From Maritalea mediterranea (GTDB taxonomy: Bacteria; Pseudomonadota; Alphaproteobacteria; Rhizobiales; Devosiaceae): a stretch of DNA of 64,000 nucleotides. The notes beneath the pieces were generated by a model. It searched no databases, was not told the DNA's origin, and saw nothing but the letters and a program-made list of their open reading frames with translations. This document shows positions 1 to 64,000 of the stretch, piece after piece (within the stretch, counting starts at the first letter, position 1; the number at the start of each line of letters is the position of its first letter). A program made the position numbers and the translations under genes. The stretch covers positions 434,001 to 498,000 of the forward strand of contig NZ_JAKGTI010000002.1 in the NCBI RefSeq assembly GCF_021568695.1, read 5' to 3'.

Positions 1-534
1 TTCGATGTGCTGGTGGGCATCAACCTGTTGCGTGAGGGCTTGGACATTCCCGAATGTGCCCTCGTCGCCATTCTCGATGCGGACAAGGAGGGTTTCCTTC
101 GCTCGGAAACCTCATTGATCCAAACCATCGGTCGCGCTGCGCGGAACGCTGATGGACGCGTTGTGCTTTACGCCGATCGCGTCACCGGTTCCATGGAACG
201 GGCAATGGCCGAAACCAATCGCCGGCGCGAAAAGCAGCTCGCCTACAATGAAGAGCATGGCATCACGCCGCAAACGGTCAAATCAAACATCAAAAACATC
301 ATGGAATCCGTCTATGAAGGCGACCGCGTCACCGTGGCCACCGGCAAAGACAAATTCTCCAAGGGTGATGTGCATGTGGGCGACAACCTCGCCGCGACGA
401 TTAAAGACCTCGAAGCCAAAATGCGCGACGCCGCCACCAACCTCGAGTTCGAAGAAGCCGCCCGCCTCCGCGATGAGGTCAAGCGCCTGAAAGAAATGGA
501 ACTCGACGTGATGGACTCGCATCTGGGCGAATAA
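1..534 (+). CDS. uvrB: UvrABC system protein B, C-terminal part (cut by window start)
   Basis: The frame is open from base 1, so this is the 3' end of a longer gene (about 177 residues of a protein usually near 670 or more). It contains the last helicase motif (QTIGRAARN, near residues 39-47) and a C-terminal UVR coiled segment ([18 protein letters not shown]), which binds UvrC. UvrB is the damage-verifying helicase-like subunit of nucleotide excision repair. uvrC lies 11 kb downstream in this window, not in the same operon. Family assignment is certain; the N-terminus cannot be judged. Confidence 0.97.
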
Positions 535-773
535 CATCTCTGGCGGATGGTGAATTTCCTCATCATCCGCCACGCCTTCTCCACTCATGTCTAGATCTCC
601 GCGCCACAAAAGAGACGAAAAAAGCTCACTTCCGCGGTCTTTTTTAAAGCGTCTGCACGCGCAAAATCACAAAAACCCTCAATAAGATCAATTAGTTTTA
701 ATCAGTTTGATTTCTTGACCAACCCCTAAAGCTCAACTAAAAATCAGTTAAAGCAATCAAACAAGGAAATCAC

Positions 774-1307
774 ATGCGTTACATCATTTTGGCCCTGCTG
801 GTTGGATTAGGGTTCACCTCTCCTGCCGCCGCCCAAACCTTCAGCAGCGGCGACTGGGCCGCCAGCAAAATCGGTCAGGTTTGTTACGTCTTCACCACCC
901 GCTCTGCCCGCGATACTTCCGGCGCGCTGGTTTTCCGGTTTGAGGAGAAAGGCTACAACGCAGGCTTCAGCTATGAATATGCACCCTGGCCCGGTGAAAC
1001 GGGCGCACCTTGGGGTGAAGACGATTATGTCGTGCTGGAAATTGACGGAGAAGCGACATGGCTCGGCGACGAAATGTCCACGGACCTTGGCCCCACTGGC
1101 TACAACGCATCCATGACCAGCGGCTTCGTGTCCGAAATGATCACCGAGATCAACCGGGCATCAAACGCAGTGGGCTTCGCCATGGAACGACAATCAGACG
1201 GTGAAACCGTGCTGTACGGCTTGTTCTCACCCGCCGGGTTTACCGAAAGCATGGCCCGTGCTGGCGAAATGTGCCAGTTCAGCCCAAGCGCTTTGCCCAC
1301 CAGCTAA
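774..1307 (+). CDS. Secreted protein of unknown function
   Basis: A 177-residue protein with a clear Sec signal peptide: a hydrophobic stretch over residues 4-17, then an A-A-A-Q cleavage region near residue 21. The mature part has two cysteines (near 38 and 167) that could form a disulfide, and is rich in aromatic and acidic residues. The layout (signal, early W and C, late Gly-Phe and Cys) faintly recalls IalB-like exported proteins, but I do not recognise a family with confidence. The start is preceded by AAGGAAAT. It stands alone between uvrB and recQ. A CTAA-N7-TTAA sequence at 737-751, one base off a CtrA box, lies upstream. Confidence 0.8.
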   Translation: MRYIILALLVGLGFTSPAAAQTFSSGDWAASKIGQVCYVFTTRSARDTSGALVFRFEEKGYNAGFSYEYAPWPGETGAPWGEDDYVVLEIDGEATWLGDEMSTDLGPTGYNASMTSGFVSEMITEINRASNAVGFAMERQSDGETVLYGLFSPAGFTESMARAGEMCQFSPSALPTS

Positions 1308-1324
1308 ACAGCTACAATTGGCGC

Positions 1325-1343
1325 GCCCCGCAAATTGCGGGGC
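1325..1343 (+). terminator. Hairpin after the secreted-protein gene
   Basis: An 8-bp GC-rich stem (GCCCCGCA / TGCGGGGC) lies just after the stop codon at 1307. No strong T-tract follows, only CTTCCTCTCC, so intrinsic termination would be weak. Confidence 0.35.
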
Positions 1344-1467
1344 CTTCCTCTCCATCGCGACCAAACATAACGGTTGAAGGCCGCACGGTCGCATATCATT
1401 CAGGCTCAATCTGCATTACAGTTGCCCGCGAATCCGCGACCAAACTTATTGTCTTAACTTTGAGCCT

Positions 1468-3282
1468 ATGACCAACACCCCCCTCAGCATTCTACGCGAC
1501 TATTACGGATATGACGCCTTTCGCGGCCAGCAGGAAGACGTCATCAATCATGTTGTCAAGGGTGGCAATGCCTTTGTGCTGATGCCAACGGGCGCGGGTA
1601 AGTCACTTTGCTATCAGATCCCGGCGCTTTGCCGCAAAGGCGTTGCGGTTGTGGTCTCGCCGCTGATCGCTTTGATGCAGGACCAGATCAACGCCCTTGA
1701 TCAGATGAACATCAAATCTGCCGCGATCAACTCAACCATGACTTTCGAAGAAGTGAGCGCCGTACGGCGGCAGGTGCGCGAAGGTACAATTGACCTGCTC
1801 TATGTCGCCCCCGAACGGCTGATGATGCCAGACTTTTTGTCCTTCCTCGACAAATGCAACATCGCCCTGTTCGCCATCGACGAAGCCCACTGCGTCTCCG
1901 AATGGGGCCACGATTTCCGCCCTGATTACGCGGCGCTCTCGATGCTGGCCGAACGTTTTCCCAACGTGCCCCGCGTTGCCCTTACCGCCACCGCAGATGC
2001 GCAAACCCGTGCTGACATTGTTCACCGCCTCGCGCTCGACGATGGCCGCAGCTTTATCGGCGGCTTCGACCGTCCCAACATCAATTATTCAATTGCCCTG
2101 CGCAATTCCCCCCGCAATCAGGTCCTGCGTTTCCTCAAAGATAAGCACCCGGAAGATTGCGGGATCATCTATTGCCTGTCGCGCAAAAATGTTGAGGAGA
2201 TGGCCGCATGGCTGTGTGAACAGGGCATCGAAGCACTGCCTTATCATGCCGGGCTTTCAAGCGAAGTGCGCGCGCAAAATCAACAGGCCTTTTTGCAGGG
2301 CGAGCGGGTGATCATGGTCGCCACCATCGCCTTTGGCATGGGGATCGACAAACCCGATGTGCGCTTTGTGGTGCACATGAACACGCCAAAAAATATCGAA
2401 GCCTATTATCAGGAAACCGGCCGCGCCGGGCGCGACGGCCTGCCCTCAAACGCGCTGATGCTCTATGGCTTGGAAGATGCAGCCCAGCAACGCCAATGGA
2501 TTGAAGCCTCCACCGCCCCACAAGCGCAAAAACACATTCAGCATCAAAAACTTGGCGCCCTATTCGGCCTCTGCGAAACCGCAAAATGCCGTCGGCAGGT
2601 GCTGCTCAATTATTTCGACGATCATTGCGAGCCGTGCGGAAATTGCGACACCTGCGAACAGCCCCCGGAAACCTTCGACGCCTCGATTCCGGCACAAAAA
2701 GCCATCTCTTGCGTCTATCGCACCGGCGAACGGTTCGGCATCGCCTATCTGGTCGATGTGCTGCTCGGCACCGAAAACGATCGCATCACCCAATTTGGCC
2801 ACGACCAACTCCCCACCTTCGGCGTCGGTCAGGATTTGACCAAACCCGAATGGCAAAACGTCTTCCGCCAATTGATCGCCAGCAATTTGCTGTGCCTCAA
2901 TCCCGAAGGTCAGGGCGGCTTTATGATCACCCGCGCCGGGCGCAAATTCTTGAACGAAAAACCCGCCCTGCCCATGCGGCATTACGTAAAACCCCTCCGC
3001 AACAAACGCAAAGCCGGCAGCGGCCTCGCAACATCAGCACCGCTCAACACAGAAGATCAAACTCTGCTCAACACGCTAAGATCCGTGCGCAGCGAGCTGG
3101 CCAAAACCAACAAGGTCCCCGCCTACGTCATCTTCCACGACCGCACCCTTGTGGAACTGGCCCAAGCCAAACCCACCAATCTGGACGCCATGCTGGAGAT
3201 CAACGGCATCGGCAAATCCAAACTCGACCGCTATGGGCAAGTGTTTCTAGACGCCATCGCCAATGAGGCCAGCTCGGCCTAG
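1468..3282 (+). CDS. recQ: ATP-dependent DNA helicase RecQ
   Basis: A 604-residue 3'-5' DNA helicase acting in recombination and replication-fork repair. Walker A is seen as MPTGAGKSLCYQ (39-50) and the Walker B/DExH box as FAIDEAHCVSEWG (near 135-147). Helicase motif VI appears as YYQETGRAGRDGLP. The RecQ C-terminal zinc site shows as C-x3-R plus CEPCGNCDTC (near 373-395), followed by a winged-helix part. A C-terminal HRDC domain (about 525-600) contains the LEINGIGKSKLDRYG helix-hairpin. Length matches the E. coli family (about 610). The gene is monocistronic, with the REP island after it. Confidence 0.97.
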   Translation: MTNTPLSILRDYYGYDAFRGQQEDVINHVVKGGNAFVLMPTGAGKSLCYQIPALCRKGVAVVVSPLIALMQDQINALDQMNIKSAAINSTMTFEEVSAVRRQVREGTIDLLYVAPERLMMPDFLSFLDKCNIALFAIDEAHCVSEWGHDFRPDYAALSMLAERFPNVPRVALTATADAQTRADIVHRLALDDGRSFIGGFDRPNINYSIALRNSPRNQVLRFLKDKHPEDCGIIYCLSRKNVEEMAAWLCEQGIEALPYHAGLSSEVRAQNQQAFLQGERVIMVATIAFGMGIDKPDVRFVVHMNTPKNIEAYYQETGRAGRDGLPSNALMLYGLEDAAQQRQWIEASTAPQAQKHIQHQKLGALFGLCETAKCRRQVLLNYFDDHCEPCGNCDTCEQPPETFDASIPAQKAISCVYRTGERFGIAYLVDVLLGTENDRITQFGHDQLPTFGVGQDLTKPEWQNVFRQLIASNLLCLNPEGQGGFMITRAGRKFLNEKPALPMRHYVKPLRNKRKAGSGLATSAPLNTEDQTLLNTLRSVRSELAKTNKVPAYVIFHDRTLVELAQAKPTNLDAMLEINGIGKSKLDRYGQVFLDAIANEASSA

Positions 3283-3407
3283 TCAACGAAACACCGCAAA
3301 GTCTCCCTCCCCTCGACAGCAGGGTAATCGCATATGAATGCGACTAGTCATTTTCTAAATCAAATCGCTAGACAACCACGTCAGAGCCGACCAGCGGCGC
3401 TGAATAG

Positions 3408-3426
3408 ACCCCGGATCAAGTCCGGG
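3408..3426. repeat. REP-type palindrome CCCCGGA-TCAAG-TCCGGGG
   Basis: Perfect 7-bp arms around a 5-base centre. The same core (CCGGATCAAGTCCGG) recurs at 3589-3611 and twice at 49992-50045, marking it as a dispersed intergenic element. Confidence 0.8.
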
Positions 3427-3588
3427 GCGACAACGGAGGTGGTCATGCGAAGAAGCTGCAAAACTTGCTTTTAACGCGTTTCACAGACCAATTCCATTTG
3501 CATGCGATTCCCTCCCCCTCGATGGGAAGGGGCTAGGGGTGGGATGCCAACTAACGCCAGCAAAGTGCAAAGCGGACAACTCAAATGG

Positions 3589-3611
3589 ATTACCGGATCA
3601 AGTCCGGTAAT
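3589..3611. repeat. REP-type palindrome ATTACCGGA-TCAAG-TCCGGTAAT
   Basis: Perfect 9-bp arms around TCAAG, followed by GACG. The ATTACCGG / CCGGTAAT ends recur at 52738-52786 with a longer centre, so both are one family with variable middles. Confidence 0.8.
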
Positions 3612-3687
3612 GACGTGTGAGTGTTGAACACACAGCAGAACATACCGAACCATTTGCCCAAGCCCGACCTCCCCAGGGGGCCGCCCC

Positions 3688-3862
3688 GGACCTGATCCGG
3701 GGCCAAAAAGCATCTCCAACATGGCACCGCCCCACCACTCTCCCCCACGTCATTGCAAGACTTGATCTTGCAATCCATTTGCGCTCGATCACACGGCGAT
3801 TCATCCAAATCTGAGACCAATGCCGGCGCCCTGCTCACCCGTCATCCTCGGACTTGACCCGG
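3688..3862. repeat. Long direct repeat, copy 1
   Basis: About 175 bases nearly identical to 3997-4171 at a constant offset of 309. It begins at a GGACCTGATCCGGGG palindrome half, runs through the perfect hairpin ATTGCAAGA-CTTGA-TCTTGCAAT (3752-3774), and ends at a CTCGGACTTGACCCGG palindrome. Differences are scattered single bases and a few small steps. Confidence 0.85.
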
Positions 3863-3928
3863 AGATCCAGACAAGCACAGTTTAAGACGCACAAAGCCAG
3901 CGACTTGCCCGCCGACATTCATTTCTGG

Positions 3929-3948
3929 ATTCCCGCCTACGCGGGAAT
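3929..3948. repeat. REP-type palindrome ATTCCCGC-CTAC-GCGGGAAT
   Basis: 8-bp arms with a CTAC loop, followed by GACGGTCA. The same element is present at 52657-52676 in the opposite orientation (loop GTAG). Confidence 0.8.
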
Positions 3949-3996
3949 GACGGTCACCTATTATGACAAACGCACCCCCCAAACGCCGTCACCCTC

Positions 3997-4171
3997 GGAC
4001 CTGATCCGGGGCCGAAAAGCATCTCCAACTTAGCACCGCCCCACCACTCTTCCCCACGTCATTGCAAGACTTGATCTTGCAATCCATTTGCGCTCGATCA
4101 CACGGCGATTCATCCAAATCTGAGACCAATGCCGACGCCCCGCTCTCCCGTCACCCTCGGGCCTGACCCGA
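3997..4171. repeat. Long direct repeat, copy 2
   Basis: Second copy of the 175-base unit at 3688-3862, starting within GGACCTGATCCGGGG and ending within CCTGACCCGAGG. It carries the same internal ATTGCAAG..CTTGCAAT hairpin (4061-4083). The copies look like an ancestral block of several REPs duplicated as a unit. Confidence 0.85.
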
Positions 4172-4934
4172 GGGGCCAATCAGCATCCAGAGCGAGGTAC
4201 AGCGCCCAACCCAACTCCAACGCTCAACCAACATGCAAGACCCCCGACTGAAGAAACAGGCGGGCGCATTGCCTTTTAAAGATCGTTCCAAACACACAAC
4301 CTAAAATAGAAAGCGCTCCAGGACTGCCTTATATCGCCCGCTCCCATGCGACCATACTAACTCATTGACAAACAAAATCTTTCAATAGGCTCAAACACAA
4401 AACGCACGCCAAACTTCCCACCGGACCAACAAAAACTTATCCCCGCCCCGCTGGCCGGTGGTATAATGGCCCCACTTTTCGCACCAACGCTTTCCAGCGG
4501 CTTGTTGACGGACAAGGGGAAAGATGGGGCTTGCCTCATGTGGGAAAAGAGCAAGGCACCCAGTCGGACGCGAAAGGGTGGCCAGCTCAATTGGATTTGC
4601 CCGCCACCAACGGCAGCGCCCCCATGGCGCGGGAGATATAAGGGTCAGCCCTCCGAAATCCATTGAGATATGGAAAAATCCTTGCTGCGCGGGGTCATGT
4701 TTGCCTCACGCTTAAACCTAGGATGCCGAGTTGAATATGACCTCGCGTACCGCAAATCCTTCAAAAACCCGGTGGCTAAGCCAACCGGGCCAATGGTGCT
4801 GCGCAGGATAATAGGGGAAACAAATAGATCGGCCGTGCATTTCTGCATTAGTGGAGCATTTTCGGCCCGCTATTTGATTTATATCAAATAAAGGCCTGCT
4901 CCGATCAGATAACTTAACCTCAAGAGGACGAGAA

Positions 4935-5369
4935 ATGTTGGAAAAGCCTTCTTTAATACGCCGTGCCGCAATAGGCAAAATCATCGGGTTGGCGTTTGGT
5001 TTGATCGCATTTTTTGCACTGCCGCTGTTTGTGCCGGATTTATCGATGACGTTCCGGCTCGGCGTGGCATTGTACCTCATAATGATGGGCTGCTTCATCG
5101 GAATCATGGGGGTTTTGACCTACCATCCGGTGTTGCATATGCCGATGCCCTGGTGGGTGCGCGGTCCGTTAATCGGCGGCTTTATGATGCTGATTTTATG
5201 GATGTTGGCACAAACCGAATTTGATGCGGTGGCTGTGGCCATCTTTGGGGAGGGGGCGATCTTCTCCTCAGGTGCCTGGTCCATAGTTGACGGCATCATC
5301 ATCGGCGCCCTGATGAGTTTCCTTGCCACCCGGTTTGGAGGGGAAGGCAAAGAAACTGTCGACCGGTAG
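4935..5369 (+). CDS. Small integral membrane protein, unknown function
   Basis: A 144-residue protein with four predicted membrane segments (about 14-33, 41-63, 75-92 and 112-130). The N-terminus is short and basic and the tail is charged. The start is preceded by AAGAGGACGAGAA, a good ribosome site. There are no catalytic motifs and I do not recognise the family. It has its own unit, with the REP island upstream and a convergent DMT transporter downstream. Confidence 0.75.
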   Translation: MLEKPSLIRRAAIGKIIGLAFGLIAFFALPLFVPDLSMTFRLGVALYLIMMGCFIGIMGVLTYHPVLHMPMPWWVRGPLIGGFMMLILWMLAQTEFDAVAVAIFGEGAIFSSGAWSIVDGIIIGALMSFLATRFGGEGKETVDR

Positions 5370-5511
5370 CGAGTAGAAATCGGTCGATAGAATAGGCGCA
5401 ACTCCGGCATAAGCTGGGCGGCATTCATCTCATGCCTCGCAAGGGCCCAGATTATCCGGGTTGCGTCTTTCTAAATCGGACAGGTGTTGGGCATGACCTC
5501 GCGATCATCCC

Positions 5512-6429
5512 CTATCTGATCTCTCCGCGAATGCCCGCGCCTGTCCGTATTTTTTTCTGCCGCTCTCGCCACCACACGGTCAGACCCGCGCCTACGGTGA
5601 TCATCGCGCCGATCAGGCTGATGCCATCGATCAAATCGCCAAAAGCGATAAAGCTGAACACAATTGCCACGGGCAGCATCATAAAGTTAAAGGGCTGCAA
5701 AATGCTTGCCGGGGCTTCACGCAGCGACATGGTGAACAGTGTATGGGCAATATTGGCGGTGATGATGATTCCGCCAATCATCAACCAACCCTTTGGGCCG
5801 AAATTTTCAAAACTGGTGATGCCCACAGCGGTCGACAGCACAATGCCCACCAGCGCCATATAGGCCATAGAGGTGGACGTACGGTCATGGGGTGCCAGCA
5901 TGCGGGTCACAATGGTGTAGCCCGCAAAGCTGAACACCGCACCGAGCTGGAAAATGACGCCCATATTAAACTCTTGAAAGCCAGGGCGGATCACAATCAG
6001 GGTGCCGATAAACCCAACAACAATCGCCACCCATCGGATAAGCCCCACCTGCTCGCCCAGCAAAGGAATCGCCAACATGGTGGTCACAATCGGGAACAAC
6101 ATGAAGATCGCCTGCGTGTCGGCCAACGGCAAAAAGGTCAGAGCTGCCGAGAAGCACCAGATGTCCGTCACCAAAAGGGTGCCGCGCGTGATTTGCAACA
6201 GTGGCCTTTTGCTCTTGAACGCGGTGCGCAACGTACCCTCGCGCCACAACCATGCGAGAATAAACACGCCCACACCCCAAAAGCGCACCATCACAACTTG
6301 GGTGAAGGGATAATCATTGACCATGATTTTGACCATCACGTCCTGCACCCCAAACACAAGAATTGCGGCTAGCGTTAGGCTGATCCCTTTGGCCACGTTG
6401 GCGTCGGCCGGCACCTGAAGCACAGACAT
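5512..6429 (-). CDS. EamA/DMT-superfamily permease
   Basis: Drug/metabolite-type transporter of the inner membrane, about 305 residues with ten hydrophobic helices arranged as two EamA repeats. I chose the ATG at 6429 (MSVLQVPAD), because it has AGGGA eight bases upstream. The open frame continues about 50 codons further, but that part is unlike any DMT N-terminus. Substrate cannot be inferred. It is divergent from the CHMI-type gene at 6582. Confidence 0.9.
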   Translation of the reverse strand: MSVLQVPADANVAKGISLTLAAILVFGVQDVMVKIMVNDYPFTQVVMVRFWGVGVFILAWLWREGTLRTAFKSKRPLLQITRGTLLVTDIWCFSAALTFLPLADTQAIFMLFPIVTTMLAIPLLGEQVGLIRWVAIVVGFIGTLIVIRPGFQEFNMGVIFQLGAVFSFAGYTIVTRMLAPHDRTSTSMAYMALVGIVLSTAVGITSFENFGPKGWLMIGGIIITANIAHTLFTMSLREAPASILQPFNFMMLPVAIVFSFIAFGDLIDGISLIGAMITVGAGLTVWWRERQKKIRTGAGIRGEIR

Positions 6430-6581
6430 GTTGAATTCCCTATTCACAATAGACAGAACCGCGATATAGTCGCAGAGGCGGCAAGAGCCTAACGCTAGCA
6501 GCGAAACGATCACTTGCCTACGCCAAATACGTCGTCGAGGATGACATTTGCAAATGAGCCCATCACAAAAGGAAATCATTT

Positions 6582-6923
6582 ATGCCGCACATTATTGTTG
6601 AGCATTCGCGTTATTTGGCAGGTGATCAGCACATGCGAGAAGTGTGTCTGGAAATCTTCGACCAAATGGCAGCCCACCCCACCTTTCCGAACCCCGCCGC
6701 AATTAAAGTGCGAGCCATTGACTACAGCCAAAATGTGCAAGCCTTGGAGAATGACCATTTTGTGCACGCGACCATCAAGCTGCTGCCGGGGCGTGATGAA
6801 GCCACTAAAAAGCAACTTACCCAAAACCTGCTCGACCTGTTGATGGAAAAGCTGCCAGAGGCTGCGAGCTTCTCTGTTGACATCGAGGACCTCACAAGCG
6901 CCTATGTGAAGGCCTCACGCTAA
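6582..6923 (+). CDS. 5-carboxymethyl-2-hydroxymuconate isomerase family protein
   Basis: A 113-residue tautomerase-superfamily protein beginning M-P-H-I-I-V-E-H. After Met removal, Pro-1 would be the catalytic base, as in CHMI (HpaF). The length equals the family norm and the central VHATIKLLPGRDEATKK region matches. The authentic enzyme acts in homoprotocatechuate breakdown, but no hpa genes are nearby, so the physiological substrate is open. A 12-base gap leads into the next gene, suggesting a short operon with 6936-8863. Confidence 0.85.
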   Translation: MPHIIVEHSRYLAGDQHMREVCLEIFDQMAAHPTFPNPAAIKVRAIDYSQNVQALENDHFVHATIKLLPGRDEATKKQLTQNLLDLLMEKLPEAASFSVDIEDLTSAYVKASR

Positions 6924-6935
6924 AGGAGTTAAGAC

Positions 6936-8000
6936 ATGCACCGCCTTGTTCAAAATCTCGGCTTCGCCCTGCTGGCGGCAATGATCGCAATGCCCACCAG
7001 TGCCAGCGCCGAAACCTTTGGCGAAGACCGTCGCTATTTCAAAGACTGGTTGGCCGCTTGCCGCCCCACCACTGGCTATTGCTCTGCCACCGCCTATATC
7101 AACCCCAATCCGCCTAGCGGCATCGTGGCAGATTATGTGTTGCGCGTGGGCCGAAACTCCGGCACCGACGCCTGGGAAATTTCGCTGTCCACTGTTGCCA
7201 CCATGGCCACCGACGACAGTTTTGTCACCATCGGCGAAGAACCTGACTTTCTCTTTTTCCAACGCACAGAAGATTTTGTAGCCTTTGGCGCGATCAATGA
7301 TTTTTTCTTTTTGGGCAACAACGCCCGGCATTTGCTGCACAAAATGTTGGCCGACCAAACCCTCAACATCGAATTGGATACCGATCAGGGCCGGAAAGAA
7401 TTGCAATTCTCGCTAAGTGGCCTCACCGCTTCTTTGTTGTGGATAGATGAGCAGCAAGACGCCGTCGGCAGCCCGCGCCTCGCAGGATATGCACCGCGAG
7501 ATCAGCAACGGGCCTTTGCCCTACCCAATCCGCCTGCGACCGTCCCGCAAGCGATCAAGGATATGCATTTTGGTGGCGACCAGTGCGAATTTGGCCCAGA
7601 TCATGAGTTCAGCGACGAATGGGAAAATATGCAGCTCGACCAGACCCGTAGCCTGTTTATGCTGCCTTGCTCGGCTGGTGCTTACAATTATCTTTTCCGC
7701 TTCTATGTCTGGGATCAAGCACAGCAAATCGCGAGCGCACAGCATTTTGTCGATTATAATGACAGCACCGGCTGGACGTCGACGGACATGCTGGTGAACC
7801 CCTCGCTCGACCGGCATAGCATCACCATTTCGTCCTTCAACAAATTCCGCGGATTGGGCGATTGCGGCAGCTCGGGCACGTGGCAATGGGCCGGTTACGG
7901 GCTTCAATTGCGCGAATATTATTACCAGCCCATTTGCGGTCTCGATTATGATGAAAACGCGGACCTGAGCTACCCGCAAATCTTTCCCGAGGCCGATTAG
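6936..8000 (+). CDS. Exported DUF1176-like protein
   Basis: A 354-residue protein with a Sec signal (hydrophobic 8-20, S-A-S-A-E cleavage near 25). The mature part starts FGEDRRYFKDWLAAC, and contains a W-x-x-A-C motif, several paired cysteines and aromatic-rich strands. The overall plan fits DUF1176 exported proteins; I hold that name with moderate confidence. The stop shares its last base with the GTG of the next transporter gene (TAGTG), so the two are translationally coupled. Confidence 0.75.
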   Translation: MHRLVQNLGFALLAAMIAMPTSASAETFGEDRRYFKDWLAACRPTTGYCSATAYINPNPPSGIVADYVLRVGRNSGTDAWEISLSTVATMATDDSFVTIGEEPDFLFFQRTEDFVAFGAINDFFFLGNNARHLLHKMLADQTLNIELDTDQGRKELQFSLSGLTASLLWIDEQQDAVGSPRLAGYAPRDQQRAFALPNPPATVPQAIKDMHFGGDQCEFGPDHEFSDEWENMQLDQTRSLFMLPCSAGAYNYLFRFYVWDQAQQIASAQHFVDYNDSTGWTSTDMLVNPSLDRHSITISSFNKFRGLGDCGSSGTWQWAGYGLQLREYYYQPICGLDYDENADLSYPQIFPEAD

Positions 8001-8863
8001 TGCGCCTATTTCTACTGACCAGTCTGGCGATGGTGGCCTTCGCCGCCAACTCGCTGCTCAACCGCGCAGCTTTGGCTGAGCAAGCCATCGACCCTTACAA
8101 TTTCACCCTGCTGCGCCTCGGGTCCGGGGCGCTGACATTGGTGCTGATCGCCATGTTGGTGAACCGCAAAAGCGTTCAACAGATTGCCGCTGCTGGCGAC
8201 TGGCGCAGCGCTGTGGCGCTGTTCGTCTATGCCATCGGGTTTTCCATCGCCTATTTATGGCTGGGGGCAGGCATGGGCGCGCTTATATTGTTCGCAATGG
8301 TACAATTCACCATGCTGGGCACCGCCATTGTTAAAGGGGATCGACCGACTGGCTTGGAAATAGCCGGTCTTGCCATGGCGTTGATCGGGTTTGTCGCGCT
8401 TGTCAGCCCCGGATTTGACCAGGCACCAAATCTGATCGCGGTCGGCCTGATGGCCAGCGCCGGTATCGCCTGGGGCGTCTATTCACTCCTGGGCCGCGGC
8501 TCAACCACCCCCACCCTCGACACGGCGGGCAACTTCTGGCGCGCCTTTTTGATCGGCTCAATCGTGATCGTGCCGGTGCTTTTGCTCCAGCTCAATCCGG
8601 CCCTTATCAGTTTTAAAGGTCTGGCGTTGGCCATCGCCTCCGGTGCCGTGGCGTCCGGCATGGGTTATGCGATCTGGTACACCGCCCTGCCTGGCCTCAC
8701 CCGCACCCGCGCGGGCATCGTGCAGTTAAGCGTGCCCGCCCTTGCGGCCATCGCCGGGGTGGTGTTGTTGGGCGAGCCACTCACGCTGAAATTCGCCTTG
8801 CTGACAGCCTTGATTTTGGCCGGGGTTGGCATCGCCACCGTGGCGAAGGCCAAATCAGCTTAA
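8000..8863 (+). CDS. EamA/DMT-superfamily permease
   Basis: A 287-residue ten-helix transporter with a GTG start that overlaps the preceding stop by one base. The N-terminal stretch FAANSLLNRAAL and the C-terminal repeat with VVLLGEPLTLKF are typical EamA landmarks. Substrate unknown. Its 3' end overlaps the convergent gene at 8855 by 9 bases. Confidence 0.9.
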   Translation: MRLFLLTSLAMVAFAANSLLNRAALAEQAIDPYNFTLLRLGSGALTLVLIAMLVNRKSVQQIAAAGDWRSAVALFVYAIGFSIAYLWLGAGMGALILFAMVQFTMLGTAIVKGDRPTGLEIAGLAMALIGFVALVSPGFDQAPNLIAVGLMASAGIAWGVYSLLGRGSTTPTLDTAGNFWRAFLIGSIVIVPVLLLQLNPALISFKGLALAIASGAVASGMGYAIWYTALPGLTRTRAGIVQLSVPALAAIAGVVLLGEPLTLKFALLTALILAGVGIATVAKAKSA

Positions 8864-9466
8864 AAAGGTGCGGAAAATGAAACCGAGCGAGATAAAATAG
8901 GGCACCAGCAATGCGACAATAAATACCCGCGCCCAAACCGCACGGAACCGCCACATCAGCAAGGCCGCCAGCCCCACACCGACCACCAGCTCAATGGCGC
9001 TGACAATTTCGCCGTAATTGGCGCTTTGATAGTAGGAAACGGGCGAATAGAATCGCCAATCCGTGATCGGCCAGAAATGCACGTGCGCATCGTCAGTATG
9101 GACGGGAAAGTCCATCACCACATGCAATAGCGCCCCCGCCGCAAAGATGCTGATCAAACGCCAATAATGCCGGTAAAGCGGCACATTCATGGCCAGCAAC
9201 CAGCCCGAAAGGATCAAAAGCGCATAAAGCGGTATCGAGTTGGAGATGGCCGAAAAGCTTTGCCACGGTTCCTGCCAATAAAGCCCATCTGGACTGCGCC
9301 ACATATTGCCGCGTCCAACCCCGGTGATGGCCGAATAGGCCACCATGATAAACACCGAAAGGTCCGGCACAAAACCGCCCACAAAGGCCAAAATATTCTG
9401 CCGCCGCGGCGCGTCACGTCGGGTCAGTAAGGCACCTGCCACTAGCACATGTGTAGTTGTGATCAT
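8855..9466 (-). CDS. YdjM/DUF457-like membrane metal-dependent hydrolase family protein
   Basis: A 203-residue membrane protein with about five helices. The N-terminal THVLVAGAL, then GGFVPDLSVF, HVVMDFPVH and DDAHVHFWP give the spaced His/Asp pattern seen in YdjM-type proteins (putative zinc or other metal ligands). The function of this family is poorly known. It is divergent from the antiporter gene at 9705; a CRP-type palindrome lies between them. Confidence 0.7.
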   Translation of the reverse strand: MITTTHVLVAGALLTRRDAPRRQNILAFVGGFVPDLSVFIMVAYSAITGVGRGNMWRSPDGLYWQEPWQSFSAISNSIPLYALLILSGWLLAMNVPLYRHYWRLISIFAAGALLHVVMDFPVHTDDAHVHFWPITDWRFYSPVSYYQSANYGEIVSAIELVVGVGLAALLMWRFRAVWARVFIVALLVPYFISLGFIFRTFLS

Positions 9467-9538
9467 ATGGCAACGTCCCTTTCTCCAAAAGCCGGAGTTT
9501 GGCGCAAATCCGATTGACTGGCCAGTGCGTTAACAAGA

Positions 9539-9556
9539 TTGTGAGAACAATCACAA
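9539..9556. promoter_or_regulatory. Putative CRP/FNR-family operator TTGTGA-N6-TCACAA
   Basis: A perfect palindrome TTGTGA-GAACAA-TCACAA in the divergent region, 73 bases upstream of the YdjM-like gene and 149 bases upstream of the antiporter gene. It matches the CRP core TGTGA-N6-TCACA exactly. Confidence 0.55.
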
Positions 9557-9704
9557 ACACCAAATCAAACATTTTTCGATGAAAAGGTTGGAAACTGAAC
9601 TCAATACCTTTAAATCTCGTCCACACATACCATATCAAGTGCTCTTGTGTTTTGCGGCATATCTAGTATCTAGCTGTCGCAAATGATCGTTCAAAAAGGT
9701 TGCA

Positions 9705-10685
9705 ATGCCCTATTTTCTGCTCATCTTGGGATTAGCCACGCTCGTTGTTACTGGTGATTTGCTCGTGCGTGGCGCGGTTGGCGTGTCCAATCGCATGGGT
9801 ATTCCCCCGCTGGTCATTGGCTTAACAGTCGTCGCCTTCGGCACATCCGCACCTGAATTGGTTGTTTCAATTTCCGCTGCGCTTGACGGCGCGTCGGGAC
9901 TGTCGATCGGCAATGTTGTCGGCTCCAATATCACCAACATTCTATTGGTATTGGGCTTTCCGGCGCTGTTTTTTACCATTGATTGCAAGCAGACAGGATT
10001 GCGGCGCTCCACCAGCTTTATGATCATCGTCTCAGTGCTGCTGATCATTTTGAGCATTGACGGGGTGATCAACCATGTGGACGGGCTGATTTTTCTGGGT
10101 CTGTTGGCCGGCTACCTGCTTTATAACGGGTTTGAAGCCAACAAAATGCGCAAGCGTGGCCAGAACATCGAAGAATTGATGGAAGAGATTGAGGACGCGC
10201 CGGAAGATCCGAAAAAAATCGCGATCTATTTGATCATCGGTATCATCGGCCTGCCTCTGGGCGGCAAGCTGACGACAGACAGCGCGTTGGACATTGCCGC
10301 AATCTGGGGCGTGGCCGACAGCGCTGTAGGCCTAACCATCGTGGCACTGGGCACCTCGCTGCCTGAACTGGCCGCCGGCATGGCAGCGGCGCTGCGGCGC
10401 CACTCCGCCGTGGCCATTGGCAATGCGGTGGGCTCCAACATCTTCAATATCTTGTCGATCCTGGGCATCACATCCCTGATCGTACCATTGAAAGTGGCAC
10501 CCAACTTTATGGCTTTCGACTATTGGGTCATGCTGTTTATCGCCATCGCTCTGGCACCGATCGTGTTTATGCACCGCGCTATCGGCAAAATTGAAGGTGG
10601 GGTGATGACCATCGCCTATCTCGTGTATCTTGTGGTTGTTTTCCAAATTGGACACGAACTGGCTGAAGGGCTACCCATTGGATAA
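9705..10685 (+). CDS. Calcium/sodium antiporter, CaCA family (YrbG type)
   Basis: A 326-residue inner-membrane cation antiporter with two inverted repeats. Each carries the alpha-repeat signature: VAFGTSAPELVVS with GNVVGSNITNILL (about 45-85), and VALGTSLPELAAG with GNAVGSNIFNILS (about 212-255). A charged cytoplasmic loop separates them (KMRKRGQNIEELMEEIED, near 146-163). The stop overlaps the next start (TAATG). Confidence 0.95.
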   Translation: MPYFLLILGLATLVVTGDLLVRGAVGVSNRMGIPPLVIGLTVVAFGTSAPELVVSISAALDGASGLSIGNVVGSNITNILLVLGFPALFFTIDCKQTGLRRSTSFMIIVSVLLIILSIDGVINHVDGLIFLGLLAGYLLYNGFEANKMRKRGQNIEELMEEIEDAPEDPKKIAIYLIIGIIGLPLGGKLTTDSALDIAAIWGVADSAVGLTIVALGTSLPELAAGMAAALRRHSAVAIGNAVGSNIFNILSILGITSLIVPLKVAPNFMAFDYWVMLFIAIALAPIVFMHRAIGKIEGGVMTIAYLVYLVVVFQIGHELAEGLPIG

Positions 10686-11434
10686 TGCAAAAACAAACTT
10701 TTCTCATCACGGGCGCCGCTAACCGTATCGGCGCGGCCATGGCCGAGGGCCTGGCCAAAGACGGGCATCAGGTGGTTATTCATTATAACCGCTCAGACGA
10801 CGAAGCCGCCAAGCTGGCTGAAAAGCTGAACGCGCAAGGCTGCAAAACAGCCATTGAAGGCGCGGACCTGACCGACGCCGGCCAATATGACACGCTGGTG
10901 GAGCGTGCCGCCAAGCATTTTGGGCCGCTCACCGGGTTGATCAACAATGCCAGCCTGTTTAAACCGGACAACATTGACGACCTGACCCACGAGCTTTGGC
11001 ACAAACACTTCAGCGTACACGCGGAAGCCACCATGTTTTTGGCCAAGCATTTCGCGGCACAATTACCAGACGATCAACAAGGCTTGATTGTCAATATGAT
11101 TGACCAGCGGGTCTGGGCGCTCAAGCCGAGCTTTTTCAGCTATACGCTGTCAAAGTCGGTATTGTGGACTGCAACCCAAACGCTGGCGCAAGCGCTGGCA
11201 CCACGCATCCGCGTCAATGCTATTGGCCCCGGCCCCACCCTGCAAAATGAACATCAGACCGAGGCTGATTTTGAGGACGAACTGAAAAGTCTGCCGTTAA
11301 AAACTGGCCCGGCGCTGGACGAAATCGTAGACACAGTCCGCTATTTCCTCAACGCCAAATCAGTAACCGGACAAATGATCGCCATGGATGGCGGGCAGCA
11401 TCTGATGTGGACTGATATTGGTGAAACAAATTAG
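10685..11434 (+). CDS. Pteridine-reductase-like short-chain dehydrogenase
   Basis: A 249-residue SDR with an N-terminal NADPH loop ITGAANRIG (7-15) and HYNRS following strand 2, plus INNAS. The catalytic Tyr-Lys is in YTLSK. The usual active-site Ser is an Asp, 13 residues before the Tyr (NMIDQRV). That Asp, together with the T-G-x-x-x-R-x-G loop, is characteristic of PTR1/FolM-type pteridine reductases, so reduction of a dihydropterin or dihydrofolate is the best guess. Coupled by TAATG to the antiporter and 24 bases before uvrC. Confidence 0.8.
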   Translation: MQKQTFLITGAANRIGAAMAEGLAKDGHQVVIHYNRSDDEAAKLAEKLNAQGCKTAIEGADLTDAGQYDTLVERAAKHFGPLTGLINNASLFKPDNIDDLTHELWHKHFSVHAEATMFLAKHFAAQLPDDQQGLIVNMIDQRVWALKPSFFSYTLSKSVLWTATQTLAQALAPRIRVNAIGPGPTLQNEHQTEADFEDELKSLPLKTGPALDEIVDTVRYFLNAKSVTGQMIAMDGGQHLMWTDIGETN

Positions 11435-11458
11435 TTTTTGCGCTATGTTTGAGTCGCA

Positions 11459-13345
11459 ATGAACGAACCAACCGCATCCCCCGGCCCAGACATCATCAAA
11501 CGCTTTGTGAAAACCCTGCCCTCTGGGCCCGGGGTTTATCGCATGCTGGATGAACAGCAGAATGTGATCTATGTGGGCAAGGCCCGCAACCTCAAGGCGC
11601 GGGTGACCAACTATACCCGCTATGAAGGCAATTCGGTGCGCATTGGCCGCATGATCGCGGCCACCCGCTCCATGGAGTTTGTGACCACAAACACCGAGAG
11701 TGAGGCGCTGCTGCTCGAAGCCAATATGATCAAGCGCTTGCGGCCCCGCTATAATGTGTTGCTGCGCGACGACAAAAGCTTCCCCTATATTTTGCTGGCC
11801 ACCGAGCACGAAGCAGCCGAGCTGACCAAGCACCGCGGGGTGCGCCGCCGCAAGGGCCATTATTTTGGCCCCTTTGCCTCGGTGACCGCAGTGAACCGCA
11901 CGATCACCGCACTACAAAAAGCCTTCTTGCTGCGCAATTGTTCCGACAGCTATTATCAGGGCCGCACCCGCCCCTGCTTGCAGCACCAGATCAAACGCTG
12001 CGCTGCCCCTTGCACCGGGGAAATCTCCATCGAGGATTATCAAAAGCTGGTGCAGGATGCCGTAGACTTTTTGTCCGGCAAGTCGAAAAGCGTGCAGGCA
12101 CAATTGTCGAAAGAAATGCAGCAAGCTTCAGAAGAACTGGACTTTGAGCGCGCTGCCATGTTGCGTGACCGGATTTCGGCGCTGGCCATGATCCAGTCGC
12201 AAGGCGATATGAGCGCGCAAAGCCTGTCTGAAGGCGACATCTTCGCCATTCACCAAGAAGCAGGCCGGTTCTGCATTCAGGTGTTTTTCTTCCGCGCGCA
12301 TCAAAACTGGGGTAACCGTGCCTATTATCCGCGGGCTGACAAAAGCCTTGAGGAGGGGGAAGTGCTGGAAGCCTTTGTGGCGCAATTTTATGAAAACCGC
12401 ACACCGCCCAAAGTGGTGTTGCTCTCGCATCCGGTGGAGAACCCGAAACTCTTGCAGGAAGCGCTCAGCATTCGGGCCGACCGAAAGATTGACGTGCAAA
12501 CCCCGCAGCGCGGCGAAAAACGGCAATTTGTGGAGCATGCGCTCGATAATGCCCGCCAGGCGCTGGGGCGGCAATTGGCGGAAAGCGCCTCACAAACCAG
12601 CCTTTTGGAAGGCATGACCAAAACCTTTGAACTGGACGAGCCGCCCAAACGCATCGAGATTTATGATAACTCGCACATTCAGGGCACCCATGCGGTGGGC
12701 GCCATGGTGGTGGCGGGGCGCGAAGGCCTCTCCAAAAAACATTACCGCACCTTCAACATCAAGTCCGAAGAGCTGACCCCGGGCGACGATTTCGGCATGA
12801 TGAATGAGGTGCTCACTCGCCGGTTCAAACGGCTGGTGAATGAATATAAAGCGCCCGATGAAGATCTACTGAAAGACCCGAGCCAAATGCCGGAATGGCC
12901 TGATGTGTTGCTGATTGACGGTGGCAAGGGGCAATTGAGCGCTGTGCGCAAAGTGCTGGAGCAGTTCGACCTGCCGCAGAAAGTCACGCTGATCGGCATC
13001 GCCAAAGGCGAAGAGCGCAATGCGGGACGCGAGACCTTCTTCATTGAAGGCCGCGAGCCCTTTATGCTGCCGGCGCGTGACCCGGTGCTTTATTATGTGC
13101 AGCGCCTGCGCGACGAAGCGCACCGATTTGCCATTGGCACCCACCGGGCCAAACGCTCAAAAGCGATTGTGAAAAACCCGCTCGATGAGATCGAAGGCAT
13201 TGGGCCCAGCCGCAAGCGCAATCTGCTCAACCATTTCGGCTCCGCCAAATCCGTGGGCCGTGCAGCGCTGGCTGATCTGCAATCGGTGCCCGGCATTTCA
13301 AAACAAATGGCACAGACCATTTACGACTATTTCAATAGGTCATAA
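11459..13345 (+). CDS. uvrC: UvrABC system protein C (excinuclease)
   Basis: A 628-residue nuclease making both incisions in nucleotide excision repair. The N-terminal GIY-YIG domain reads [20 protein letters not shown] (near 22-41). The Cys-rich [15 protein letters not shown] follows, then a UVR helix pair ([16 protein letters not shown], about 227-242) that pairs with UvrB. The RNase H-like half includes [22 protein letters not shown] and DEAHRFA, and helix-hairpin-helix repeats form the C-terminus. Length is normal. Upstream of pgsA with a 34-base gap. Confidence 0.98.
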
Positions 13346-13379
13346 ACTCGGCCAAAATTTCCGACATAAAGGCACCCTT

Positions 13380-13934
13380 ATGAACTTGCCCAATCTTCTG
13401 ACCATTTTTCGCATCGTCGCGATTCCGGTGATCATCTGGCTGGTCTTTATCGACAATGATATTGCGCGGCAGGTGGCCTTTGCCCTTTATGTCGTGGCGT
13501 GCCTCACCGACTATCTTGACGGCTATCTGGCCCGCAAAATGAACATTGTCTCAGACCTGGGGCGCATGCTGGACCCCATCGCGGACAAGCTGTTGGTCGG
13601 CACTTTGCTGATTGCCTTCGCCTATACGGGCGAGTTCAACCTGATCGAAACCTGGCTGGCAATTGCGATCATGTTCCGAGAGATTGCCGTGGCGGGCTTG
13701 CGCGAATATTTGGGCAATGCGCAAATCACCGTGCATGTCTCGAAGCTGGCCAAATATAAAACCACGGTGCAATTGGTGGCGCTCGCCATCTTTATGGTTG
13801 TGCCCTTGGTGCCCAGTGTCGGCTCCGCTGCGCATGGCCTGCTATGGCTGGCCGCGGCGTTGACGGTCTATACCGGCTATGAATATTTCGCAGGCGCCTG
13901 GCCGAAACTGACAGGCAAGGCGGAAGCCAAATGA
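13380..13934 (+). CDS. pgsA: CDP-diacylglycerol--glycerol-3-phosphate 3-phosphatidyltransferase
   Basis: A 184-residue membrane enzyme making phosphatidylglycerol-phosphate. The CDP-alcohol phosphotransferase signature D-G-x2-A-R-x8-G-x3-D-x3-D is complete: DGYLARKMNIVSDLGRMLDP with the last Asp in IADK (residues about 42-65). Multiple hydrophobic helices follow. I chose the ATG at 13380 (MNLPNLLTIFR), the standard family start; the open frame extends back into uvrC. The stop overlaps moaD by 4 bases (ATGA). Confidence 0.96.
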   Translation: MNLPNLLTIFRIVAIPVIIWLVFIDNDIARQVAFALYVVACLTDYLDGYLARKMNIVSDLGRMLDPIADKLLVGTLLIAFAYTGEFNLIETWLAIAIMFREIAVAGLREYLGNAQITVHVSKLAKYKTTVQLVALAIFMVVPLVPSVGSAAHGLLWLAAALTVYTGYEYFAGAWPKLTGKAEAK

Positions 13935-14182
13935 TTATTCGCTATTTCGCCTGGATACGTGAACGGCTGAACCGCGACCAGCAAGAGCTGGCGCTGCCGG
14001 AGAGCGTGCAGACTGTGGCGGATGCCCTTGACCACCTGCGCGCAACGGATGAAGATTTTGCCGCCATTTTGCCGCCGGAAACCGTATTTCGAGTGGCCTT
14101 GGATGATGAGTTGGTGGAGCTGGATACGCCATTGGGCAATGCCAAAGAACTCTCCATCTTCCCGCCCATGACGGGGGGATAA
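13931..14182 (+). CDS. moaD: Molybdopterin synthase small subunit
   Basis: An 83-residue ubiquitin-fold protein ending in the Gly-Gly tail (FPPMTGG) that carries the thiocarboxylate sulfur for molybdopterin synthesis. Length and the preceding hydrophobic strand (KELSIFPP) match MoaD. Starts inside pgsA (ATGA) and shares a base with the moaE start (TAATG), so the subunits are probably translated in step. Confidence 0.95.
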   Translation: MIIRYFAWIRERLNRDQQELALPESVQTVADALDHLRATDEDFAAILPPETVFRVALDDELVELDTPLGNAKELSIFPPMTGG

Positions 14183-14637
14183 TGACCGTCACCGTCAATT
14201 TGCAGCAAGAAATGTTTGACGCGGGTGCCTTGGTCAATCAATTCACACGCGATCTGCCCGAGGCAGGCGCGGTGGCGACCTTTACCGGGCTGGTGCGCTC
14301 CACCCCTGACAAGCCGATCCGGGCACTGATATTGGAACACCACCCCACCATGGCGCAAAAGCAGATTGAGCGTTTTGCGCAGGAGGCGACTGATCGTTTC
14401 GACCTGCTGGCCATCGAGGTGGTGCACCGTTTTGGCGAAATGCAGGTGGGCGAACCCATTGTGCAGGTGATGGCCGCCAGCCATCATCGGCAGTCCGCTT
14501 TTGACGGCGCAAACTATGTGATGGATTGGCTTAAAACTGATGCACCCTTTTGGAAAAAGGAAGTGGGGCCTGACGGCAGCTATTGGGTGGATGCACGCGA
14601 GACCGACGAAACCGCCAAAGAAAAGTGGACAAAATAA
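14182..14637 (+). CDS. moaE: Molybdopterin synthase large subunit
   Basis: A 151-residue partner of MoaD that converts precursor Z (cPMP) to molybdopterin. Family landmarks are the ATFTGLVR strand near residue 32, LILEHHPTMAQKQIE, VVHRFGEMQVGE, and the catalytic-lysine tail F-W-K-K-E near residue 124. Last gene of uvrC-pgsA-moaD-moaE; a strong hairpin follows immediately. Confidence 0.96.
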   Translation: MTVTVNLQQEMFDAGALVNQFTRDLPEAGAVATFTGLVRSTPDKPIRALILEHHPTMAQKQIERFAQEATDRFDLLAIEVVHRFGEMQVGEPIVQVMAASHHRQSAFDGANYVMDWLKTDAPFWKKEVGPDGSYWVDARETDETAKEKWTK

Positions 14638-14667
14638 AACGCCGCCTCAATCGAAGCGGCGTTTTTC
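14636..14667. terminator. Bidirectional intrinsic terminator between moaE and ilvE
   Basis: A perfect 10-bp stem AAAACGCCGC / GCGGCGTTTT with a 10-base loop. It has a T-run on the plus side and an A-run in front that serves as the T-run for the minus strand. Sits between the convergent moaE and ilvE. Confidence 0.9.
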
Positions 14668-14687
14668 AATTCTCTTGAGAACCTTGC

Positions 14688-15578
14688 TTACTCAGCAGCG
14701 GCCTTTTTCGGCTGCACCGCCTCGGCATAGGCTTCGATCATTTTCTGGCAAATTTCGCGCTTTTCAAACACGGTGCCTTCAATTTCAGCGACAGGGGTCA
14801 CTTCCGCCGCAGAGCCCGTGAGGAAGCATTCTTCAAACTCACCAATCTCTTCAGGCTTGATGATCCGCTCAATCACATTGATGCCTTGCTCCTTGGCAAG
14901 ACCGATCACGGTGCGGCGGGTGATGCCATCCAAGAAACAATCCGGCTTCGGCGTATGGATCTCACCATCTTTGATGAAGAACACGTTCGCGCCAGTTGCT
15001 TCCGCCACATAGCCGCGATAATCGCGCATCAGCGCATCGGAATAGCCTTTGGCTTCTGCGGCATGTTTGGACAGTGTACAGATCATATAAAGACCCGACG
15101 CCTTAGACGCAAAGGGCGCAGAATCTGGCGCAGGGCGCTGCCAATCTGACCAGGCCAGGCGTACGCCTTTCAGCTTTTCTTCCATAGAAAACAGGCTCGG
15201 CCATTCCCAGGCGGCAATCGCCAAATGGACCGGATTATTATGGGCGCCCAGACCAAGCTCGTGTGAACCGCGCCACGCCAAGGGACGCATATAGGCGTTG
15301 GTCAGGTTGTTTTTCTCCAACACCTCACGGCAAGCCGCATCAATCTCATCAGCAGAATATGGAATTTCAAAGTCCAAAATATTGGCAGACTTGCGCAACC
15401 GCTCCGAGTGCTCATGCAGTTTGAACACTTCACCATTATACGCCCGTTGTCCCTCAAACACGCTCGACGCATAGTGCAGCGCATGGGTCAACACATGCAC
15501 CTTGCACTCTTTCCATTCGCGCATTTCCCCATCAAACCAGATCCAACCATCGCGTTGGTCTAAAGGTACACCGGCCAT
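14688..15578 (-). CDS. ilvE: Branched-chain amino acid aminotransferase
   Basis: A 296-residue class IV PLP aminotransferase performing the last step of Val, Leu and Ile synthesis. Seen: the N-terminal HVLTHALHYASSVFEG, the PLP lysine region FASKASGLY, YVAEATGANVFFI, and the late FLTGSAAEVTPV phosphate-binding loop. I start at 15578 (MAGVPLDQRD), preceded by TTAGGGAGAAGAAA; the frame extends 80 codons further but without homology. Divergent from a MarR regulator at 15736, which is a possible regulator. Confidence 0.95.
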   Translation of the reverse strand: MAGVPLDQRDGWIWFDGEMREWKECKVHVLTHALHYASSVFEGQRAYNGEVFKLHEHSERLRKSANILDFEIPYSADEIDAACREVLEKNNLTNAYMRPLAWRGSHELGLGAHNNPVHLAIAAWEWPSLFSMEEKLKGVRLAWSDWQRPAPDSAPFASKASGLYMICTLSKHAAEAKGYSDALMRDYRGYVAEATGANVFFIKDGEIHTPKPDCFLDGITRRTVIGLAKEQGINVIERIIKPEEIGEFEECFLTGSAAEVTPVAEIEGTVFEKREICQKMIEAYAEAVQPKKAAAE

Positions 15579-15735
15579 TTTCTTCTCCCTAACATCGGCT
15601 TTTGGCCCGAAATTTCTCTGATTATCACATTGCCGGGCCATCAAACTGCAAAATTTAGATTTGGCAAGCTGCCGATCTTGGCAAATGGCCCCAGCTTTGG
15701 GATAAGTGTAAATCAAACTGTGAACAGGGTGAAGC

Positions 15736-16269
15736 ATGACAGCCAACAAAATAAATGTCAACAAGGCTGACATAAATTCTGAAAAAGAAAATGCGTCACA
15801 GGACAAAATGGACGCCATGCCCCTTGATCTGATGGGGCTTTTATTCTTCGCCTACAGGGATTTTGTGCATGAGGCGGACGAGCTTTTGTCGCGGCAAGGC
15901 TTTGGCCGCGCCCACCATCGGGTACTCTATTTCGTCAATTTGCGTCCGGGCATGACTGTGGCGGACCTGCTGGACCTGTTAAAAATCACCAAACAAAGCC
16001 TGGCACGTGTGCTGCGACAATTGATTGATAATGGCTATATCGAGCAACGTACCGGCCAGAAAGACCGGCGCAAACGCCTGTTGTACCCTACGGAACAAGG
16101 CGCAGAATTTTTCACCCTACTGTCCGCCAACCAATCGCAACGCATGCGTGAGGCACTGGACAAGCTCCCCCCCGAAACCAAGGATACTGTCGCAAAGTTT
16201 TTCGTGGAAATGATCGATCCAGAAGATCACAGTAAGCTGAAAAATCTAAGCCTGATCGATATCGACTAA
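15736..16269 (+). CDS. MarR-family transcriptional regulator
   Basis: A 177-residue winged-helix repressor type. After a polar N-terminus (1-27), the helices LLFFAYRDFVHEADELL and FGRAHHRVLYFVNLRPGMTV lead to the recognition helix ITKQSLARVLRQLIDNGYI (near 84-102) and the wing TGQKDRRKRLLYPT (near 105-118). The D-R-R-K-R wing is the MarR signature. Ligand and targets unknown; the divergent ilvE promoter is the obvious candidate. Start assignment within the first 27 residues is less sure. Confidence 0.9.
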   Translation: MTANKINVNKADINSEKENASQDKMDAMPLDLMGLLFFAYRDFVHEADELLSRQGFGRAHHRVLYFVNLRPGMTVADLLDLLKITKQSLARVLRQLIDNGYIEQRTGQKDRRKRLLYPTEQGAEFFTLLSANQSQRMREALDKLPPETKDTVAKFFVEMIDPEDHSKLKNLSLIDID

Positions 16270-16293
16270 CCCATAGCGACGGGCTGGCGCGCG

Positions 16294-18105
16294 TCAGGCG
16301 ACATCAACGCCGTTCTCAAAAACCTGGTGTTGGCCGCGACCTGCCCGCTTGGCCCCATAAAGCGCCATATCCGCCTCTGCACGCAGCCGCTCCGCATCAA
16401 CCTCGGCCCCTTGCGCCCGGGTAATGCCAATGCTGACCTTGCAGCTTAGCTGATGCCCCTCAATGTCCAGCGGTGTTCCAAGTGCATTTTTAACATCTAA
16501 AGCCAGCATTTCTGCCTCTTCAACAGTGCGGAACCGCCCCGATATGATGGCAAACTCATCCCCGCCAAGACGGGCCGCAAAATCGGAAGGGTCAATTGCT
16601 TTTAAGATCATTTCGCCGGCATGGCGCAAAAGCGCATCACCCGCATTATGCCCGTTCATGTCGTTGACTTGCTTGAAATGATCAAGATCTACAAATAGCA
16701 AGGTGAGCGGCAACCCAGCCGCGTTTGCCTCTTTGATTTTCCGATCAATTTCCTTGTCAAAATAACGCCTGTTGGGAAGATTGGTCAGTGCATCATGGGT
16801 AGACTCATACGATAAACGACGTTCCAACGCCCTGATGTCGGTGACATCCTCATGGGTGGCGATCCATCCCCCCAAAGGGGTCGAAGAATGAACCGACTTG
16901 ATAATGCGTCCATCAGCCATGCGTGTTTCCGCAACAAAAACGTCTTTTGACAGCAATGTCTTTTCCAGCTTGTCCCGATAGAGCGCGGGGTCTCCCTCAA
17001 AATTACCCCTCAATTGCTGCGATCTTAACATGTCCATAAAACCTACGCCCTCATAGATTTCCGATTGCTGCATACCGAACATGTCGACATATTTATCATT
17101 CCAGACCGTGAGTTTATGATCGGCATTAAAGCAGGAAACACCTTGGTTCATGTTCGCCAGCGTGATGGACAATTGCAAATTGCTTTTGGTGATCAGCGCC
17201 CGTGACCGCGCCAAGTCGGCAACAGTGACTGATATCGCATAAAACGGCAAAACAGCCAGCAAGGTCAGCAATTGGGCCTCAAAAACCTGATCACGCAAAC
17301 TAAGATCAGTTTGGGGCTGTGGCCACCAACCAAACACCACAGCCAATGAAACGGCAACGACCAGCAAAGAACCCACTGTGGCAACTTTGAACGGCTTACC
17401 TTTAAGCGCGAGCCAGCAACTCGGCACCATAAACGCCAAAGCCATGGGCAAGTTCAACGCATAAAGCGCGGCCAACCCGAAGATCGAGCAAGCGAGAAAT
17501 ACAGCGAATGACTTTATCAGTCTTGGCACTGCCACCGTTTTTGGCCACAGACCACGCCATTGCGGCCAACCGGTTGATAATAAAGGCAACAAAACGATCA
17601 CTGAGCTCACGGTGTCCCCTGCCCACAAATAGGTCAGGCTTTTTGTGAACGGCAAATTCAGCTCGACATTTAAAAAGTAGGCGCCAATCAGGGCCCCCGG
17701 CAAAACTGCCGCAATCAGGGTGCCCAACAAAATAAAGAACGTTGCGGGCGTCTCCACAGGAGCTTCATCCAGTTTGAGTGCCCGCAGCCCCAAACTGACC
17801 AGCAAAATCTCTAAATTGTTGGCGATGGGCAGCCCAAAGGCCAACAGCAACGGGTCGCCAAACAACAAAAGGCTCGCAATATTACCGAGAAGTGCGCCCA
17901 ATAGCACGGAGGGCAGATATGCTAAACCAAGGACCAGAATCAAGGCGACCATGGCTGCGTTCGCGGGCCAAAAAACAGCAACACCATGAGACATGTGCGC
18001 CAAGACCACGCCAATACTGGCCAAGATGACGAACATCACAAATGAAGCAATAAAGATCTTGCCGTGCTGGACGGCACTTGAGACCTTCAAAACCCTTATC
18101 CCCAA
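16294..18105 (-). CDS. MASE1-PAS-GGDEF diguanylate cyclase
   Basis: A 603-residue membrane sensor. Residues about 15-300 form a MASE1 domain with some eight helices (FWPANAAMVALILV and the WAGDTVSSVIVLLPLL region are typical). A PAS domain follows (NQGVSCFNADHKLTVWND, about 315-430), then a GGDEF domain (about 445-600) with an intact active site ARLGGDEFAII, so c-di-GMP synthesis is expected. The inhibitory RxxD site before it reads DPSD, so product inhibition is probably lost. The first available start is TTG at 18105 with AGGGGT upstream; a stop lies four codons before it. Confidence 0.9.
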   Translation of the reverse strand: MGIRVLKVSSAVQHGKIFIASFVMFVILASIGVVLAHMSHGVAVFWPANAAMVALILVLGLAYLPSVLLGALLGNIASLLLFGDPLLLAFGLPIANNLEILLVSLGLRALKLDEAPVETPATFFILLGTLIAAVLPGALIGAYFLNVELNLPFTKSLTYLWAGDTVSSVIVLLPLLSTGWPQWRGLWPKTVAVPRLIKSFAVFLACSIFGLAALYALNLPMALAFMVPSCWLALKGKPFKVATVGSLLVVAVSLAVVFGWWPQPQTDLSLRDQVFEAQLLTLLAVLPFYAISVTVADLARSRALITKSNLQLSITLANMNQGVSCFNADHKLTVWNDKYVDMFGMQQSEIYEGVGFMDMLRSQQLRGNFEGDPALYRDKLEKTLLSKDVFVAETRMADGRIIKSVHSSTPLGGWIATHEDVTDIRALERRLSYESTHDALTNLPNRRYFDKEIDRKIKEANAAGLPLTLLFVDLDHFKQVNDMNGHNAGDALLRHAGEMILKAIDPSDFAARLGGDEFAIISGRFRTVEEAEMLALDVKNALGTPLDIEGHQLSCKVSIGITRAQGAEVDAERLRAEADMALYGAKRAGRGQHQVFENGVDVA

Positions 18106-18213
18106 CCAAAACCCCTAGATGTGCGTTGCACATTGTTAAACAGTTTGGCTGCAAAAGATTGATTGCACGTTACTTTAAATAACAAAAACGGCGTGAAAAT
18201 CGAGATTTCGCAA

Positions 18214-18257
18214 AGAAAAAGGCGTCAAAATCCGACTAAAACGCCGTTTTAACGCCT
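18214..18257 (-). terminator. Intrinsic terminator of the ybjN-proC-csaA unit
   Basis: Read on the minus strand, AGGCGT..ACGCCT is followed by TTTTC. The loop contains a second self-complementary piece (TAAAACGGCGTTTTA). Located 27 bases past the csaA stop. Confidence 0.55.
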
Positions 18258-18283
18258 AGAACCGATGAGAATTCGGCAATGCG

Positions 18284-18634
18284 CTACATCAAGCGCTGGC
18301 CGTTTGGTACTTTTTTGTCGGTGGCGGCAAGCACAATATCGCCCTTTTCGTCTTCAAAGCCCAAGGTGAGCACTTCCGAGCGAAAGGGTCCAATTTGCCG
18401 TGGTGGAAAATTGACCACAGCCATCACCTGCCGCCCAACCAGATCGTCAGCTTCATAATGCACTGTAATCTGCGCGGATGATTTTTTGATGCCGATCTCG
18501 TCGCCAAAATCGATCAGCATAATGTGCGCCGGTTTGCGAGCCTCTGGAAACGGACGCACTTCGACAATGGTGCCGGTGCGAATATCGACCTTCATAAAAT
18601 CATCAAAGCTGATTTCTTCGGCAATTTTACTCAT
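18284..18634 (-). CDS. csaA: CsaA-type tRNA-binding-domain protein
   Basis: A 116-residue OB-fold protein of the tRNA-binding-domain superfamily, similar in length to CsaA export chaperones. Markers are VDIRTGTIVEVRPFPEARKP (near 15-34), SSAQITVHY, VVNFPPRQIGPFRSEVL and the C-terminal VPNGQRLM. I start at 18634 (MSKIAEEISF); it overlaps the proC stop by 8 bases (ATGAGTAA), marking tight coupling. Whether it is a secretion chaperone or another nucleic-acid-binding protein cannot be settled by sequence. Confidence 0.88.
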   Translation of the reverse strand: MSKIAEEISFDDFMKVDIRTGTIVEVRPFPEARKPAHIMLIDFGDEIGIKKSSAQITVHYEADDLVGRQVMAVVNFPPRQIGPFRSEVLTLGFEDEKGDIVLAATDKKVPNGQRLM

Positions 18635-19448
18635 CGTCACCCAACTCCCGAGCGCGCTCAATGGCGGCTCTGACTGTTTTTTCCATCAACGGCTCCAGCC
18701 CGTCTTCGGCCATCAAAACCTGCAATCCGGCATAGGTGGTACCATTGGGCGATGTCACATTTTCACGCAATTGCGCGGCGCTGGTCTGGGAATCATATTC
18801 CATCAGCCCCGCAGCCCCGACCACCGTCTGGCGCGCAAATTTCATCGCCAAATCCGGCGGCATTCCATTGGCCTCCGCGGCCTCGGCCAGCGCCTCAACC
18901 ATATAAAACACATAAGCTGGCCCGGACCCGGCAACACCTGTGACCTTGTTGATGTCATCCTCAGAATTTAGCCAGGCGACCGTGCCGGCAGCTTCGAGCA
19001 GATTGTCAGCAACCATCCGGTCTTGTGGATCGACGGCTTTATTCGAAAATACCCCCGTAATGCCTTTGCCAATTTGTGCCGGCGTGTTGGGCATGGCGCG
19101 GATCACTTTGGCGCACCCGGACAGTTCTTCCATTTTGGCAATAGAAATCCCGGCCATCACAGAAATCAGCACCGTTTCGTCGCCAATGGCCGGTTTGATT
19201 GAGGCCAGCACATCGTCGGCAACTTGCGGCTTGACCGCCAACACCACCACCTGTGCATGTTTGTCGGGCACCGATTGGTAAATGGTGAGGCCAACAGTCG
19301 ACGCTTTATTGCGCACGGACGAAGAAGGATTGGGATCAACCAGAATCAACCGATCCGGCGAAAGGCCGGCATCCAGCCAGCCATCAGCCATGGCCATACC
19401 CATTTTGCCAGCGCCAACAAGAACAACCGGCCCCACATCAGATAACAT
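18627..19448 (-). CDS. proC: Pyrroline-5-carboxylate reductase
   Basis: A 273-residue NAD(P)H enzyme making proline from P5C. The N-terminal Rossmann loop reads LVGAGKMGMAMADGWL (near 11-26). VVLAVKPQ and VIRAMPNTPAQIGKG (about 116-130) are the family signatures, and TGVAGSGPAYVFY starts the dimerisation domain. Length is standard. The ATG directly follows the ybjN stop codon with no gap. Confidence 0.97.
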   Translation of the reverse strand: MLSDVGPVVLVGAGKMGMAMADGWLDAGLSPDRLILVDPNPSSSVRNKASTVGLTIYQSVPDKHAQVVVLAVKPQVADDVLASIKPAIGDETVLISVMAGISIAKMEELSGCAKVIRAMPNTPAQIGKGITGVFSNKAVDPQDRMVADNLLEAAGTVAWLNSEDDINKVTGVAGSGPAYVFYMVEALAEAAEANGMPPDLAMKFARQTVVGAAGLMEYDSQTSAAQLRENVTSPNGTTYAGLQVLMAEDGLEPLMEKTVRAAIERARELGDDE

Positions 19449-19949
19449 TTATGCCTCACCCACCGTTTCAAATATCACATGCGACAGCGCTTCTGCGGCA
19501 GGCTTGCCAGCCCAAACCACAAATTGAAAGGCCTGATAATATTGATCACAGCTTTCAATTGCAGAATTGAGCAAAGCTTCGCACTGGGAAGGAGACACTT
19601 CCGCCCCGCCACTCAATAGATGCGCGTTACGGAACAGAACCATATTTTCTTTGCGCCAAATGTCAAAATGGCCAATCCACAATTGCTCATTAATCTGCGT
19701 GACCAGCTGTTTAACTTCAGCGCGGCGCGCCTCAGGCACCTTCAGATCAAACGCGCAGGCAATGTGCAGCGATTCCAGATTTTCCATCCAGGAAAAAGAA
19801 ACATGATAGTCTGTCCAGCTGCCCTTGACCGAAATGGCAATTTCGTCAGCATCCTGGCGCTCAAAGACCCAATCGTTGATGCCTGCAATATGCTCGATAA
19901 TATCCACCGGGTGTACCACCCGATCCTGTTCCATCTGTAATAGCGACAT
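19449..19949 (-). CDS. YbjN-domain protein
   Basis: A 166-residue protein of the YbjN family (a fold resembling type III secretion chaperones; function unclear). The sequence has no signal or membrane segment and includes VDIIEHIAGINDWVFER and the WMENLESLHIACAFDLKVP strand pair. I start at 19949 with GAGG six bases upstream; the open frame continues but has no conserved start. First gene of ybjN-proC-csaA. A perfect CtrA-type box lies 233 bases upstream. Confidence 0.85.
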   Translation of the reverse strand: MSLLQMEQDRVVHPVDIIEHIAGINDWVFERQDADEIAISVKGSWTDYHVSFSWMENLESLHIACAFDLKVPEARRAEVKQLVTQINEQLWIGHFDIWRKENMVLFRNAHLLSGGAEVSPSQCEALLNSAIESCDQYYQAFQFVVWAGKPAAEALSHVIFETVGEA

Positions 19950-20181
19950 AATGCGCCTCGCAAAAAGCTCGTGTTGCAGGGGGCAAACCCGAAGCTCACC
20001 CGATTTAGATACGCAAAGATACTCAAGATTTGGCCCGAATTCTGGACCTACGCGCTGGTCAGAGTGCGTCGCCTTTGCGAATCTACCGCGTTGCGACAAA
20101 GCCTAGCACCGACCATCAAATGGGAAACCCGGCAAAAGGAGAATCCCACATCATTATTTTTTGATGATCGGCCCGAGATGG

Positions 20182-20197
20182 TTAATGAGGCGTTAAG
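20182..20197 (-). promoter_or_regulatory. Putative CtrA box upstream of ybjN
   Basis: Read on the minus strand the sequence is TTAA-CGCCTCA-TTAAC, a perfect match to the CtrA full site TTAA-N7-TTAAC. It lies in the 292-base gap between ubiK and ybjN, facing the ybjN-proC-csaA unit. Confidence 0.5.
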
Positions 20198-20241
20198 AAC
20201 AGTAACTTATCCACCGGAAACCCGGTTCAAATTGGTACAGA

Positions 20242-20481
20242 TTACTTCTTTTTCAGCTTATCGAGATCAGCGCGGAGCTGCTCAATTTCTTCATTCTGCG
20301 CCGCCAATTGCGCCTTCACCGCTTCAAATTCTTCGCGTTTGACCAATTCCATATCATTGACCACACGCTCCATTTGCGATTTGACTGCGGTTTCGATTTC
20401 GCGGCGCACGCCATCGGCCACACCAGCGGCATCATTCATCAATTTGCTCAAATCGTCGAAAAACTTATTGCCTTCACGCAT
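20242..20481 (-). CDS. ubiK: Ubiquinone biosynthesis accessory factor UbiK family
   Basis: A 79-residue BMFP/UbiK-type protein: an N-terminal amphipathic FFDDLSKLMNDAAGVADGVR, then a C-terminal coiled coil (VKREEFEAVKAQLAAQNEEI) ending in Lys. UbiK with UbiJ supports the soluble ubiquinone-making complex in gammaproteobacteria; the alphaproteobacterial homologue is assumed to act similarly. Divergent from lgt, as in many Alphaproteobacteria. Confidence 0.88.
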   Translation of the reverse strand: MREGNKFFDDLSKLMNDAAGVADGVRREIETAVKSQMERVVNDMELVKREEFEAVKAQLAAQNEEIEQLRADLDKLKKK

Positions 20482-20658
20482 AATTGTACCTGCCTTTCAA
20501 AAAGGGTACGTGAGTTCTATATGCCCTATGTAAGCACCCAATTGCGGCTTGACCAGCCCCCAAAGGGGCGGCAAGCTGTCGCCAACTGCTGATTTGGGTC
20601 CTGACCATAGGTCATTGGGACCCGCAAGAGTGAAACAAGAACAGGAACGTGAACCAAC

Positions 20659-21489
20659 GTGCCCTTCCCCGATATTGATCCCATTGCTATCTCGATCGGC
20701 CCGCTGGCCATTCGCTGGTATGCCCTTGCCTATCTGGCGGGCATCGGCTTCGCCTATTTTTATGGCCGCGCCCTGTTGAAACAAAAGCCACTCTGGCACC
20801 AATCCACGCCTCCCATGAGCGCCGCCCAACTGTCCGACTTTGTGTTTTGGGCCATTATCGGCGTGATTTTGGGCGGCCGTCTTGCCTATGTGCTGTTCTA
20901 TTCCATTCTGGTGGGTGGCGATTATTATTTGCAAAACCCGCTGTCGATCTTCGCCGTTTGGGAAGGCGGCATGTCGTTCCATGGCGGGCTGATCGGCGTA
21001 GCACTAGCGGCCATTTTCTACGCCCGACATGTCAAGCAAAATGCACTTTCCGCTCTGGATCTGATGGGCACCATTGCCCCTATCGGGCTGTTTTTAGGCC
21101 GCATTGCAAACTTCATCAATGGTGAGCTTTTTGGGCGTGTAACCACCATGCCCTGGGGCGTTGTATTTCCCGAGGGCGGGCCAGAGCCGCGCCATCCCAG
21201 CCAGCTCTATGAAGGGCTGTTGGAAGGCTTGCTCTGCTTCATTATTCTGCGCGTCGCGACCCACAATGCGATGGCGCTGCGCAAGCCCGGACTGGTGGCC
21301 GGCATGTTCGCTGTGATTTACGCCCTGTCGCGCATTCTGGTGGAATTTGTGCGCGAGCCGGACGCCCATATCGGCCTGTTGCCCTATGGCCTGACCATGG
21401 GCATGGCCCTCTCCATCCCTGTGGGGCTGATTGGCATCGCCCTGATCATCAATGCCGGACGCCGCAAAAAAGGAGGCCGCGCTATATGA
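20659..21489 (+). CDS. lgt: Prolipoprotein diacylglyceryl transferase
   Basis: A 276-residue seven-helix inner-membrane enzyme that transfers diacylglycerol to the lipobox cysteine of prolipoproteins. Landmarks: IRWYALAYLAGIGFAYFYGR (18-37), GGRLAYVLFY, GGMSFHGGLIG (His essential in the family), and GRIANFINGELFGR, the Lgt signature. GTG start with GAACGTG upstream. Overlaps midA by 4 bases (ATGA). Confidence 0.97.
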   Translation: MPFPDIDPIAISIGPLAIRWYALAYLAGIGFAYFYGRALLKQKPLWHQSTPPMSAAQLSDFVFWAIIGVILGGRLAYVLFYSILVGGDYYLQNPLSIFAVWEGGMSFHGGLIGVALAAIFYARHVKQNALSALDLMGTIAPIGLFLGRIANFINGELFGRVTTMPWGVVFPEGGPEPRHPSQLYEGLLEGLLCFIILRVATHNAMALRKPGLVAGMFAVIYALSRILVEFVREPDAHIGLLPYGLTMGMALSIPVGLIGIALIINAGRRKKGGRAI

Positions 21490-22574
21490 GCGATCAACTC
21501 AGCTTGTCTGATCTGATCAATGTGCAGATTGAAGCGCAGGGTCCCATGTCTCTATCGACCTATATGAATTTGTGCCTTACCCACCCGACGCTGGGCTATT
21601 ACCGCAAAAGTGATCCGCTGGGGCGCACTGGTGATTTCATCACCGCGCCGGAAATCAGCCAGATGTTTGGCGAAATGCTGGGCGTGTGGGTGGCCCAAAT
21701 ATGGCAGCAGCTCGACAAACCGAACCGCCTCACCCTGGTTGAGCTTGGCCCCGGCCGCGGCACCTTGATGGCCGATATGGTGCGCATTTTTCAAAGCGTG
21801 CCAGGCTTGCTGGATGCACTCAATGTGCAATTGCTGGAAACCAATCCGGTGCTGAAGCAGCAGCAAGCAGAGAAGATCAAGGGCGTCACGCTGAGTTGGG
21901 TGGAAGAAATTCATCAGCTGAAAGAGGTGGATGGCCCGATCATCTCGATCGCCAATGAATTTTTTGACGCCCTGCCGATCAAGCAGTTCCAATATATCAA
22001 GGGCAATTGGTATGAACGGCTGGTGGGCCTGAAAGACGGTCAACGGGTCTGGGGCCTATCCCCCACCCCGATGCCCGCTGATGCCTTTCCACCGCAATTG
22101 GGCACACCGGAAGAGAATGCCATTTGGGAAATGGCCTATCCGGCGCAAAAAAACATGGAAGAGCTCGGTGCGCTGCTGGCGGAAAAGACAGGTGCCCTGC
22201 TCGCCATTGATTATGGCTATGCCCAAACCCAGACCGGCGAAACGTTGCAAGCCCTGGAAAAACACAAAATGGTCGACCCGCTCGATCATCCCGGCGAAGC
22301 GGACATCACGGCCCATGTAGATTTTGAAGCGCTGACTGAAAAGCTAGACAGGGAGCGGCTCAATATCTGCCCCTTGATCACCCAAGGTCAATTCTTGAAA
22401 GCCATGGGCATCGAAATGCGCGCCAAAGCCATCATAGATCATATCCCCGACGCGAAGCAAAAGGTGGAAAATGATCTTGACCGTCTTATTGGGGCCCAAC
22501 AAATGGGTGAGCTTTTTAAGGTGCAGGCCATCGGATCGAAAAATATGGTACCCTATCCTTTTGAGGCAGGCTGA
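21486..22574 (+). CDS. Class I SAM-dependent methyltransferase, MidA/NDUFAF7 family
   Basis: A 362-residue DUF185-type enzyme. Family marks: MSLSTYMNLCLTHPTLGYY (about 20-38), GDFITAPEISQMFGE, the SAM loop LVELGPGRGTLMADM (near 80-94), and IIGNEFFDALP-like SIANEFFDALPIKQF. The mitochondrial homologue methylates an arginine of complex I subunit NDUFS2; a similar complex I role is plausible but unproven. Middle gene of lgt-midA-pgeF. Confidence 0.93.
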   Translation: MSDQLSLSDLINVQIEAQGPMSLSTYMNLCLTHPTLGYYRKSDPLGRTGDFITAPEISQMFGEMLGVWVAQIWQQLDKPNRLTLVELGPGRGTLMADMVRIFQSVPGLLDALNVQLLETNPVLKQQQAEKIKGVTLSWVEEIHQLKEVDGPIISIANEFFDALPIKQFQYIKGNWYERLVGLKDGQRVWGLSPTPMPADAFPPQLGTPEENAIWEMAYPAQKNMEELGALLAEKTGALLAIDYGYAQTQTGETLQALEKHKMVDPLDHPGEADITAHVDFEALTEKLDRERLNICPLITQGQFLKAMGIEMRAKAIIDHIPDAKQKVENDLDRLIGAQQMGELFKVQAIGSKNMVPYPFEAG

Positions 22575-23344
22575 TGACAAAATACGCGCTTGAAGCAGAT
22601 CATTTGAGTTTTGACGGCATCGCCCACGGCTTTTTTGGTCGTGAAGGCGGTGTGTCGCCTGCGCCCTTTGACAGCTTGAACGTGTCGACCAAACAGGGTG
22701 ACAGCGCGGACAATGTGAACCAAAATCTGACCCTGATTGCAAAGGAGTTGGGCGTAAAACCCTCCCAGATGGGGCTTCTCAAACAGGTTCACTCCATCAA
22801 TGTTGTGCAATTTAACGGCAAAGCTGATTGGGATAGCCGCCCCGAGGGTGACGGCATTGTGAGCAACATTCCAGGCACCGCCATTGGCATTCAAACGGCG
22901 GATTGCGGCCCGGTGCTGTTCTGCGACTCGGAAAACAAGGTGATTGGCGCCTGCCATGCGGGCTGGAAAGGCGCGGTGGGCGGCATTGTCCACCGCACGC
23001 TGGACGCCATGGAAGAGCTGGGCGCCAACCGCCACAAAATTCACGCGGTGCTCGGCCCCTGCATCCACCCGGAAAATTACGAGGTGGGCGACGAGTTCAA
23101 ACAAAATGTGCTTAAGGACTGGCCGGAGCTTGAAAGCCATTTTCCCTACCCGCCCGGCGCAGTTAAACCGCATTTTGACCTGCCCGGCACTATTATGCAC
23201 CAGCTCGAATCGGCGCATTTGCACACGGCGGTCAATCTCAATATTTGCACATATGCGAACAATGCGACCTATTTCTCCCACCGCAAGGCGACTCATTTGG
23301 GCACAAAGACCGGTCGGCAGCTCTCGGCCATTGCAATTTTCTGA
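22574..23344 (+). CDS. pgeF: Peptidoglycan editing factor PgeF (YfiH/laccase-domain family)
   Basis: A 256-residue YfiH-family protein, formerly called polyphenol oxidase. Metal and active-site residues are visible: VHSINVV, QTADCGPVLF, ACHAGWKGAVGG and LGPCIHPENYEVG. The family removes misincorporated residues from peptidoglycan precursors in E. coli. The TGATG junction with midA shows coupling. The window's murL-murD2 genes show that precursor stem-peptide chemistry may be unusual in this organism. Confidence 0.93.
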   Translation: MTKYALEADHLSFDGIAHGFFGREGGVSPAPFDSLNVSTKQGDSADNVNQNLTLIAKELGVKPSQMGLLKQVHSINVVQFNGKADWDSRPEGDGIVSNIPGTAIGIQTADCGPVLFCDSENKVIGACHAGWKGAVGGIVHRTLDAMEELGANRHKIHAVLGPCIHPENYEVGDEFKQNVLKDWPELESHFPYPPGAVKPHFDLPGTIMHQLESAHLHTAVNLNICTYANNATYFSHRKATHLGTKTGRQLSAIAIF

Positions 23345-23473
23345 CAAAAATTAAGCAAAACGCACGATTCAACTTTCGACTGTGTTGAACCCAAGGCCAA
23401 AGGGGGCTAAGCAGGGCCTAGCTGGGCATCAGCTATGGGCGTGGATCAGAATTATCTCAAAGGGCATGGGCAA

Positions 23474-24406
23474 ATGAAACTGGTAACAGGGAACTCCAAC
23501 CTTCCGCTGGCCAAGGCAGTCTCCGAATATTTGGAGACGCCTTTAACCGATTGTGTGGTCACTAAGTTCGCTGACAAAGAAATCTTTGTTGAAATAAACG
23601 AGAATGTGCGCGGGGAAGACGTTTTCGTTATTCAATCAACTTCCTACCCCGCCAATGACAATTTGATGGAACTGCTGATCGTCATCGATGCATTGCGTCG
23701 ATCATCAGCACGACGGGTCACTGCGGTTCTGCCGTATTACGGCTATGCGCGGCAAGATCGGAAATCAGCGCCACGGACGCCAATTTCGGCCAAGCTGGTG
23801 GCCAATCTGATCACCGAAGCGGGCGCCAATCGCGTCCTGACCCTTGATCTTCACGCCAATCAAATTCAGGGCTTTTTCGACCTGCCCACCGACAATTTGT
23901 TTTCTGCACCGGTAATGGTGCGCGACATCAAACAGCATTATGACACAGAAAAAGTAATGGTGGTCTCCCCGGATGTGGGCGGCGTGGTTCGCGCCCGCAA
24001 CGTGGCCAGCCGCATCGGCGCGCCATTGGCAATTGTTGATAAACGTCGGCCAAAAGCCGGTGTCTCCGAGGTGATGAATGTGATCGGCGATGTCGAGGGC
24101 CATTCCTGCATCCTGATCGACGATATTGTGGATAGTGGCGGCACATTGTGCAACGCGGCTGAAGCCCTGTTGGACAAAGGCGCCAAGGAAGTTTCCGCCT
24201 ATATCACCCACGGCGTGCTCTCCGGCTCCGCCTGCGAACGTGTCGGCGGCTCCAAGCTGAAAGAATTGGTCATCTCCGACTCAATTTTGGAAACCGATGT
24301 GGAACGCGACACCAAAAATATTCGCCGTTTCTCCATTGCTGAACTGATGGGCGAAGCCATTGCGCGCACCGCCTCAGAACAGTCCGTGTCTTCGCTTTTC
24401 GACTAG
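23474..24406 (+). CDS. prs: Ribose-phosphate pyrophosphokinase
   Basis: A 310-residue enzyme making PRPP from ribose 5-phosphate and ATP. Signatures: [38 protein letters not shown] (about 94-113), and the PRPP loop [20 protein letters not shown] (near 216-235). I start at 23474 (MKLVTGNSN), the conserved family start, rather than 13 codons upstream. A strong terminator follows. Confidence 0.97.
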
Positions 24407-24432
24407 AACTCGCAAAGCGCGTGAATGATTTT

Positions 24433-24463
24433 GGGGGCGCAATTTCAGCGCCCCTTATTTTTT
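24433..24463 (+). terminator. Intrinsic terminator of prs
   Basis: A 7-bp stem GGGGCGC / GCGCCCC with a 7-base loop AATTTCA, followed by TTATTTTTT. Confidence 0.9.
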
Positions 24464-24620
24464 GCCTGAAATGGGCGAAGAATCTTTGCAAACCCCATTG
24501 CCCAAACGCCATAAACCCAGTATACACCGGGCCTTGAAACGCCGCGTGCACCCCTGGAGGACGTCGGCGTGCATTCAGGACATGGGGTTCTGATGCATCA
24601 AACATTATTGGAGAATATCC

Positions 24621-25274
24621 ATGAGCGCTGAGCTTAAGGCTAAAGCGCGGGACCGAGTTGGCAAGGGGGCCTCTCGTGCACTGCGTCGTGAAGGCCTAGT
24701 TCCTGCCGTTATTTACGGTGACAACAAATCCCCGCTTTCAATCACAGTTACCTATAAAGATGCCATCAAACGCATCCATCAAGGTGGTTTTCTGTCTCAA
24801 GTGATCACGGTTGACGTGGATGGCGAAAGCCACCGCGTAATTCCACGTGATTATCAACTTGAGCCAGTACGTGATTTCCTCGTGCATATCGACTTTTTGC
24901 GCGTGTCAAAAACGTCCGTTCTGAACGTTGAAGTGCCTGTACACTTCCTAAACGAAGAAAAATCACCTGGCCTGAAACGCGGCGGCGTGTTGAACGTTGT
25001 GCGCCACACGGTGGAATTGAGCTGCCCAGCTGACAGCATCCCAGAAGCTTTGGAAATTGACCTGAGCACTGCGGAAGTTGGCGACAGCCTGCACATTTCA
25101 TCCGTTGCGTTGCCTGAAGGTGTAAAGCCGGTCATCACCGACCGTGACTTCACCATCGCAACAATTGCAGCACCTTCTGCCCTCAAGTCTGAAGAAGGCG
25201 AAGAGGACGAAGAAGCCGTTGCACCTGACGAAGTGCCAGCCACTGAAGTCAAAAGCGACGACGACAACGAATAA
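24621..25274 (+). CDS. rplY: 50S ribosomal protein L25/general stress protein Ctc
   Basis: A 217-residue two-domain L25 (CTC/TL5 type). The N-terminal domain binds 5S rRNA ([19 protein letters not shown], near 13-31). The C-terminal beta domain ([17 protein letters not shown] onward) is followed by an acidic tail (EEGEEDEEA and DDDNE), as usual in the long form. Ribosome site GGAGAATATCC. Leads the rplY-pth-ychF series with a 53-base gap. Confidence 0.96.
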
Positions 25275-25327
25275 GACTTTTGATGTGAGGCGGCGTCCAG
25301 TCGCCTCATCTCTTTAGTGGACGTTTT

Positions 25328-26059
25328 ATGCGCTTAATTGTCGGTCTAGGAAATCCCGGAAGCAAATATGCCAAAAACCGCCACAATGTCGGTTTTATGG
25401 CCGTGGAAGAGATCGCAAGCCAACACCACTTTCCCCCGTTCAAGAAAAAGTTCAATGGCCTGCTCACCGAAGGTGTGATCGATGGGCAGAAGGTTGGCCT
25501 GTTGCTGCCGCAAACCTTTATGAACAAGTCAGGCGATAGCGTGATCGCCGCCATGAGCTTTTTTAAAATCAAGCCCGAAGATATTTATGTGCTCTATGAT
25601 GAGCTGGATTTGGCGCCGGGCAAGGTACGCGTGAAAAAGGGCGGTGGCAATGGCGGCCATAATGGCATTCGGTCGATCGAAAGCCATTTGGGCAAAGAGT
25701 TTAATCGCGTGCGCATCGGCATCGGCCATCCGGGCCATAAAGACCGTGTGCACGCTTATGTGCTGGGCGATTTTGCCAAGGCCGACCATCAAGAATGGTT
25801 GGATGACCTGCTGATTGAATTTGGGCGCAACGCGGACTGCCTTGCCAATGGCGACGGACCGAAACTGATGAACAAATTGGCGCTGGCGGCACAAGCCAGA
25901 CAAAGCGCCGAACCGGCAAAAGAGCCAAAGGCAGACGCGGCCAACCCAAAGGGCCAAAGCCATATTCGCCAGGCGCGCCAAGCCAAAAAACCAAATGTGC
26001 CCGAAAAGGGCCCCATGGCCGATATGCTGAAAAAGCTGTTCGGCAAAGGAGAGAATTAA
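25328..26059 (+). CDS. pth: Peptidyl-tRNA hydrolase
   Basis: A 243-residue enzyme recycling peptidyl-tRNA. The N-terminal LIVGLGNPGSKYAKNRHNVG carries Asn-10-type and the catalytic His (in RHNVGF). YDELDLAPGKVRVKKGGGNG contains the second active-site Asp, followed by GHNGIRSIESHLG and the RIGIGHPG strand. The enzyme normally ends near residue 190. Here about 50 extra Lys/Ala/Pro-rich residues follow (for example QARQAKKPNVPEKG), a basic low-complexity tail. Two bases separate it from ychF. Confidence 0.96.
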   Translation: MRLIVGLGNPGSKYAKNRHNVGFMAVEEIASQHHFPPFKKKFNGLLTEGVIDGQKVGLLLPQTFMNKSGDSVIAAMSFFKIKPEDIYVLYDELDLAPGKVRVKKGGGNGGHNGIRSIESHLGKEFNRVRIGIGHPGHKDRVHAYVLGDFAKADHQEWLDDLLIEFGRNADCLANGDGPKLMNKLALAAQARQSAEPAKEPKADAANPKGQSHIRQARQAKKPNVPEKGPMADMLKKLFGKGEN

Positions 26060-26060
26060 G

Positions 26061-27158
26061 ATGGGTTTCAAATGCGGCATTGTGGGCCTGCCCAACGTAG
26101 GCAAATCCACACTTTTCAACGCCCTCACCCGCACGGCGGCGGCACAAGCGGCCAACTTCCCCTTCTGCACCATTGAACCCAATGTGGGCGAAGTGAGCGT
26201 GCCCGATGAACGGTTGCACAAAATCGCCGCCATCGGCAAATCAGCTGAAATCATCCCCACACGTTTGAGCTTTGTGGACATTGCAGGCCTGGTAAAAGGC
26301 GCGGCGCAAGGCGAAGGCCTGGGCAACCAGTTCTTGGCCAATATCCGCGAAGTGGACGCGATTGCCTATGTGCTGCGTTGTTTTGAAAATGACGATATTG
26401 TCCACGTTTCCGGCAAGATCGACCCGCTGACGGACGCGGAAGTGGTGGAAACCGAATTGATGCTCGCGGACATGGAAAGCCTTGAGAAGCGCATTCCAAA
26501 CCTTGAGAAAAAGCTGCGCGGCCAAGATAAGGATGCCAAAGCAACCCTTGAGCTGGTGAACCGCGCCTTGGCCGTTTTGCGCGAAGGCAAACCGGCCCGC
26601 AATGTCGAAATCAGCGACGACGAGAGGAAGGCATTTAAAGAGCTGAACCTGCTCACCTCCAAACCCGCGCTCTATATCTGCAATGTGGACGAAGACTCCG
26701 CTGCCGAAGGCAATGAGCTGACCAAAAAGGTTGAGGAATATGCCAAGGCGCAAAATGCCCGCATGGTCATTATTTCCGCCGAAATCGAATCTCAACTGAG
26801 CCAGCTGGATGACGACGAGCAGGCAGAGTTCTTGGAAAGCCTGGGGCTGGAAGAACCGGGCCTGAACCGGATCATTCGCGAAGGCTATAAACTGCTGAAC
26901 CTGCAAACCTACTTCACTGTGGGCCCGAAAGAAGCCCGCGCCTGGACCATCACGGAAGGCACCAAAGCGCCGCAAGCGGCTGGTGTGATCCACACAGACT
27001 TTGAACGCGGCTTTATCCGCGCCCAAACCATCGCCTATGATGACTTTGTGGCGCTCGGCGGAGAGGCTGCGGCCAAAGAAGCCGGAAAGGCGCGCGATGA
27101 AGGCAAGGAATATGTGGTGAAAGACGGCGACATCATGCTGTTCAAATTCAACACCTAG
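26061..27158 (+). CDS. ychF: Redox-regulated ATPase YchF (Obg family)
   Basis: A 365-residue P-loop protein of the Obg group that prefers ATP. G1 reads GLPNVGKSTLFNAL (8-21), G3 is FVDIAGLVKGAAQGEG, and the altered G4 (NVDE in ICNVDED) explains ATP preference. A helical insert follows and the C-terminal TGS-like domain has YFTVGPKEARAW and IHTDFERGFIRA. Standard length. Terminator downstream. Confidence 0.97.
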   Translation: MGFKCGIVGLPNVGKSTLFNALTRTAAAQAANFPFCTIEPNVGEVSVPDERLHKIAAIGKSAEIIPTRLSFVDIAGLVKGAAQGEGLGNQFLANIREVDAIAYVLRCFENDDIVHVSGKIDPLTDAEVVETELMLADMESLEKRIPNLEKKLRGQDKDAKATLELVNRALAVLREGKPARNVEISDDERKAFKELNLLTSKPALYICNVDEDSAAEGNELTKKVEEYAKAQNARMVIISAEIESQLSQLDDDEQAEFLESLGLEEPGLNRIIREGYKLLNLQTYFTVGPKEARAWTITEGTKAPQAAGVIHTDFERGFIRAQTIAYDDFVALGGEAAAKEAGKARDEGKEYVVKDGDIMLFKFNT

Positions 27159-27185
27159 GTCATATAGACAACAGAATGAATTGCC

Positions 27186-27217
27186 CCCCGGATGAAATGT
27201 TCATCCGGGGTATTTTG
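27186..27217 (+). terminator. Intrinsic terminator of ychF
   Basis: An 11-bp perfect stem CCCCGGATGAA / TTCATCCGGGG with an ATG loop, then TATTTTG. Confidence 0.88.
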
Positions 27218-27292
27218 TGATTTTCGGGTTGCCGTAATCGTAAATTGATGTACCATCGCGTCAACCTTCCAACTGCATGAGATGTGATCGCA

Positions 27293-27775
27293 ATGAACTC
27301 TCAAGACCGGCTACATTATGAAGACCTTGAAGAAGGCACAATCATTCAGCTTGGGCAGCACACCATCACCAAGGATGAGATCATTTCTTTTGCAAAAGAG
27401 TTTGATCCCCTGCCCTTCCATTTGGATGAAGAGGTCGCGAAAAAGTCGCTGCTGGGCGGGCTGGCCTCCTCTGGCTGGCAAACTGCAGGCATCACCCTGC
27501 GCATGCTGGTGGATGCCTTTTTGGGCAATGTGGCCTCCAAGGGAGGCCTCGGCTTTGAAAATCTCAAATGGAAGAAGCCCCTCATGAAGGGGGACACTTT
27601 GACCGGCACCGTAACCTTATCATCTCTGCGCCTCTCCAAAAGTCATCCGGAAAAAGCGGTGATGATTTTTGAGTTCGACATGCGCAACCAGAAAAACCAG
27701 CAGGTCATGACCATGAGTCTGGCCAATCTTGTCGCGGTGCGTCACCCCAAAAAGACTGAAGGAGCAAGCGCATGA
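27293..27775 (+). CDS. MaoC-fold dehydratase
   Basis: A 160-residue hot-dog-fold protein of the MaoC (R-specific enoyl-CoA hydratase) group. The hydratase motif region is seen in FAKEFDPLPFHLDEEVAKKS (about 33-52), with the Asp and His of the catalytic pair, then GLASSGWQT. I favour the ATG at 27293 (MNSQDRLHYED); a GTG three codons earlier is possible. Overlaps the next MaoC gene by 4 bases, suggesting two subunits of one enzyme or serial duplicates. Confidence 0.9.
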   Translation: MNSQDRLHYEDLEEGTIIQLGQHTITKDEIISFAKEFDPLPFHLDEEVAKKSLLGGLASSGWQTAGITLRMLVDAFLGNVASKGGLGFENLKWKKPLMKGDTLTGTVTLSSLRLSKSHPEKAVMIFEFDMRNQKNQQVMTMSLANLVAVRHPKKTEGASA

Positions 27776-28326
27776 CCCTTTGGTTTGAAGACATCGAACC
27801 CGGCACCAGCTGGGACTTGGGCAGCCACACTTTCACTGAAGAAGAGATCATCAAGTTCGGCAAGCTTTATGATCCGCAATATTTTCATATTGACCCGGAA
27901 GAAGCCAAACATGGCCCGTTCGGCGGACTAGTCGCATCGGGATGGCACACGGTTTCTATGGGCCATAAAATCATGGTGGATTATCTCTACGCCCACGATG
28001 ATATGATGCGTGCCAATGGCGAAGAGCCAGGCGTCTCCGGCCCGTCTCCCGGCGTCAATAAGATGCAGTTTAAGGCGCCAGTGCGTCCGGGCGACGAAAT
28101 CCGTTTCAAAATCACGGTGCAATCCAAGCGCAAATCGGCCTCGTTGCCCGGTTGGGGCGTATTGCTCAACATTATTGAAGCGTTCAACCAGGAAGATGAG
28201 CTCGTCTATCGCTCGGAAATCGCCAGCTTTTCCAAACTTCGTGACTTTAAACCTGGCTTGCGCTTGCGCATGGGCATGGCCCTGGCCGCCATGCCGATCA
28301 TCGGTAAAATGATCCGCCGCAAATAG
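27772..28326 (+). CDS. MaoC-fold dehydratase
   Basis: A 184-residue homologue of the preceding gene. It has FGKLYDPQYFHIDPEEAKHG (D and H conserved, about 30-49) and GLVASGWHT. The C-terminal 25 residues are hydrophobic and basic. Starts within the previous gene (ATGA). The substrate, presumably an enoyl-CoA or thioester, is unknown. Confidence 0.9.
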   Translation: MTLWFEDIEPGTSWDLGSHTFTEEEIIKFGKLYDPQYFHIDPEEAKHGPFGGLVASGWHTVSMGHKIMVDYLYAHDDMMRANGEEPGVSGPSPGVNKMQFKAPVRPGDEIRFKITVQSKRKSASLPGWGVLLNIIEAFNQEDELVYRSEIASFSKLRDFKPGLRLRMGMALAAMPIIGKMIRRK

Positions 28327-28361
28327 ATTTAAACCCACCCTAGAGGCGCGCTCTTGACGAT

Positions 28362-28388
28362 ACGGCAAAGATTATGCATCTTTGCCGT
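28362..28388. other. Strong hairpin after the MaoC pair
   Basis: A perfect 11-bp stem ACGGCAAAGAT / ATCTTTGCCGT with a five-base loop. No T-tract follows, so it may be an RNA stabiliser or part of the structured region at 28416-28515 rather than a simple terminator. Confidence 0.7.
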
Positions 28389-28415
28389 CTCCAACCATGA
28401 GGTGACGCCTAAAAT

Positions 28416-28515
28416 GATCCGCTAAGATTTTCCGACGCGACCAATGTTCATGCGCCTGAGTGCTTTCCCTAAAGCACGATGCGAACATATGGACACGGCG
28501 AAAATCTTGACGATC
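28416..28515. repeat. Long imperfect inverted repeat, candidate structured RNA or relic element
   Basis: The two arms of about 45 bases pair around a CCCT loop at 28467-28470. Matching blocks run from the tip outward: GTGCTTT, then ATGTTC, then CCA, then AAGATTTT, then GATC at the base. Mismatches between the blocks are small bulges. A second hairpin TGCGCC-ACCTC-GGCGCA follows near 28571-28588. No protein in this stretch is convincing. It precedes two tiny ORFs and may be their structured leader. Confidence 0.55.
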
Positions 28516-28621
28516 ACTTGACGGCTTTCGTCGTCTCCCGCGTCGATATTTCCAACATTGCAAATGAACACTGCGCCACCTCGGCGCACCATACTTTTAT
28601 TATATTCTCATGGAGAGCATC

Positions 28622-28762
28622 ATGATTTCAATTCCACAACTTCATCAGCAACCAAAGAACCGATTACAGCGCGTCGCCCATGGGCCGCGCCACCTGATGA
28701 AAGGAATGTCGCATGAAAGCGCCCTTTACGCACGCCAACCCCAAGGGGAGCAAGGCACCTAA
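28622..28762 (+). CDS. Tiny ORF, possible leader peptide (46 aa)
   Basis: ATG at 28622 with a good ribosome site (CATGGAGAGCATC) encodes 46 residues, rich in Gln, His and Arg, starting MISIPQLHQQ. It overlaps the start of the next tiny ORF by 50 bases in another frame. No family recognised. The strong site argues for translation; the out-of-frame overlap suggests a coupling or leader role. Confidence 0.4.
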   Translation: MISIPQLHQQPKNRLQRVAHGPRHLMKGMSHESALYARQPQGEQGT

Positions 28763-28883
28763 ACAACCAAAAAATTTCTCCAACAATCAACCGCCCTTCG
28801 GGCCGAAAAAGCAACAGCTGCGCACGCCAAAACCAGCGGCGAAACAGCTGCCAAAAAGCTTGAATGATCTGTTGAAGAAATAA
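28713..28883 (+). CDS. Small basic protein, unknown function (56 aa)
   Basis: ATG at 28713 with AAAGGAATGTCGC upstream encodes 56 residues, very rich in Lys, Pro, Gln and Asn. It begins MKAPFTHANPKGSKAPKQ and ends PKSLNDLLKK. No signal or membrane segment; probably disordered and nucleic-acid binding. It is directly followed by a GC-rich hairpin. The family is not recognised, but codon structure and ribosome site look genuine. Confidence 0.6.
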   Translation: MKAPFTHANPKGSKAPKQPKNFSNNQPPFGPKKQQLRTPKPAAKQLPKSLNDLLKK

Positions 28884-28889
28884 AGAATA

Positions 28890-28917
28890 GCCCTGCCCGA
28901 CTTTTGTCGGGCGGGGC
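28890..28917. terminator. Hairpin between the small basic protein gene and apt
   Basis: A 12-bp stem GCCCTGCCCGAC / GTCGGGCGGGGC (one G-T pair) with a TTTT loop. It lies between convergent genes. No clear T-run flanks it, so it is a weak or Rho-assisted terminator. Confidence 0.55.
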
Positions 28918-28941
28918 GTCGGCTAGTTTCGAGACGATGAA

Positions 28942-29469
28942 TCAATCGCCTTCAAATTCCACCAGAAAATGGGTACTCACATTCTGCGCGCGAATTTTTT
29001 CTGCGCCGCCCAAATCCGGCAAATCAATCACAAAGGCCGCGTCTTCCAGCACCGCACCAGAACGACGGATCAATGATATGGCCGCAATCGCGGTGCCACC
29101 GGTGGCCACCAAATCATCCACCAGCAACACTTTGTCCCCTTCTTTCACGGCTCCAGCATGCATCTCGATGGTGTCCACACCATATTCCAATGCATAATTT
29201 TGTCCGATGGTTTCCCCCGGCAACTTGCCCGCCTTGCGGATCGGCACAAAGCCGACGCCCAACTCAATCGCCAATCCAGCGCCAAAAATAAACCCACGCG
29301 CCTCAATACCTGCCACATGGGTAATCCCCTTGTCGCGGAACGGCGCGGCCAATTGGCGGATGCTTTCGCGAAATCCGTCGGGGTGCTCAATCAAGGAGGT
29401 GATGTCGCGAAATTGTACCCCGGCCTTGGGATAATCAGGAATCGTGCGGATAAGTGTTTTAAGGTCCAT
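28942..29469 (-). CDS. apt: Adenine phosphoribosyltransferase
   Basis: A 175-residue purine-salvage enzyme turning adenine and PRPP into AMP. The N-terminal TIPDYPKAGVQFRDITSL (9-26) and GIEARGFIFGAGLA are typical, and the PRPP-binding loop is VLLVDDLVATGGTA (about 119-132). Length is standard. It follows the petABC operon on the same strand, beyond that operon's terminator. Confidence 0.97.
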   Translation of the reverse strand: MDLKTLIRTIPDYPKAGVQFRDITSLIEHPDGFRESIRQLAAPFRDKGITHVAGIEARGFIFGAGLAIELGVGFVPIRKAGKLPGETIGQNYALEYGVDTIEMHAGAVKEGDKVLLVDDLVATGGTAIAAISLIRRSGAVLEDAAFVIDLPDLGGAEKIRAQNVSTHFLVEFEGD

Positions 29470-29576
29470 ATTGCCAGTGCCTTTTTCGGTTTAGCGCGTT
29501 GAATTCACAAGTGACCGATAGCGTTTTTACCAGCCAGCCACCGCCAAGGCCACCGTGAAAGCAAAATTTTGAACAA

Positions 29577-29607
29577 ACAATAAAAAGCCCGACCAAATGG
29601 CCGGGCT
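29577..29607 (-). terminator. Intrinsic terminator of petABC
   Basis: On the minus strand, an AGCCCGGCC / GGTCGGGCT type stem with an ATTT loop is followed by TTTTTATT. Located 26 bases past the cytochrome c1 stop. Confidence 0.88.
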
Positions 29608-29632
29608 CTTTGTGTTGTGAGATCAATGAGGT

Positions 29633-30481
29633 CTAGTGATCAACATTGCTCCAAAGCTTGCGCTTGACCATATACATCAAGCCCGCAAACAGGAACAGGA
29701 ACATCAAGACGTTAAAGCCCAAGGCTTTGCGTGATGTCATGTCTGGCTCAGCCAACCACATCATAAAGGCCGCAATGTCCTTTGAATATTGCTCAACCGT
29801 TTCAGGGGCCTGGCCTTCATAATCCACCATCTCGTCATAGAGAGGTTGGGCCATGGCCAATGTGCCACCCGTACCGTGGAAATGATCGTTCCAATAAGTA
29901 CCCGCACCAACATCTACACCTTCAGGCGGCTCATTGTAACCGGTCAGAAGATTATAGATATAGTCGGCGCCGCCTTCCTGATAGGCGGTGAAATAGTTGC
30001 CAATCCAGTTCGGGAACTTTTGTGGCACGTTACGCGCCTTCGCCAAAACGGAGAAGTCTGGCGGATAAACACCGCCATTGGCATCAATCGCATCTTGCTT
30101 GGTTTCAAACGGGCTTGGCCATGCGTCTGCAGGCACACCTGACCGTTCGCCATCAATATGCTCTGGGTCTTGAATGGTGTAGCTGGCCGCAAGTGCTTTG
30201 ACCTGCTCTTCAGAATATTCAGGGCCGCCCTCTTTCGAAAGCATGCGGAAGCTGAACAATTCTGCAGAGTGGCAAGACGAACAGATTTCCTGGAAAACCT
30301 GGAAACCGCGTTGCAGTTGCGCTTTGTCATAAGTGCCGAAAACGCCACCAAAGGTCCAATCGATCAAGGTGGGCTCTGGCGCTTTAAAGTCGCCGCCACC
30401 AGCGGCATAAGCGCCGCCAGAAACCAACCCAGAAGCAGCAATAAGAGCCGCACCGATGAGTGAATTCAGTTTTTTCATCAT
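29633..30481 (-). CDS. petC: Cytochrome c1, bc1 complex
   Basis: A 282-residue periplasm-facing haem subunit of ubiquinol:cytochrome c reductase. It has a Sec signal (about 1-26), the haem-binding CSSCH (67-71), and a long soluble domain including DEMVDYEGQAPETVEQYSKD. A C-terminal anchor helix (about 255-274) is followed by KRKLW. Last gene of petA-petB-petC; 8 bases after petB. Two adjacent ATGs make the start ambiguous by one codon. Confidence 0.97.
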   Translation of the reverse strand: MMKKLNSLIGAALIAASGLVSGGAYAAGGGDFKAPEPTLIDWTFGGVFGTYDKAQLQRGFQVFQEICSSCHSAELFSFRMLSKEGGPEYSEEQVKALAASYTIQDPEHIDGERSGVPADAWPSPFETKQDAIDANGGVYPPDFSVLAKARNVPQKFPNWIGNYFTAYQEGGADYIYNLLTGYNEPPEGVDVGAGTYWNDHFHGTGGTLAMAQPLYDEMVDYEGQAPETVEQYSKDIAAFMMWLAEPDMTSRKALGFNVLMFLFLFAGLMYMVKRKLWSNVDH

Positions 30482-30489
30482 CTCAACTC

Positions 30490-31752
30490 CTATTCTGCAG
30501 CTTCTGTTTTGTGTTTTGCCAACACGCTTTCAGAAATGCTTGCAGGCAATGGCAATGTGGTTTCAATCCGCGGCAAGAAAGGCAGAATGATCAAGAAGTA
30601 AGCGAAATAATAGAATGTCGCTGTCTTCGACAAGATCACATATACGCCTTCAGCAGGCTGCGCGCCGAGATAGGTCAAGCCAATAAAGTTCACAACCCAA
30701 ATCCAGTAGAACCATTTGAACATCGGACGGAAGGCACCTGAGCGCACTTTCGAACGGTCCAACCATGGCACCACGAACCAGATTGCAATCGAACCGAACA
30801 TCGCGATAACGCCGCCAAGTTTACTGTCGATCGGACCGATATTGAAATCGATCGCCCGCAGGATGGCGTAGAAGGGCAAGAAGTACCATTCAGGCACAAT
30901 GTGCGGCGGTGTCACTTGCGGATCAGCCGGGATGTAGTTGTCAGGGTGACCCAAAATGTCTGGTGCGAAGAAGACGAACCAAGCAAATGGGATCATGAAC
31001 ACGACGATCGCGAACAGATCTTTCATGGTCAAATAGGGGTGGAACGGCACGGTGTCCGCTTTTGTTTTCACCTCAACGCCAGTTGGGTTGTTGTTGCCCG
31101 GCACGTGCAATGCCCAAATGTGCAGGCCAACGACGCCGGCAATCATAAAGGGCAGCAAATAGTGAAGTGAGAAGAAGCGGTTCAAAGTGGCGTTGTCTAC
31201 CGCAAAGGCACCGCGCAAGAACACCATCAAACCTTCACCGACCAACGGAATGGCAGAGAAGAAGTTGGTGATCACGGTCGCTGCCCAGAAGCTCATTTGG
31301 CCCCAAGGTAGAACGTAACCCATAAAGGCGGTCGCCATCATCAACAAGAAGATCACAACGCCCAAAATCCATAGCACTTCGCGCGGCGCTTTATATGAAC
31401 CATAATAAAGACCACGGAAAATGTGGATGTAAACAGCGAGGAAGAAGAACGACGCGCCGTTTGCGTGGGCGGCCTGGATCAACCGGCCCCAGTTCACATC
31501 GCGACGAATGTGCTCAACAGAGTTGAACGCCAAGTCCGCGTGCGGCGTATAGTGCATCGCCAGGATCACACCGGTTACAATCTGGATCACCAAAAAGATC
31601 GCCAGAATGCCACCGAAGGTCCAGAAATAGTTCAAATTCTTTGGGGATGGAAAATCCACAAATGAATCATAACCCAAACGGATGATGGGCAAGCGCTCAT
31701 CCATCCATTTTTCAAAACCGGTTTTCGGTTCGTATGTACTTTTATGTGACAT
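30490..31752 (-). CDS. petB: Cytochrome b, bc1 complex
   Basis: A 420-residue eight-helix subunit carrying both b haems and the quinol sites. Seen: the conserved [18 protein letters not shown], helix pairs with spaced His ([31 protein letters not shown]), and the Qo-site [13 protein letters not shown] motif (the PEWY of all b subunits, near 285-298). A 10-base gap precedes petC and an 11-base gap separates it from petA. Confidence 0.98.
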
Positions 31753-31763
31753 GAATGCCCCCC

Positions 31764-32288
31764 TTAACCGATCTGAACGACTGTGTCGGACAGGAACTGA
31801 TATTCCGGCACGACAAGGTTTTTCGGAGCTGGACCCTTGCGGATACGGCCAGCCGTATCATAGTGCGAACCGTGGCATGGGCAGAACCAGCCATCATATT
31901 CGCCCGCTTCACCGACGGGCACACAACCAAGGTGCGTGCAGTTCGCGATCATGATCAGCCACTCTTCATGGCCTTCTTTCACGCGTTGCGCATCGGTTTC
32001 AGGATCCTTCAATGCATCCAACGGCACGGCGCGCGCTTCTTCGATCTCTTCTGGTGTCCGGTGACGCACAAATACCGGGAAACCCCGCCATTTGATGGTC
32101 ACAGACTCCCCGACCCCAACAGAGGACAGGTCGAATTCGATCGACGCCAACGCCAGAACGGAAGCATCTGGATTCATTTGATCAATAAGGGGCCATGCCA
32201 CTGCGGCAGCGCCTACAGCACCAACGGCACCCGTTGCAACATAGAGAAAATCTCTTCTGTTTGTTTGTTTTTCGCTTTGTGTAGCCAA
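31764..32288 (-). CDS. petA: Rieske iron-sulfur subunit, bc1 complex
   Basis: A 174-residue [2Fe-2S] protein. A Tat-type N-terminus ([10 protein letters not shown], 11-20) leads into a membrane anchor. Cluster ligands are CTHLGC (117-122) and CPCHGSHYD (136-144), with two Cys, two His and the disulfide Cys in place. Starts at TTG 32288 with AGGGATCAGAGACC upstream. First gene of the operon. Confidence 0.96.
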
Positions 32289-32570
32289 GGTCTCTGATCC
32301 CTACCTAAGATCGTTGGTCCGCCCTAAAAACTCCAACATCGTGCCTAACGCAATACAAAAGATGTCAGAATCGCCCCCACTTGAACCCCAAGTGAAGCGG
32401 AAATCGAGTTCTTTTTGCACTCATTGCGCCGCTTGTCCAGCCTTTGAGCATATTCATTGGGGAAAGTGCGACACTATACCGTAAAAATCTGTTATTTTTC
32501 CTAGTGAATAGGCTAGTCATTGGCTCGCAAAACTGCAAATTGGCCCTTCCAGAAACAATCGAAAAGCCCT

Positions 32571-33041
32571 ATGCCCCTTTCACTTGCCCTCTATCAGCCG
32601 GACATCCCGCAAAATGCCGGCACCCTGATGCGCCTTGGTGCCTGTTTGAATATTCAGGTGCACCTTATCCACCCCACAGGCTTTCTGTTTTCACAAAAAG
32701 CCTTTCGCCGCGCTGGGATGGATTATCTCGATCAGGTCGACCTGAAAGAGCATAATAGCTTTGACGCTTTCAATGCGTGGCGGCAAGAGCAGCAAAAGCG
32801 ATTGGTGTTGTTGACCACCAAGTCTTCTATCCGTCACGCCGATGCCCAATTCACCGCTGATGATGTTTTGATGGTCGGGCGGGAAAGCGCTGGCGTGCCT
32901 GACCATGTGGCCGAAGCCAGTGACCTCAATGTGCGCATTCCTATGCGACAAGATACACGCTCGCTGAATGTTGCCATTGCGGGGGCAATCGTTCTAAGCG
33001 AGGCGGCACAACAAACAAAACTATGGGCGGACCTTATATGA
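32571..33041 (+). CDS. trmL: tRNA (cytidine/uridine(34)-2'-O)-methyltransferase TrmL
   Basis: A 156-residue SPOUT-class enzyme methylating the wobble ribose of tRNA-Leu. The N-terminal [20 protein letters not shown] and the knot-forming [13 protein letters not shown] and [20 protein letters not shown] are family signatures. I start at 32571 (MPLSLALYQ), giving E. coli-like length; a TTG 17 codons upstream is the alternative. The stop overlaps hemF by 4 bases. Confidence 0.94.
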
Positions 33042-33925
33042 CCGGTACAGACCTCGACATCAAAAAGGACAAAGCCAGCGCCTGGTTTAAAAAGCTGCGC
33101 GACGAAATCTGTTTTGAGTTTGAAAATCTGGAAGACGAGCTGGCCGCGCCATTGCGCAAAGCCCCCGCCGGGCGGTTTGAACGCAAAAAATGGGACCGGA
33201 TCGACCAGACAACCGGTGAACCCGGCGGCGGCGGTGAAATGTCGATGATGCATGGCCGCGTGTTTGAAAAAGTCGGCGTGCATATCTCCACCGTGCATGG
33301 TGAATTTAGCGAAGATTTCGCCAAAGGCATGCCCGGCACGGAAAACAGCCGCAAATTCTGGGCCAGCGGCATTTCGCTTATCGCACATTTGCAAAATCCC
33401 CACGTGCCCGCCGTGCACATGAACACCCGGATGGTGGCCACCGAAGAATGGTGGTTTGGCGGCGGCGCCGACCTGACCCCGGTTCTGCTGGACCGTCGCA
33501 ATCAGGACGACCCGGACAGCAAGGACTTCCATGCGGCCATGAAAGAAGCCTGCGACGCCCACGCCTGCGCCGACTATGATAAATATAAGCAATGGTGCGA
33601 CGACTACTTCTTCCTGCCTCACCGCAATGAACCACGCGGCATTGGTGGCATTTTCTATGACCGCCACAATTCCGGCAATTGGGATGATGACTTCGCCTTC
33701 ACGAAAGATGTAGGCAAGGCGTTCAAGAACATTTACCCCGATCTGGTGCGCCGCAATTTCAACATGCCGTGGACGGATGAAGAGCGGGAAGAACAGCTGG
33801 TGCGTCGTGGTCGCTATGTCGAATTCAATCTGCTCTATGACCGCGGAACAACCTTCGGTTTGAAAACCGGCGGCAACGTGGAATCCATCTTGTCTTCCAT
33901 GCCACCAGCGGTGAAGTGGCCGTAA
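33038..33925 (+). CDS. hemF: Oxygen-dependent coproporphyrinogen III oxidase
   Basis: A 295-residue cytosolic enzyme turning coproporphyrinogen III into protoporphyrinogen IX using O2. Conserved blocks: [57 protein letters not shown], and the C-terminal [21 protein letters not shown] choose ATG 33038, overlapping trmL by ATGA, over 33023. The O2-dependent form fits an aerobic bc1-containing organism. Confidence 0.97.
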
Positions 33926-34025
33926 AAAAGAGTGCAATAATTTTTCCGCCTCTGTCGAAATGGCAGCCCGCCAATCGACATGATATTGTAAGCGCAATCA
34001 AGCGCGTGATGAGGAAGGAAAAACA

Positions 34026-34376
34026 ATGCAATTTATGGCACTTATTTACTCGGCAGATGGGGCAGAACAAAATTATCCCGGCGGGCCGGACAAAATGATG
34101 GCGGACTATTATGCCTATACCGAGGAGGCCAAAAAAGCGGGCGTGATGGTGGCTGGCGACGCGTTGCAACCCACCAGCACCGCAACCTCTATCCGCGAGC
34201 GGGAGGGCAAAACCAGCCTGACCGATGGTCCTTTCGCCGAAACCAAGGAACAGTTGGGCGGCTATTATCTCCTCGACTGCAAGGATCTGGACGAAGCCAT
34301 CAAATGGGCTGGCAAAATCCCCACCGCCAAATATGGCACCATTGAAGTGCGTCCAGTCATGATCTGGGACCAGTGA
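34026..34376 (+). CDS. YciI/DGPF-family protein linked to an ECF sigma factor
   Basis: A 116-residue ferredoxin-like-fold protein with the DGPF motif (SLTDGPFAETKEQLGGYYLL, about 61-80) and the C-terminal YGTIEVRPVM. Such proteins are the standard genomic partners of ECF42 sigma factors. The start is preceded by GAGGAAGGAAAAACA, a strong site. It shares a GTGA overlap with the sigma gene. The biochemical role is unknown. Confidence 0.92.
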   Translation: MQFMALIYSADGAEQNYPGGPDKMMADYYAYTEEAKKAGVMVAGDALQPTSTATSIREREGKTSLTDGPFAETKEQLGGYYLLDCKDLDEAIKWAGKIPTAKYGTIEVRPVMIWDQ

Positions 34377-35623
34377 ACCCATTAGAAGCTGAGCTGACCC
34401 GGATTGTGCGCGCCAATTCGGGTCGGATTCTATCAGCGCTGATCAAGGTCACGCAGGATTTTACCCTGGCACAAGACGCCTTGCAGGACGCGATCACCCA
34501 GGCGGTGCAGCAATGGCCCCAACAGGGCCTACCCCAAAATGGCGGTGCATGGCTCTATGTGGCCGCAAAGCGGCGCGCCATTGATCTGGTGCGCAAAGAA
34601 AGCCGCCACCATGCCGACGCCACGCAGGAAGTGTTGACGGATTTGCAGAACGACCAACCAGAAACGGCAGAGTGGGAACAGGACATTCCCGACGAACGCC
34701 TACGCCTGCTTTTCACCTGTTGTCACCCGGCGCTGAATATAGACGCGCAAGTGGCCCTCACCCTGCGCACGCTGGGCGGCTTGACTGTGCGGGAAATTGC
34801 GCGTGCCTTTCTGGCCAGCGAAGCCACGATCGGCCAGCGCATCACCCGCGCCAAACAAAAAATTAGAACTGCTAACATCCCTTACGAAATCCCGGGACAA
34901 GAAGATATTCAGGCCAGACGCGATGGCGTGTTGAAAACCATCTATCTGATCTTTAACGAGAGCTACACCGCCTATGAAGGTCAAAGCCTGACCCGCGAGG
35001 ATCTGGCCGGTGAGGCCATTCGCCTGTGCACTATACTCAACCAGCTTGACCCCGACTCGGAGACCGCGGGACTTTTGTGCTTGATGCGGTTAACACATGC
35101 CCGCCGCGCCGCGCGACAAGATAAAGCGGGCCAACTTGTGCCGCTGGAACAGCAGGACCGTACGCTTTGGGATCACGAGGAAATCAAAGAGGCCCACACT
35201 CAACTGCTCGAGACCTTCACCAAAGGAGAATTCGGCCCTTTCCAATTGCAAGCCGCGATCAGCGCCCTGCATTGTCTGGCGCCAAGCTGGAACGACACTG
35301 ACTGGCAGCAAATCTACGCACTTTATGGCGCCCTGACGACTTTTGATCGCTCCCCAATCATTCAGCTCAATCAGGCCGTCGCCCTCGCCCAAATGGGCGG
35401 CATCGGTAAAGCCTTGGATCAGCTCAACAATCTGGAATCCACACTGCGCACCTACCAACCCTATTACGCTGCACGGGCCGATATCCTGTCGCGCTGCGGG
35501 CAAGAAAAGGCCGCCAAGCTCGACTATGACCGCGCAATCCAATTAAGCAAAAACCAAGTAGAAAAGCGATTTTTATTTCAAAAGCGCAACGCCCTCGCCG
35601 CCTCAGTCAAAAATTTCAAGTAA
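34373..35623 (+). CDS. ECF42-type RNA polymerase sigma factor with C-terminal extension
   Basis: A 416-residue protein. Sigma region 2 (about 10-80, VTQDFTLAQDALQDAITQAV and AAKRRAIDLVRKE) and region 4 (about 115-170, LTLRTLGGLTVREIARAFL) occupy the first third. The long C-terminal extension has the ECF42 hallmarks YLIFNESYTAYEG, GPFQLQAAISALHC, SPIIQLNQAVALAQ and a TPR-like end. No anti-sigma gene is adjacent; in this group the extension itself affects activity. GTG start overlapping the YciI-type stop. Confidence 0.93.
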   Translation: MNPLEAELTRIVRANSGRILSALIKVTQDFTLAQDALQDAITQAVQQWPQQGLPQNGGAWLYVAAKRRAIDLVRKESRHHADATQEVLTDLQNDQPETAEWEQDIPDERLRLLFTCCHPALNIDAQVALTLRTLGGLTVREIARAFLASEATIGQRITRAKQKIRTANIPYEIPGQEDIQARRDGVLKTIYLIFNESYTAYEGQSLTREDLAGEAIRLCTILNQLDPDSETAGLLCLMRLTHARRAARQDKAGQLVPLEQQDRTLWDHEEIKEAHTQLLETFTKGEFGPFQLQAAISALHCLAPSWNDTDWQQIYALYGALTTFDRSPIIQLNQAVALAQMGGIGKALDQLNNLESTLRTYQPYYAARADILSRCGQEKAAKLDYDRAIQLSKNQVEKRFLFQKRNALAASVKNFK

Positions 35624-35633
35624 AAATCCGCCA

Positions 35634-35649
35634 TTTAATTGCCTGTTAA
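35634..35649 (+). promoter_or_regulatory. Putative CtrA box, TTAA-N7-TTAAC
   Basis: TTAA-TTGCCTG-TTAAC, a perfect match to the full CtrA site, 24 bases before the ATG of the first 68-residue paralog and just past the sigma-factor stop. Confidence 0.55.
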
Positions 35650-35673
35650 CCGATCGAGGCGGATACTTGTCGC

Positions 35674-35880
35674 ATGAAAGTACAGCTATATGGTTCGCGC
35701 TTATCGCTATATAAATCCAACCAGCTCTGGCGTGAAGCCCGCGCACGGCACAACAAGCGTGACTCCCAAGTCCATGACATGATGAATCGGGCCATATTTA
35801 ACAGCACATACAGTTTGAGCTATGGTCGCAACTCCATGATCATCAAGCAAGCGGCCCTTCGCGTGCTTAAATCCATTTAG
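35674..35880 (+). CDS. 68-residue protein, tandem paralog 1
   Basis: A small basic protein (MKVQLYGSRLSLYKSNQLW...). It aligns without gaps to the gene at 35943, with 41 of 68 identical positions; invariant blocks include SLYKSNQ, NS-x-IIKQA and LR-x-LKS. No signal or membrane segment; a helix-rich, Arg/Lys/Gln-rich protein, perhaps nucleic-acid or filament binding. Ribosome site GAGGCGG. Family not recognised. The close duplication and CtrA-like boxes argue it is real and regulated. Confidence 0.8.
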   Translation: MKVQLYGSRLSLYKSNQLWREARARHNKRDSQVHDMMNRAIFNSTYSLSYGRNSMIIKQAALRVLKSI

Positions 35881-35913
35881 AAACTTCTTTTCGATGCGCG
35901 CGTAAACCAGCCA

Positions 35914-35929
35914 TTAACGCTTTATTCAC
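35914..35929 (+). promoter_or_regulatory. CtrA-like box upstream of paralog 2
   Basis: TTAA-CGCTTTA-TTCAC, one base off the full CtrA site. A second overlapping match, TAAA-CCAGCCA-TTAAC (35903-35918), precedes it. The ATG is 13 bases further on, after an AT-rich ATAATATACA. Confidence 0.4.
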
Positions 35930-35942
35930 CATAATATACACT

Positions 35943-36149
35943 ATGAAAGCACAACTTTATGGTACGCGGGTCTCTCTTTATAAATCCAACCAGATGTGGC
36001 GGGCGGCGCGCGCCAAGCACATCCAGCGCGATTTGCAAAGCACCCAACTCATGACCAACTCTATTTTTGGCAGCATGACCAACTTTACCTATGGCCAAAA
36101 CTCCCAAATCATCAAACAGGCCACTCTGCGGGCATTGAAGTCTGTCTAA
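35943..36149 (+). CDS. 68-residue protein, tandem paralog 2
   Basis: Same length and plan as the gene at 35674 (MKAQLYGTRVSLYKSNQMW...), 41 of 68 residues identical. The middle (33-49) is the variable part. The spacing of 62 bases and separate upstream boxes suggest each copy has its own promoter. The 3' end overlaps the convergent cca gene by 4 bases. Function unknown. Confidence 0.8.
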   Translation: MKAQLYGTRVSLYKSNQMWRAARAKHIQRDLQSTQLMTNSIFGSMTNFTYGQNSQIIKQATLRALKSV

Positions 36150-37429
36150 ATCGCAAAATCGCTTTTGGCTTTGTCCAGCAACGCTTCCCGGCCCGGCTTG
36201 AAGTCTTTATCCACCCAATATTGTTCCAGCGTTTTCAGGACTTTGCCCAGCTCTTCACCAGGTGTCATGCCCAGTTCAATCAAATCTTTGCCACCAATCG
36301 GAAATGCCGGGGCTGTCCAGGCCTGAGCCCGCTCCATATGCTGGTGCAAAGCGCCGATTTGACCCATCAGCTCCATATTCTCATCTTGCTTCAGTTTCTG
36401 CCGCAACGCGGCTAAATCCAAACAGATCCGGTCGAGAATGGCGGTCTGATTGCCCCAATAGAGCAGTTTATCCAATTCTTTGGCGCTGGTTTCCGGTGCA
36501 ATAACCGGTTGCAGCGCCCAATTGTGCAGGCGTGCTGCTTCATCGTTGGACAATTTGAGGCGGTCGGCCAGCACCTTCGTTTTCTCCGCTTGTGGCGGGA
36601 TAATGGAAATTAGACGAAAGAGCGGGTCAATCTGCCAGTTTAGTTCCTGCTCGGCCGCCACGACCCCATGAATAGCATCCATACCCCATTTTTCGCCCTC
36701 GGGCAGCACCATGGCCAGTACGCCGGTGGTGCGCATCCACAAAAGAGCGCGCGATGGGTCCGGGGCGGAAAGGATCTTTTTGAATTCGGCCCATACCCGC
36801 TCTGCTGAAAGCTGCTTCACGCCAGTCTTGAGTTTGGCGGCCGCCTTCAGGCCACCCGCCTCAGGTCGGCCCGCGCCATAATAGGCAAAAAAGCGGAAAA
36901 AGCGTAGGATGCGCAGATAATCCTCTTCGATCCGCGCGACAGCATCGCCGATAAAATGAACATTGCGGTCCAAACAATCCTGAACCCCGTTGAGCGGGTC
37001 AAAAAGTGTGCCGTCGGCCATCACATAAAGCGCATTCATGGTGAAATCGCGCCGCTTGGCATCCTCTTCCCAATCGGTGCCAAACACCACCTTCGCATGG
37101 CGGCCATTGGTGGCCACATCTTGGCGAAGCGTCGTCACCTCGATGGTTTCATCGTCAAACACCAGCGTTACGGTCCCATGTTCAATCCCCGTGGGGATCG
37201 CCCTGATCTTCGCTTTTGCCGCGCGATCCAACACTTCTTCGGGTGTGAATATGCTGGCCATATCCACATCGCTCACCGGATCGCCCAGAATGGTGTTGCG
37301 CACAATGCCACCCACGGCCCGCACATGGCCTTGATCGCCGTCGAGCAAATCAAAGACTGCGCGCACGGCAGGGCGGTTGAGCCAGCTCGCTTGCTTCACC
37401 CGCGCAAGGGCCTCGCTTAAATCAGTCAT
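36146..37429 (-). CDS. cca: CCA tRNA nucleotidyltransferase/poly(A) polymerase family
   Basis: A 427-residue class II nucleotidyltransferase. The N-terminal AVGGIVRNTILGDPVSDVDM (about 38-57) holds the G-G-x(6)-R and D-x-D metal site. RRDFTMNALYV is the second signature, and RIEEDYLRILRFFRF the third (helix for ATP/CTP choice). A helical tRNA-binding part follows. Normal length for the alphaproteobacterial form. Overlaps the upstream Nudix gene by ATGA. Confidence 0.95.
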   Translation of the reverse strand: MTDLSEALARVKQASWLNRPAVRAVFDLLDGDQGHVRAVGGIVRNTILGDPVSDVDMASIFTPEEVLDRAAKAKIRAIPTGIEHGTVTLVFDDETIEVTTLRQDVATNGRHAKVVFGTDWEEDAKRRDFTMNALYVMADGTLFDPLNGVQDCLDRNVHFIGDAVARIEEDYLRILRFFRFFAYYGAGRPEAGGLKAAAKLKTGVKQLSAERVWAEFKKILSAPDPSRALLWMRTTGVLAMVLPEGEKWGMDAIHGVVAAEQELNWQIDPLFRLISIIPPQAEKTKVLADRLKLSNDEAARLHNWALQPVIAPETSAKELDKLLYWGNQTAILDRICLDLAALRQKLKQDENMELMGQIGALHQHMERAQAWTAPAFPIGGKDLIELGMTPGEELGKVLKTLEQYWVDKDFKPGREALLDKAKSDFAI

Positions 37430-38055
37430 TCATCTTCCTTTGAGGTCAAAACCAGGTCGCGGAACATGCGGGTCATCGACGCTGTAATGCCCCAGATCGC
37501 ACGATCTTCATAGTCGATACGCCAGGTCTCCCGTTGCGCTTCATCACCGCGCACAAAGCGGATCTTTGAGTAATGATTAGCGGGAAGAAGATGCGGCAAG
37601 GGCACCTCAAAAAAGCTGGCCACTTCGTCGGGATTGGCCACAAAGGGCTTACGCGGCTTGATGGTGGCGACCACAGGCGTGATGAGATAATTGGTGCCGG
37701 AAAGATAGTTCGGCAAAAATCCCAAAACATCGACATCATCCTGATGAAGATCGACCTCTTCTTCCGCTTCCCGCAGAGCGGTCATCACCGCATCGGTGTC
37801 GCCCTCTTCCACCCGACCGCCGGGAAACGCAATTTGCCCGGCGTGAGCACGCAGATGAGAAGAACGTTCAATATAAAGCACCTGGCTCAGCGGCCCGCGC
37901 TCCACCAACCCAATCAACACGGCCGAATGTTTGGGCTCCCGCGCTGCATTGAGCGGGGGTACGCCATCCACCTTGTGGCAGCCAATATCTTGACTGTCAT
38001 CAGGCTGATCCAACAGCCGATGCTTGATTTGTGCCAGCAATGTTTCGTCTTGCAT
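37426..38055 (-). CDS. CoA pyrophosphatase, Nudix family
   Basis: A 209-residue hydrolase predicted to split coenzyme A or its derivatives. It has the CoA-Nudix motif (YIERSSHLRAHAGQIAFPGG, near 60-79) running into the Nudix box GGRVEEGD..ALREAEEEVDL (78-103). The usual Gly near the box end (EExG) is Asp here; the metal-binding Glu residues are intact. Operon with cca. Confidence 0.93.
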   Translation of the reverse strand: MQDETLLAQIKHRLLDQPDDSQDIGCHKVDGVPPLNAAREPKHSAVLIGLVERGPLSQVLYIERSSHLRAHAGQIAFPGGRVEEGDTDAVMTALREAEEEVDLHQDDVDVLGFLPNYLSGTNYLITPVVATIKPRKPFVANPDEVASFFEVPLPHLLPANHYSKIRFVRGDEAQRETWRIDYEDRAIWGITASMTRMFRDLVLTSKEDE

Positions 38056-38079
38056 AAAGACTATTCCGCAATCGAATTC

Positions 38080-38637
38080 CTACTTGTCACCGCTCCAAAA
38101 TGAGATCGGACCGGTGAGTCCTTTCTTCACTTTAGCACTTTTGACATGCGCCAACACCCGCATTGGGTCAACCGGCGCGGGAAAATCGATTTTTTGGGGA
38201 GAAATAGCTTCAAAGCCCAGCGGCTCATAATAGGCCCGATCGCCAACCAACAGCACAAATTTGCAGCCCGGTTTCTCGAAAGCCATTTGGGTGACATGCA
38301 AAGTGAGCAACCGCCCCGCCCCCATGCGCCGCCGATGCGGGTCGGTGACCAACGGGCCGAGCAAATAGCCGTTCATACCCGACAGATTGATCGGTGCCAT
38401 TTTCACATTGGCCACCGGCACACCCTCATGTTCGGCCACAAGGCTGAGGCTATCATCCACCCCAAACCGCTCGCGAATGCGAAACGCCGCCCGGGCAAAC
38501 CGACCGGGGCCAAAGCATAATTCATGCAAATGTTCCACCCAGTCCGCATCAGCAGGCGTTTCGTGACGAACATCCAACTTGTGCATATTTTGGGCGAGCT
38601 GGGGTGAAAGGTGAGACGCAGATAAGGTGTCAGTCAT
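38080..38637 (-). CDS. GNAT-family N-acetyltransferase
   Basis: A 185-residue acetyl-CoA-dependent transferase. The CoA loop appears as LVTDPHRRRMGAGRLLTLHV (about 96-115), followed by VLLVGDRAYYEPLGFE, characteristic of YhbS-like GNATs. I start at 38637 (MTDTLSASH); the upstream 62 codons of open frame look non-coding. Substrate unknown. Same strand as the Nudix-cca pair, 24 bases before it. Confidence 0.9.
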   Translation of the reverse strand: MTDTLSASHLSPQLAQNMHKLDVRHETPADADWVEHLHELCFGPGRFARAAFRIRERFGVDDSLSLVAEHEGVPVANVKMAPINLSGMNGYLLGPLVTDPHRRRMGAGRLLTLHVTQMAFEKPGCKFVLLVGDRAYYEPLGFEAISPQKIDFPAPVDPMRVLAHVKSAKVKKGLTGPISFWSGDK

Positions 38638-38965
38638 GGCGATATTGATCTTTTCTAAATTTACGGCAGCAAGAAGGGGACGGGGCGTTACAGCGCTCGT
38701 CGCTCTCGTCGCAGCAATAGAAAAGTCAATTTCTGTCTCATAAAATGACATAAACCCCACATTGCGGAAATTGTCGAGACATATTTTGCAAAAAATGCGC
38801 AAAACTGAGCAAATAGTAGGCAATATATAATCAAAATGATAGAAATTTGTACATTCTGGTACAGGGACGAAAATACCTCAAACTGATTGTTCACGATAAA
38901 GGGGTTTGTTGCCGTCGAATTATACCTATTTTACCGCTCAAGCGAACAAACAATAGAGGACGAAC
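38638..38965. other. 328-base divergent intergenic region
   Basis: AT-rich region between the GNAT gene and the GST gene. I see only one notable palindrome (TGTAC-ATTCTG-GTACA at 38848-38863) and AT-rich promoter-like sequence (CAATATATAATCAAAATG near 38821); no further gene. Confidence 0.5.
38848..38863. promoter_or_regulatory. Palindrome TGTAC-N6-GTACA upstream of the GST gene
   Basis: Perfect 5-bp arms with a 6-base spacer, 103 bases before the GST start. It could be an operator; no specific regulator can be assigned. Confidence 0.3.
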
Positions 38966-39907
38966 ATGGGACTTCTAATCGACGGCAAATGGTCGACCCA
39001 ATGGTACGACACCAAAAGCAATGGTGGTAAGTTCAAGCGAAGCGCGGCGGCATTCCGCAATTGGGTGACCAAAGATGGCAGTGCCGGGCCGAGCGGTGAA
39101 GGTGGTTTTGAACCAGAAAGCGGGCGCTATCATCTTTATGTGTCCCTCGCCTGTCCCTGGGCGCACCGCACGCTGATTTTCCGCAAGCTCAAAGACCTGA
39201 CCGACCATATCGATGTCACGGTCGTGGACGCCAAAATGCCTGATGAGCATGGCTGGACGATTCCAGATGGCGCTGACCCCGTGAACAATGCCAAAACCAT
39301 GTGGCAAGTTTATGTGGCCGCGAAAAGCGATTATACAGGCCGCGTGACCGTGCCCGTGCTGTGGGATAAAAAGCGCAACACCATCGTCTCAAATGAAAGT
39401 GCGGAAATTATCCGCATGTTCAATTCGGCCTTTAATGACATCACCGGCAACACCGACGATTATTACCCTGAAGCGCTGCATAGCGAAATTGATGCGGTGA
39501 ACGAGCGTGTCTATCACACCGTGAACAATGGCGTTTACAAATCAGGCTTTGCCACCACGCAGGAAGCCTATGATGAAGCCGTGACTGAATTATTTGACAG
39601 TCTTGAATGGCTGGAAGACAAGCTGGGCAAGCAAAAATATCTGGCGGGCGACCAACTCACCGAGGCGGACTGGCGCTTGTTCACCACGCTGGTGCGGTTT
39701 GACCCGGTCTATCACGGCCACTTCAAGTGCAACATCAAACGGATTGCGGACTATCCGAACATCACACGGCTGGTGAAAGAATTGGTGGCGGTGCCGGGCG
39801 TGCACGAAACCATCAATATGGAGCACATCAAAACCCATTATTATTGGAGCCACACTACGATCAACCCCCACAGAATCGTGCCTAAAGGGCCGCTGATCGA
39901 CTATTAG
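38966..39907 (+). CDS. Xi-class glutathione S-transferase (glutathionyl-hydroquinone reductase)
   Basis: A 313-residue enzyme of the YqjG/ECM4 group that reduces glutathionyl-hydroquinones. The catalytic-Cys motif is SLACPWAHRTLIFRKLK (near 56-72). NESAEIIRMFNSAF is the glutathione-binding block, and the C-terminal helical domain contains LTEADWRLFTTLVRFDPVY. Length fits. A cytosolic redox/detoxification role is likely. Ribosome site GAGGACGAAC. Confidence 0.95.
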   Translation: MGLLIDGKWSTQWYDTKSNGGKFKRSAAAFRNWVTKDGSAGPSGEGGFEPESGRYHLYVSLACPWAHRTLIFRKLKDLTDHIDVTVVDAKMPDEHGWTIPDGADPVNNAKTMWQVYVAAKSDYTGRVTVPVLWDKKRNTIVSNESAEIIRMFNSAFNDITGNTDDYYPEALHSEIDAVNERVYHTVNNGVYKSGFATTQEAYDEAVTELFDSLEWLEDKLGKQKYLAGDQLTEADWRLFTTLVRFDPVYHGHFKCNIKRIADYPNITRLVKELVAVPGVHETINMEHIKTHYYWSHTTINPHRIVPKGPLIDY

Positions 39908-39908
39908 G

Positions 39909-40379
39909 CTACCATTTTTCGGCAGGTGGCGCGTTGTTGAAATACTCATCAACCCGCCGCCGCACCCCATCATTTATGTCTTCAGGCAAGTCTTGATGAT
40001 GAAACCAGCCCATTTCGACAATCTCTGCATTTGGGCGAAATTCATGCACCTCGTCAAACGCCGTGGCCACATAAAAACAGACATGGTCGCGAATGCTCAG
40101 CCCGTTATCATTGTGAAACACCCCATGCAGCCGGGGGGAACCTTGCACACGCAGGCCGGTTTCCTCAAACGTTTCGCGCATGCCCGCTTCTAAAGCGGTT
40201 TCGCCTGGCTCGACCCCACCGCCGGGAAACTGCCAGCCCCGAACATAGGTCTGGCGGATCAGCAAAACCCTCTCACCATCCACAAGCATAATGCGCGCAC
40301 CAATTGTCATGCGTCGCCACATGCCGATCAAGGTGAGATAGGCCCGCATACGCCAGCGGGAATAGAGTTTTTGCTGCAT
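39909..40379 (-). CDS. Nudix hydrolase
   Basis: A 156-residue protein with a complete Nudix box, GGGVEPGETALEAGMRETFE followed by ETG (about 53-75). Substrate unknown. I start at 40379 (MQQKLYSRW): the sequence ATGGAGGCGCAAATG shows that a GGAGG ribosome site sits on the upstream ATG at 40391, so the second ATG is the start. Convergent with the GST gene, one base apart. Confidence 0.92.
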   Translation of the reverse strand: MQQKLYSRWRMRAYLTLIGMWRRMTIGARIMLVDGERVLLIRQTYVRGWQFPGGGVEPGETALEAGMRETFEETGLRVQGSPRLHGVFHNDNGLSIRDHVCFYVATAFDEVHEFRPNAEIVEMGWFHHQDLPEDINDGVRRRVDEYFNNAPPAEKW

Positions 40380-40499
40380 TTGCGCCTCCATTGTGCATCT
40401 TCGTTAAACCATCAGGGGATGAAAATTGTACAAACGCCCCTTTTTTTAGCTCGCAACATTCCCCATAGTGCCCGCAACCGCATGGAGCCGAATGACTAT

Positions 40500-41393
40500 A
40501 TGACCACAATTGCCCATATTTCTGATGTGCATTTGCCCTATCATGAAAAGATCACCTGGCCGCAGCTGCTCAATAAGCGCATCACAGGCTATCTGAACTG
40601 GAAGATGATCCGGGGTCATGCCATTGAGAATACGGCGTTACAAGCCCTGATGGCGCACCTGAAAACACAACAATATGATCACTTGGCCATCACCGGCGAC
40701 CTGATCAATCTGTCATTGGAGCAAGAGTTTGCCCTCGGACAGCAATGGCTGAAAAGCACCGAAACGCCAGATCGCGCCATGTTCATCCCCGGGAATCATG
40801 ACATATATGTGCCGTCCGGCAAAAGCTATATGGCGCACTATTGGCATGAATATATGCAAGGCCAGCGCGCGGACGAACGCTATCCTTTCCCATTCTGGCG
40901 ACAGGTTGATGATGTGGCCCTGATTGGCTGCAACAGCGCCATCGCCACCCCACCCTTTTTCGCCAATGGCACCTTTTCACGCCGACAGGAACGGTTGCTG
41001 GAAAAGCTCCTGATCAAAACCAAAGAAATGGGGCTTTTCCGCATTGTGATGATCCATCATCCGCCCCATGACGACGTGGCGCAGATTTGGCGCCGTGGCC
41101 TAACAAATCGTCACCGCTTCAAGCGGGTAATCAAAAAGCACGGGGCTGACCTCATTTTGCACGGTCACCTGCATAGATCTGAGGTTAAATCTCTGCCGGG
41201 GCCGGACGCCCCAATTCCGCTGATCGGTATTGCCTCGGCCTCCATGGGCCCCAATGCGGGACAACCGCCAGCGCGCTATAATCTTTATAAAATTGAGAAG
41301 ACCAATGGTAAGTTCGCCTGCACCCTGCACGAATATGGTTTTAAACGCTTTGGCGAGGAGATTGAAAAACGCTCCGAACTGGTGCTTGTCTAA
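40500..41393 (+). CDS. Metallophosphoesterase (calcineurin-like)
   Basis: A 297-residue hydrolase with the binuclear-metal motifs in order: HISDVHLP (6-13), TGDLIN (near 64), GNHDIY (near 100), MIHHPPHD, and HGHLHRSE near 222. It resembles 3',5'-cyclic-AMP phosphodiesterase-like/CpdA-group enzymes, but the substrate is not determinable. Start at 40500 (MTTIAHISD); an in-frame ATG 6 codons upstream (MEPNDYM) is possible. Confidence 0.9.
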   Translation: MTTIAHISDVHLPYHEKITWPQLLNKRITGYLNWKMIRGHAIENTALQALMAHLKTQQYDHLAITGDLINLSLEQEFALGQQWLKSTETPDRAMFIPGNHDIYVPSGKSYMAHYWHEYMQGQRADERYPFPFWRQVDDVALIGCNSAIATPPFFANGTFSRRQERLLEKLLIKTKEMGLFRIVMIHHPPHDDVAQIWRRGLTNRHRFKRVIKKHGADLILHGHLHRSEVKSLPGPDAPIPLIGIASASMGPNAGQPPARYNLYKIEKTNGKFACTLHEYGFKRFGEEIEKRSELVLV

Positions 41394-41438
41394 TCACGTG
41401 AACTTGTTTTTAACATAATTTTGGTGATCACTCTGCCC

Positions 41439-42764
41439 ATGAGCATTTTCGTCATCCATCCCGCCGAATTTCACGCCGAGACCGGCGAGGTACGTTTTCA
41501 CTATCAACTCGAAGACCATCGCTTCACAGAGCGGTTGGAGCTTGGTGTGGGTTTCGCGCTTGAGCGCGCCCAAAGCCTGGACTTTGCCCATTTGCTGGAT
41601 GTGGCTGCGGCCATTTTGGGCGTCTCCTATTATAAGCTCAAAGCGCCAACGCAGATTGATTTGACCGCGCTTAGCCTGACTGCTGAAGATCAAAAGTTGA
41701 TTCAGGATGTATATGAAAACGGGCTCGGGGAATTTTATACCCGAAACGATCTCAAACGATTTGGCCAAATTGATTTCAATTTCGCGCCGACGTTGAAACC
41801 CGTCCATGATCTGGACTGGCCCGAACAATCGCTGGTGTTGATTGGGGGCGGCAAGGATAGCTTGGTCTCCGTTGATCTGCTCACCCGGGCCGAAATCCCG
41901 TTCACGCCCTTCGCGGTCAACCCGAAAGGGCCAATCGTGACCTCCACGGATCAGATCAAGCAAAAACCAATTTTTGTCCGCCGCTATTTGTCGCCCAACC
42001 TGTTCGACCTGAACAATCAACCCGGCTTTTACAATGGCCATGTGCCCTCAACCGCGATCAACTCGGCGATTGCGGCGCTGATTACAGCGCTCTATGGCTA
42101 TAACGAGATTATTCTCTCAAACGAACGCTCTGCCAGCGAAGGCAATGTGGAGTTTGACGGGCGTCAGGTGAACCACCAGCACTCCAAAAGCTTCAATTTT
42201 GAGCAACTCATTGCCGAAAGCTTCGCTGCCGCCAGCCAGAACAAGCTCGACTATTTTTCCCTGCTACGGCCGTTCTCAGAAGTTCGAATTGGTCAGCTTT
42301 TTGCGCGCACTGATAAGTTCGATCAGCATTTTTCAAGCTGCAATGAGAATTTCAAGCAAAATCAGGACGGCCCCACACGCTGGTGCACCAATTGTCCCAA
42401 ATGCCACTTTGTGTCGCTGATTTTAGCGCCCTTTATGGCCCCGAATCGGTTGCAAAAAATTGTCGGCAAGAATGTGCTGGATGATGCAACCAAGCTGAAT
42501 GCGTTTCGCGAACTGTCCGGCCTGACCGGCCACAAGCCTTGGGAATGTGTAGGCGAGATTTTGGAAGCCGCTGCAGCGCTTTGGCACCTAGCCCATCAGG
42601 ACCAGTGGCGGGACGTCGCCATTGTGAAAACGCTTAAGCCGGAGCTGGATGCATTCTATGGTGCTCCCACCCTCGAAAGCGCCTGGGATCAATTGCTTCA
42701 GGATACGAACCAGCATAATGTTCCGGAAAAATATCAATTGAACGAGATTGCCCGTGCAAGCTGA
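41439..42764 (+). CDS. murL: UDP-MurNAc-L-Ala-L-Glu epimerase MurL
   Basis: A 441-residue enzyme of the MurL family, known from Xanthomonas, which converts the terminal L-Glu of UDP-MurNAc-L-Ala-L-Glu to D-Glu in an ATP-dependent reaction. Seen: a PP-loop-like VLIGGGKDSLVSVDLL (near 131-146), ILSNERSASEGNVEF, and a Cys cluster RWCTNCPKCHFV (near 310-321). The adjacent murD2 gene overlaps by 11 bases and would supply the substrate. Start at 41439 (MSIFVIHPAEF); a TTG 6 codons earlier lacks support. Assignment rests on recalled family features plus this pairing. Confidence 0.88.
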   Translation: MSIFVIHPAEFHAETGEVRFHYQLEDHRFTERLELGVGFALERAQSLDFAHLLDVAAAILGVSYYKLKAPTQIDLTALSLTAEDQKLIQDVYENGLGEFYTRNDLKRFGQIDFNFAPTLKPVHDLDWPEQSLVLIGGGKDSLVSVDLLTRAEIPFTPFAVNPKGPIVTSTDQIKQKPIFVRRYLSPNLFDLNNQPGFYNGHVPSTAINSAIAALITALYGYNEIILSNERSASEGNVEFDGRQVNHQHSKSFNFEQLIAESFAAASQNKLDYFSLLRPFSEVRIGQLFARTDKFDQHFSSCNENFKQNQDGPTRWCTNCPKCHFVSLILAPFMAPNRLQKIVGKNVLDDATKLNAFRELSGLTGHKPWECVGEILEAAAALWHLAHQDQWRDVAIVKTLKPELDAFYGAPTLESAWDQLLQDTNQHNVPEKYQLNEIARAS

Positions 42765-44052
42765 TCAATACTTTACCAACGCCGTGCTGCTCTATGGCGC
42801 AGGCATTGAAGCCAAATCCACCCGCGATTTTCTCGCCGAATTTGCGCCTGATGTAAAAGTCTTTGTCACTGCCGATCAGGGCGATATCTTTATGCCGGAA
42901 AGCACCATCATTGCCCCCGATGAGGTGGAGGCGCTGTGCGAAAAAGGCAAGATCGGCACCATTGTGCGCTCGGCCGGTGTGTCGATCTATAAGCCGGAAA
43001 TTCTGGCCGCCAAAAAGCATGGGATGGAGGTGACCACCAACATCAATTTGTGGGACAAGTTCAAGCGCAAGGGCGCCAAGCTGGTGGCGGTGACCGGCAC
43101 CAAAGGCAAAAGCACCACGGTGAAACTGACCGAAACCATGCTTGCCTGCGCCGGCATTGATGCAAGACTGGGCGGCAATTTCGGCGTCGCGCCGCTGGAT
43201 CTGGATGATCATGAGATCATTGTGATGGAATTGTCCTCCTACCAAGTGGCAGATTTGACGGCACAGCCTGATTTTGTCGGCTTCACCAATCTGTTCCCCG
43301 AGCATGTGCATTGGCACAATCACTCTCTGTCGCAATATTTCCATGACAAGCTCAATTTGCTGCGTCGCGACGGGCCTTATGCCTATGCCCTCGGCGCGCA
43401 AGCGGCAGTGAATCAGAAGGTGCAAGAAGCCCTGCCCAAATATGCCCATGAACTGGCCGCCCCAAGCGCGGAGCTAGTGGCGGCGCTGCACGCCACCATG
43501 CGCAAATCACGCCTCAAAGGCCCCCACAATGCGGATAATATGATCATTGCCGCCAAATTGGCCCTAGGCCTCGGCGCCAGCGAAGAGGGTATTTTGAAGG
43601 GCCTCGAAACCTTTGCCCCACCAGCTCATCGACTGGAAGAACACAAGATCAGCGAGTTGCTTTTTGTGGACGATTCCATCGCCACCACCCCGGAGGCGAC
43701 CATGGCCGCTATCGCCTCCTACCCGGATGAAAAGATTGCCCTACTGGTTGGTGGCTATGATCGAGAGCAAAATTATGACGAATTGGCCCGCACTGTGATC
43801 GGCAGTAATGTGACCACGTTGTGTTGCCTGCCCACCACTGGCGAACGCATGCAGGCCGCAATGGACAAACTCGACCACACAATAGATGTGTTTGCAGCAG
43901 AAGGGCTAACCGATGCCATGGCTGGACTGAAGCGCCGCGATGGTTTCGACACCATCATCCTGTCGCCTGCCGCCCCTTCCTTCAATCAATATGAGAATTA
44001 CATTGCCCGGGGCGAACACTTCATCAAACTGGCAAACGAGATTTTTGGCTGA
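42754..44052 (+). CDS. murD2: UDP-N-acetylmuramoyl-L-alanine--L-glutamate ligase MurD2
   Basis: A 432-residue Mur ligase. The ATP loop is VAVTGTKGKSTTVKL (near 111-125), the middle-domain signatures are MELSSYQVADL and NLFPEHVHWHNHSLSQYFHDK, and the C-terminal domain has LFVDDSIATTPEATMAA. The motif order is MurD-like but the N-terminal UDP-binding part differs from canonical MurD. Pairing with MurL makes the L-Glu-adding MurD2 the right call. GTG at 42754 has GAG seven bases upstream. Confidence 0.87.
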   Translation: MQADQYFTNAVLLYGAGIEAKSTRDFLAEFAPDVKVFVTADQGDIFMPESTIIAPDEVEALCEKGKIGTIVRSAGVSIYKPEILAAKKHGMEVTTNINLWDKFKRKGAKLVAVTGTKGKSTTVKLTETMLACAGIDARLGGNFGVAPLDLDDHEIIVMELSSYQVADLTAQPDFVGFTNLFPEHVHWHNHSLSQYFHDKLNLLRRDGPYAYALGAQAAVNQKVQEALPKYAHELAAPSAELVAALHATMRKSRLKGPHNADNMIIAAKLALGLGASEEGILKGLETFAPPAHRLEEHKISELLFVDDSIATTPEATMAAIASYPDEKIALLVGGYDREQNYDELARTVIGSNVTTLCCLPTTGERMQAAMDKLDHTIDVFAAEGLTDAMAGLKRRDGFDTIILSPAAPSFNQYENYIARGEHFIKLANEIFG

Positions 44053-44363
44053 TGTTTGGCACTGGTATTTACCGGCGAGGCAATCAGCCCGGCACCCTCA
44101 CCGCTGAATGGTTGGACGATCGCATGGTGGCCGCCGGGACAAAAGCGGGCACCGGCTTTGCCAAAAACGGTCCGGCCAACGGTTTTGTCGGTGATTATGA
44201 CATCACCTATGTTTCTGGGGAACAGCACGTTGACCTGAAGCTGACCATTCGCGCCGAAGGTCCGAACTTTCGCCTGGCTTGGTACAAGAACGACACGCTG
44301 ATTGATCAAGGCATCGCCTTTCAATCCGGCGACATTCTCATCCTCAGCTATCAATCAATTTAG
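44052..44363 (+). CDS. Unknown protein in the murL-murD2 operon
   Basis: A 103-residue beta-rich protein with no signal peptide. It begins MFGTGIYRRGNQPGTLTAEW and contains GFVGDYDITYVSG and LAWYKNDTLIDQGIAF. The TGATG overlap with murD2 means co-translation. Not recognised. By position it may assist, regulate or use the product of the L-Glu/D-Glu peptidoglycan branch. Confidence 0.75.
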   Translation: MFGTGIYRRGNQPGTLTAEWLDDRMVAAGTKAGTGFAKNGPANGFVGDYDITYVSGEQHVDLKLTIRAEGPNFRLAWYKNDTLIDQGIAFQSGDILILSYQSI

Positions 44364-44373
44364 AGGTTTCACG

Positions 44374-44709
44374 ATGCCCCAAGGCTATATTTATCTCGCC
44401 ATTGCGATTTTGGGTGAAGTGGTCGCCACCTCGGCGCTTAAGGCCGCCAACGGCTTCAGCGAAACCCTGCCCTCCATTCTGGTGGTCATCGGCTATGGCG
44501 TCGCCTTTTATTATTTGAGCCTGTCGATCAAAACCATTCCCCTCGGCATTTCCTATGCGATCTGGTCTGGTGTAGGCGTTGCTGCCGTATCGGTCGTGGG
44601 TTGGGTCTATTATAAACAAGCGTTGGACCTGGCCGCCCTTATCGGCATGGCGATGATTTTGGGTGGCGTTTTGGTCATCCATCTATTCTCCAACACAGCT
44701 GCGCATTGA
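44374..44709 (+). CDS. SMR-family small multidrug transporter (EmrE/QacE type)
   Basis: A 111-residue four-helix proton antiporter. The conserved membrane Glu is in AIAILGEVVATSALKAANGF (near 8-27). The YAIWSGVGVAAVSVVGW block (about 60-76) is the family signature. Start at 44374 with TAGAGGTTTCACG upstream, 10 bases after the previous gene, so it may share the murL transcript. Confidence 0.95.
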   Translation: MPQGYIYLAIAILGEVVATSALKAANGFSETLPSILVVIGYGVAFYYLSLSIKTIPLGISYAIWSGVGVAAVSVVGWVYYKQALDLAALIGMAMILGGVLVIHLFSNTAAH

Positions 44710-44895
44710 AGAATTCCCACCGATCGCAATAGACTATTTACCAAGCTACACTAAAACAAAAACCTCAACTTATTGATATATCTACCATTTAATCAATTAG
44801 CTAAATATTTATCTAGTTTATTGGCGATTGAACAATCCCCTCTTTCTAAACTTTCAATGTTCGCAATCATGCGAGCCGCATTGGGAGTGAGAAAA

Positions 44896-45000
44896 ATGGA
44901 AGCAATTGCTTTGGCATTCACATCAGCAATGATTTCTTGGGGCTTGTTTACCTTGACCCCGGATCAACCCGTTCGCGCTAAGGCCAAGCGCCGGCGCTAA
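44896..45000 (+). CDS. Tiny membrane-type ORF (34 aa)
   Basis: ATG at 44896 with GGGAGTGAGAAAA upstream encodes 34 residues: a hydrophobic helix (IALAFTSAMISWGLFTL) then a basic tail ending AKAKRRR. The frame extends upstream to a TTG at 44773, but only this ATG has a ribosome site. Unknown; small single-pass membrane proteins of this shape are common. Confidence 0.5.
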   Translation: MEAIALAFTSAMISWGLFTLTPDQPVRAKAKRRR

Positions 45001-45029
45001 CGCATTTCAATCAAGTTCAGGGGGACATT

Positions 45030-45158
45030 ATGAAAACTTTAATCGCAGCAACAGTCGCATTTCTGCTGGTATCAGCCGGTTTTGCATTGGACATCAACGT
45101 CACAACAACCGCCGACACCAGCTTCAATACAGCGATCAATACGCAGATCGTGAATTAA
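45030..45158 (+). CDS. Tiny secreted ORF (42 aa)
   Basis: ATG at 45030 with a strong site (CAGGGGGACATT). It encodes a 20-residue signal (MKTLIAATVAFLLVSAGFAL), then DINVTTTADTSFNTAINTQI. The mature piece is only about 22 residues, rich in Thr, Asn and Asp. Unknown; the ribosome site and the well-formed signal argue that it is real. Confidence 0.55.
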   Translation: MKTLIAATVAFLLVSAGFALDINVTTTADTSFNTAINTQIVN

Positions 45159-45161
45159 AAC

Positions 45162-45296
45162 ATGCAACCGCACCATAAATTGCTGGCGACCCAACTGTTC
45201 GCAGCCGCGATTTTAATCGGTGTAATAACAATGGCTTCAACACCGCTCGCGCTGTTTGAACGTCAATCTGAACCGCAATATGCCATGATACGCTAG
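45162..45296 (+). CDS. Tiny membrane-type ORF (44 aa)
   Basis: ATG at 45162, three bases after the previous stop, encodes 44 residues with one hydrophobic helix (TQLFAAAILIGVITMASTP) and a short polar tail. It lacks a clear ribosome site and would depend on coupling to the ORF before it. Weak candidate. Confidence 0.35.
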   Translation: MQPHHKLLATQLFAAAILIGVITMASTPLALFERQSEPQYAMIR

Positions 45297-45363
45297 GGTG
45301 AGAACCCGCAAGGCTCAGATGAGGAAATTTATGTCCGTGAGTGCAAAAGGACCTCGGTCCTAA

Positions 45364-45399
45364 AACGGCAGTTCTTTTTAAGGACTGCCGTTATTTTTT
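45364..45399. terminator. Bidirectional terminator between the tiny ORFs and mce
   Basis: A 9-bp perfect stem AACGGCAGT / ACTGCCGTT followed by ATTTTTT on the plus strand; on the minus strand it is followed by TTTTAGG. It overlaps the stop codon of the mce gene. Confidence 0.85.
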
Positions 45400-45801
45400 G
45401 ACCTCTTCCAACTCGATCAAGGTGCCATCAAAATCTTTCGGGTGCAAAAAAAGCACCGGCATTCCATGCGCCCCTATCTTGGGCTCGCCATCCCCCAAAA
45501 CCCGTCCACCCTCTTCCGACAGCTTTTGCGCTGCGGCACGGATATCTTCCACCTCAAAACACATATGATGCATGCCGCCCGATGGATTCTTTTCCAAAAA
45601 GGCCGCAATCGGTGAATTCTCGCCCAGCGGATGCAACAACTCCAACTTGGTGTTGGGCATTTTCACAAACACCACTGTCACCCCATGCTCAGGCAGCTCT
45701 TGCGGCTCCGAAACGGCCGCCCCCAACTGATCCCGATATTTGGCCGTCGCCGCTGCCAAATCTGGCACCGCAATCGCGACATGGTTGAGATTACCGATCA
45801 T
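45391..45801 (-). CDS. mce: Methylmalonyl-CoA epimerase
   Basis: A 136-residue vicinal-oxygen-chelate protein interconverting (S)- and (R)-methylmalonyl-CoA. Metal ligands lie in [11 protein letters not shown] (4-14), [11 protein letters not shown] (near 76-86) and the Glu of GTLIELEEV near the end. Standard length. ATGA overlap with the mutase gene upstream, so it is the last gene of the propionate operon. Confidence 0.96.
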
Positions 45802-47942
45802 GGCTCGTTCCTTAGTTTGCCCTCAATCCGCGACATCACCGCATTGGCAGCGTCCAGCACATTGGTGCCGGGGCCGAAAATATCGGACACGCCCGCATCA
45901 CGCAGCGCTTGATAGTCCTGTTCCGGGATCACCCCACCCGCAAAGACCGAGATATGCGCCGCATTTTTCTGGCGCAGCAAATCGATCAGCTCTGGAATAA
46001 GCGTTTTGTGCCCTGCGGCCAGGGATGATGCACCGATGGCATCAACGTTCAAATCAACGGCCTTTTCGGCAACCTCTTCAGGCGTTTCAAACAGCTCGCC
46101 GATGTGCACATCAAAGCCCATATCCGCGAAGGCAGTCGCGATAACTTTCGCGCCGCGATCATGGCCATCCTGCCCCATTTTTCCAATATAAATAGAGGGT
46201 TGCCGGGATTGAGTCGATTTGAATTCGGCCACGCGCTGGGTGATCGCCTGATATTCAGGGTCATCCGCATATTGCTCGCTATAGACACCCGAAATCACCT
46301 TCGTGGTGGGGCGATGGCGGCCAAACACCTCTTCCATTGCGTCGGAAATCTCACCCAATGTGGCACGGGCGCGAGCGGCATCAATCGCCGCGGCCAGCAA
46401 ATTGCCCTCGCGCGTTTCTGCCACCTGCCGCAGGGTCGCCAGCGCTTTGTCGCAGGCCTCTTGATTGCGGCTGGCCCGAATTTGTTTCAGGGCTTCAACC
46501 TGCCCCGCACGCACCTTCTTATTGTCGATATCGAGAATATCGAGCTCGTCTTCTTTATCGAGACGATAGCGGTTGACGCCGACGATCACATCATCGCCCT
46601 TATCCACACGGGTCTGGCGAATGGCGGCAGCGCGTTCAATCTCCAGTTTGGGAAGCCCCTCGTCGACCGCCTTGGTCATGCCGCCTTTTGCTTCAATCTC
46701 GGCGATCATTTCGCCCGCTTTGGCCACCATGTCCGCGGTTAGGCGCTCGACATAATAGGAGCCGCCCAGCGGATCCACCACGTCGGTAACGCGGGTTTCA
46801 TGGTCCAAAATCAACTGGGTGTTGCGGGCAATGCGCGAGGAAAACTCGGTCGGCAACGCAATCGCCTCGTCAAACGAATTGGTGTGCAGGCTCTGGGTGC
46901 CGCCCAAAATCGCCGCCATCGCTTCATAGGCGGTGCGCACAATATTGTTGTACGGGTCCTGCTCCGTCAGCGACACGCCAGACGTTTGGCAGTGTGTCCG
47001 CAACATCATGGAACGCGGGTTTTTCGCGCCCAAATCCTTCATAATATCGGCCCAAAGGGTACGCGCCGCCCGCAGCTTCGCCACCTCAGAAAAGAAATTC
47101 ATGCCAATGCCGAAAAAGAACGACAAGCGCCCGGCAAACGCATCAATATCTAAGCCCCGTGCCTGCGCCGCGCGGACATATTCCATGCCATCGGCCAGCG
47201 TATAAGCCAGCTCCTGCACCGCAGTCGCGCCCGCTTCATGCATATGGTAGCCAGAGATCGAAATGGAGTTGAATTTCGGCATGAATTCAGCCGTGTGCGC
47301 AATAATATCCGCAATGATCCGCATGCTGGGTTCTGGCGGATAGATAAAGGTGTTGCGCACCATAAATTCTTTCAAAATGTCATTTTGAATGGTGCCGGAG
47401 AGCTTGTCCTGGCTCACGCCTTGCTCTTCCGCCGCCACCACAAACATGGCCAGCACCGGGATCACCGCACCATTCATCGTCATCGACACGGACATTTCAT
47501 CCAGCGGAATACCGTCAAACAGCACCTTCATATCTTCAACGCTGTCGATGGCCACCCCGGCCTTGCCCACATCGCCCACCACGCGTTCATGATCACTGTC
47601 ATACCCACGGTGGGTGGCCAGATCAAACGCCACCGAAAGGCCCTTTTGCCCCTTCTCCAGCGCTTGCCGATAAAAGCGATTGCTCTCTTTCGCGGTAGAA
47701 AAGCCCGCATATTGCCGGATGGTCCAGGGGCGGTTGGCATACATGGTGGCGCGCACGCCACGGGTGAACGGTGCTTCGCCGGGCATCGCCTCGGCGGCGC
47801 GTTCAGGCAGATCGTCGGCGAAATAGGCGGGTTTGATGGGCACGCCGCCATAGTCGGTTTCCAGATCAGCCGGTTCGCGCCCACGCAGTTCTTTTTCGGC
47901 GAGCGCCTGCCATTTTTTGTAGGTCTCGTTGGAGAGGGTCAT
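45798..47942 (-). CDS. scpA: Methylmalonyl-CoA mutase, B12-dependent
   Basis: A 714-residue single-chain mutase converting (R)-methylmalonyl-CoA to succinyl-CoA. The catalytic barrel has [20 protein letters not shown] and [16 protein letters not shown]. The C-terminal B12 domain shows [12 protein letters not shown] (the D-x-H-x-x-G His for cobalt, near residue 592), then GASSLAAGH. Homodimeric large-subunit type. Overlaps pccA and mce by 4 bases each. Confidence 0.97.
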
Positions 47943-49942
47943 TGGTCTTCAAACTCCATGATCACATCATCCACCGCCAAAATGGATCCCACATCCGCCG
48001 CGATTTTGGAGACGATCGCCTTCTTTTCCGCCCGCAGCACATTTTCCATTTTCATGGCTTCAACAATGGCCAGCGGCTGGCCTTCCTGCACCTCGTCACC
48101 TTCGGCAACTTCAAGGCGCACCACCTGCCCAGGCATCGGGCAGAGCAGGAATTTGGACATGTCCGGCGGCATTTTCACCGGCATATGCACCATCAGATCG
48201 GCCACATGTGGTTCAAACACCTGCACATTCATATCCGCGCCGCGATAACGCACACGGAAGCCCGTGGCCTTGCGCGTGACTTGCGCGACAATGTGATCGT
48301 CGCCCACCCGCGCACGGATCAGCGTTTCGCCCGGGCCCCAATCGGTTTCGACGCGCATCAGCATTTCGAAATCATCTTCGCGATCACGCCAGATGACGGC
48401 CTCTTCCAGCACATCAAAGTCAAACCGCTCATCGCCAATCATCACGGACCGCGCCACATCTTTGATCGACAGGTCCAGCGTGTCCGCTTCGGCAAAGCCG
48501 CGATGCTGGCTGTGAAAGCCGATATAGGCCGCCAACCCGGCGATGTTTTTCTTGGCCGCATTGCCCAGCTCAACGCCGTTAAAGCCATCGGGAAATTCTT
48601 CAGCGATATAGCCCGTGGTCAGGCGACCTTCCTTAAAGCGATCCTGCTCCATCACAGCAGACAGGAACGGGATATTGTGGCCAATGCCTTCCACCTCAAA
48701 CGCGTCCAGCGCATCTGACATGGCGGAAATGGCGGCGGCCCGATCTGGCGCCCATGTGCACAATTTGGCGATCATCGGGTCGTAGAAGGTGGAGATTTCT
48801 CCCCCATCAAACACCCCGGTATCGTTGCGCACCACAAGGTCTTCAGATTCAAATTCTGACGGCGGGCGATAGGTCGTCAATCGTCCAATGGAAGGCAGGA
48901 AATTGCGATAGGGGTCTTCGGCATAAAGTCGAGACTCAATTGCCCACCCATTGAGCGTGACCTCATCCTGAGCGATCGACAATTTCTCGCCCGCCGCAAC
49001 GCGGAGCATTTGCTCCACTAGGTCAATCCCTGTGATCAATTCGGTGACAGGGTGTTCCACCTGCAACCGCGTATTCATCTCAAGGAAATAGAAATTCTTG
49101 TCGCCATCCACGATGAATTCCACCGTGCCCGCGCTGGCATAGCCAACCGCCTTGGCCAGGGCCACCGACTGTTCGCCCATCTTCTTGCGCGTTTCTTCAT
49201 CCAAAAATGGCGATGGCGCTTCTTCAATCACCTTCTGGTTGCGGCGCTGAATGGAACATTCGCGCTCGCCCAGATAAATGCAATTGCCATGCTTGTCGGC
49301 CAACACCTGAATTTCAATATGGCGCGGGTCGGTGACAAACTTTTCGATAAAGATACGATCATCACCAAAGCTAGACGCCGCTTCTGATTTGGAGCGCTCA
49401 AAACCCTCGCGGGCTTCCGCATCATTCCAGGCGATCCGCATGCCCTTGCCACCGCCGCCAGCGGAGGCCTTGATCATCACCGGATAGCCAATCTCATTGG
49501 AGATCTTCACCGCCTCATCCGTGTCTTCAATCAGGCCCATATAGCCCGGCACGGTGGACACATTGGCTTCCTTGGCGATCTTTTTGGACGTGATCTTATC
49601 CCCCATCGCCTCAATGGCGTTGGGTGGTGGCCCGATAAAGGTAATGCCCGCTTTCTCCAGCGCTTCACAGAACTTGGCGTTCTCGCTCAAAAACCCATAG
49701 CCCGGATGCACTGCTTCGGCCCCGGTTTCCTTGCAGGCCGCGATGATCTTGTCGCCCAGCAAATAGCTTTCCGAGGCGGGTGATCCCCCAATATGCACCG
49801 CCTCATCCGCCATGCTCACATGCAACGCTTCCCGATCCGCATCCGAATAAACCGCAACGGTTTTGATGCCCATGATCTTGGCCGTTTTAATCACCCGACA
49901 GGCAATCTCGCCCCGGTTGGCTATAAGAATTTTCGAGAACAT
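47939..49942 (-). CDS. pccA: Propionyl-CoA carboxylase, biotin-containing alpha subunit
   Basis: A 667-residue protein: biotin carboxylase (about 1-450, [44 protein letters not shown]), a linking BT region, and the biotinyl domain at the end (EAMKMEN, Lys near 631). Start at 49942 ([11 protein letters not shown]), the normal family start; the open frame upstream is REP sequence. Partner of pccB, 1 kb upstream on the same strand. Confidence 0.97.
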
Positions 49943-49991
49943 TATCTTTGTTTCTCCATTTTCGCGCCGTGCGCAATCTTTCACTTGGCCG

Positions 49992-50076
49992 TCCCGGACT
50001 TGATCCGGGACCAACCTGTAAACCGATCCCGGATCAAGTCCGGGAATGGCCCTAGGGCGCTCCCTTGGTAAGGGAG
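49992..50076. repeat. Composite REP cluster between ridA and pccA
   Basis: Two opposed copies of a 19-base palindrome (TCCCGGACTTGATCCGGGA at 49992-50010 and TCCCGGATCAAGTCCGGGA at 50027-50045) can pair with each other or individually. They are followed by the hairpin CTCCCTT-GGT-AAGGGAG (50060-50076). The first two belong to the family seen at 3408 and 3589. Likely affects mRNA stability inside the operon. Confidence 0.8.
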
Positions 50077-50086
50077 TGGCCGAAAG

Positions 50087-50485
50087 CTATTCCGGCCGCT
50101 TACAGATAAAATCAATTTCCACCAGCGCATGCAGCGCCAATCCGGTGACGCCGATGGTCGTGCGTGCCGGGCGACGATCCTTGGGGAAAAAGCTCTGATA
50201 GGTTTCGTTGAACTGGGCATAGTCCCGATAAAAATCGGTGATATAGCACCGCGCCATCATCACATGCTCCAGCCCCATATCAATGCCCCCCAAAACGATC
50301 TTGAGGTTCTCCATCACCCGCACCGTCTGCGCTTCAATCCCCTCCGGCAAAGGCGCATCCGGCGCATCGGGAAAAGTTGGCATTTGCCCGGTGACAAACA
50401 CCCACCCATTGGCCTCGGTGGCATGGGAGAATGGTGCCACAGGCCGTGGTCCGTCAGAAATCATATGGAATAGTGGATCAGTCAT
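50087..50485 (-). CDS. RidA/YjgF-family protein
   Basis: A 132-residue Rid-family protein with the family plan: GWVFVTGQMPTFPDAPD, then MENLKIVLGGIDMGLEHVM, and the late RPARTTIGVTGLALHALVEID whose Arg binds substrate carboxylate in RidA. Deaminates enamines/imines in known members. Embedded in the propionyl-CoA operon between pccB and pccA. The residue pattern is RidA-like but substrate is open. Confidence 0.9.
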   Translation of the reverse strand: MTDPLFHMISDGPRPVAPFSHATEANGWVFVTGQMPTFPDAPDAPLPEGIEAQTVRVMENLKIVLGGIDMGLEHVMMARCYITDFYRDYAQFNETYQSFFPKDRRPARTTIGVTGLALHALVEIDFICKRPE

Positions 50486-50515
50486 TTTTCGCTCCTTTAT
50501 GCCTTCGGCGCAGCT

Positions 50516-50926
50516 TCAACTAACTAAATGGTGTCCCAACAAAACAATGATGGTTGTTCCCACAAAAGCGAACGTTATGAGAAAAAATGGCGCGCCATAT
50601 TTGACTAATATGCTGTACTTCAGTCGAAGCCATTCAATGCTTGTTCCTTGCTGCGCCTTAAATAGCTTAATCTTCGGGTCAAGCAGCATTTCTTGTGTAC
50701 CAAAATTTGCGATCTGACGGAGGATCGCGTACCCAACTGCGATACCAGCGCTACTTAGCATCAGCAAAAGAGTTGTTAGGGCTATCATGCCTTCAAGATA
50801 CCAACCCTCACCATCATACTGCCGAACTAAAAACAGGAAGAAGGCCAACAACCCCGCAGAAATTGAGAAGCTAAATTTCGCCGTTTCTGACCTGCGCAGC
50901 GCCGCATCTTTTAGCTCATCCAACAT
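50516..50926 (-). CDS. Small membrane protein in the pcc operon
   Basis: A 136-residue protein with three hydrophobic segments (about 19-36, 47-68 and 108-130) and a charged N-terminus (MLDELKDAALRRSE). Start at 50926, seven bases after AGGGGT. I do not recognise the family. It lies 11 bases after pccB and 30 before ridA on the same strand. Confidence 0.7.
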   Translation of the reverse strand: MLDELKDAALRRSETAKFSFSISAGLLAFFLFLVRQYDGEGWYLEGMIALTTLLLMLSSAGIAVGYAILRQIANFGTQEMLLDPKIKLFKAQQGTSIEWLRLKYSILVKYGAPFFLITFAFVGTTIIVLLGHHLVS

Positions 50927-50937
50927 CGCGCACACCC

Positions 50938-52470
50938 CTACAACGGAATATTGTCGTGCTTCTTAATCGGCATCGACTGTTGTTTATTCTTCAGGCTTTC
51001 AAACGCCCGCGCCACCCGGCGGCGTGTGTTGTGGGGCATGATCACGTCGTCGATAAAGCCGCGCTCCGCTGCCACGAAGGGGTTGGCGAAGCGGTCTTCG
51101 TAATCCTTGGTGCGCTTGGCGATTTTTTCCTGATCACCCAGCTCGGAACGATAAAGAATTTCCGTCGCGCCCTTCGCGCCCATCACCGCGATTTCTGCGC
51201 TCGGCCAAGCGTAGTTCACGTCGGCGCGAATATGCTTTGAGGCCATCACGTCATAGGCGCCGCCATAGGCTTTGCGGGTGATGACGGTGACTTTCGGCAC
51301 CGTCGCCTCCGCATAGGCGAACAGCAATTTCGCGCCATGCTTGATGATGCCGCCATATTCCTGTGCGGTGCCGGGCAAAAAGCCGGGCACATCAACAAGG
51401 GTGAGGATCGGAATATTGAAGCTGTCGCAAAAGCGCACGAAGCGTGCTGCCTTTTTGGAGGAGTTGATGTCGAGACACCCGGCCAACACCAGCGGCTGGT
51501 TGGCCACCACGCCGACAGACTGGCCGTTAATGCGCACAAAGCCCGTAACGATGTTGCCCGCATGATCTTTTTGCAGCTCCAAAAACTCGCCTTCATCAGC
51601 GATCTTGTGGATCACCTCTTTCATATCGTAAGGCACGTTAGGGCTGTCCGGAATGATGGTATCCAGGCTCATTTCGGGCCGATCCACCTGATCATTCACA
51701 TCCACCTTCGGCGCTTTCTCCTGCGCATTCAGGGGCAGATAGTCAAATAGTCGACGGACCTCCAACAAGGTTTCAACATCATTGTCGAAGGCCGCGTCGG
51801 CCACGGAGGAAATCTTGGTGTGCGTGCTCGCCCCGCCCAATTCTTCTTGCGTCACCGTTTCATTGGTCACGGTTTTCACCACGTCCGGCCCGGTCACAAA
51901 CATATAGCTTGTGTCTTTCACCATATAGATGAAGTCGGTCATCGCCGGAGAGTACACGGCACCGCCCGCGCAGGGCCCCATAATCACAGAAATCTGCGGC
52001 ACCGCACCAGAGGCCATCACATTGCGCAAGAACACATCAGCATAACCGCCAAGAGAGGCCACACCTTCCTGAATCCGCGCACCGCCACTATCATTCAGCC
52101 CGATCACCGGCGCGCCATTTTGCACCGCCAGCTCCATGATTTTACAGATTTTCTGCGCATGGGTTTCAGACAAGGAGCCGCCAAACACGGTGAAATCCTG
52201 CGAAAACACATAGGTAAGTCGCCCATTAATAGTGCCCCACCCGGTCACCACCCCGTCGCCGGGAATAATGTTTTCCTCCATGCCAAAATCGGTGCAGCGA
52301 TGGGTGACAAACATGTCATATTCCTCAAAGCTGCCCGGATCGAGCAACACAGAAAGCCGCTCCCGCGCGGTGAGCTTGCCCTTGCCATGTTGTGTATCAA
52401 TCCGACGCTGCCCGCCCCCAAGCCGCGCCCCGGCACGCTTTTGTTCCAACTGCTCGATAATGTCCTGCAT
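50938..52470 (-). CDS. pccB: Propionyl-CoA carboxylase, beta (carboxyltransferase) subunit
   Basis: A 510-residue carboxyltransferase with the two crotonase-type halves. Seen: [20 protein letters not shown] near the N-terminus, [20 protein letters not shown] (about 122-141) and [17 protein letters not shown] in the N half, and [20 protein letters not shown] (about 362-381) with [12 protein letters not shown] in the C half. Length fits. First gene of the minus-strand pccB/pccA/mutase/epimerase block, divergent from the ScfR-type regulator. Confidence 0.97.
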
Positions 52471-52506
52471 ATATCAGCCCCTACGAAAGAATTCAAAATC
52501 GCGATC

Positions 52507-52600
52507 TTTTGCACAGCCTGCCAAATGCAAACGCGACTTTAAAGGGCTGAAAGTGTAAACAAGAACACCTTTTTAACATTGCAAATTGTAAATTTGTGAA
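52507..52600. promoter_or_regulatory. Putative PccR/ScfR operator region upstream of pccB
   Basis: Two groups of TTTGCAAA-like half-sites: TTTGCA-N13-TGCAAA (52507-52531), and TTGCAAATTGTAAATTTGTG (52579-52598). The PccR motif known from Rhodobacter is a repeated TTTGCAAA. The first group lies 37-61 bases upstream of pccB. Spacing does not match the known motif exactly, so this is tentative. Confidence 0.4.
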
Positions 52601-52656
52601 TTTTGTGTAATTCTGATGGGAAGGTAGTTGCGGCCGTGCCATTCGCCTGTGCCGTC

Positions 52657-52676
52657 ATTCCCGCGTAGGCGGGAAT
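52657..52676. repeat. REP-type palindrome ATTCCCGC-GTAG-GCGGGAAT
   Basis: Same element as 3929-3948 but in the opposite orientation; 8-bp arms. Confidence 0.8.
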
Positions 52677-52737
52677 CTAGGTGTGAATGTCGACAGTGAA
52701 ATCGTTGGCGCTTTGCTCCTTGGCCACCCCTGCCTGG

Positions 52738-52786
52738 ATTACCGGGGCTCTGTTTCGCGCTCACGCCGCGCGGCTGGCCCGGTAAT
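52738..52786. repeat. REP-type palindrome with ATTACCGGG / CCCGGTAAT ends
   Basis: 9-bp arms around a 31-base GC-rich centre, followed by GACGG. The ends match the element at 3589-3611. Confidence 0.75.
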
Positions 52787-52980
52787 GACGGCGGGTGTGA
52801 TGCGTGCGTCTCTCAAAGACACCACCGCATGGCGCCAATCGGCGGGGGTGCCGGGGGCGGGAGCGCAGCGACCGGTGGCGGCGCGTTAAATGTCCGGGAG
52901 TTGCCGGGGTGGTGAACGAAGCGAGCGACGGCGGCGGGCAATAATGCCTAGGATGACCGCCGAGAGCACCCCACCCTTAA

Positions 52981-53003
52981 TCCCTCCCCATCAAGGGGAG
53001 GGA
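52981..53003. repeat. GC-rich palindrome TCCCTCCCC-ATCAA-GGGGAGGGA
   Basis: 9-bp arms. A sister element sits at 53084-53106, and a related one near 3507-3540. Confidence 0.75.
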
Positions 53004-53083
53004 GATAAGGTGGTCCGTGTTGAAGAGCAGAAGACAATAGTGGCAACACGCCACAAGGCAGATAAATAACCAAGATCCCAGTC

Positions 53084-53106
53084 CCCCTCCCCTTAATGGG
53101 GAGGGG
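53084..53106. repeat. GC-rich palindrome CCCCTCCCC-TTAAT-GGGGAGGGG
   Basis: 9-bp arms followed by CTAGGGGTGGGG, the same flank as near 3533-3543. It ends only 30 bases before the regulator start at 53136, so its hairpin would sit next to the ribosome site. Confidence 0.75.
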
Positions 53107-53135
53107 CTAGGGGTGGGGTGAAAGGAAGCCGGAAA

Positions 53136-54551
53136 ATGGCACAACGAAAAATCTTTGCAGGCGTCAAACTTCGCGCGCTTCGGGAGCAGCAAAAACTAAC
53201 CCAGGCCGAATTCGCCGCGCGGCTGGATATTTCCACCTCTTACGTCAACCAGCTTGAAAACAATCAACGCCCGGTCACTGCGGCGATCATGTTGTCGCTG
53301 GCGGAAAACTTTAACGTCGATGTGACCAGCCTGCTCGCCGACAAGTCGGACCGGTTGATCATCGATCTGAAAGAGATATTTGCCGACCCGCTTTTTGCCG
53401 ATAACCCCCCGGGACTGCAGGAACTGAAATCCCTCGCCACCAACACGCCGCAAACCGCCCACGCCTTTATGCGGCTATATGAGGCCTATCGAAAATCCAA
53501 TGAGCGCATGGCCGGGGTGGACGATGTGCTGATGCGCGAACAGGCGGGCAATCTGCAAACCTCTTATGAAGAGGTGCGCGACTTTTTTCATTATGCCGAC
53601 AATTATATCGATCCGCTGGACCGCGCGGCCGAAGATCTTGCCATCGAGCAAGCCCTTGATGGCCACGACAAAATGGACAGGCTCGTCAAATATTGCGAGC
53701 GGGTGCACGATTTGACTGTGGAGTTTGTCATGCCCAACAAGCGCGACATGATCCGGCAATTTGACCGGACACGGCGCGTGATCCGCCTCAACACCACCTT
53801 GGACAAATCAACCCAGTTTTTCCAACTCGCCAACCAACTGGCACTGCTGGAACAAACCTCGCTGATCAATCAGATTTTGACCGATGCCAATTTCAAGCGT
53901 GACGAAGCCCGCGCCATCTGCCGCATCGGGCTGGCCAACTATTATGCGGGAGCGCTGCTGATGCCCTACACTCAGTTTTTGAAGGAAGCGCAGACCGTGC
54001 GCTACGACATCGAAATCATGGCGCAACGCTTTGGCGCCAGTCTGGAGCAAGTCGCCCACCGCCTCTCCACCCTGCAGCGCCCGCAATTGCGCGGCATTCC
54101 GTTTTTCTTTGCGCGGGTGGATCAGGCAGGCACCATCACCAAGCGCCACTCGGCCACAGCCCTTCAATTTGCCCGGTTCGGCGGCGCCTGCCCCCTGTGG
54201 AATGTGCACCGCGCCTTTGAATCGCCGCAGCGGATCATCCGCCAGCGCGCCGAAACACCAGATGGCAAACGCTATTTATGCCTGGCCTGGGCCAGCGAAA
54301 AACGCGCCGGCGGATTCCGCCAGCCCACCCGCCGCTACGCCTATGCGCTGGGCTGCGAAATCGACCATGCAAGCGAACTGATCTATTCCGACGATCTCGA
54401 TATTGGCGAAGATGCCGCGTTCGACCCGATCGGCATTTCCTGCCGCACCTGCGAACGCCGCCACTGCACCCAACGGTCTGTGCCGCCCATCGCCGCCGAA
54501 ATTTCCATCACCCCGGATGAACGCAGCGTTGTGCCGTACGAAATTAACTAG
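53136..54551 (+). CDS. pccR: PccR/ScfR-type regulator (XRE-HTH, degenerate ImmA/IrrE, DUF2083)
   Basis: A 471-residue short-chain fatty acyl-CoA-responsive regulator. The XRE helix-turn-helix is at about 10-62 (KLTQAEFAARLDISTSYVNQ). A middle domain resembles ImmA/IrrE, but the HExxH zinc site is absent (FQLANQLALLEQ in its place). A C-terminal DUF2083 part follows, with CRTCERRHC. In Rhodobacter, PccR lies beside pccB and activates it when propionyl-CoA accumulates; the divergent position is the same here. Start at 53136 has AAAGGAAGCCGGAAA upstream. Confidence 0.9.
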   Translation: MAQRKIFAGVKLRALREQQKLTQAEFAARLDISTSYVNQLENNQRPVTAAIMLSLAENFNVDVTSLLADKSDRLIIDLKEIFADPLFADNPPGLQELKSLATNTPQTAHAFMRLYEAYRKSNERMAGVDDVLMREQAGNLQTSYEEVRDFFHYADNYIDPLDRAAEDLAIEQALDGHDKMDRLVKYCERVHDLTVEFVMPNKRDMIRQFDRTRRVIRLNTTLDKSTQFFQLANQLALLEQTSLINQILTDANFKRDEARAICRIGLANYYAGALLMPYTQFLKEAQTVRYDIEIMAQRFGASLEQVAHRLSTLQRPQLRGIPFFFARVDQAGTITKRHSATALQFARFGGACPLWNVHRAFESPQRIIRQRAETPDGKRYLCLAWASEKRAGGFRQPTRRYAYALGCEIDHASELIYSDDLDIGEDAAFDPIGISCRTCERRHCTQRSVPPIAAEISITPDERSVVPYEIN

Positions 54552-54612
54552 AGCCAAGATGATCCTGCCTCAACCACAACCTAAAATGGCAAAAATCGCC
54601 ACCATCGCGACA

Positions 54613-54638
54613 AATTTTGTTGCAAACCCAACAAAATT
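54613..54638. other. Perfect AT-rich inverted repeat
   Basis: AATTTTGTTG-CAAACC-CAACAAAATT: 10-bp arms with a 6-base loop, 62 bases past the pccR stop. No T-tail beyond TT. Terminator-like or an operator. Confidence 0.5.
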
Positions 54639-54848
54639 CTGGCAGCATAATGGGACGGAATATGGTTCTTAGAAACGCGAGAACTATCAAGAGATACAAT
54701 GGGTTATTCCCTTTTCGCACTTGCCAAAGGCATAGCTTCGCGTACTAAGATAAAACCACACCCGCCAACAAACTATTTTTTATGCAGAATGTCGACTTCT
54801 GAGTGGTTTGGTGCGTCTGCACCTTGATATACCCGCCACCCAGAATTT

Positions 54849-54885
54849 GAAAATAAAAAGGCGCCCATCTAAGTGAAGAGCGCCT
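54849..54885 (-). terminator. Intrinsic terminator of the tiny HTH gene
   Basis: On the minus strand, AGGCGC..GCGCCT with a loop of about 15 bases is followed by TTTTTATTTTC, a few bases past the stop. Confidence 0.8.
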
Positions 54886-54893
54886 CGCAGTGT

Positions 54894-55079
54894 TTAGTCT
54901 TTTACATATTTGTGAGCTTCAGGAAATTTTCGCTTATTCTTTATCTCGCTAATGCGAGCCTGATTCACTTCGTAAAAGGCTGCAATTCTACTTTGAATAT
55001 AGCCTTGCTTCAGCATTTTCAAAATTTGAATTGCATCGTCCAAAGTGAGCTTATTGCTCGGCTTTCTTGGCGGTAGCAT
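54894..55079 (-). CDS. Tiny helix-turn-helix protein
   Basis: A 61-residue protein with one HTH unit: LTLDDAIQILKMLKQGYIQS then RIAAFYEVNQARISEIKNKR (about 12-50). It resembles a Hin-recombinase-type trihelical fold without a catalytic domain. The ribosome site is ideal (GAAGGAGGTTAGCT). Related small HTH proteins occur widely in Alphaproteobacteria, mostly unnamed. Likely a DNA-binding regulator; targets unknown. Confidence 0.75.
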   Translation of the reverse strand: MLPPRKPSNKLTLDDAIQILKMLKQGYIQSRIAAFYEVNQARISEIKNKRKFPEAHKYVKD

Positions 55080-55183
55080 AGCTAACCTCCTTCAAGTTGC
55101 GCCGAACTCAGTTGTCAGACACACCTTTTTCTGTTTAGTGTGCATATGCTGACCTGACGAGCTGCGCTCGGCTGGTTCAAATT

Positions 55184-55220
55184 ATGGCTCAAGTAGCACC
55201 AACTACTTGGGCCATTTTTA
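55184..55220 (+). terminator. Orphan intrinsic terminator (plus strand)
   Basis: A 13-bp stem ATGGCTCAAGTAG / CTACTTGGGCCAT (one G-T pair) with a CACCAA loop, followed by TTTTTATAT. No plus-strand protein gene lies between the pccR stop and here, so it may end a small RNA. Confidence 0.75.
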
Positions 55221-55541
55221 TATCTAGATTTTTCCGGATTCTTGATCAAGCGCGATTTCTTGGAGATTCAGGCAAAATAATCAAAGTAATCAAGAAAATA
55301 TAGCTGACAGGAATATTTTTGTTGCATGTTGTGCAACTAGAACGCATAATAGTCGCCTAGATGGTTACTTGAGTATTATTGATTTCATTTGAGGAATCAA
55401 CCCATTAGGCCGAATCAATTCAGATTTGGAAAATTCCGTAGTTTCTGACGCCCAAGTCAATACCTATTAAAATGACATCTATGCCAGAAGTCTGAGATTT
55501 CTGTGGTTTTCCCATAATCCAGAAGCGTTTGGCGCGAATCA

Positions 55542-55572
55542 AACAAAAAAAGCGCGGGACCTTGCCCGCGCC
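55542..55572 (-). terminator. Intrinsic terminator of the 66-residue protein gene
   Basis: On the minus strand, GGCGCGGG-CAAGGT-CCCGCGCT followed by TTTTTTTG, 27 bases past the stop. Confidence 0.88.
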
Positions 55573-55598
55573 ATATTGATCGATTTCGGAAAATCTTA

Positions 55599-55799
55599 TT
55601 AGACAGTGACGTCCACCAGGCGGCCCGTGCCATCGGCCGGGAGGCTTTTGGTTTCGTCCGTTTTTCGTTCGGCAAATTCTTCAACTGCCGTCTTTTTGGC
55701 CTCAAGCTGCTCCACCTCGCCTTTTTCTTTGGCGGGCGGTGCGGCTGGTTCAGAGGGCACATATTGTACGGGCTGGCTCACCGCTGAAATTGAACTCAT
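55599..55799 (-). CDS. Small acidic/basic low-complexity protein (66 aa)
   Basis: A 66-residue polar protein: an N-terminal SAVSQPVQYVPSEPAAPPA, then a charged helix of Glu and Lys (KEKGEVEQLEAKKTAVEE), ending RLVDVTV. No signal or membrane segment. Strong ribosome site (TTAAAGGAGACGCAGA) and its own terminator. Function unknown. Confidence 0.7.
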   Translation of the reverse strand: MSSISAVSQPVQYVPSEPAAPPAKEKGEVEQLEAKKTAVEEFAERKTDETKSLPADGTGRLVDVTV

Positions 55800-55968
55800 T
55801 CTGCGTCTCCTTTAATCGGCATTATGATTTGCCTTTTGGAAAAGACAATTGTCCAAGGCTGAGCCTACAGCGCCCGCCATAATGGGCGATTAGGGGAATA
55901 GGTCGCATTTAACGAAAATCTTATCTAACCCGCTATATTAAGGTAGTAGGCGCACAGGCGCGTGGGCA

Positions 55969-56124
55969 TCAGGCGCCGATCGGCATGGATCCGATAGACA
56001 TGACGCGTTTCAGTATCATGGTCGGGCGGGATTTGTTCGCGCCGCCATCGCGCAGGGGTTGCTGCATATAAAAGAGCGGGCCATACATGATGCCCATGCC
56101 TTGAATGATCGCGTCGGCCATCAT
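55969..56124 (-). CDS. Possible Met-rich small ORF (51 aa)
   Basis: ATG at 56124 (a second ATG follows directly) encodes 51 residues with nine or more methionines (ADAIIQGMGIMYGPLFYMQ, ending VMSIGSMPIGA). No ribosome site is obvious and there is no recognised family. Codon use looks like the neighbours. It would be divergent from the YitT gene. Confidence 0.35.
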   Translation of the reverse strand: MMADAIIQGMGIMYGPLFYMQQPLRDGGANKSRPTMILKRVMSIGSMPIGA

Positions 56125-56213
56125 TCAACCGAAGGGTGACAAAGCGTCGCCCTTGCCTTTCTGTACGAGACGGGATAGCGCTAAAACATAGATTGTCTGA
56201 CAAAGGCGAACAT

Positions 56214-56867
56214 ATGACGAAGGCGCACACAACCGATCCGCAACATAAATGGCATGAAGACATTCAGGCCGTGCTTTTGGGTACGCTGCTGATCGCGCTG
56301 GGCGTCACCATGTATAAAACCGCTATGCTGGGCACCGGCGGCATTAACGGGCTGGCGCTGCTGCTCTCCTATATTTCGCCGCTGGAATTTGGTCTGCTGT
56401 TCTTTGCGCTCAACCTGCCCTTTTATTGGTTTGCCTATGTACGCATTGGCCCCGCCTTCACCATCAAGACCTTCGCCTCTGTGGGCCTGGTGTCGCTGTT
56501 CGCTCAACTCACACCGCAATGGATCAGCTTTGACATGCTGCACCCGCTTTATGCCAGCGTGATCGGCGGCGGGATTATCGGCGTGGGCCTATTGATCCTG
56601 TTTCGCCACAAATCCGGCTTGGGCGGCGTGAATATTTTGGCGGTATACCTGCAAGATCGCTATGGCATTCGCGCAGGCTATTTGCAAATGGGCGTGGACG
56701 CGGCCATTTTATGTGGCTCCTTCTTCATCCTCACCTGGCAACAAGTCGGCTTATCGGTGTTGGGCGCGGTGGTGCTCAATCTGGTGATCGCCACCAATTA
56801 CCGGCCCGGCCGCTATGTCGGCTTTTCCGGCGCATTTTTTGCCCAAAGCAAAAAGAAAGAGGATTAG
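56214..56867 (+). CDS. YitT-family membrane protein
   Basis: A 217-residue DUF161/YitT protein with five or six membrane helices. Markers: QAVLLGTLLIALGVTMYKTA (about 19-38), GTGGINGLALLLSYI, and the late GGVNILAVYLQDRYGIRAGY. Transport substrate unknown. Start at 56214 (MTKAHTTD), with ACAAAGGCGAACAT upstream, preferred over 26 codons earlier. Its end overlaps the convergent sensor-kinase stop by 4 bases. Confidence 0.9.
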   Translation: MTKAHTTDPQHKWHEDIQAVLLGTLLIALGVTMYKTAMLGTGGINGLALLLSYISPLEFGLLFFALNLPFYWFAYVRIGPAFTIKTFASVGLVSLFAQLTPQWISFDMLHPLYASVIGGGIIGVGLLILFRHKSGLGGVNILAVYLQDRYGIRAGYLQMGVDAAILCGSFFILTWQQVGLSVLGAVVLNLVIATNYRPGRYVGFSGAFFAQSKKKED

Positions 56868-59578
56868 ACCTCGCCCTCATAAAGCGGCAAGCTGACACGA
56901 AAACAGGCGCCAAAGCCATCGCCCTTGACCAACTCAATCTTGCCCTTCATCCGCGCAATGATCTGCGATGAAATGGCCAATCCGAGCCCGGAACCGGTTT
57001 GCCCGCTCGTAGCCCCGCGCTGGCCACGGGCGAACTTTTCAAAGACACGGCGACGTTCTTTCGCCGCGATACCTGGGCCGTTATCCTGAAACTCTATCAA
57101 AAGCCGTTTGCCGTGGTTGCTGAACCGCACTTCGACATAAGGATGTGGTTCGTCATTATATTTGATGGCATTGGTGATCAGATTGATGAACACTTGCGCC
57201 AGTCGGTCCGCATGCCCCAACACCATCGCCTGCGCGGGCACATTGTGGCGCCTGATCTGCATATTTTTCGGCCGCGCCAGACTTTCACAAACTGAGACCG
57301 CCCGATCCATCGCGTCCACCACATCGACCGGCGCATTGGTCCAGACTTTTTCGCCCCGCTCCAAGGCACTCAGATCCAAAATTTCGTCCAACAATTGGGT
57401 GAGCCGCAAACTCTCCGTGTGAATGGTGGACAAAAAGCGTTGCCGGTCTTGCTCGTCCAACTCTTCTGGCTCCAGCAGGATTTCAGAGAAGGAGCGGATC
57501 GATGTCATGGGGGTGCGCACTTCATGGCTGACCTGCGACAAGAACTCGTCCTTTTGCTGGTCCAGCTCGCGCAGTTTGGCATTGGCATCCTGCAGCTTTT
57601 CCGCGGTGAGCCGAAGTTCTTCCGATTTCTGTTCCAACTGCTGCGAATATTCGATCACCTGCTGGGTTTCGTCAGCAATCTTCATCACTTCCTGCAAGGA
57701 AATATTGTCGCCGGACACCACTTGCGAGATCATGACGTGCGCCGAGGCGGCACCAATCGAACCGGCCAGCTCTTTTTCCAGCAGTGCGATAAACTCTGGT
57801 GTGGGTTCAAGGTTGGTGCGGCTGCGCCCCTGCTCGCGGGCAAAGCTGTCAAACACCGCCCCTGCCCGCTCGGCCCCCAACACCCGTTGCGCCACAAAGA
57901 ACAAATCATTGGTGGCTGCAGACGTGCGCATAAACCGGGTTTCAATGCCCGGCATACGGCGAAACGCATCCACAAACAGTGCGCTTTGAATACGCTCCAA
58001 CACGCTTTGAGACGTGGAAAGCGACACCAGCACAAGGGCAACCGTATTGGCGAAAAGACTCCAGAACACGGAATGAACCAGCGGATCCATCCCCGTCAGG
58101 CCGAACAGGGCCTGCGGTTTTAAAAACTCAATGCCATAGGGGCCGTTTTGCACCCATTGCGCCACACTGATGCTGGATTCTTCGAAGCTGGGCAAAAACA
58201 TGGAATAGGCCCAGACCACAAAACCGATAAACAGCCCGGCCCCGGCGCCCTTGGCCGTTGCATCGCGCCAGAACAGGGCCGCCACAATGGCAGGTAAGGT
58301 CTGTGCGACACCGGCAAACGAAATCAACCCGATCAGCGCCAGTGCACCGGAGCCGTTGGTGAGCCAGAAATATAAAAAGCCCAACCCCAAGATCACACAG
58401 ATGGAAATACGACGGCTGGTGAGCAGCAAGTCGGTGACCCCGCCCCCCTCGTCATCATCACTGCGGCCGGGCAGGCGCAGGGCGATGGGCACCACAATAT
58501 GGTTGGACACCATAATCGACAGGGCAATCGAGGCGATGATAATCATGGAGGTGGCTGAAGAGAATCCGCCAATAAAGGCGAACAGCGCCAAACCCTCCTG
58601 GCCAAAATTAAGTGGAAGGGTGAGCACAAACATATCCGGATCGCTGCCCGGCGGCAGCATCGCCGTGCCCACGATCGCGATGGGTAAAGTGAAGATGCTC
58701 ATGGCGAACAAATAGAGCGGGAAGGCCCAACTGGCCGTGCGCAAATGGTTTTCGTTAGAGTTTTCCACCACCGTGATCTGGAACTGGCGCGGCAGGCAGA
58801 TAATTGCCGCAGCCGACAAGATGATCATGGCCACCCAGCGCGAGTTGAACCCGCCATATTCAAAGGCGTTGATCTGCGCCGCATCAGCACGAGCAAACAC
58901 TTCTGAAAATCCATCGCCCAGCCCGTACACCACAAATATGCCGACAGCCAAAAGGGCAATAAGCTTGATGATCGCTTCAAACGCAATCGCAGCCACCACC
59001 CCGTGATGCTGCTCTTTTGCATCCACATTTCGGGTACCAAACAAAATGGTGAAGATGGCCATAGCGACCGCCACGCCAAGCGCCAGGCGCACATCATCCA
59101 CATTCAGACCCGGCTGGTCCACATTGACGCCCAGCGTCATCACATTCAAGCTGGTGGTGATGGCTTTGAGCTGCAACGCAATATAGGGCGTTGTGCCAAT
59201 CACCGCGATCAAGGTCACCAACACCGCCAGCCGCGAGCTTTTGCCAAAGCGTGAGGAAATCAAATCCGCCAGCGAGGTGATCCGCTGGGTACGGCCCACC
59301 CGGACCAACTTGCGCAGGCCAAACCACCAGCCGACAAAAACCAGTGTGGGCCCGAGATAAATCGTAAAAATCTCATAGCCCGTGCGCGCCGCCGAACCCA
59401 CGGCACCGTAAAATGTCCAGCTGGTACAATAAACAGAAATCGCCAGCGTGTAGATAAGCGGCGAGCGCAAAAACTTGCCGGCCTCTCCCTTGGCCCAGCG
59501 CTCGCTGAAATATGCCAGCGCAAACAGCAGCACCACATAGCCCAGCGCAATCAGAATAATCAGATTGGTGGGAATCAT
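56864..59578 (-). CDS. SLC5-STAC histidine kinase (CrbS/CbrA-like)
   Basis: A 904-residue sensor. Residues about 1-500 form a sodium/solute-symporter-like (SLC5) module of some 13 helices, including AYFSERWAKGEAGKFLRSPL. A STAC-type linker follows (about 530-620), then a coiled coil (QQLEQKSEELRLTAEKLQDA). The DHp has SHEVRTPM with phospho-His 685, and the ATPase has NLITNAIKYN, FQDNGPGIA and GSGLGLAIS. No receiver is fused. The symporter half may transport or only sense a carboxylate; CrbS-type kinases act on acetate metabolism. Confidence 0.95.
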   Translation of the reverse strand: MIPTNLIILIALGYVVLLFALAYFSERWAKGEAGKFLRSPLIYTLAISVYCTSWTFYGAVGSAARTGYEIFTIYLGPTLVFVGWWFGLRKLVRVGRTQRITSLADLISSRFGKSSRLAVLVTLIAVIGTTPYIALQLKAITTSLNVMTLGVNVDQPGLNVDDVRLALGVAVAMAIFTILFGTRNVDAKEQHHGVVAAIAFEAIIKLIALLAVGIFVVYGLGDGFSEVFARADAAQINAFEYGGFNSRWVAMIILSAAAIICLPRQFQITVVENSNENHLRTASWAFPLYLFAMSIFTLPIAIVGTAMLPPGSDPDMFVLTLPLNFGQEGLALFAFIGGFSSATSMIIIASIALSIMVSNHIVVPIALRLPGRSDDDEGGGVTDLLLTSRRISICVILGLGFLYFWLTNGSGALALIGLISFAGVAQTLPAIVAALFWRDATAKGAGAGLFIGFVVWAYSMFLPSFEESSISVAQWVQNGPYGIEFLKPQALFGLTGMDPLVHSVFWSLFANTVALVLVSLSTSQSVLERIQSALFVDAFRRMPGIETRFMRTSAATNDLFFVAQRVLGAERAGAVFDSFAREQGRSRTNLEPTPEFIALLEKELAGSIGAASAHVMISQVVSGDNISLQEVMKIADETQQVIEYSQQLEQKSEELRLTAEKLQDANAKLRELDQQKDEFLSQVSHEVRTPMTSIRSFSEILLEPEELDEQDRQRFLSTIHTESLRLTQLLDEILDLSALERGEKVWTNAPVDVVDAMDRAVSVCESLARPKNMQIRRHNVPAQAMVLGHADRLAQVFINLITNAIKYNDEPHPYVEVRFSNHGKRLLIEFQDNGPGIAAKERRRVFEKFARGQRGATSGQTGSGLGLAISSQIIARMKGKIELVKGDGFGACFRVSLPLYEGEV

Positions 59579-59826
59579 CTATCTTGATCCCGATCAAAGC
59601 GCTCGAGGCGCTGTGGCGTTTCATCCTGTTGTGGCAGCCATCGCGAAAGGATGAAGGCCGCGACAATTAAGAAAAGCCACACACCGAAAATGTAGGTGAA
59701 AATGATAGGCAGGCCAAAAACGCTTCCACCGCGATCAAATAATTGCACAATCGGCGGCATGATCAGAATGACACCCAATATGGGCAGAAAAAATCCAAAG
59801 CCCTCGCTGCGCCGCCGATTCGCCAT
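59575..59826 (-). CDS. Two-helix membrane protein between kinase and receiver
   Basis: An 83-residue protein with two hydrophobic segments (about 10-28 and 36-60) and a polar, charged tail (QDETPQRLERFDRDQDR). It overlaps the kinase by ATGA and the receiver by TGATG. Small companions of SLC5-type carriers are known in other families (for example DUF4212), but I do not recognise this as one. Its tight packing suggests it works with the sensor. Confidence 0.8.
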   Translation of the reverse strand: MANRRRSEGFGFFLPILGVILIMPPIVQLFDRGGSVFGLPIIFTYIFGVWLFLIVAAFILSRWLPQQDETPQRLERFDRDQDR

Positions 59827-60209
59827 CAGTTCACCCTTTGCTGGTCCCCGATCAGGGCTCTGACGGCCCCCACAACATCAGAATTGGCATAGGGCTTGGT
59901 CACAAAGCTGTTGGCCCCCAACTCTTCGGCAATGCGGCGGTCTTGTGCTTGGCCTTTGGCCGTCAGCATCAGAACCGGCAGATTTACGGTCTGCTCATCC
60001 TGCCGCAACAATTTGAGCACCTCAAAACCGGATTTTTTCGGCAACATGACATCCAGCACAACAACGCGCGGCTTGATTTCACGCACTGCTTTCAAGGCGG
60101 CCTCCCCATCCTGCGCCGATTGGGTCGACCATCCAGCGCGCCGCAAAATAAAGTCGAGCGAGTCCAGTATACTGGGCTCGTCCTCAACAATAAGGACATC
60201 TATGGTCAC
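59826..60209 (-). CDS. Single-domain response regulator
   Basis: A 127-residue CheY-like receiver with all key residues: acidic pocket E9-D10, phospho-Asp 53 (VVVLDVMLP), Thr 83 (LTA) and Lys 105 (VTKPY). No output domain. Start is GTG at 60209 (MTIDVLIVEDEPS), preceded by GCGAGGAGGAGGAATTT. Natural partner of the SLC5 kinase. Unlike CrbR or CbrB it cannot bind DNA alone, so it must signal through another protein. Confidence 0.93.
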   Translation of the reverse strand: MTIDVLIVEDEPSILDSLDFILRRAGWSTQSAQDGEAALKAVREIKPRVVVLDVMLPKKSGFEVLKLLRQDEQTVNLPVLMLTAKGQAQDRRIAEELGANSFVTKPYANSDVVGAVRALIGDQQRVN

Positions 60210-60271
60210 AAATTCCTCCTCCTCGCACCCAGACCTCCCAATCTGACTGCTCCCCGAACATAGGGCGAAAA

Positions 60272-61897
60272 TCACGCCTCGCCAATATCGAAATTAATAT
60301 CGGTTAAGGGCAAGCGCACAGTATGCGTCTCACTCGCCCCCGTAAACATCTCCTCTTGTCGACTTTCGCATGAGCGTCGAATGCACATGCGGCACGTGGG
60401 GCCGACCGGCACATCAACCTGCGGATTATCCAAATTCATGCCCCGGCCATAAACCGTCTGGTCGGCGTAAAGCACATCCGAAACCAGCATCACCGAGGTA
60501 TAAAGCGGCCGCGACTGAAATCGGTCTGCGCGCTTGGCAAAAGACTTGGCCAACATCAAATAACGGCCGCCATCGGGATAGCTCACTGTTTGCCGCACCA
60601 CTTCATTGGGATGGCGGAAAGCGTCAAACAATGTCCAAAGCGGGCAGCCATGCCCCGCATTGGGCCACGCCATGCCGGGTAAGGGAAAATGCTTCGACAA
60701 ACGCCCTGAAGGATCGGCGCGCAAGAATCCAAATGGAATGCCTTCAGCGCCAGGACGACGCAGGGTCACCAGCCGATGTGCCACCTGCTCAAAACTGGCC
60801 GCATAGCGCTGGCTCAAATAATCAATATCATAAGAGCTTTGCTCTGCCTCCTGCAAAAAATCATCGTAGGGAAAAATCAACGCGCCCGCCAAATAAGACC
60901 CTAAAGCCCGCACTGCCAGCCGACGGGCCGCGGCTGAACTAAGCCGCGCATCACTGGCAAGCTCAATGAGCAGATCGCGCGCTTTCAACTCACCATAAAG
61001 CCGCGCCAGTTGAAATTGCCGTGTCGCCAGCGTCGCACTGCCTTGAAACCACAAGACCTTATCGGACGCATCATAACGATATTGCATGGGGAACCCGCTA
61101 TCAGATCGGGACAATTGCGCGACACGTTTCGCTTCTATGCCAAACTCGTCGTGTAATTGCGCCGCCAAATCCGCTTCCAATACGCTGCCGCGTTTTTCAA
61201 ATCTTTTCCGCATTTCATCAGCCGCCTCTTCAAGCAAAGGGAAATAATTCTTCTCCTCAACAATCAGATCATCCAATTCCCGCGCTGGGGTGAGGGAGCG
61301 GTTGCGCCCCGCCTCCCCCTCAAACTGATTGATCAACGTCTGCGCGACGTCAGAGAGCGCCCGGCTTTCTTGCGACACCATTTTATGAAAGCGCTGTTGC
61401 TCCAAAACCTCCAAATCAGGCACGTCCGTCAAAATTTCCGCAGAAGACCGTACGGCCGTGATTTGCGACAACATCTGGTGCAGCAAATCTGCCAAAAGCG
61501 GATCAGATTTAAGGCGATTGGAATATGCCTCAGCCTCGGCCACCGCTTCAGCATAAGCCCGGTAGGTTTGGTGCAACGCCCGGGCCGCGCGGGGGTTGGT
61601 CGCCACCAGCTCCCGTGCATCCTCCGCCCCCATTTTGAGTGATTCTAAAGCCGGGTCAGAAAAAATTTCTTCTAGCGCACTGAGCAATCTTTGCTCATTC
61701 TCGCCGGTCAATTCGTCTAATGCGACATCTAAGTTTTGCGCAATTGATTGCAACAGCGTGCCGCCCACATCACGCTTATTGGCCTCAATCAGGTTGAGAT
61801 AGCTGGGCGAAATACCCAGCATTTTGGCAAAGTTGCTCTGGGAGTAACCCAAAGATTTCCGCTGGTTACGGATTTTCAATCCGATCGGCGCCCGCAT
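60272..61897 (-). CDS. ScfR-type regulator with degenerate DHp-like insertion
   Basis: A 541-residue relative of the PccR-type protein at 53136. XRE-HTH at about 8-62 (LGYSQSNFAKMLGISPSYLN), ImmA/IrrE-like middle without HExxH, and DUF2083 with CRMCIRRSC. It is 70 residues longer because residues about 134-193 resemble a histidine-kinase DHp hairpin (ITAVRSSAEIL..LEQQRFHKMVSQESRALSD). The phospho-His position holds no His (LSQITA). First gene of the operon with the receiver, small membrane protein and kinase. Start at 61897, with GGGGAGATTTGAA upstream. Confidence 0.88.
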   Translation of the reverse strand: MRAPIGLKIRNQRKSLGYSQSNFAKMLGISPSYLNLIEANKRDVGGTLLQSIAQNLDVALDELTGENEQRLLSALEEIFSDPALESLKMGAEDARELVATNPRAARALHQTYRAYAEAVAEAEAYSNRLKSDPLLADLLHQMLSQITAVRSSAEILTDVPDLEVLEQQRFHKMVSQESRALSDVAQTLINQFEGEAGRNRSLTPARELDDLIVEEKNYFPLLEEAADEMRKRFEKRGSVLEADLAAQLHDEFGIEAKRVAQLSRSDSGFPMQYRYDASDKVLWFQGSATLATRQFQLARLYGELKARDLLIELASDARLSSAAARRLAVRALGSYLAGALIFPYDDFLQEAEQSSYDIDYLSQRYAASFEQVAHRLVTLRRPGAEGIPFGFLRADPSGRLSKHFPLPGMAWPNAGHGCPLWTLFDAFRHPNEVVRQTVSYPDGGRYLMLAKSFAKRADRFQSRPLYTSVMLVSDVLYADQTVYGRGMNLDNPQVDVPVGPTCRMCIRRSCESRQEEMFTGASETHTVRLPLTDINFDIGEA

Positions 61898-61920
61898 TTC
61901 AAATCTCCCCACCCACCAAA

Positions 61921-61972
61921 TTTGTAAAAAATTTTACAAGCATTTGTAAATTTAAGTACACATTTTTACAAA
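61921..61972. promoter_or_regulatory. Phased TTTGTAAA operator array in the divergent promoter
   Basis: Four half-sites: TTTGTAAA (61921-61928), TTTTACAA (61932-61939), TTTGTAAA (61943-61950) and TTTTACAAA (61964-61972). Starts are 11, 11 and 21 bases apart, near multiples of one helical turn. They resemble the TTTGCAAA element of PccR. Location: 24 bases before the ScfR-type start and about 120 before the Liv binding-protein gene. Confidence 0.6.
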
Positions 61973-62092
61973 ATATTCCTTATATTACAAGCACCTATTG
62001 AAATATTTTCAAAACTACCGCTTAATCAGCCACGATGCGGCGCATGGGAGTTCATTTTATGGAAGCGTCCATCAATTTAAAGGAGGAGAATA

Positions 62093-63439
62093 ATGACTGA
62101 ACGCAATGATGGCCCTTCACGCCGTCGAGTTCTTAAGGGTGCCGCTGCTGGTCTCGTGACCGCCGGTGTTGCCCCCACCATAATCACCAGTGCGTACGCC
62201 CAGGAATATCGGAACAAGCCAACAGGCGACACCGTGACCCTTGGCTTCAACGTGCCGCAAACCGGCCCTTACGCTGATGAGGGCGCTGACGAGTTGCGCG
62301 CTTACGAATTGGCCGTTGAACATTTGAATGGCGAGGGTGACGGCGGCATGCTGACCACCATGCAGCCATCAAACCTGACCGGGAATGGCATCCTGGGCAA
62401 AAAAGTTGCCTATGTGACGGGTGACACACAAACCAAATCAGACGCAGCGCGGGCATCTGCCAAGCGGATGATTGAAAAAGACGGCGCCTTGATGATTACA
62501 GGTGGTTCGTCATCTGGTGTGGCTGTGGCTGTGCAAAGTTTGTGTCAGGAAATGGGCACCATCTTTATGGCTGGCCTGACCCACTCCGATGACACAACTG
62601 GTAAAGATAAGCGGCGTTATGGTTTCCGGCACTTCTTTAACACCTATATGTCCGGTGCCGCCCTTGGCCCTGTGTTGTCCGATGAATATGGCAATGAGCG
62701 TCGGGCCTATCACCTAACAGCCGACTATAACTGGGGTTACACTCAAGAACGCGCCATGAAGGACTCGACCGAAGCGATCGGTTGGGAAACCGTGAACACG
62801 GTAAAAACCCCTGTGGGCGCCGGTGACTTCTCTCAATATATCACCCCTGTGTTGAACTCAGGTGCTGACGTATTGATCCTGAACCACTATGGCCGCGACA
62901 TGGTGAACTCCTTGACTCAGGCCGTTCAGTTCGGTCTGCGTGACAAGCAGGTTAACGGCAAAAACTTCGAAATCGTTGTGCCGTTGTTCTCTCGTTTGAT
63001 GGCGCAAGGTGCTGGCGACAACATTAAAGGCATTTTGGGTTCAGCGAACTGGAACTGGTCACTGCAGGATGAAGGTTCACAAGCGTTTGTGAAATCCTTC
63101 GGCGCCAAATATGGCTTCCCACCCTCCATGGCAGCCCATACCTGCTATGTACAAACCTTGCTTTATGCCGATGCATGCGAACGCGCAGGCACCTTCTATC
63201 CGCCTGATGTGATCCGGGCATTGGAAGGCCACAAGTTTGACGGCATGGGCAATGGCCCAACTGAATATCGTGCAGCTGACCACCAGTGCTTCAAGAGCGT
63301 GCTGGTTGTGCGCGGTAACGCCAACCCAACATCTCAGTTTGACCTTCTCGAAGTGGTACAAGAAGTGCCGCGCGAACAGGTTGAGTATGATCCCGCAATC
63401 TTTGGCGGCGAGTTGGGACCTTACGAAGTCGCAATGTAA
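62093..63439 (+). CDS. Liv-type ABC transporter substrate-binding protein (Tat-exported)
   Basis: A 448-residue periplasmic binding protein of the branched-chain amino acid (HAAT) family. The N-terminus has a twin-arginine signal (SRRRVLKGAAAG, 9-20) leading to an A-Y-A-Q cleavage near 35. The first lobe starts VTLGFNVPQTGPYADEGADE; HHxH-type binding residues cannot be assigned. Substrate unknown; divergence from the ScfR operon suggests a short-chain acid or related compound rather than leucine. Ribosome site AAAGGAGGAGAATA is very strong. Confidence 0.92.
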   Translation: MTERNDGPSRRRVLKGAAAGLVTAGVAPTIITSAYAQEYRNKPTGDTVTLGFNVPQTGPYADEGADELRAYELAVEHLNGEGDGGMLTTMQPSNLTGNGILGKKVAYVTGDTQTKSDAARASAKRMIEKDGALMITGGSSSGVAVAVQSLCQEMGTIFMAGLTHSDDTTGKDKRRYGFRHFFNTYMSGAALGPVLSDEYGNERRAYHLTADYNWGYTQERAMKDSTEAIGWETVNTVKTPVGAGDFSQYITPVLNSGADVLILNHYGRDMVNSLTQAVQFGLRDKQVNGKNFEIVVPLFSRLMAQGAGDNIKGILGSANWNWSLQDEGSQAFVKSFGAKYGFPPSMAAHTCYVQTLLYADACERAGTFYPPDVIRALEGHKFDGMGNGPTEYRAADHQCFKSVLVVRGNANPTSQFDLLEVVQEVPREQVEYDPAIFGGELGPYEVAM

Positions 63440-63456
63440 TTTCAGACTTATTGTTG

Positions 63457-63479
63457 CCGGGGCGGCCCTGTCGCCCCGG
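63457..63479 (+). terminator. Intercistronic hairpin between binding protein and permease
   Basis: An 8-bp stem CCGGGGCG / CGCCCCGG with a GCCCTGT loop and a short TTTACA tail. Such hairpins often raise binding-protein mRNA relative to permease by stability or partial termination. Confidence 0.6.
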
Positions 63480-63514
63480 TTTACAGGCCATTTGTATGTG
63501 GGGGGAGTAACCAC

Positions 63515-64000
63515 ATGGACGCGATTCTACTACAATTATTAAACGGGTTGGACAAAGGCGGCGCCTATGCGCTGATCGCTTTGGGCCTAACCCTCGTTTT
63601 CGGCACCTTGGGTGTTGTAAACTTCGCCCACGGCGCATTGTTTATGCTCGGCGCATTTTGTGCTGTTGCCTTGCGTAAATTACTGACCCTTGAAAAGGTC
63701 GTTCTGGATACAGAAAATCTGACGGCATGGGGAACACCAACAGAAATACGCACCCCCTATGTGGAGACCTGGTTCGGCGAATTCGGTGCCGTGCTGGTCA
63801 ACTATTCTGTGCCACTTTCCATTCTGGTCGCCATACCGGTTATGCTCGTCATCGGCGTAGCGATGGAGCGCGGTTTGATCAAACATTTCTACCGCCGCCC
63901 GCACGCTGAGCAGATTTTGGTGACCTTCGGTCTCGCCATTGTGCTTCAAGAAGTGATCAAGCATTTCTTTGGCGCGAACCCGATTCCGCAGCCCATGCCT
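63515..64000 (+). CDS. Liv-type ABC transporter permease LivH (cut by window end)
   Basis: The first 162 residues of an inner-membrane permease. The frame is open to the last base. MDAILLQLLNGLDKGGAYAL, then ALGLTLVFGTLGVVNFAHGA (about 22-41) is the LivH signature, and AEQILVTFGLAIVLQE follows. A 40-residue polar insertion (about 58-95) separates helices 2 and 3, longer than in LivH of enterics. Ribosome site GGGGGGAGTAACCAC. The second permease and ATPases should follow outside the window. Confidence 0.93.
   Translation, partial: MDAILLQLLNGLDKGGAYALIALGLTLVFGTLGVVNFAHGALFMLGAFCAVALRKLLTLEKVVLDTENLTAWGTPTEIRTPYVETWFGEFGAVLVNYSVPLSILVAIPVMLVIGVAMERGLIKHFYRRPHAEQILVTFGLAIVLQEVIKHFFGANPIPQPMP

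Follow-up and report, generated by a model that had tools for sequence, protein, structure and literature searches.

The window, by which we mean the whole stretch of 64,000 nucleotides of Maritalea mediterranea that was analysed, holds on its minus strand the neighbouring genes of a transcription factor of the ScfR type, a stand-alone receiver and an SLC5-type sensor histidine kinase, and, divergent from the regulator gene, the beginning of a liv-type ABC transporter operon (Table 1). The SLC5 part of the kinase was assigned from sequence, and Pfam gave no match over that part. This kinase ends without a C-terminal receiver, the receiver being a separate gene; CrbS carries a C-terminal receiver (PMC5715377). 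Beyond the window, an acs gene follows the liv genes in the same genome, all these names being taken from sequence and not from a family scan. For comparison, 122 loci were collected (6 from early searches, 80 from genome contigs and 36 from a class sample), two of which are more than 97% identical to another. A gene for a liv-type substrate-binding protein accompanies ScfR in 114 of the 122, and an acs-like gene lies within the retrieved stretch in 27. Boxes of the type TGTAAA/TTTACA, which occur four times between the regulator and transporter genes of the window, are found at least once in 107 of 114 equivalent intergenic regions against a background of 0.06 per 300 bp, the commonest spacings being 32, 10 and 41-42, and may serve as the operator.

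Table 1. Features of the window and of three comparison loci, with the basis of each assignment
Feature	Position	Strand	Basis or remark
PccR-type paralog without DHp insertion (comparison)	53136..54551	plus	471 aa
SLC5-type sensor histidine kinase, HisKA 675-742, H685 (57524-57526), HATPase_c 789-900	56864..59578	minus	Pfam; SLC5 part from sequence
Stand-alone receiver, phospho-acceptor D53 (60051-60053), no output domain	59826..60209	minus	Pfam, alignment
ScfR-type transcription factor with inserted DHp	60272..61897	minus	541 aa ORF; Pfam and AF2
DHp (HisKA-type) insertion, residues 132-203	61289..61504	minus	BLASTP, AF2, Foldseek, comparison with PrpR
Codon of H140 (CAC), phospho-acceptor position	61478..61480	minus	Alignment with kinase H685
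Four TGTAAA/TTTACA boxes, scfR-transporter divergent intergenic region, candidate operator	61923..61970	.	Motif count
Substrate-binding protein, first gene of liv-type ABC transporter operon, divergent	62093..63439	plus	Sequence, no family scan
LivH-type permease, cut by window end	63515..64000	plus	Name from sequence
PAS/DHp-like/RNase_T gene	L258:10016-12139	minus	Between receiver and kinase
PAS/DHp-like/RNase_T gene	L259:4164-6263	plus	Between receiver and kinase
PAS/DHp-like/RNase_T gene	L261:4151-6226	plus	Between receiver and kinase

ScfR proteins are short-chain fatty-acyl-CoA regulators. The open reading frame of the regulator agrees in its coordinates with the original prediction, and its product is 89% identical to those of the nearest named genomes, Maritalea mobilis and M. 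myrionectae. It consists of an HTH_3 domain (residues 9-63), linker helices, a DHp segment (about 132-203), a Peptidase_M78/IrrE-like domain (274-376) and the ScfRs C-terminal domain (PF09856, 378-519). The HTH_3, M78/IrrE-like and ScfRs matches all lie above the Pfam cut-off, and C418, C502, C505 and C510, which we take to be cluster ligands, are at least 90% conserved among 119 sequences, so that domains and cysteines alike place the protein in the ScfR family. It is not a RamB equivalog, since it reaches 294 bits with the model NF038139, below the cut-off of 700 bits. Nor is it a histidine kinase or a response regulator itself: Pfam found no HATPase_c and no Response_reg domain in the regulator, and the residue following the aligned histidine is Q141 and not an acid. 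In residues 64-273 Pfam reported nothing except one sub-threshold restriction-enzyme match. Binding of CoA esters has been shown for RamB of Paracoccus (PMC10370305), and by analogy we propose that the C-terminal domain of the window regulator may sense a CoA ester.

Residues 132-203 of the regulator are a HisKA-type DHp hairpin within a standard ScfR scaffold. PrpR covers by sequence residues 67-131 and then 204-514, with 10 residues in between where the regulator has 72; the hairpin has therefore been inserted where the ScfR linker helix ends. It is missing from the PccR-type paralog too, which is, as had been predicted, about 70 residues shorter; hence the segment is not an ordinary linker common to all ScfR proteins. 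In BLASTP, residues 113-190 align with residues 656-735 of the SLC5 kinase (28% over 80 aa; E=4e-05, a figure for one comparison), and an ungapped BLOSUM62 comparison of a 60-residue DHp stretch with the kinase scores 74, the best of 400 shuffles reaching 38. The resemblance to the kinase of the same operon, from which the original prediction had started, is thereby confirmed. Family models recognise the segment to a varying degree. For the regulator of the window, NCBIfam gave a kinase match below cut-off (CreC model, residues 136-212, E=2.2e-4) and Pfam HisKA (PF00512) no match at E<=1. HisKA was found at E<=0.1 in ten of ten chosen divergent orthologs and passed the gathering cut-off in four of them (L165, 1e-9, with an H box reading HELRT; L171, 3.5e-8; L168, 5.8e-8; L172, 1.3e-7); at E<=0.01 it was found in just 3 of 23 nearer relatives. 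One ortholog (L023, on the same contig as L029) carries a run of VTEN repeats between the DHp and the sensing domain.

An AF2 model of residues 66-215, built from a 79-sequence alignment, has a mean pLDDT of 77 and places helices at 133-157 and 164-199/200 after a long helix at 102-131, which corresponds, at moderate confidence, to the two-helix hairpin of a HisKA/DHp domain. In the full-length model, which matches the PrpR structure 6CYJ with E=1.6e-26, pLDDT amounts to 39-72 per block over residues 131-200. The first 11 Foldseek matches in the PDB are histidine kinases, nine of them HK853, with probabilities up to 0.99 and weak E-values (best 0.32). VIA superposes model positions 67-134 on HK853 252-320 with a Z of 9.4, H140 landing on HK853 H260 if the one-residue gap falls after H140; since unrelated hairpins score alike, that of PhiC31 integrase reaching 9.3, we take this score as support for the geometry only.

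Among the 26 HisKA matches of the window genome, some of the weaker of which are aligned outside a true H box, the best score with a profile built on the ScfR DHp is that of the SLC5 kinase (52.6 bits, E=4e-16), and the next match reaches 12.0. With this profile the SLC5 kinase could be detected in 19 of 20 genomes searched, and in 18 no match outside ScfR scored higher, the exceptions being a 223-aa ORF above the kinase in one genome (G235) and the lack of a kinase match in another (G068). The two DHps are thus specifically related. In 100 ScfR/kinase pairs, positions D-8, L-5, H0, T+7, R+10, S+11, E+14, I+15, L+16, F+30 and L+41 are identical in 82-97%, and E+1, R+3 and P+5 of the kinase are replaced in the ScfR DHp. 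A stripe of T+7, R+10, S+11, E+14 and I+15 is common to both, in which +11 and +15 correspond to A271 and T275 of HK853. The interface residues named in PDB titles of HK853 are A268, A271, T275, V294 and D297 (+8, +11, +15, +34 and +37 from H260), and ScfR and kinase agree there in 27, 88, 94, 71 and 73%, respectively. Another kinase (L271) also has four of the five stripe residues, yet scores 3.1 bits with the ScfR DHp profile. At the shared DHp positions of the 100 pairs, ScfR and kinase from one genome do not resemble each other more than those from different genomes, so the likeness is a family-wide one and not a pairing signal; mutual information between DHp and receiver (113 ScfR and 101 kinase pairs) is led by columns that resemble phylogenetic markers, and neither comparison yields a direct coevolution signal. 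The phosphate-accepting part of the neighbouring kinase, its histidine included, appears to have been built into the regulator. Judged from the alignments, the ScfR DHp seems to have retained the phospho-acceptor and the surface for the receiver while giving up the features of autokinase type.

The alignment with the kinase runs without a gap through the DHp (HQMLSQITAVRSSAEIL vs. HEVRTPMTSIRSFSEIL in BLASTP) and puts H140 on H685, so the histidine is present. The original prediction, whose quoted alignment starts after this residue, had considered the phospho-His to be missing, an error that led it away from phosphotransfer. Histidine occupies position 140 in 120 of 129 orthologs, as is characteristic of the phospho-acceptor of a HisKA/DHp domain, the others having F (4), Q (3), Y (1) or L (1). 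With redundant sequences down-weighted (Neff 28.6), H0 is conserved to 86%, the eleventh highest value of the 57 DHp positions; R+10, S+11 and E+14 are likewise within the eleven most conserved, and T+7 falls to 75%. Lost instead of the histidine are the acid at H+1 and the proline at H+5, and the ATPase domain is absent. The residue after the histidine is E in 9 of the 129 and drifts among Q/R/E/A/G/S/K/T. The lineages without histidine keep a recognisable DHp, as in L166, which still matches HisKA with E=0.001. A natural point variant is found in Devosia sp. FKR38 (L062, 8001-9620), where His is changed to Leu though receiver and kinase adjoin.

D53 and a T or S at position 83 are present in every one of the 114 receiver rows from these loci, and K105 in 113, the window's own being counted twice. 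With one exception, all of 113 locus receivers end within 17 residues of the end of the window receiver; the exception, on a truncated contig (L175), is longer by an OmpR-like part, and the gene is probably unrelated. A stand-alone receiver at most 1.5 kb and an SLC5 kinase at most 6 kb from ScfR are present in 103 of the 122 loci, and in six more both lie slightly further, five of the six being transcribed towards ScfR. When the truncated loci L068, L081 and L175 are left out of the linkage count, 109 of the remaining 119 show both genes no further than about 5 kb away and ten are unlinked. The idea that this architecture always neighbours a receiver without output therefore applies to the great majority of loci but not strictly. 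All ten genomes of the unlinked loci carry an SLC5 kinase and a stand-alone receiver elsewhere; in four loci of one genus (L166, L167, L169, L170) the pair is about 8 kb away, past the transporter-acs genes, L159 adjoins a receiver with no kinase within the stretch, and L154 has a receiver 2.9 kb off.

In 385 genomes of the class, the kinase was detected (E<=1e-200) in 53 and the long form of ScfR by profile in 38, one of the latter (G300) being judged from the match pattern only. The kinase is present in 37 of these 38 genomes, and the 38th (G104) is 68% complete. Sixteen kinase genomes gave no ScfR profile match; seven of them hold divergent ScfR-DHp members, which came to light by inspection of the genes beside the kinase and all keep the histidine, and in nine no ScfR-DHp was seen in the 11-15 kb around the kinase. 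In one of the seven, at L254:9464-10915, the ScfR-DHp gene directly adjoins the SLC5 kinase, and no receiver was found in the 15-kb stretch. Among the matches at E<=1e-80 in a 398-genome sample of the phylum, which is no census, none of the long form lies outside Alphaproteobacteria; the plasmid records gave one match at E<=1e-60, a 1.17-Mb replicon of Neorhizobium.

The histidine is absent in 7 of 10 unlinked and in 2 of 109 linked loci (Fisher p 7e-8, a value which ignores relatedness). On a tree of 67 rows there are four changes of His, and an independent-pairs test is not significant (median p 0.5); we regard the tie between the histidine and an adjacent receiver-kinase pair as suggestive. 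Loss of His through loss of the two-component pair was considered as well and rejected, as all but one of 14 genomes checked have the SLC5 kinase, the exception being the incomplete G104; in the ten unlinked genomes, the receiver adjoins the kinase. Because the genomes of the seven loci that are both unlinked and without histidine still have kinase and receiver, phosphotransfer would not be obligatory everywhere.

From these observations, a pathway leading from the SLC5 kinase via the bare receiver to the DHp of the ScfR transcription factor is rather to be expected than not. Sequence comparison supports a two-component input into this ScfR-type XRE factor through its DHp surface, and here the original prediction stands: the DHp resembles, within this genome, only that of the partner kinase, shares the stripe with it and adjoins a receiver without output. 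The small receiver probably passes the kinase signal straight to the regulator. In such a pathway, a DHp hairpin related to that of the partner kinase would have entered an ScfR protein at the end of its N-terminal linker helix. The kinase would respond to a substrate outside the cell (acetate or a related short acid, if CrbS is a guide), autophosphorylate at H685 and then phosphorylate D53 of the receiver. Receiver~P would dock onto the dimeric ScfR at its DHp, using the face with which it contacts the kinase, a step which we hold to be likely, and in the main lineage would then hand its phosphate to H140, for which the chances appear evenly balanced; where the histidine has been lost (9/129), it would only dock, as in DivL. 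The contact would alter the geometry of the ScfR dimer and thereby how it binds the TGTAAA boxes that lie between scfR and the transporter-acs genes, an effect that would act together with the sensing of a CoA ester in the C-terminal domain. The direction of control, the ligand and the operator of the regulator are in this scheme what we infer.

The alternative that survives best is docking without phosphotransfer, which coincides with the favoured pathway in its first step and is possible, if clearly the less probable course. Here receiver~P would be sensed allosterically by the DHp, in the manner of DivL and DivK~P, and H140 would be no more than a part of the docking surface. In DivL a Tyr replaces the His, and the exchange Y550H does not reduce binding of DivK~P (PMC4211667). 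The persistence of the DHp in lineages with F, Y, Q or L at position 140 fits this reading, but a histidine kept in so many orthologs while the next residue drifts is surprising for a mere docking surface. Transfer is thus favoured in the main lineage, where the His is conserved, and docking in the lineages where it is gone. Far less probable is a phosphatase or sink, by which the DHp would drain receiver~P and the transcription factor would feed back on its own kinase pathway. Position H+4, which we take to be that of the catalytic Thr/Asn of HisKA phosphatases, is indeed S/T/N in 126 of 129 orthologs. However, the HisKA phosphatase motif E/DxxT/N includes the acid at H+1, which only the nine orthologs mentioned have kept, and the location of a DHp within a DNA-binding protein would be left unexplained. 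A relic, i.e. a vestigial insertion that merely extends the dimerisation coiled coil, is slightly more improbable still; it would accommodate the four changes of His and the fact that 7 of the 9 non-His rows are loci apart from the receiver-kinase pair, but not the rank of H, R+10, S+11 and E+14 among the most conserved positions after weighting. Least probable is a heterodimer of ScfR with the SLC5 kinase by DHp-DHp pairing, the other proposal of the original prediction, for which we found no evidence beyond the specific relation of the two DHps. With core and receiver-facing positions assigned as in HK853-type structures, what the two have in common extends beyond core-type positions to the polar stripe T+7, S+11 and E+14, and several core-type positions differ (M+6 vs. 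I/V).

Returning to the pathway from kinase through receiver to regulator, the arrangement can tentatively be described, with a little less than even confidence, as an inverted two-component layout, in which the receiver is bare and an acyl-CoA-sensing factor, phosphorylated on His by receiver~P, would join a signal from outside (SLC5 kinase) with one from inside (CoA ester). Single-domain receivers occur widely, often with no target assigned to them. If the pathway is true, this bare receiver gains a specific and testable transcriptional target, and a rule follows for other targets, namely to search neighbouring genes other than kinases for a DHp that is related to that of the partner kinase. 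A one-component metabolite sensor would have been wired into a two-component pathway by insertion of a single domain of about 70 residues, which would explain how an SLC5 kinase with an output-less receiver can control uptake loci in Alphaproteobacteria.

A protein of a different type was observed near the bare receiver and the SLC5 kinase, composed of PAS, a DHp-like segment with E, S or T instead of the His, and an RNase_T-type exonuclease. Its gene is present in 7 of 9 sampled genomes that have the kinase but no ScfR-DHp beside it (loci L258-L264), and also in L291, L168 and L171, the matches in the last two not covering the DHp-like segment. Pfam HisKA matched one of three scanned proteins with E=0.01, and the reading as DHp rests on alignment. 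This protein could possibly be a second DHp-bearing output of the same receiver; a second output derived from the kinase would make the DHp as receiver adaptor a general device of the SLC5 kinase family.

In an open-access library, which leaves out most subscription papers, we recognised by title and opening of the abstract no published description of an XRE/ScfR or other DNA-binding regulator with a DHp. DHp or HisKA segments without a working kinase are already known from ChpT and archaeal proteins. With the ScfR family (RamB, PccR, MccR/PrpR) the regulator shares the HTH_3, M78/IrrE-like and ScfRs domains, and the PrpR structures 6CZ6, 6CYJ and 6CYY match its residues 204-514 by sequence; it differs from the family in the 72-residue DHp in place of the 10 residues of PrpR. 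Spo0B is a kinase-like, free-standing histidine phosphotransferase that feeds a separate response regulator, and DivL is not a DNA-binding regulator. ChpT, too, is a kinase-like histidine phosphotransferase, free-standing and feeding a separate response regulator (PMC3433190). In Caulobacter, the DHp of DivL is reused to read the single-domain receiver DivK~P, with Tyr at the His site and the CA domain present (PMC4211667), which provides a precedent for reading a receiver without transfer. A precedent for the transfer step from receiver to DHp is given by MrrA of the same organism, a single-domain receiver that gives its phosphate to the His of PhyK and LovK, both acting as phosphotransferases and not as kinases; from PhyK the phosphate travels onward, LovK serves as a drain for it, and both belong to the HisKA2 subfamily with a CA domain and are not transcription factors (PMC5964349). 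Archaeal proteins with HisKA and a conserved His but no ATPase domain are described with PAS/GAF sensor domains, and among those in the available text of the report there is no fusion to a DNA-binding domain (PMC5847659). In the Paracoccus study of the ScfR network, the protein Pden_1785 is noted to cluster with two-component genes and, in the available text, is not taken further (PMC10370305, the one paper in which a search for this locus tag found it); our guess is that it is an ortholog of the window regulator. CrbS/R, CbrA/B and RpuS/R, finally, comprise SLC5/STAC kinases of the same family as the window kinase, and growth on acetate requires CrbS/R, in Sinorhizobium fredii as well (PMC9100948, PMC5715377). 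There, according to the available text, CrbR is itself a LuxR-type activator, whereas the receiver of the window is bare and it is the output protein that carries the DHp.
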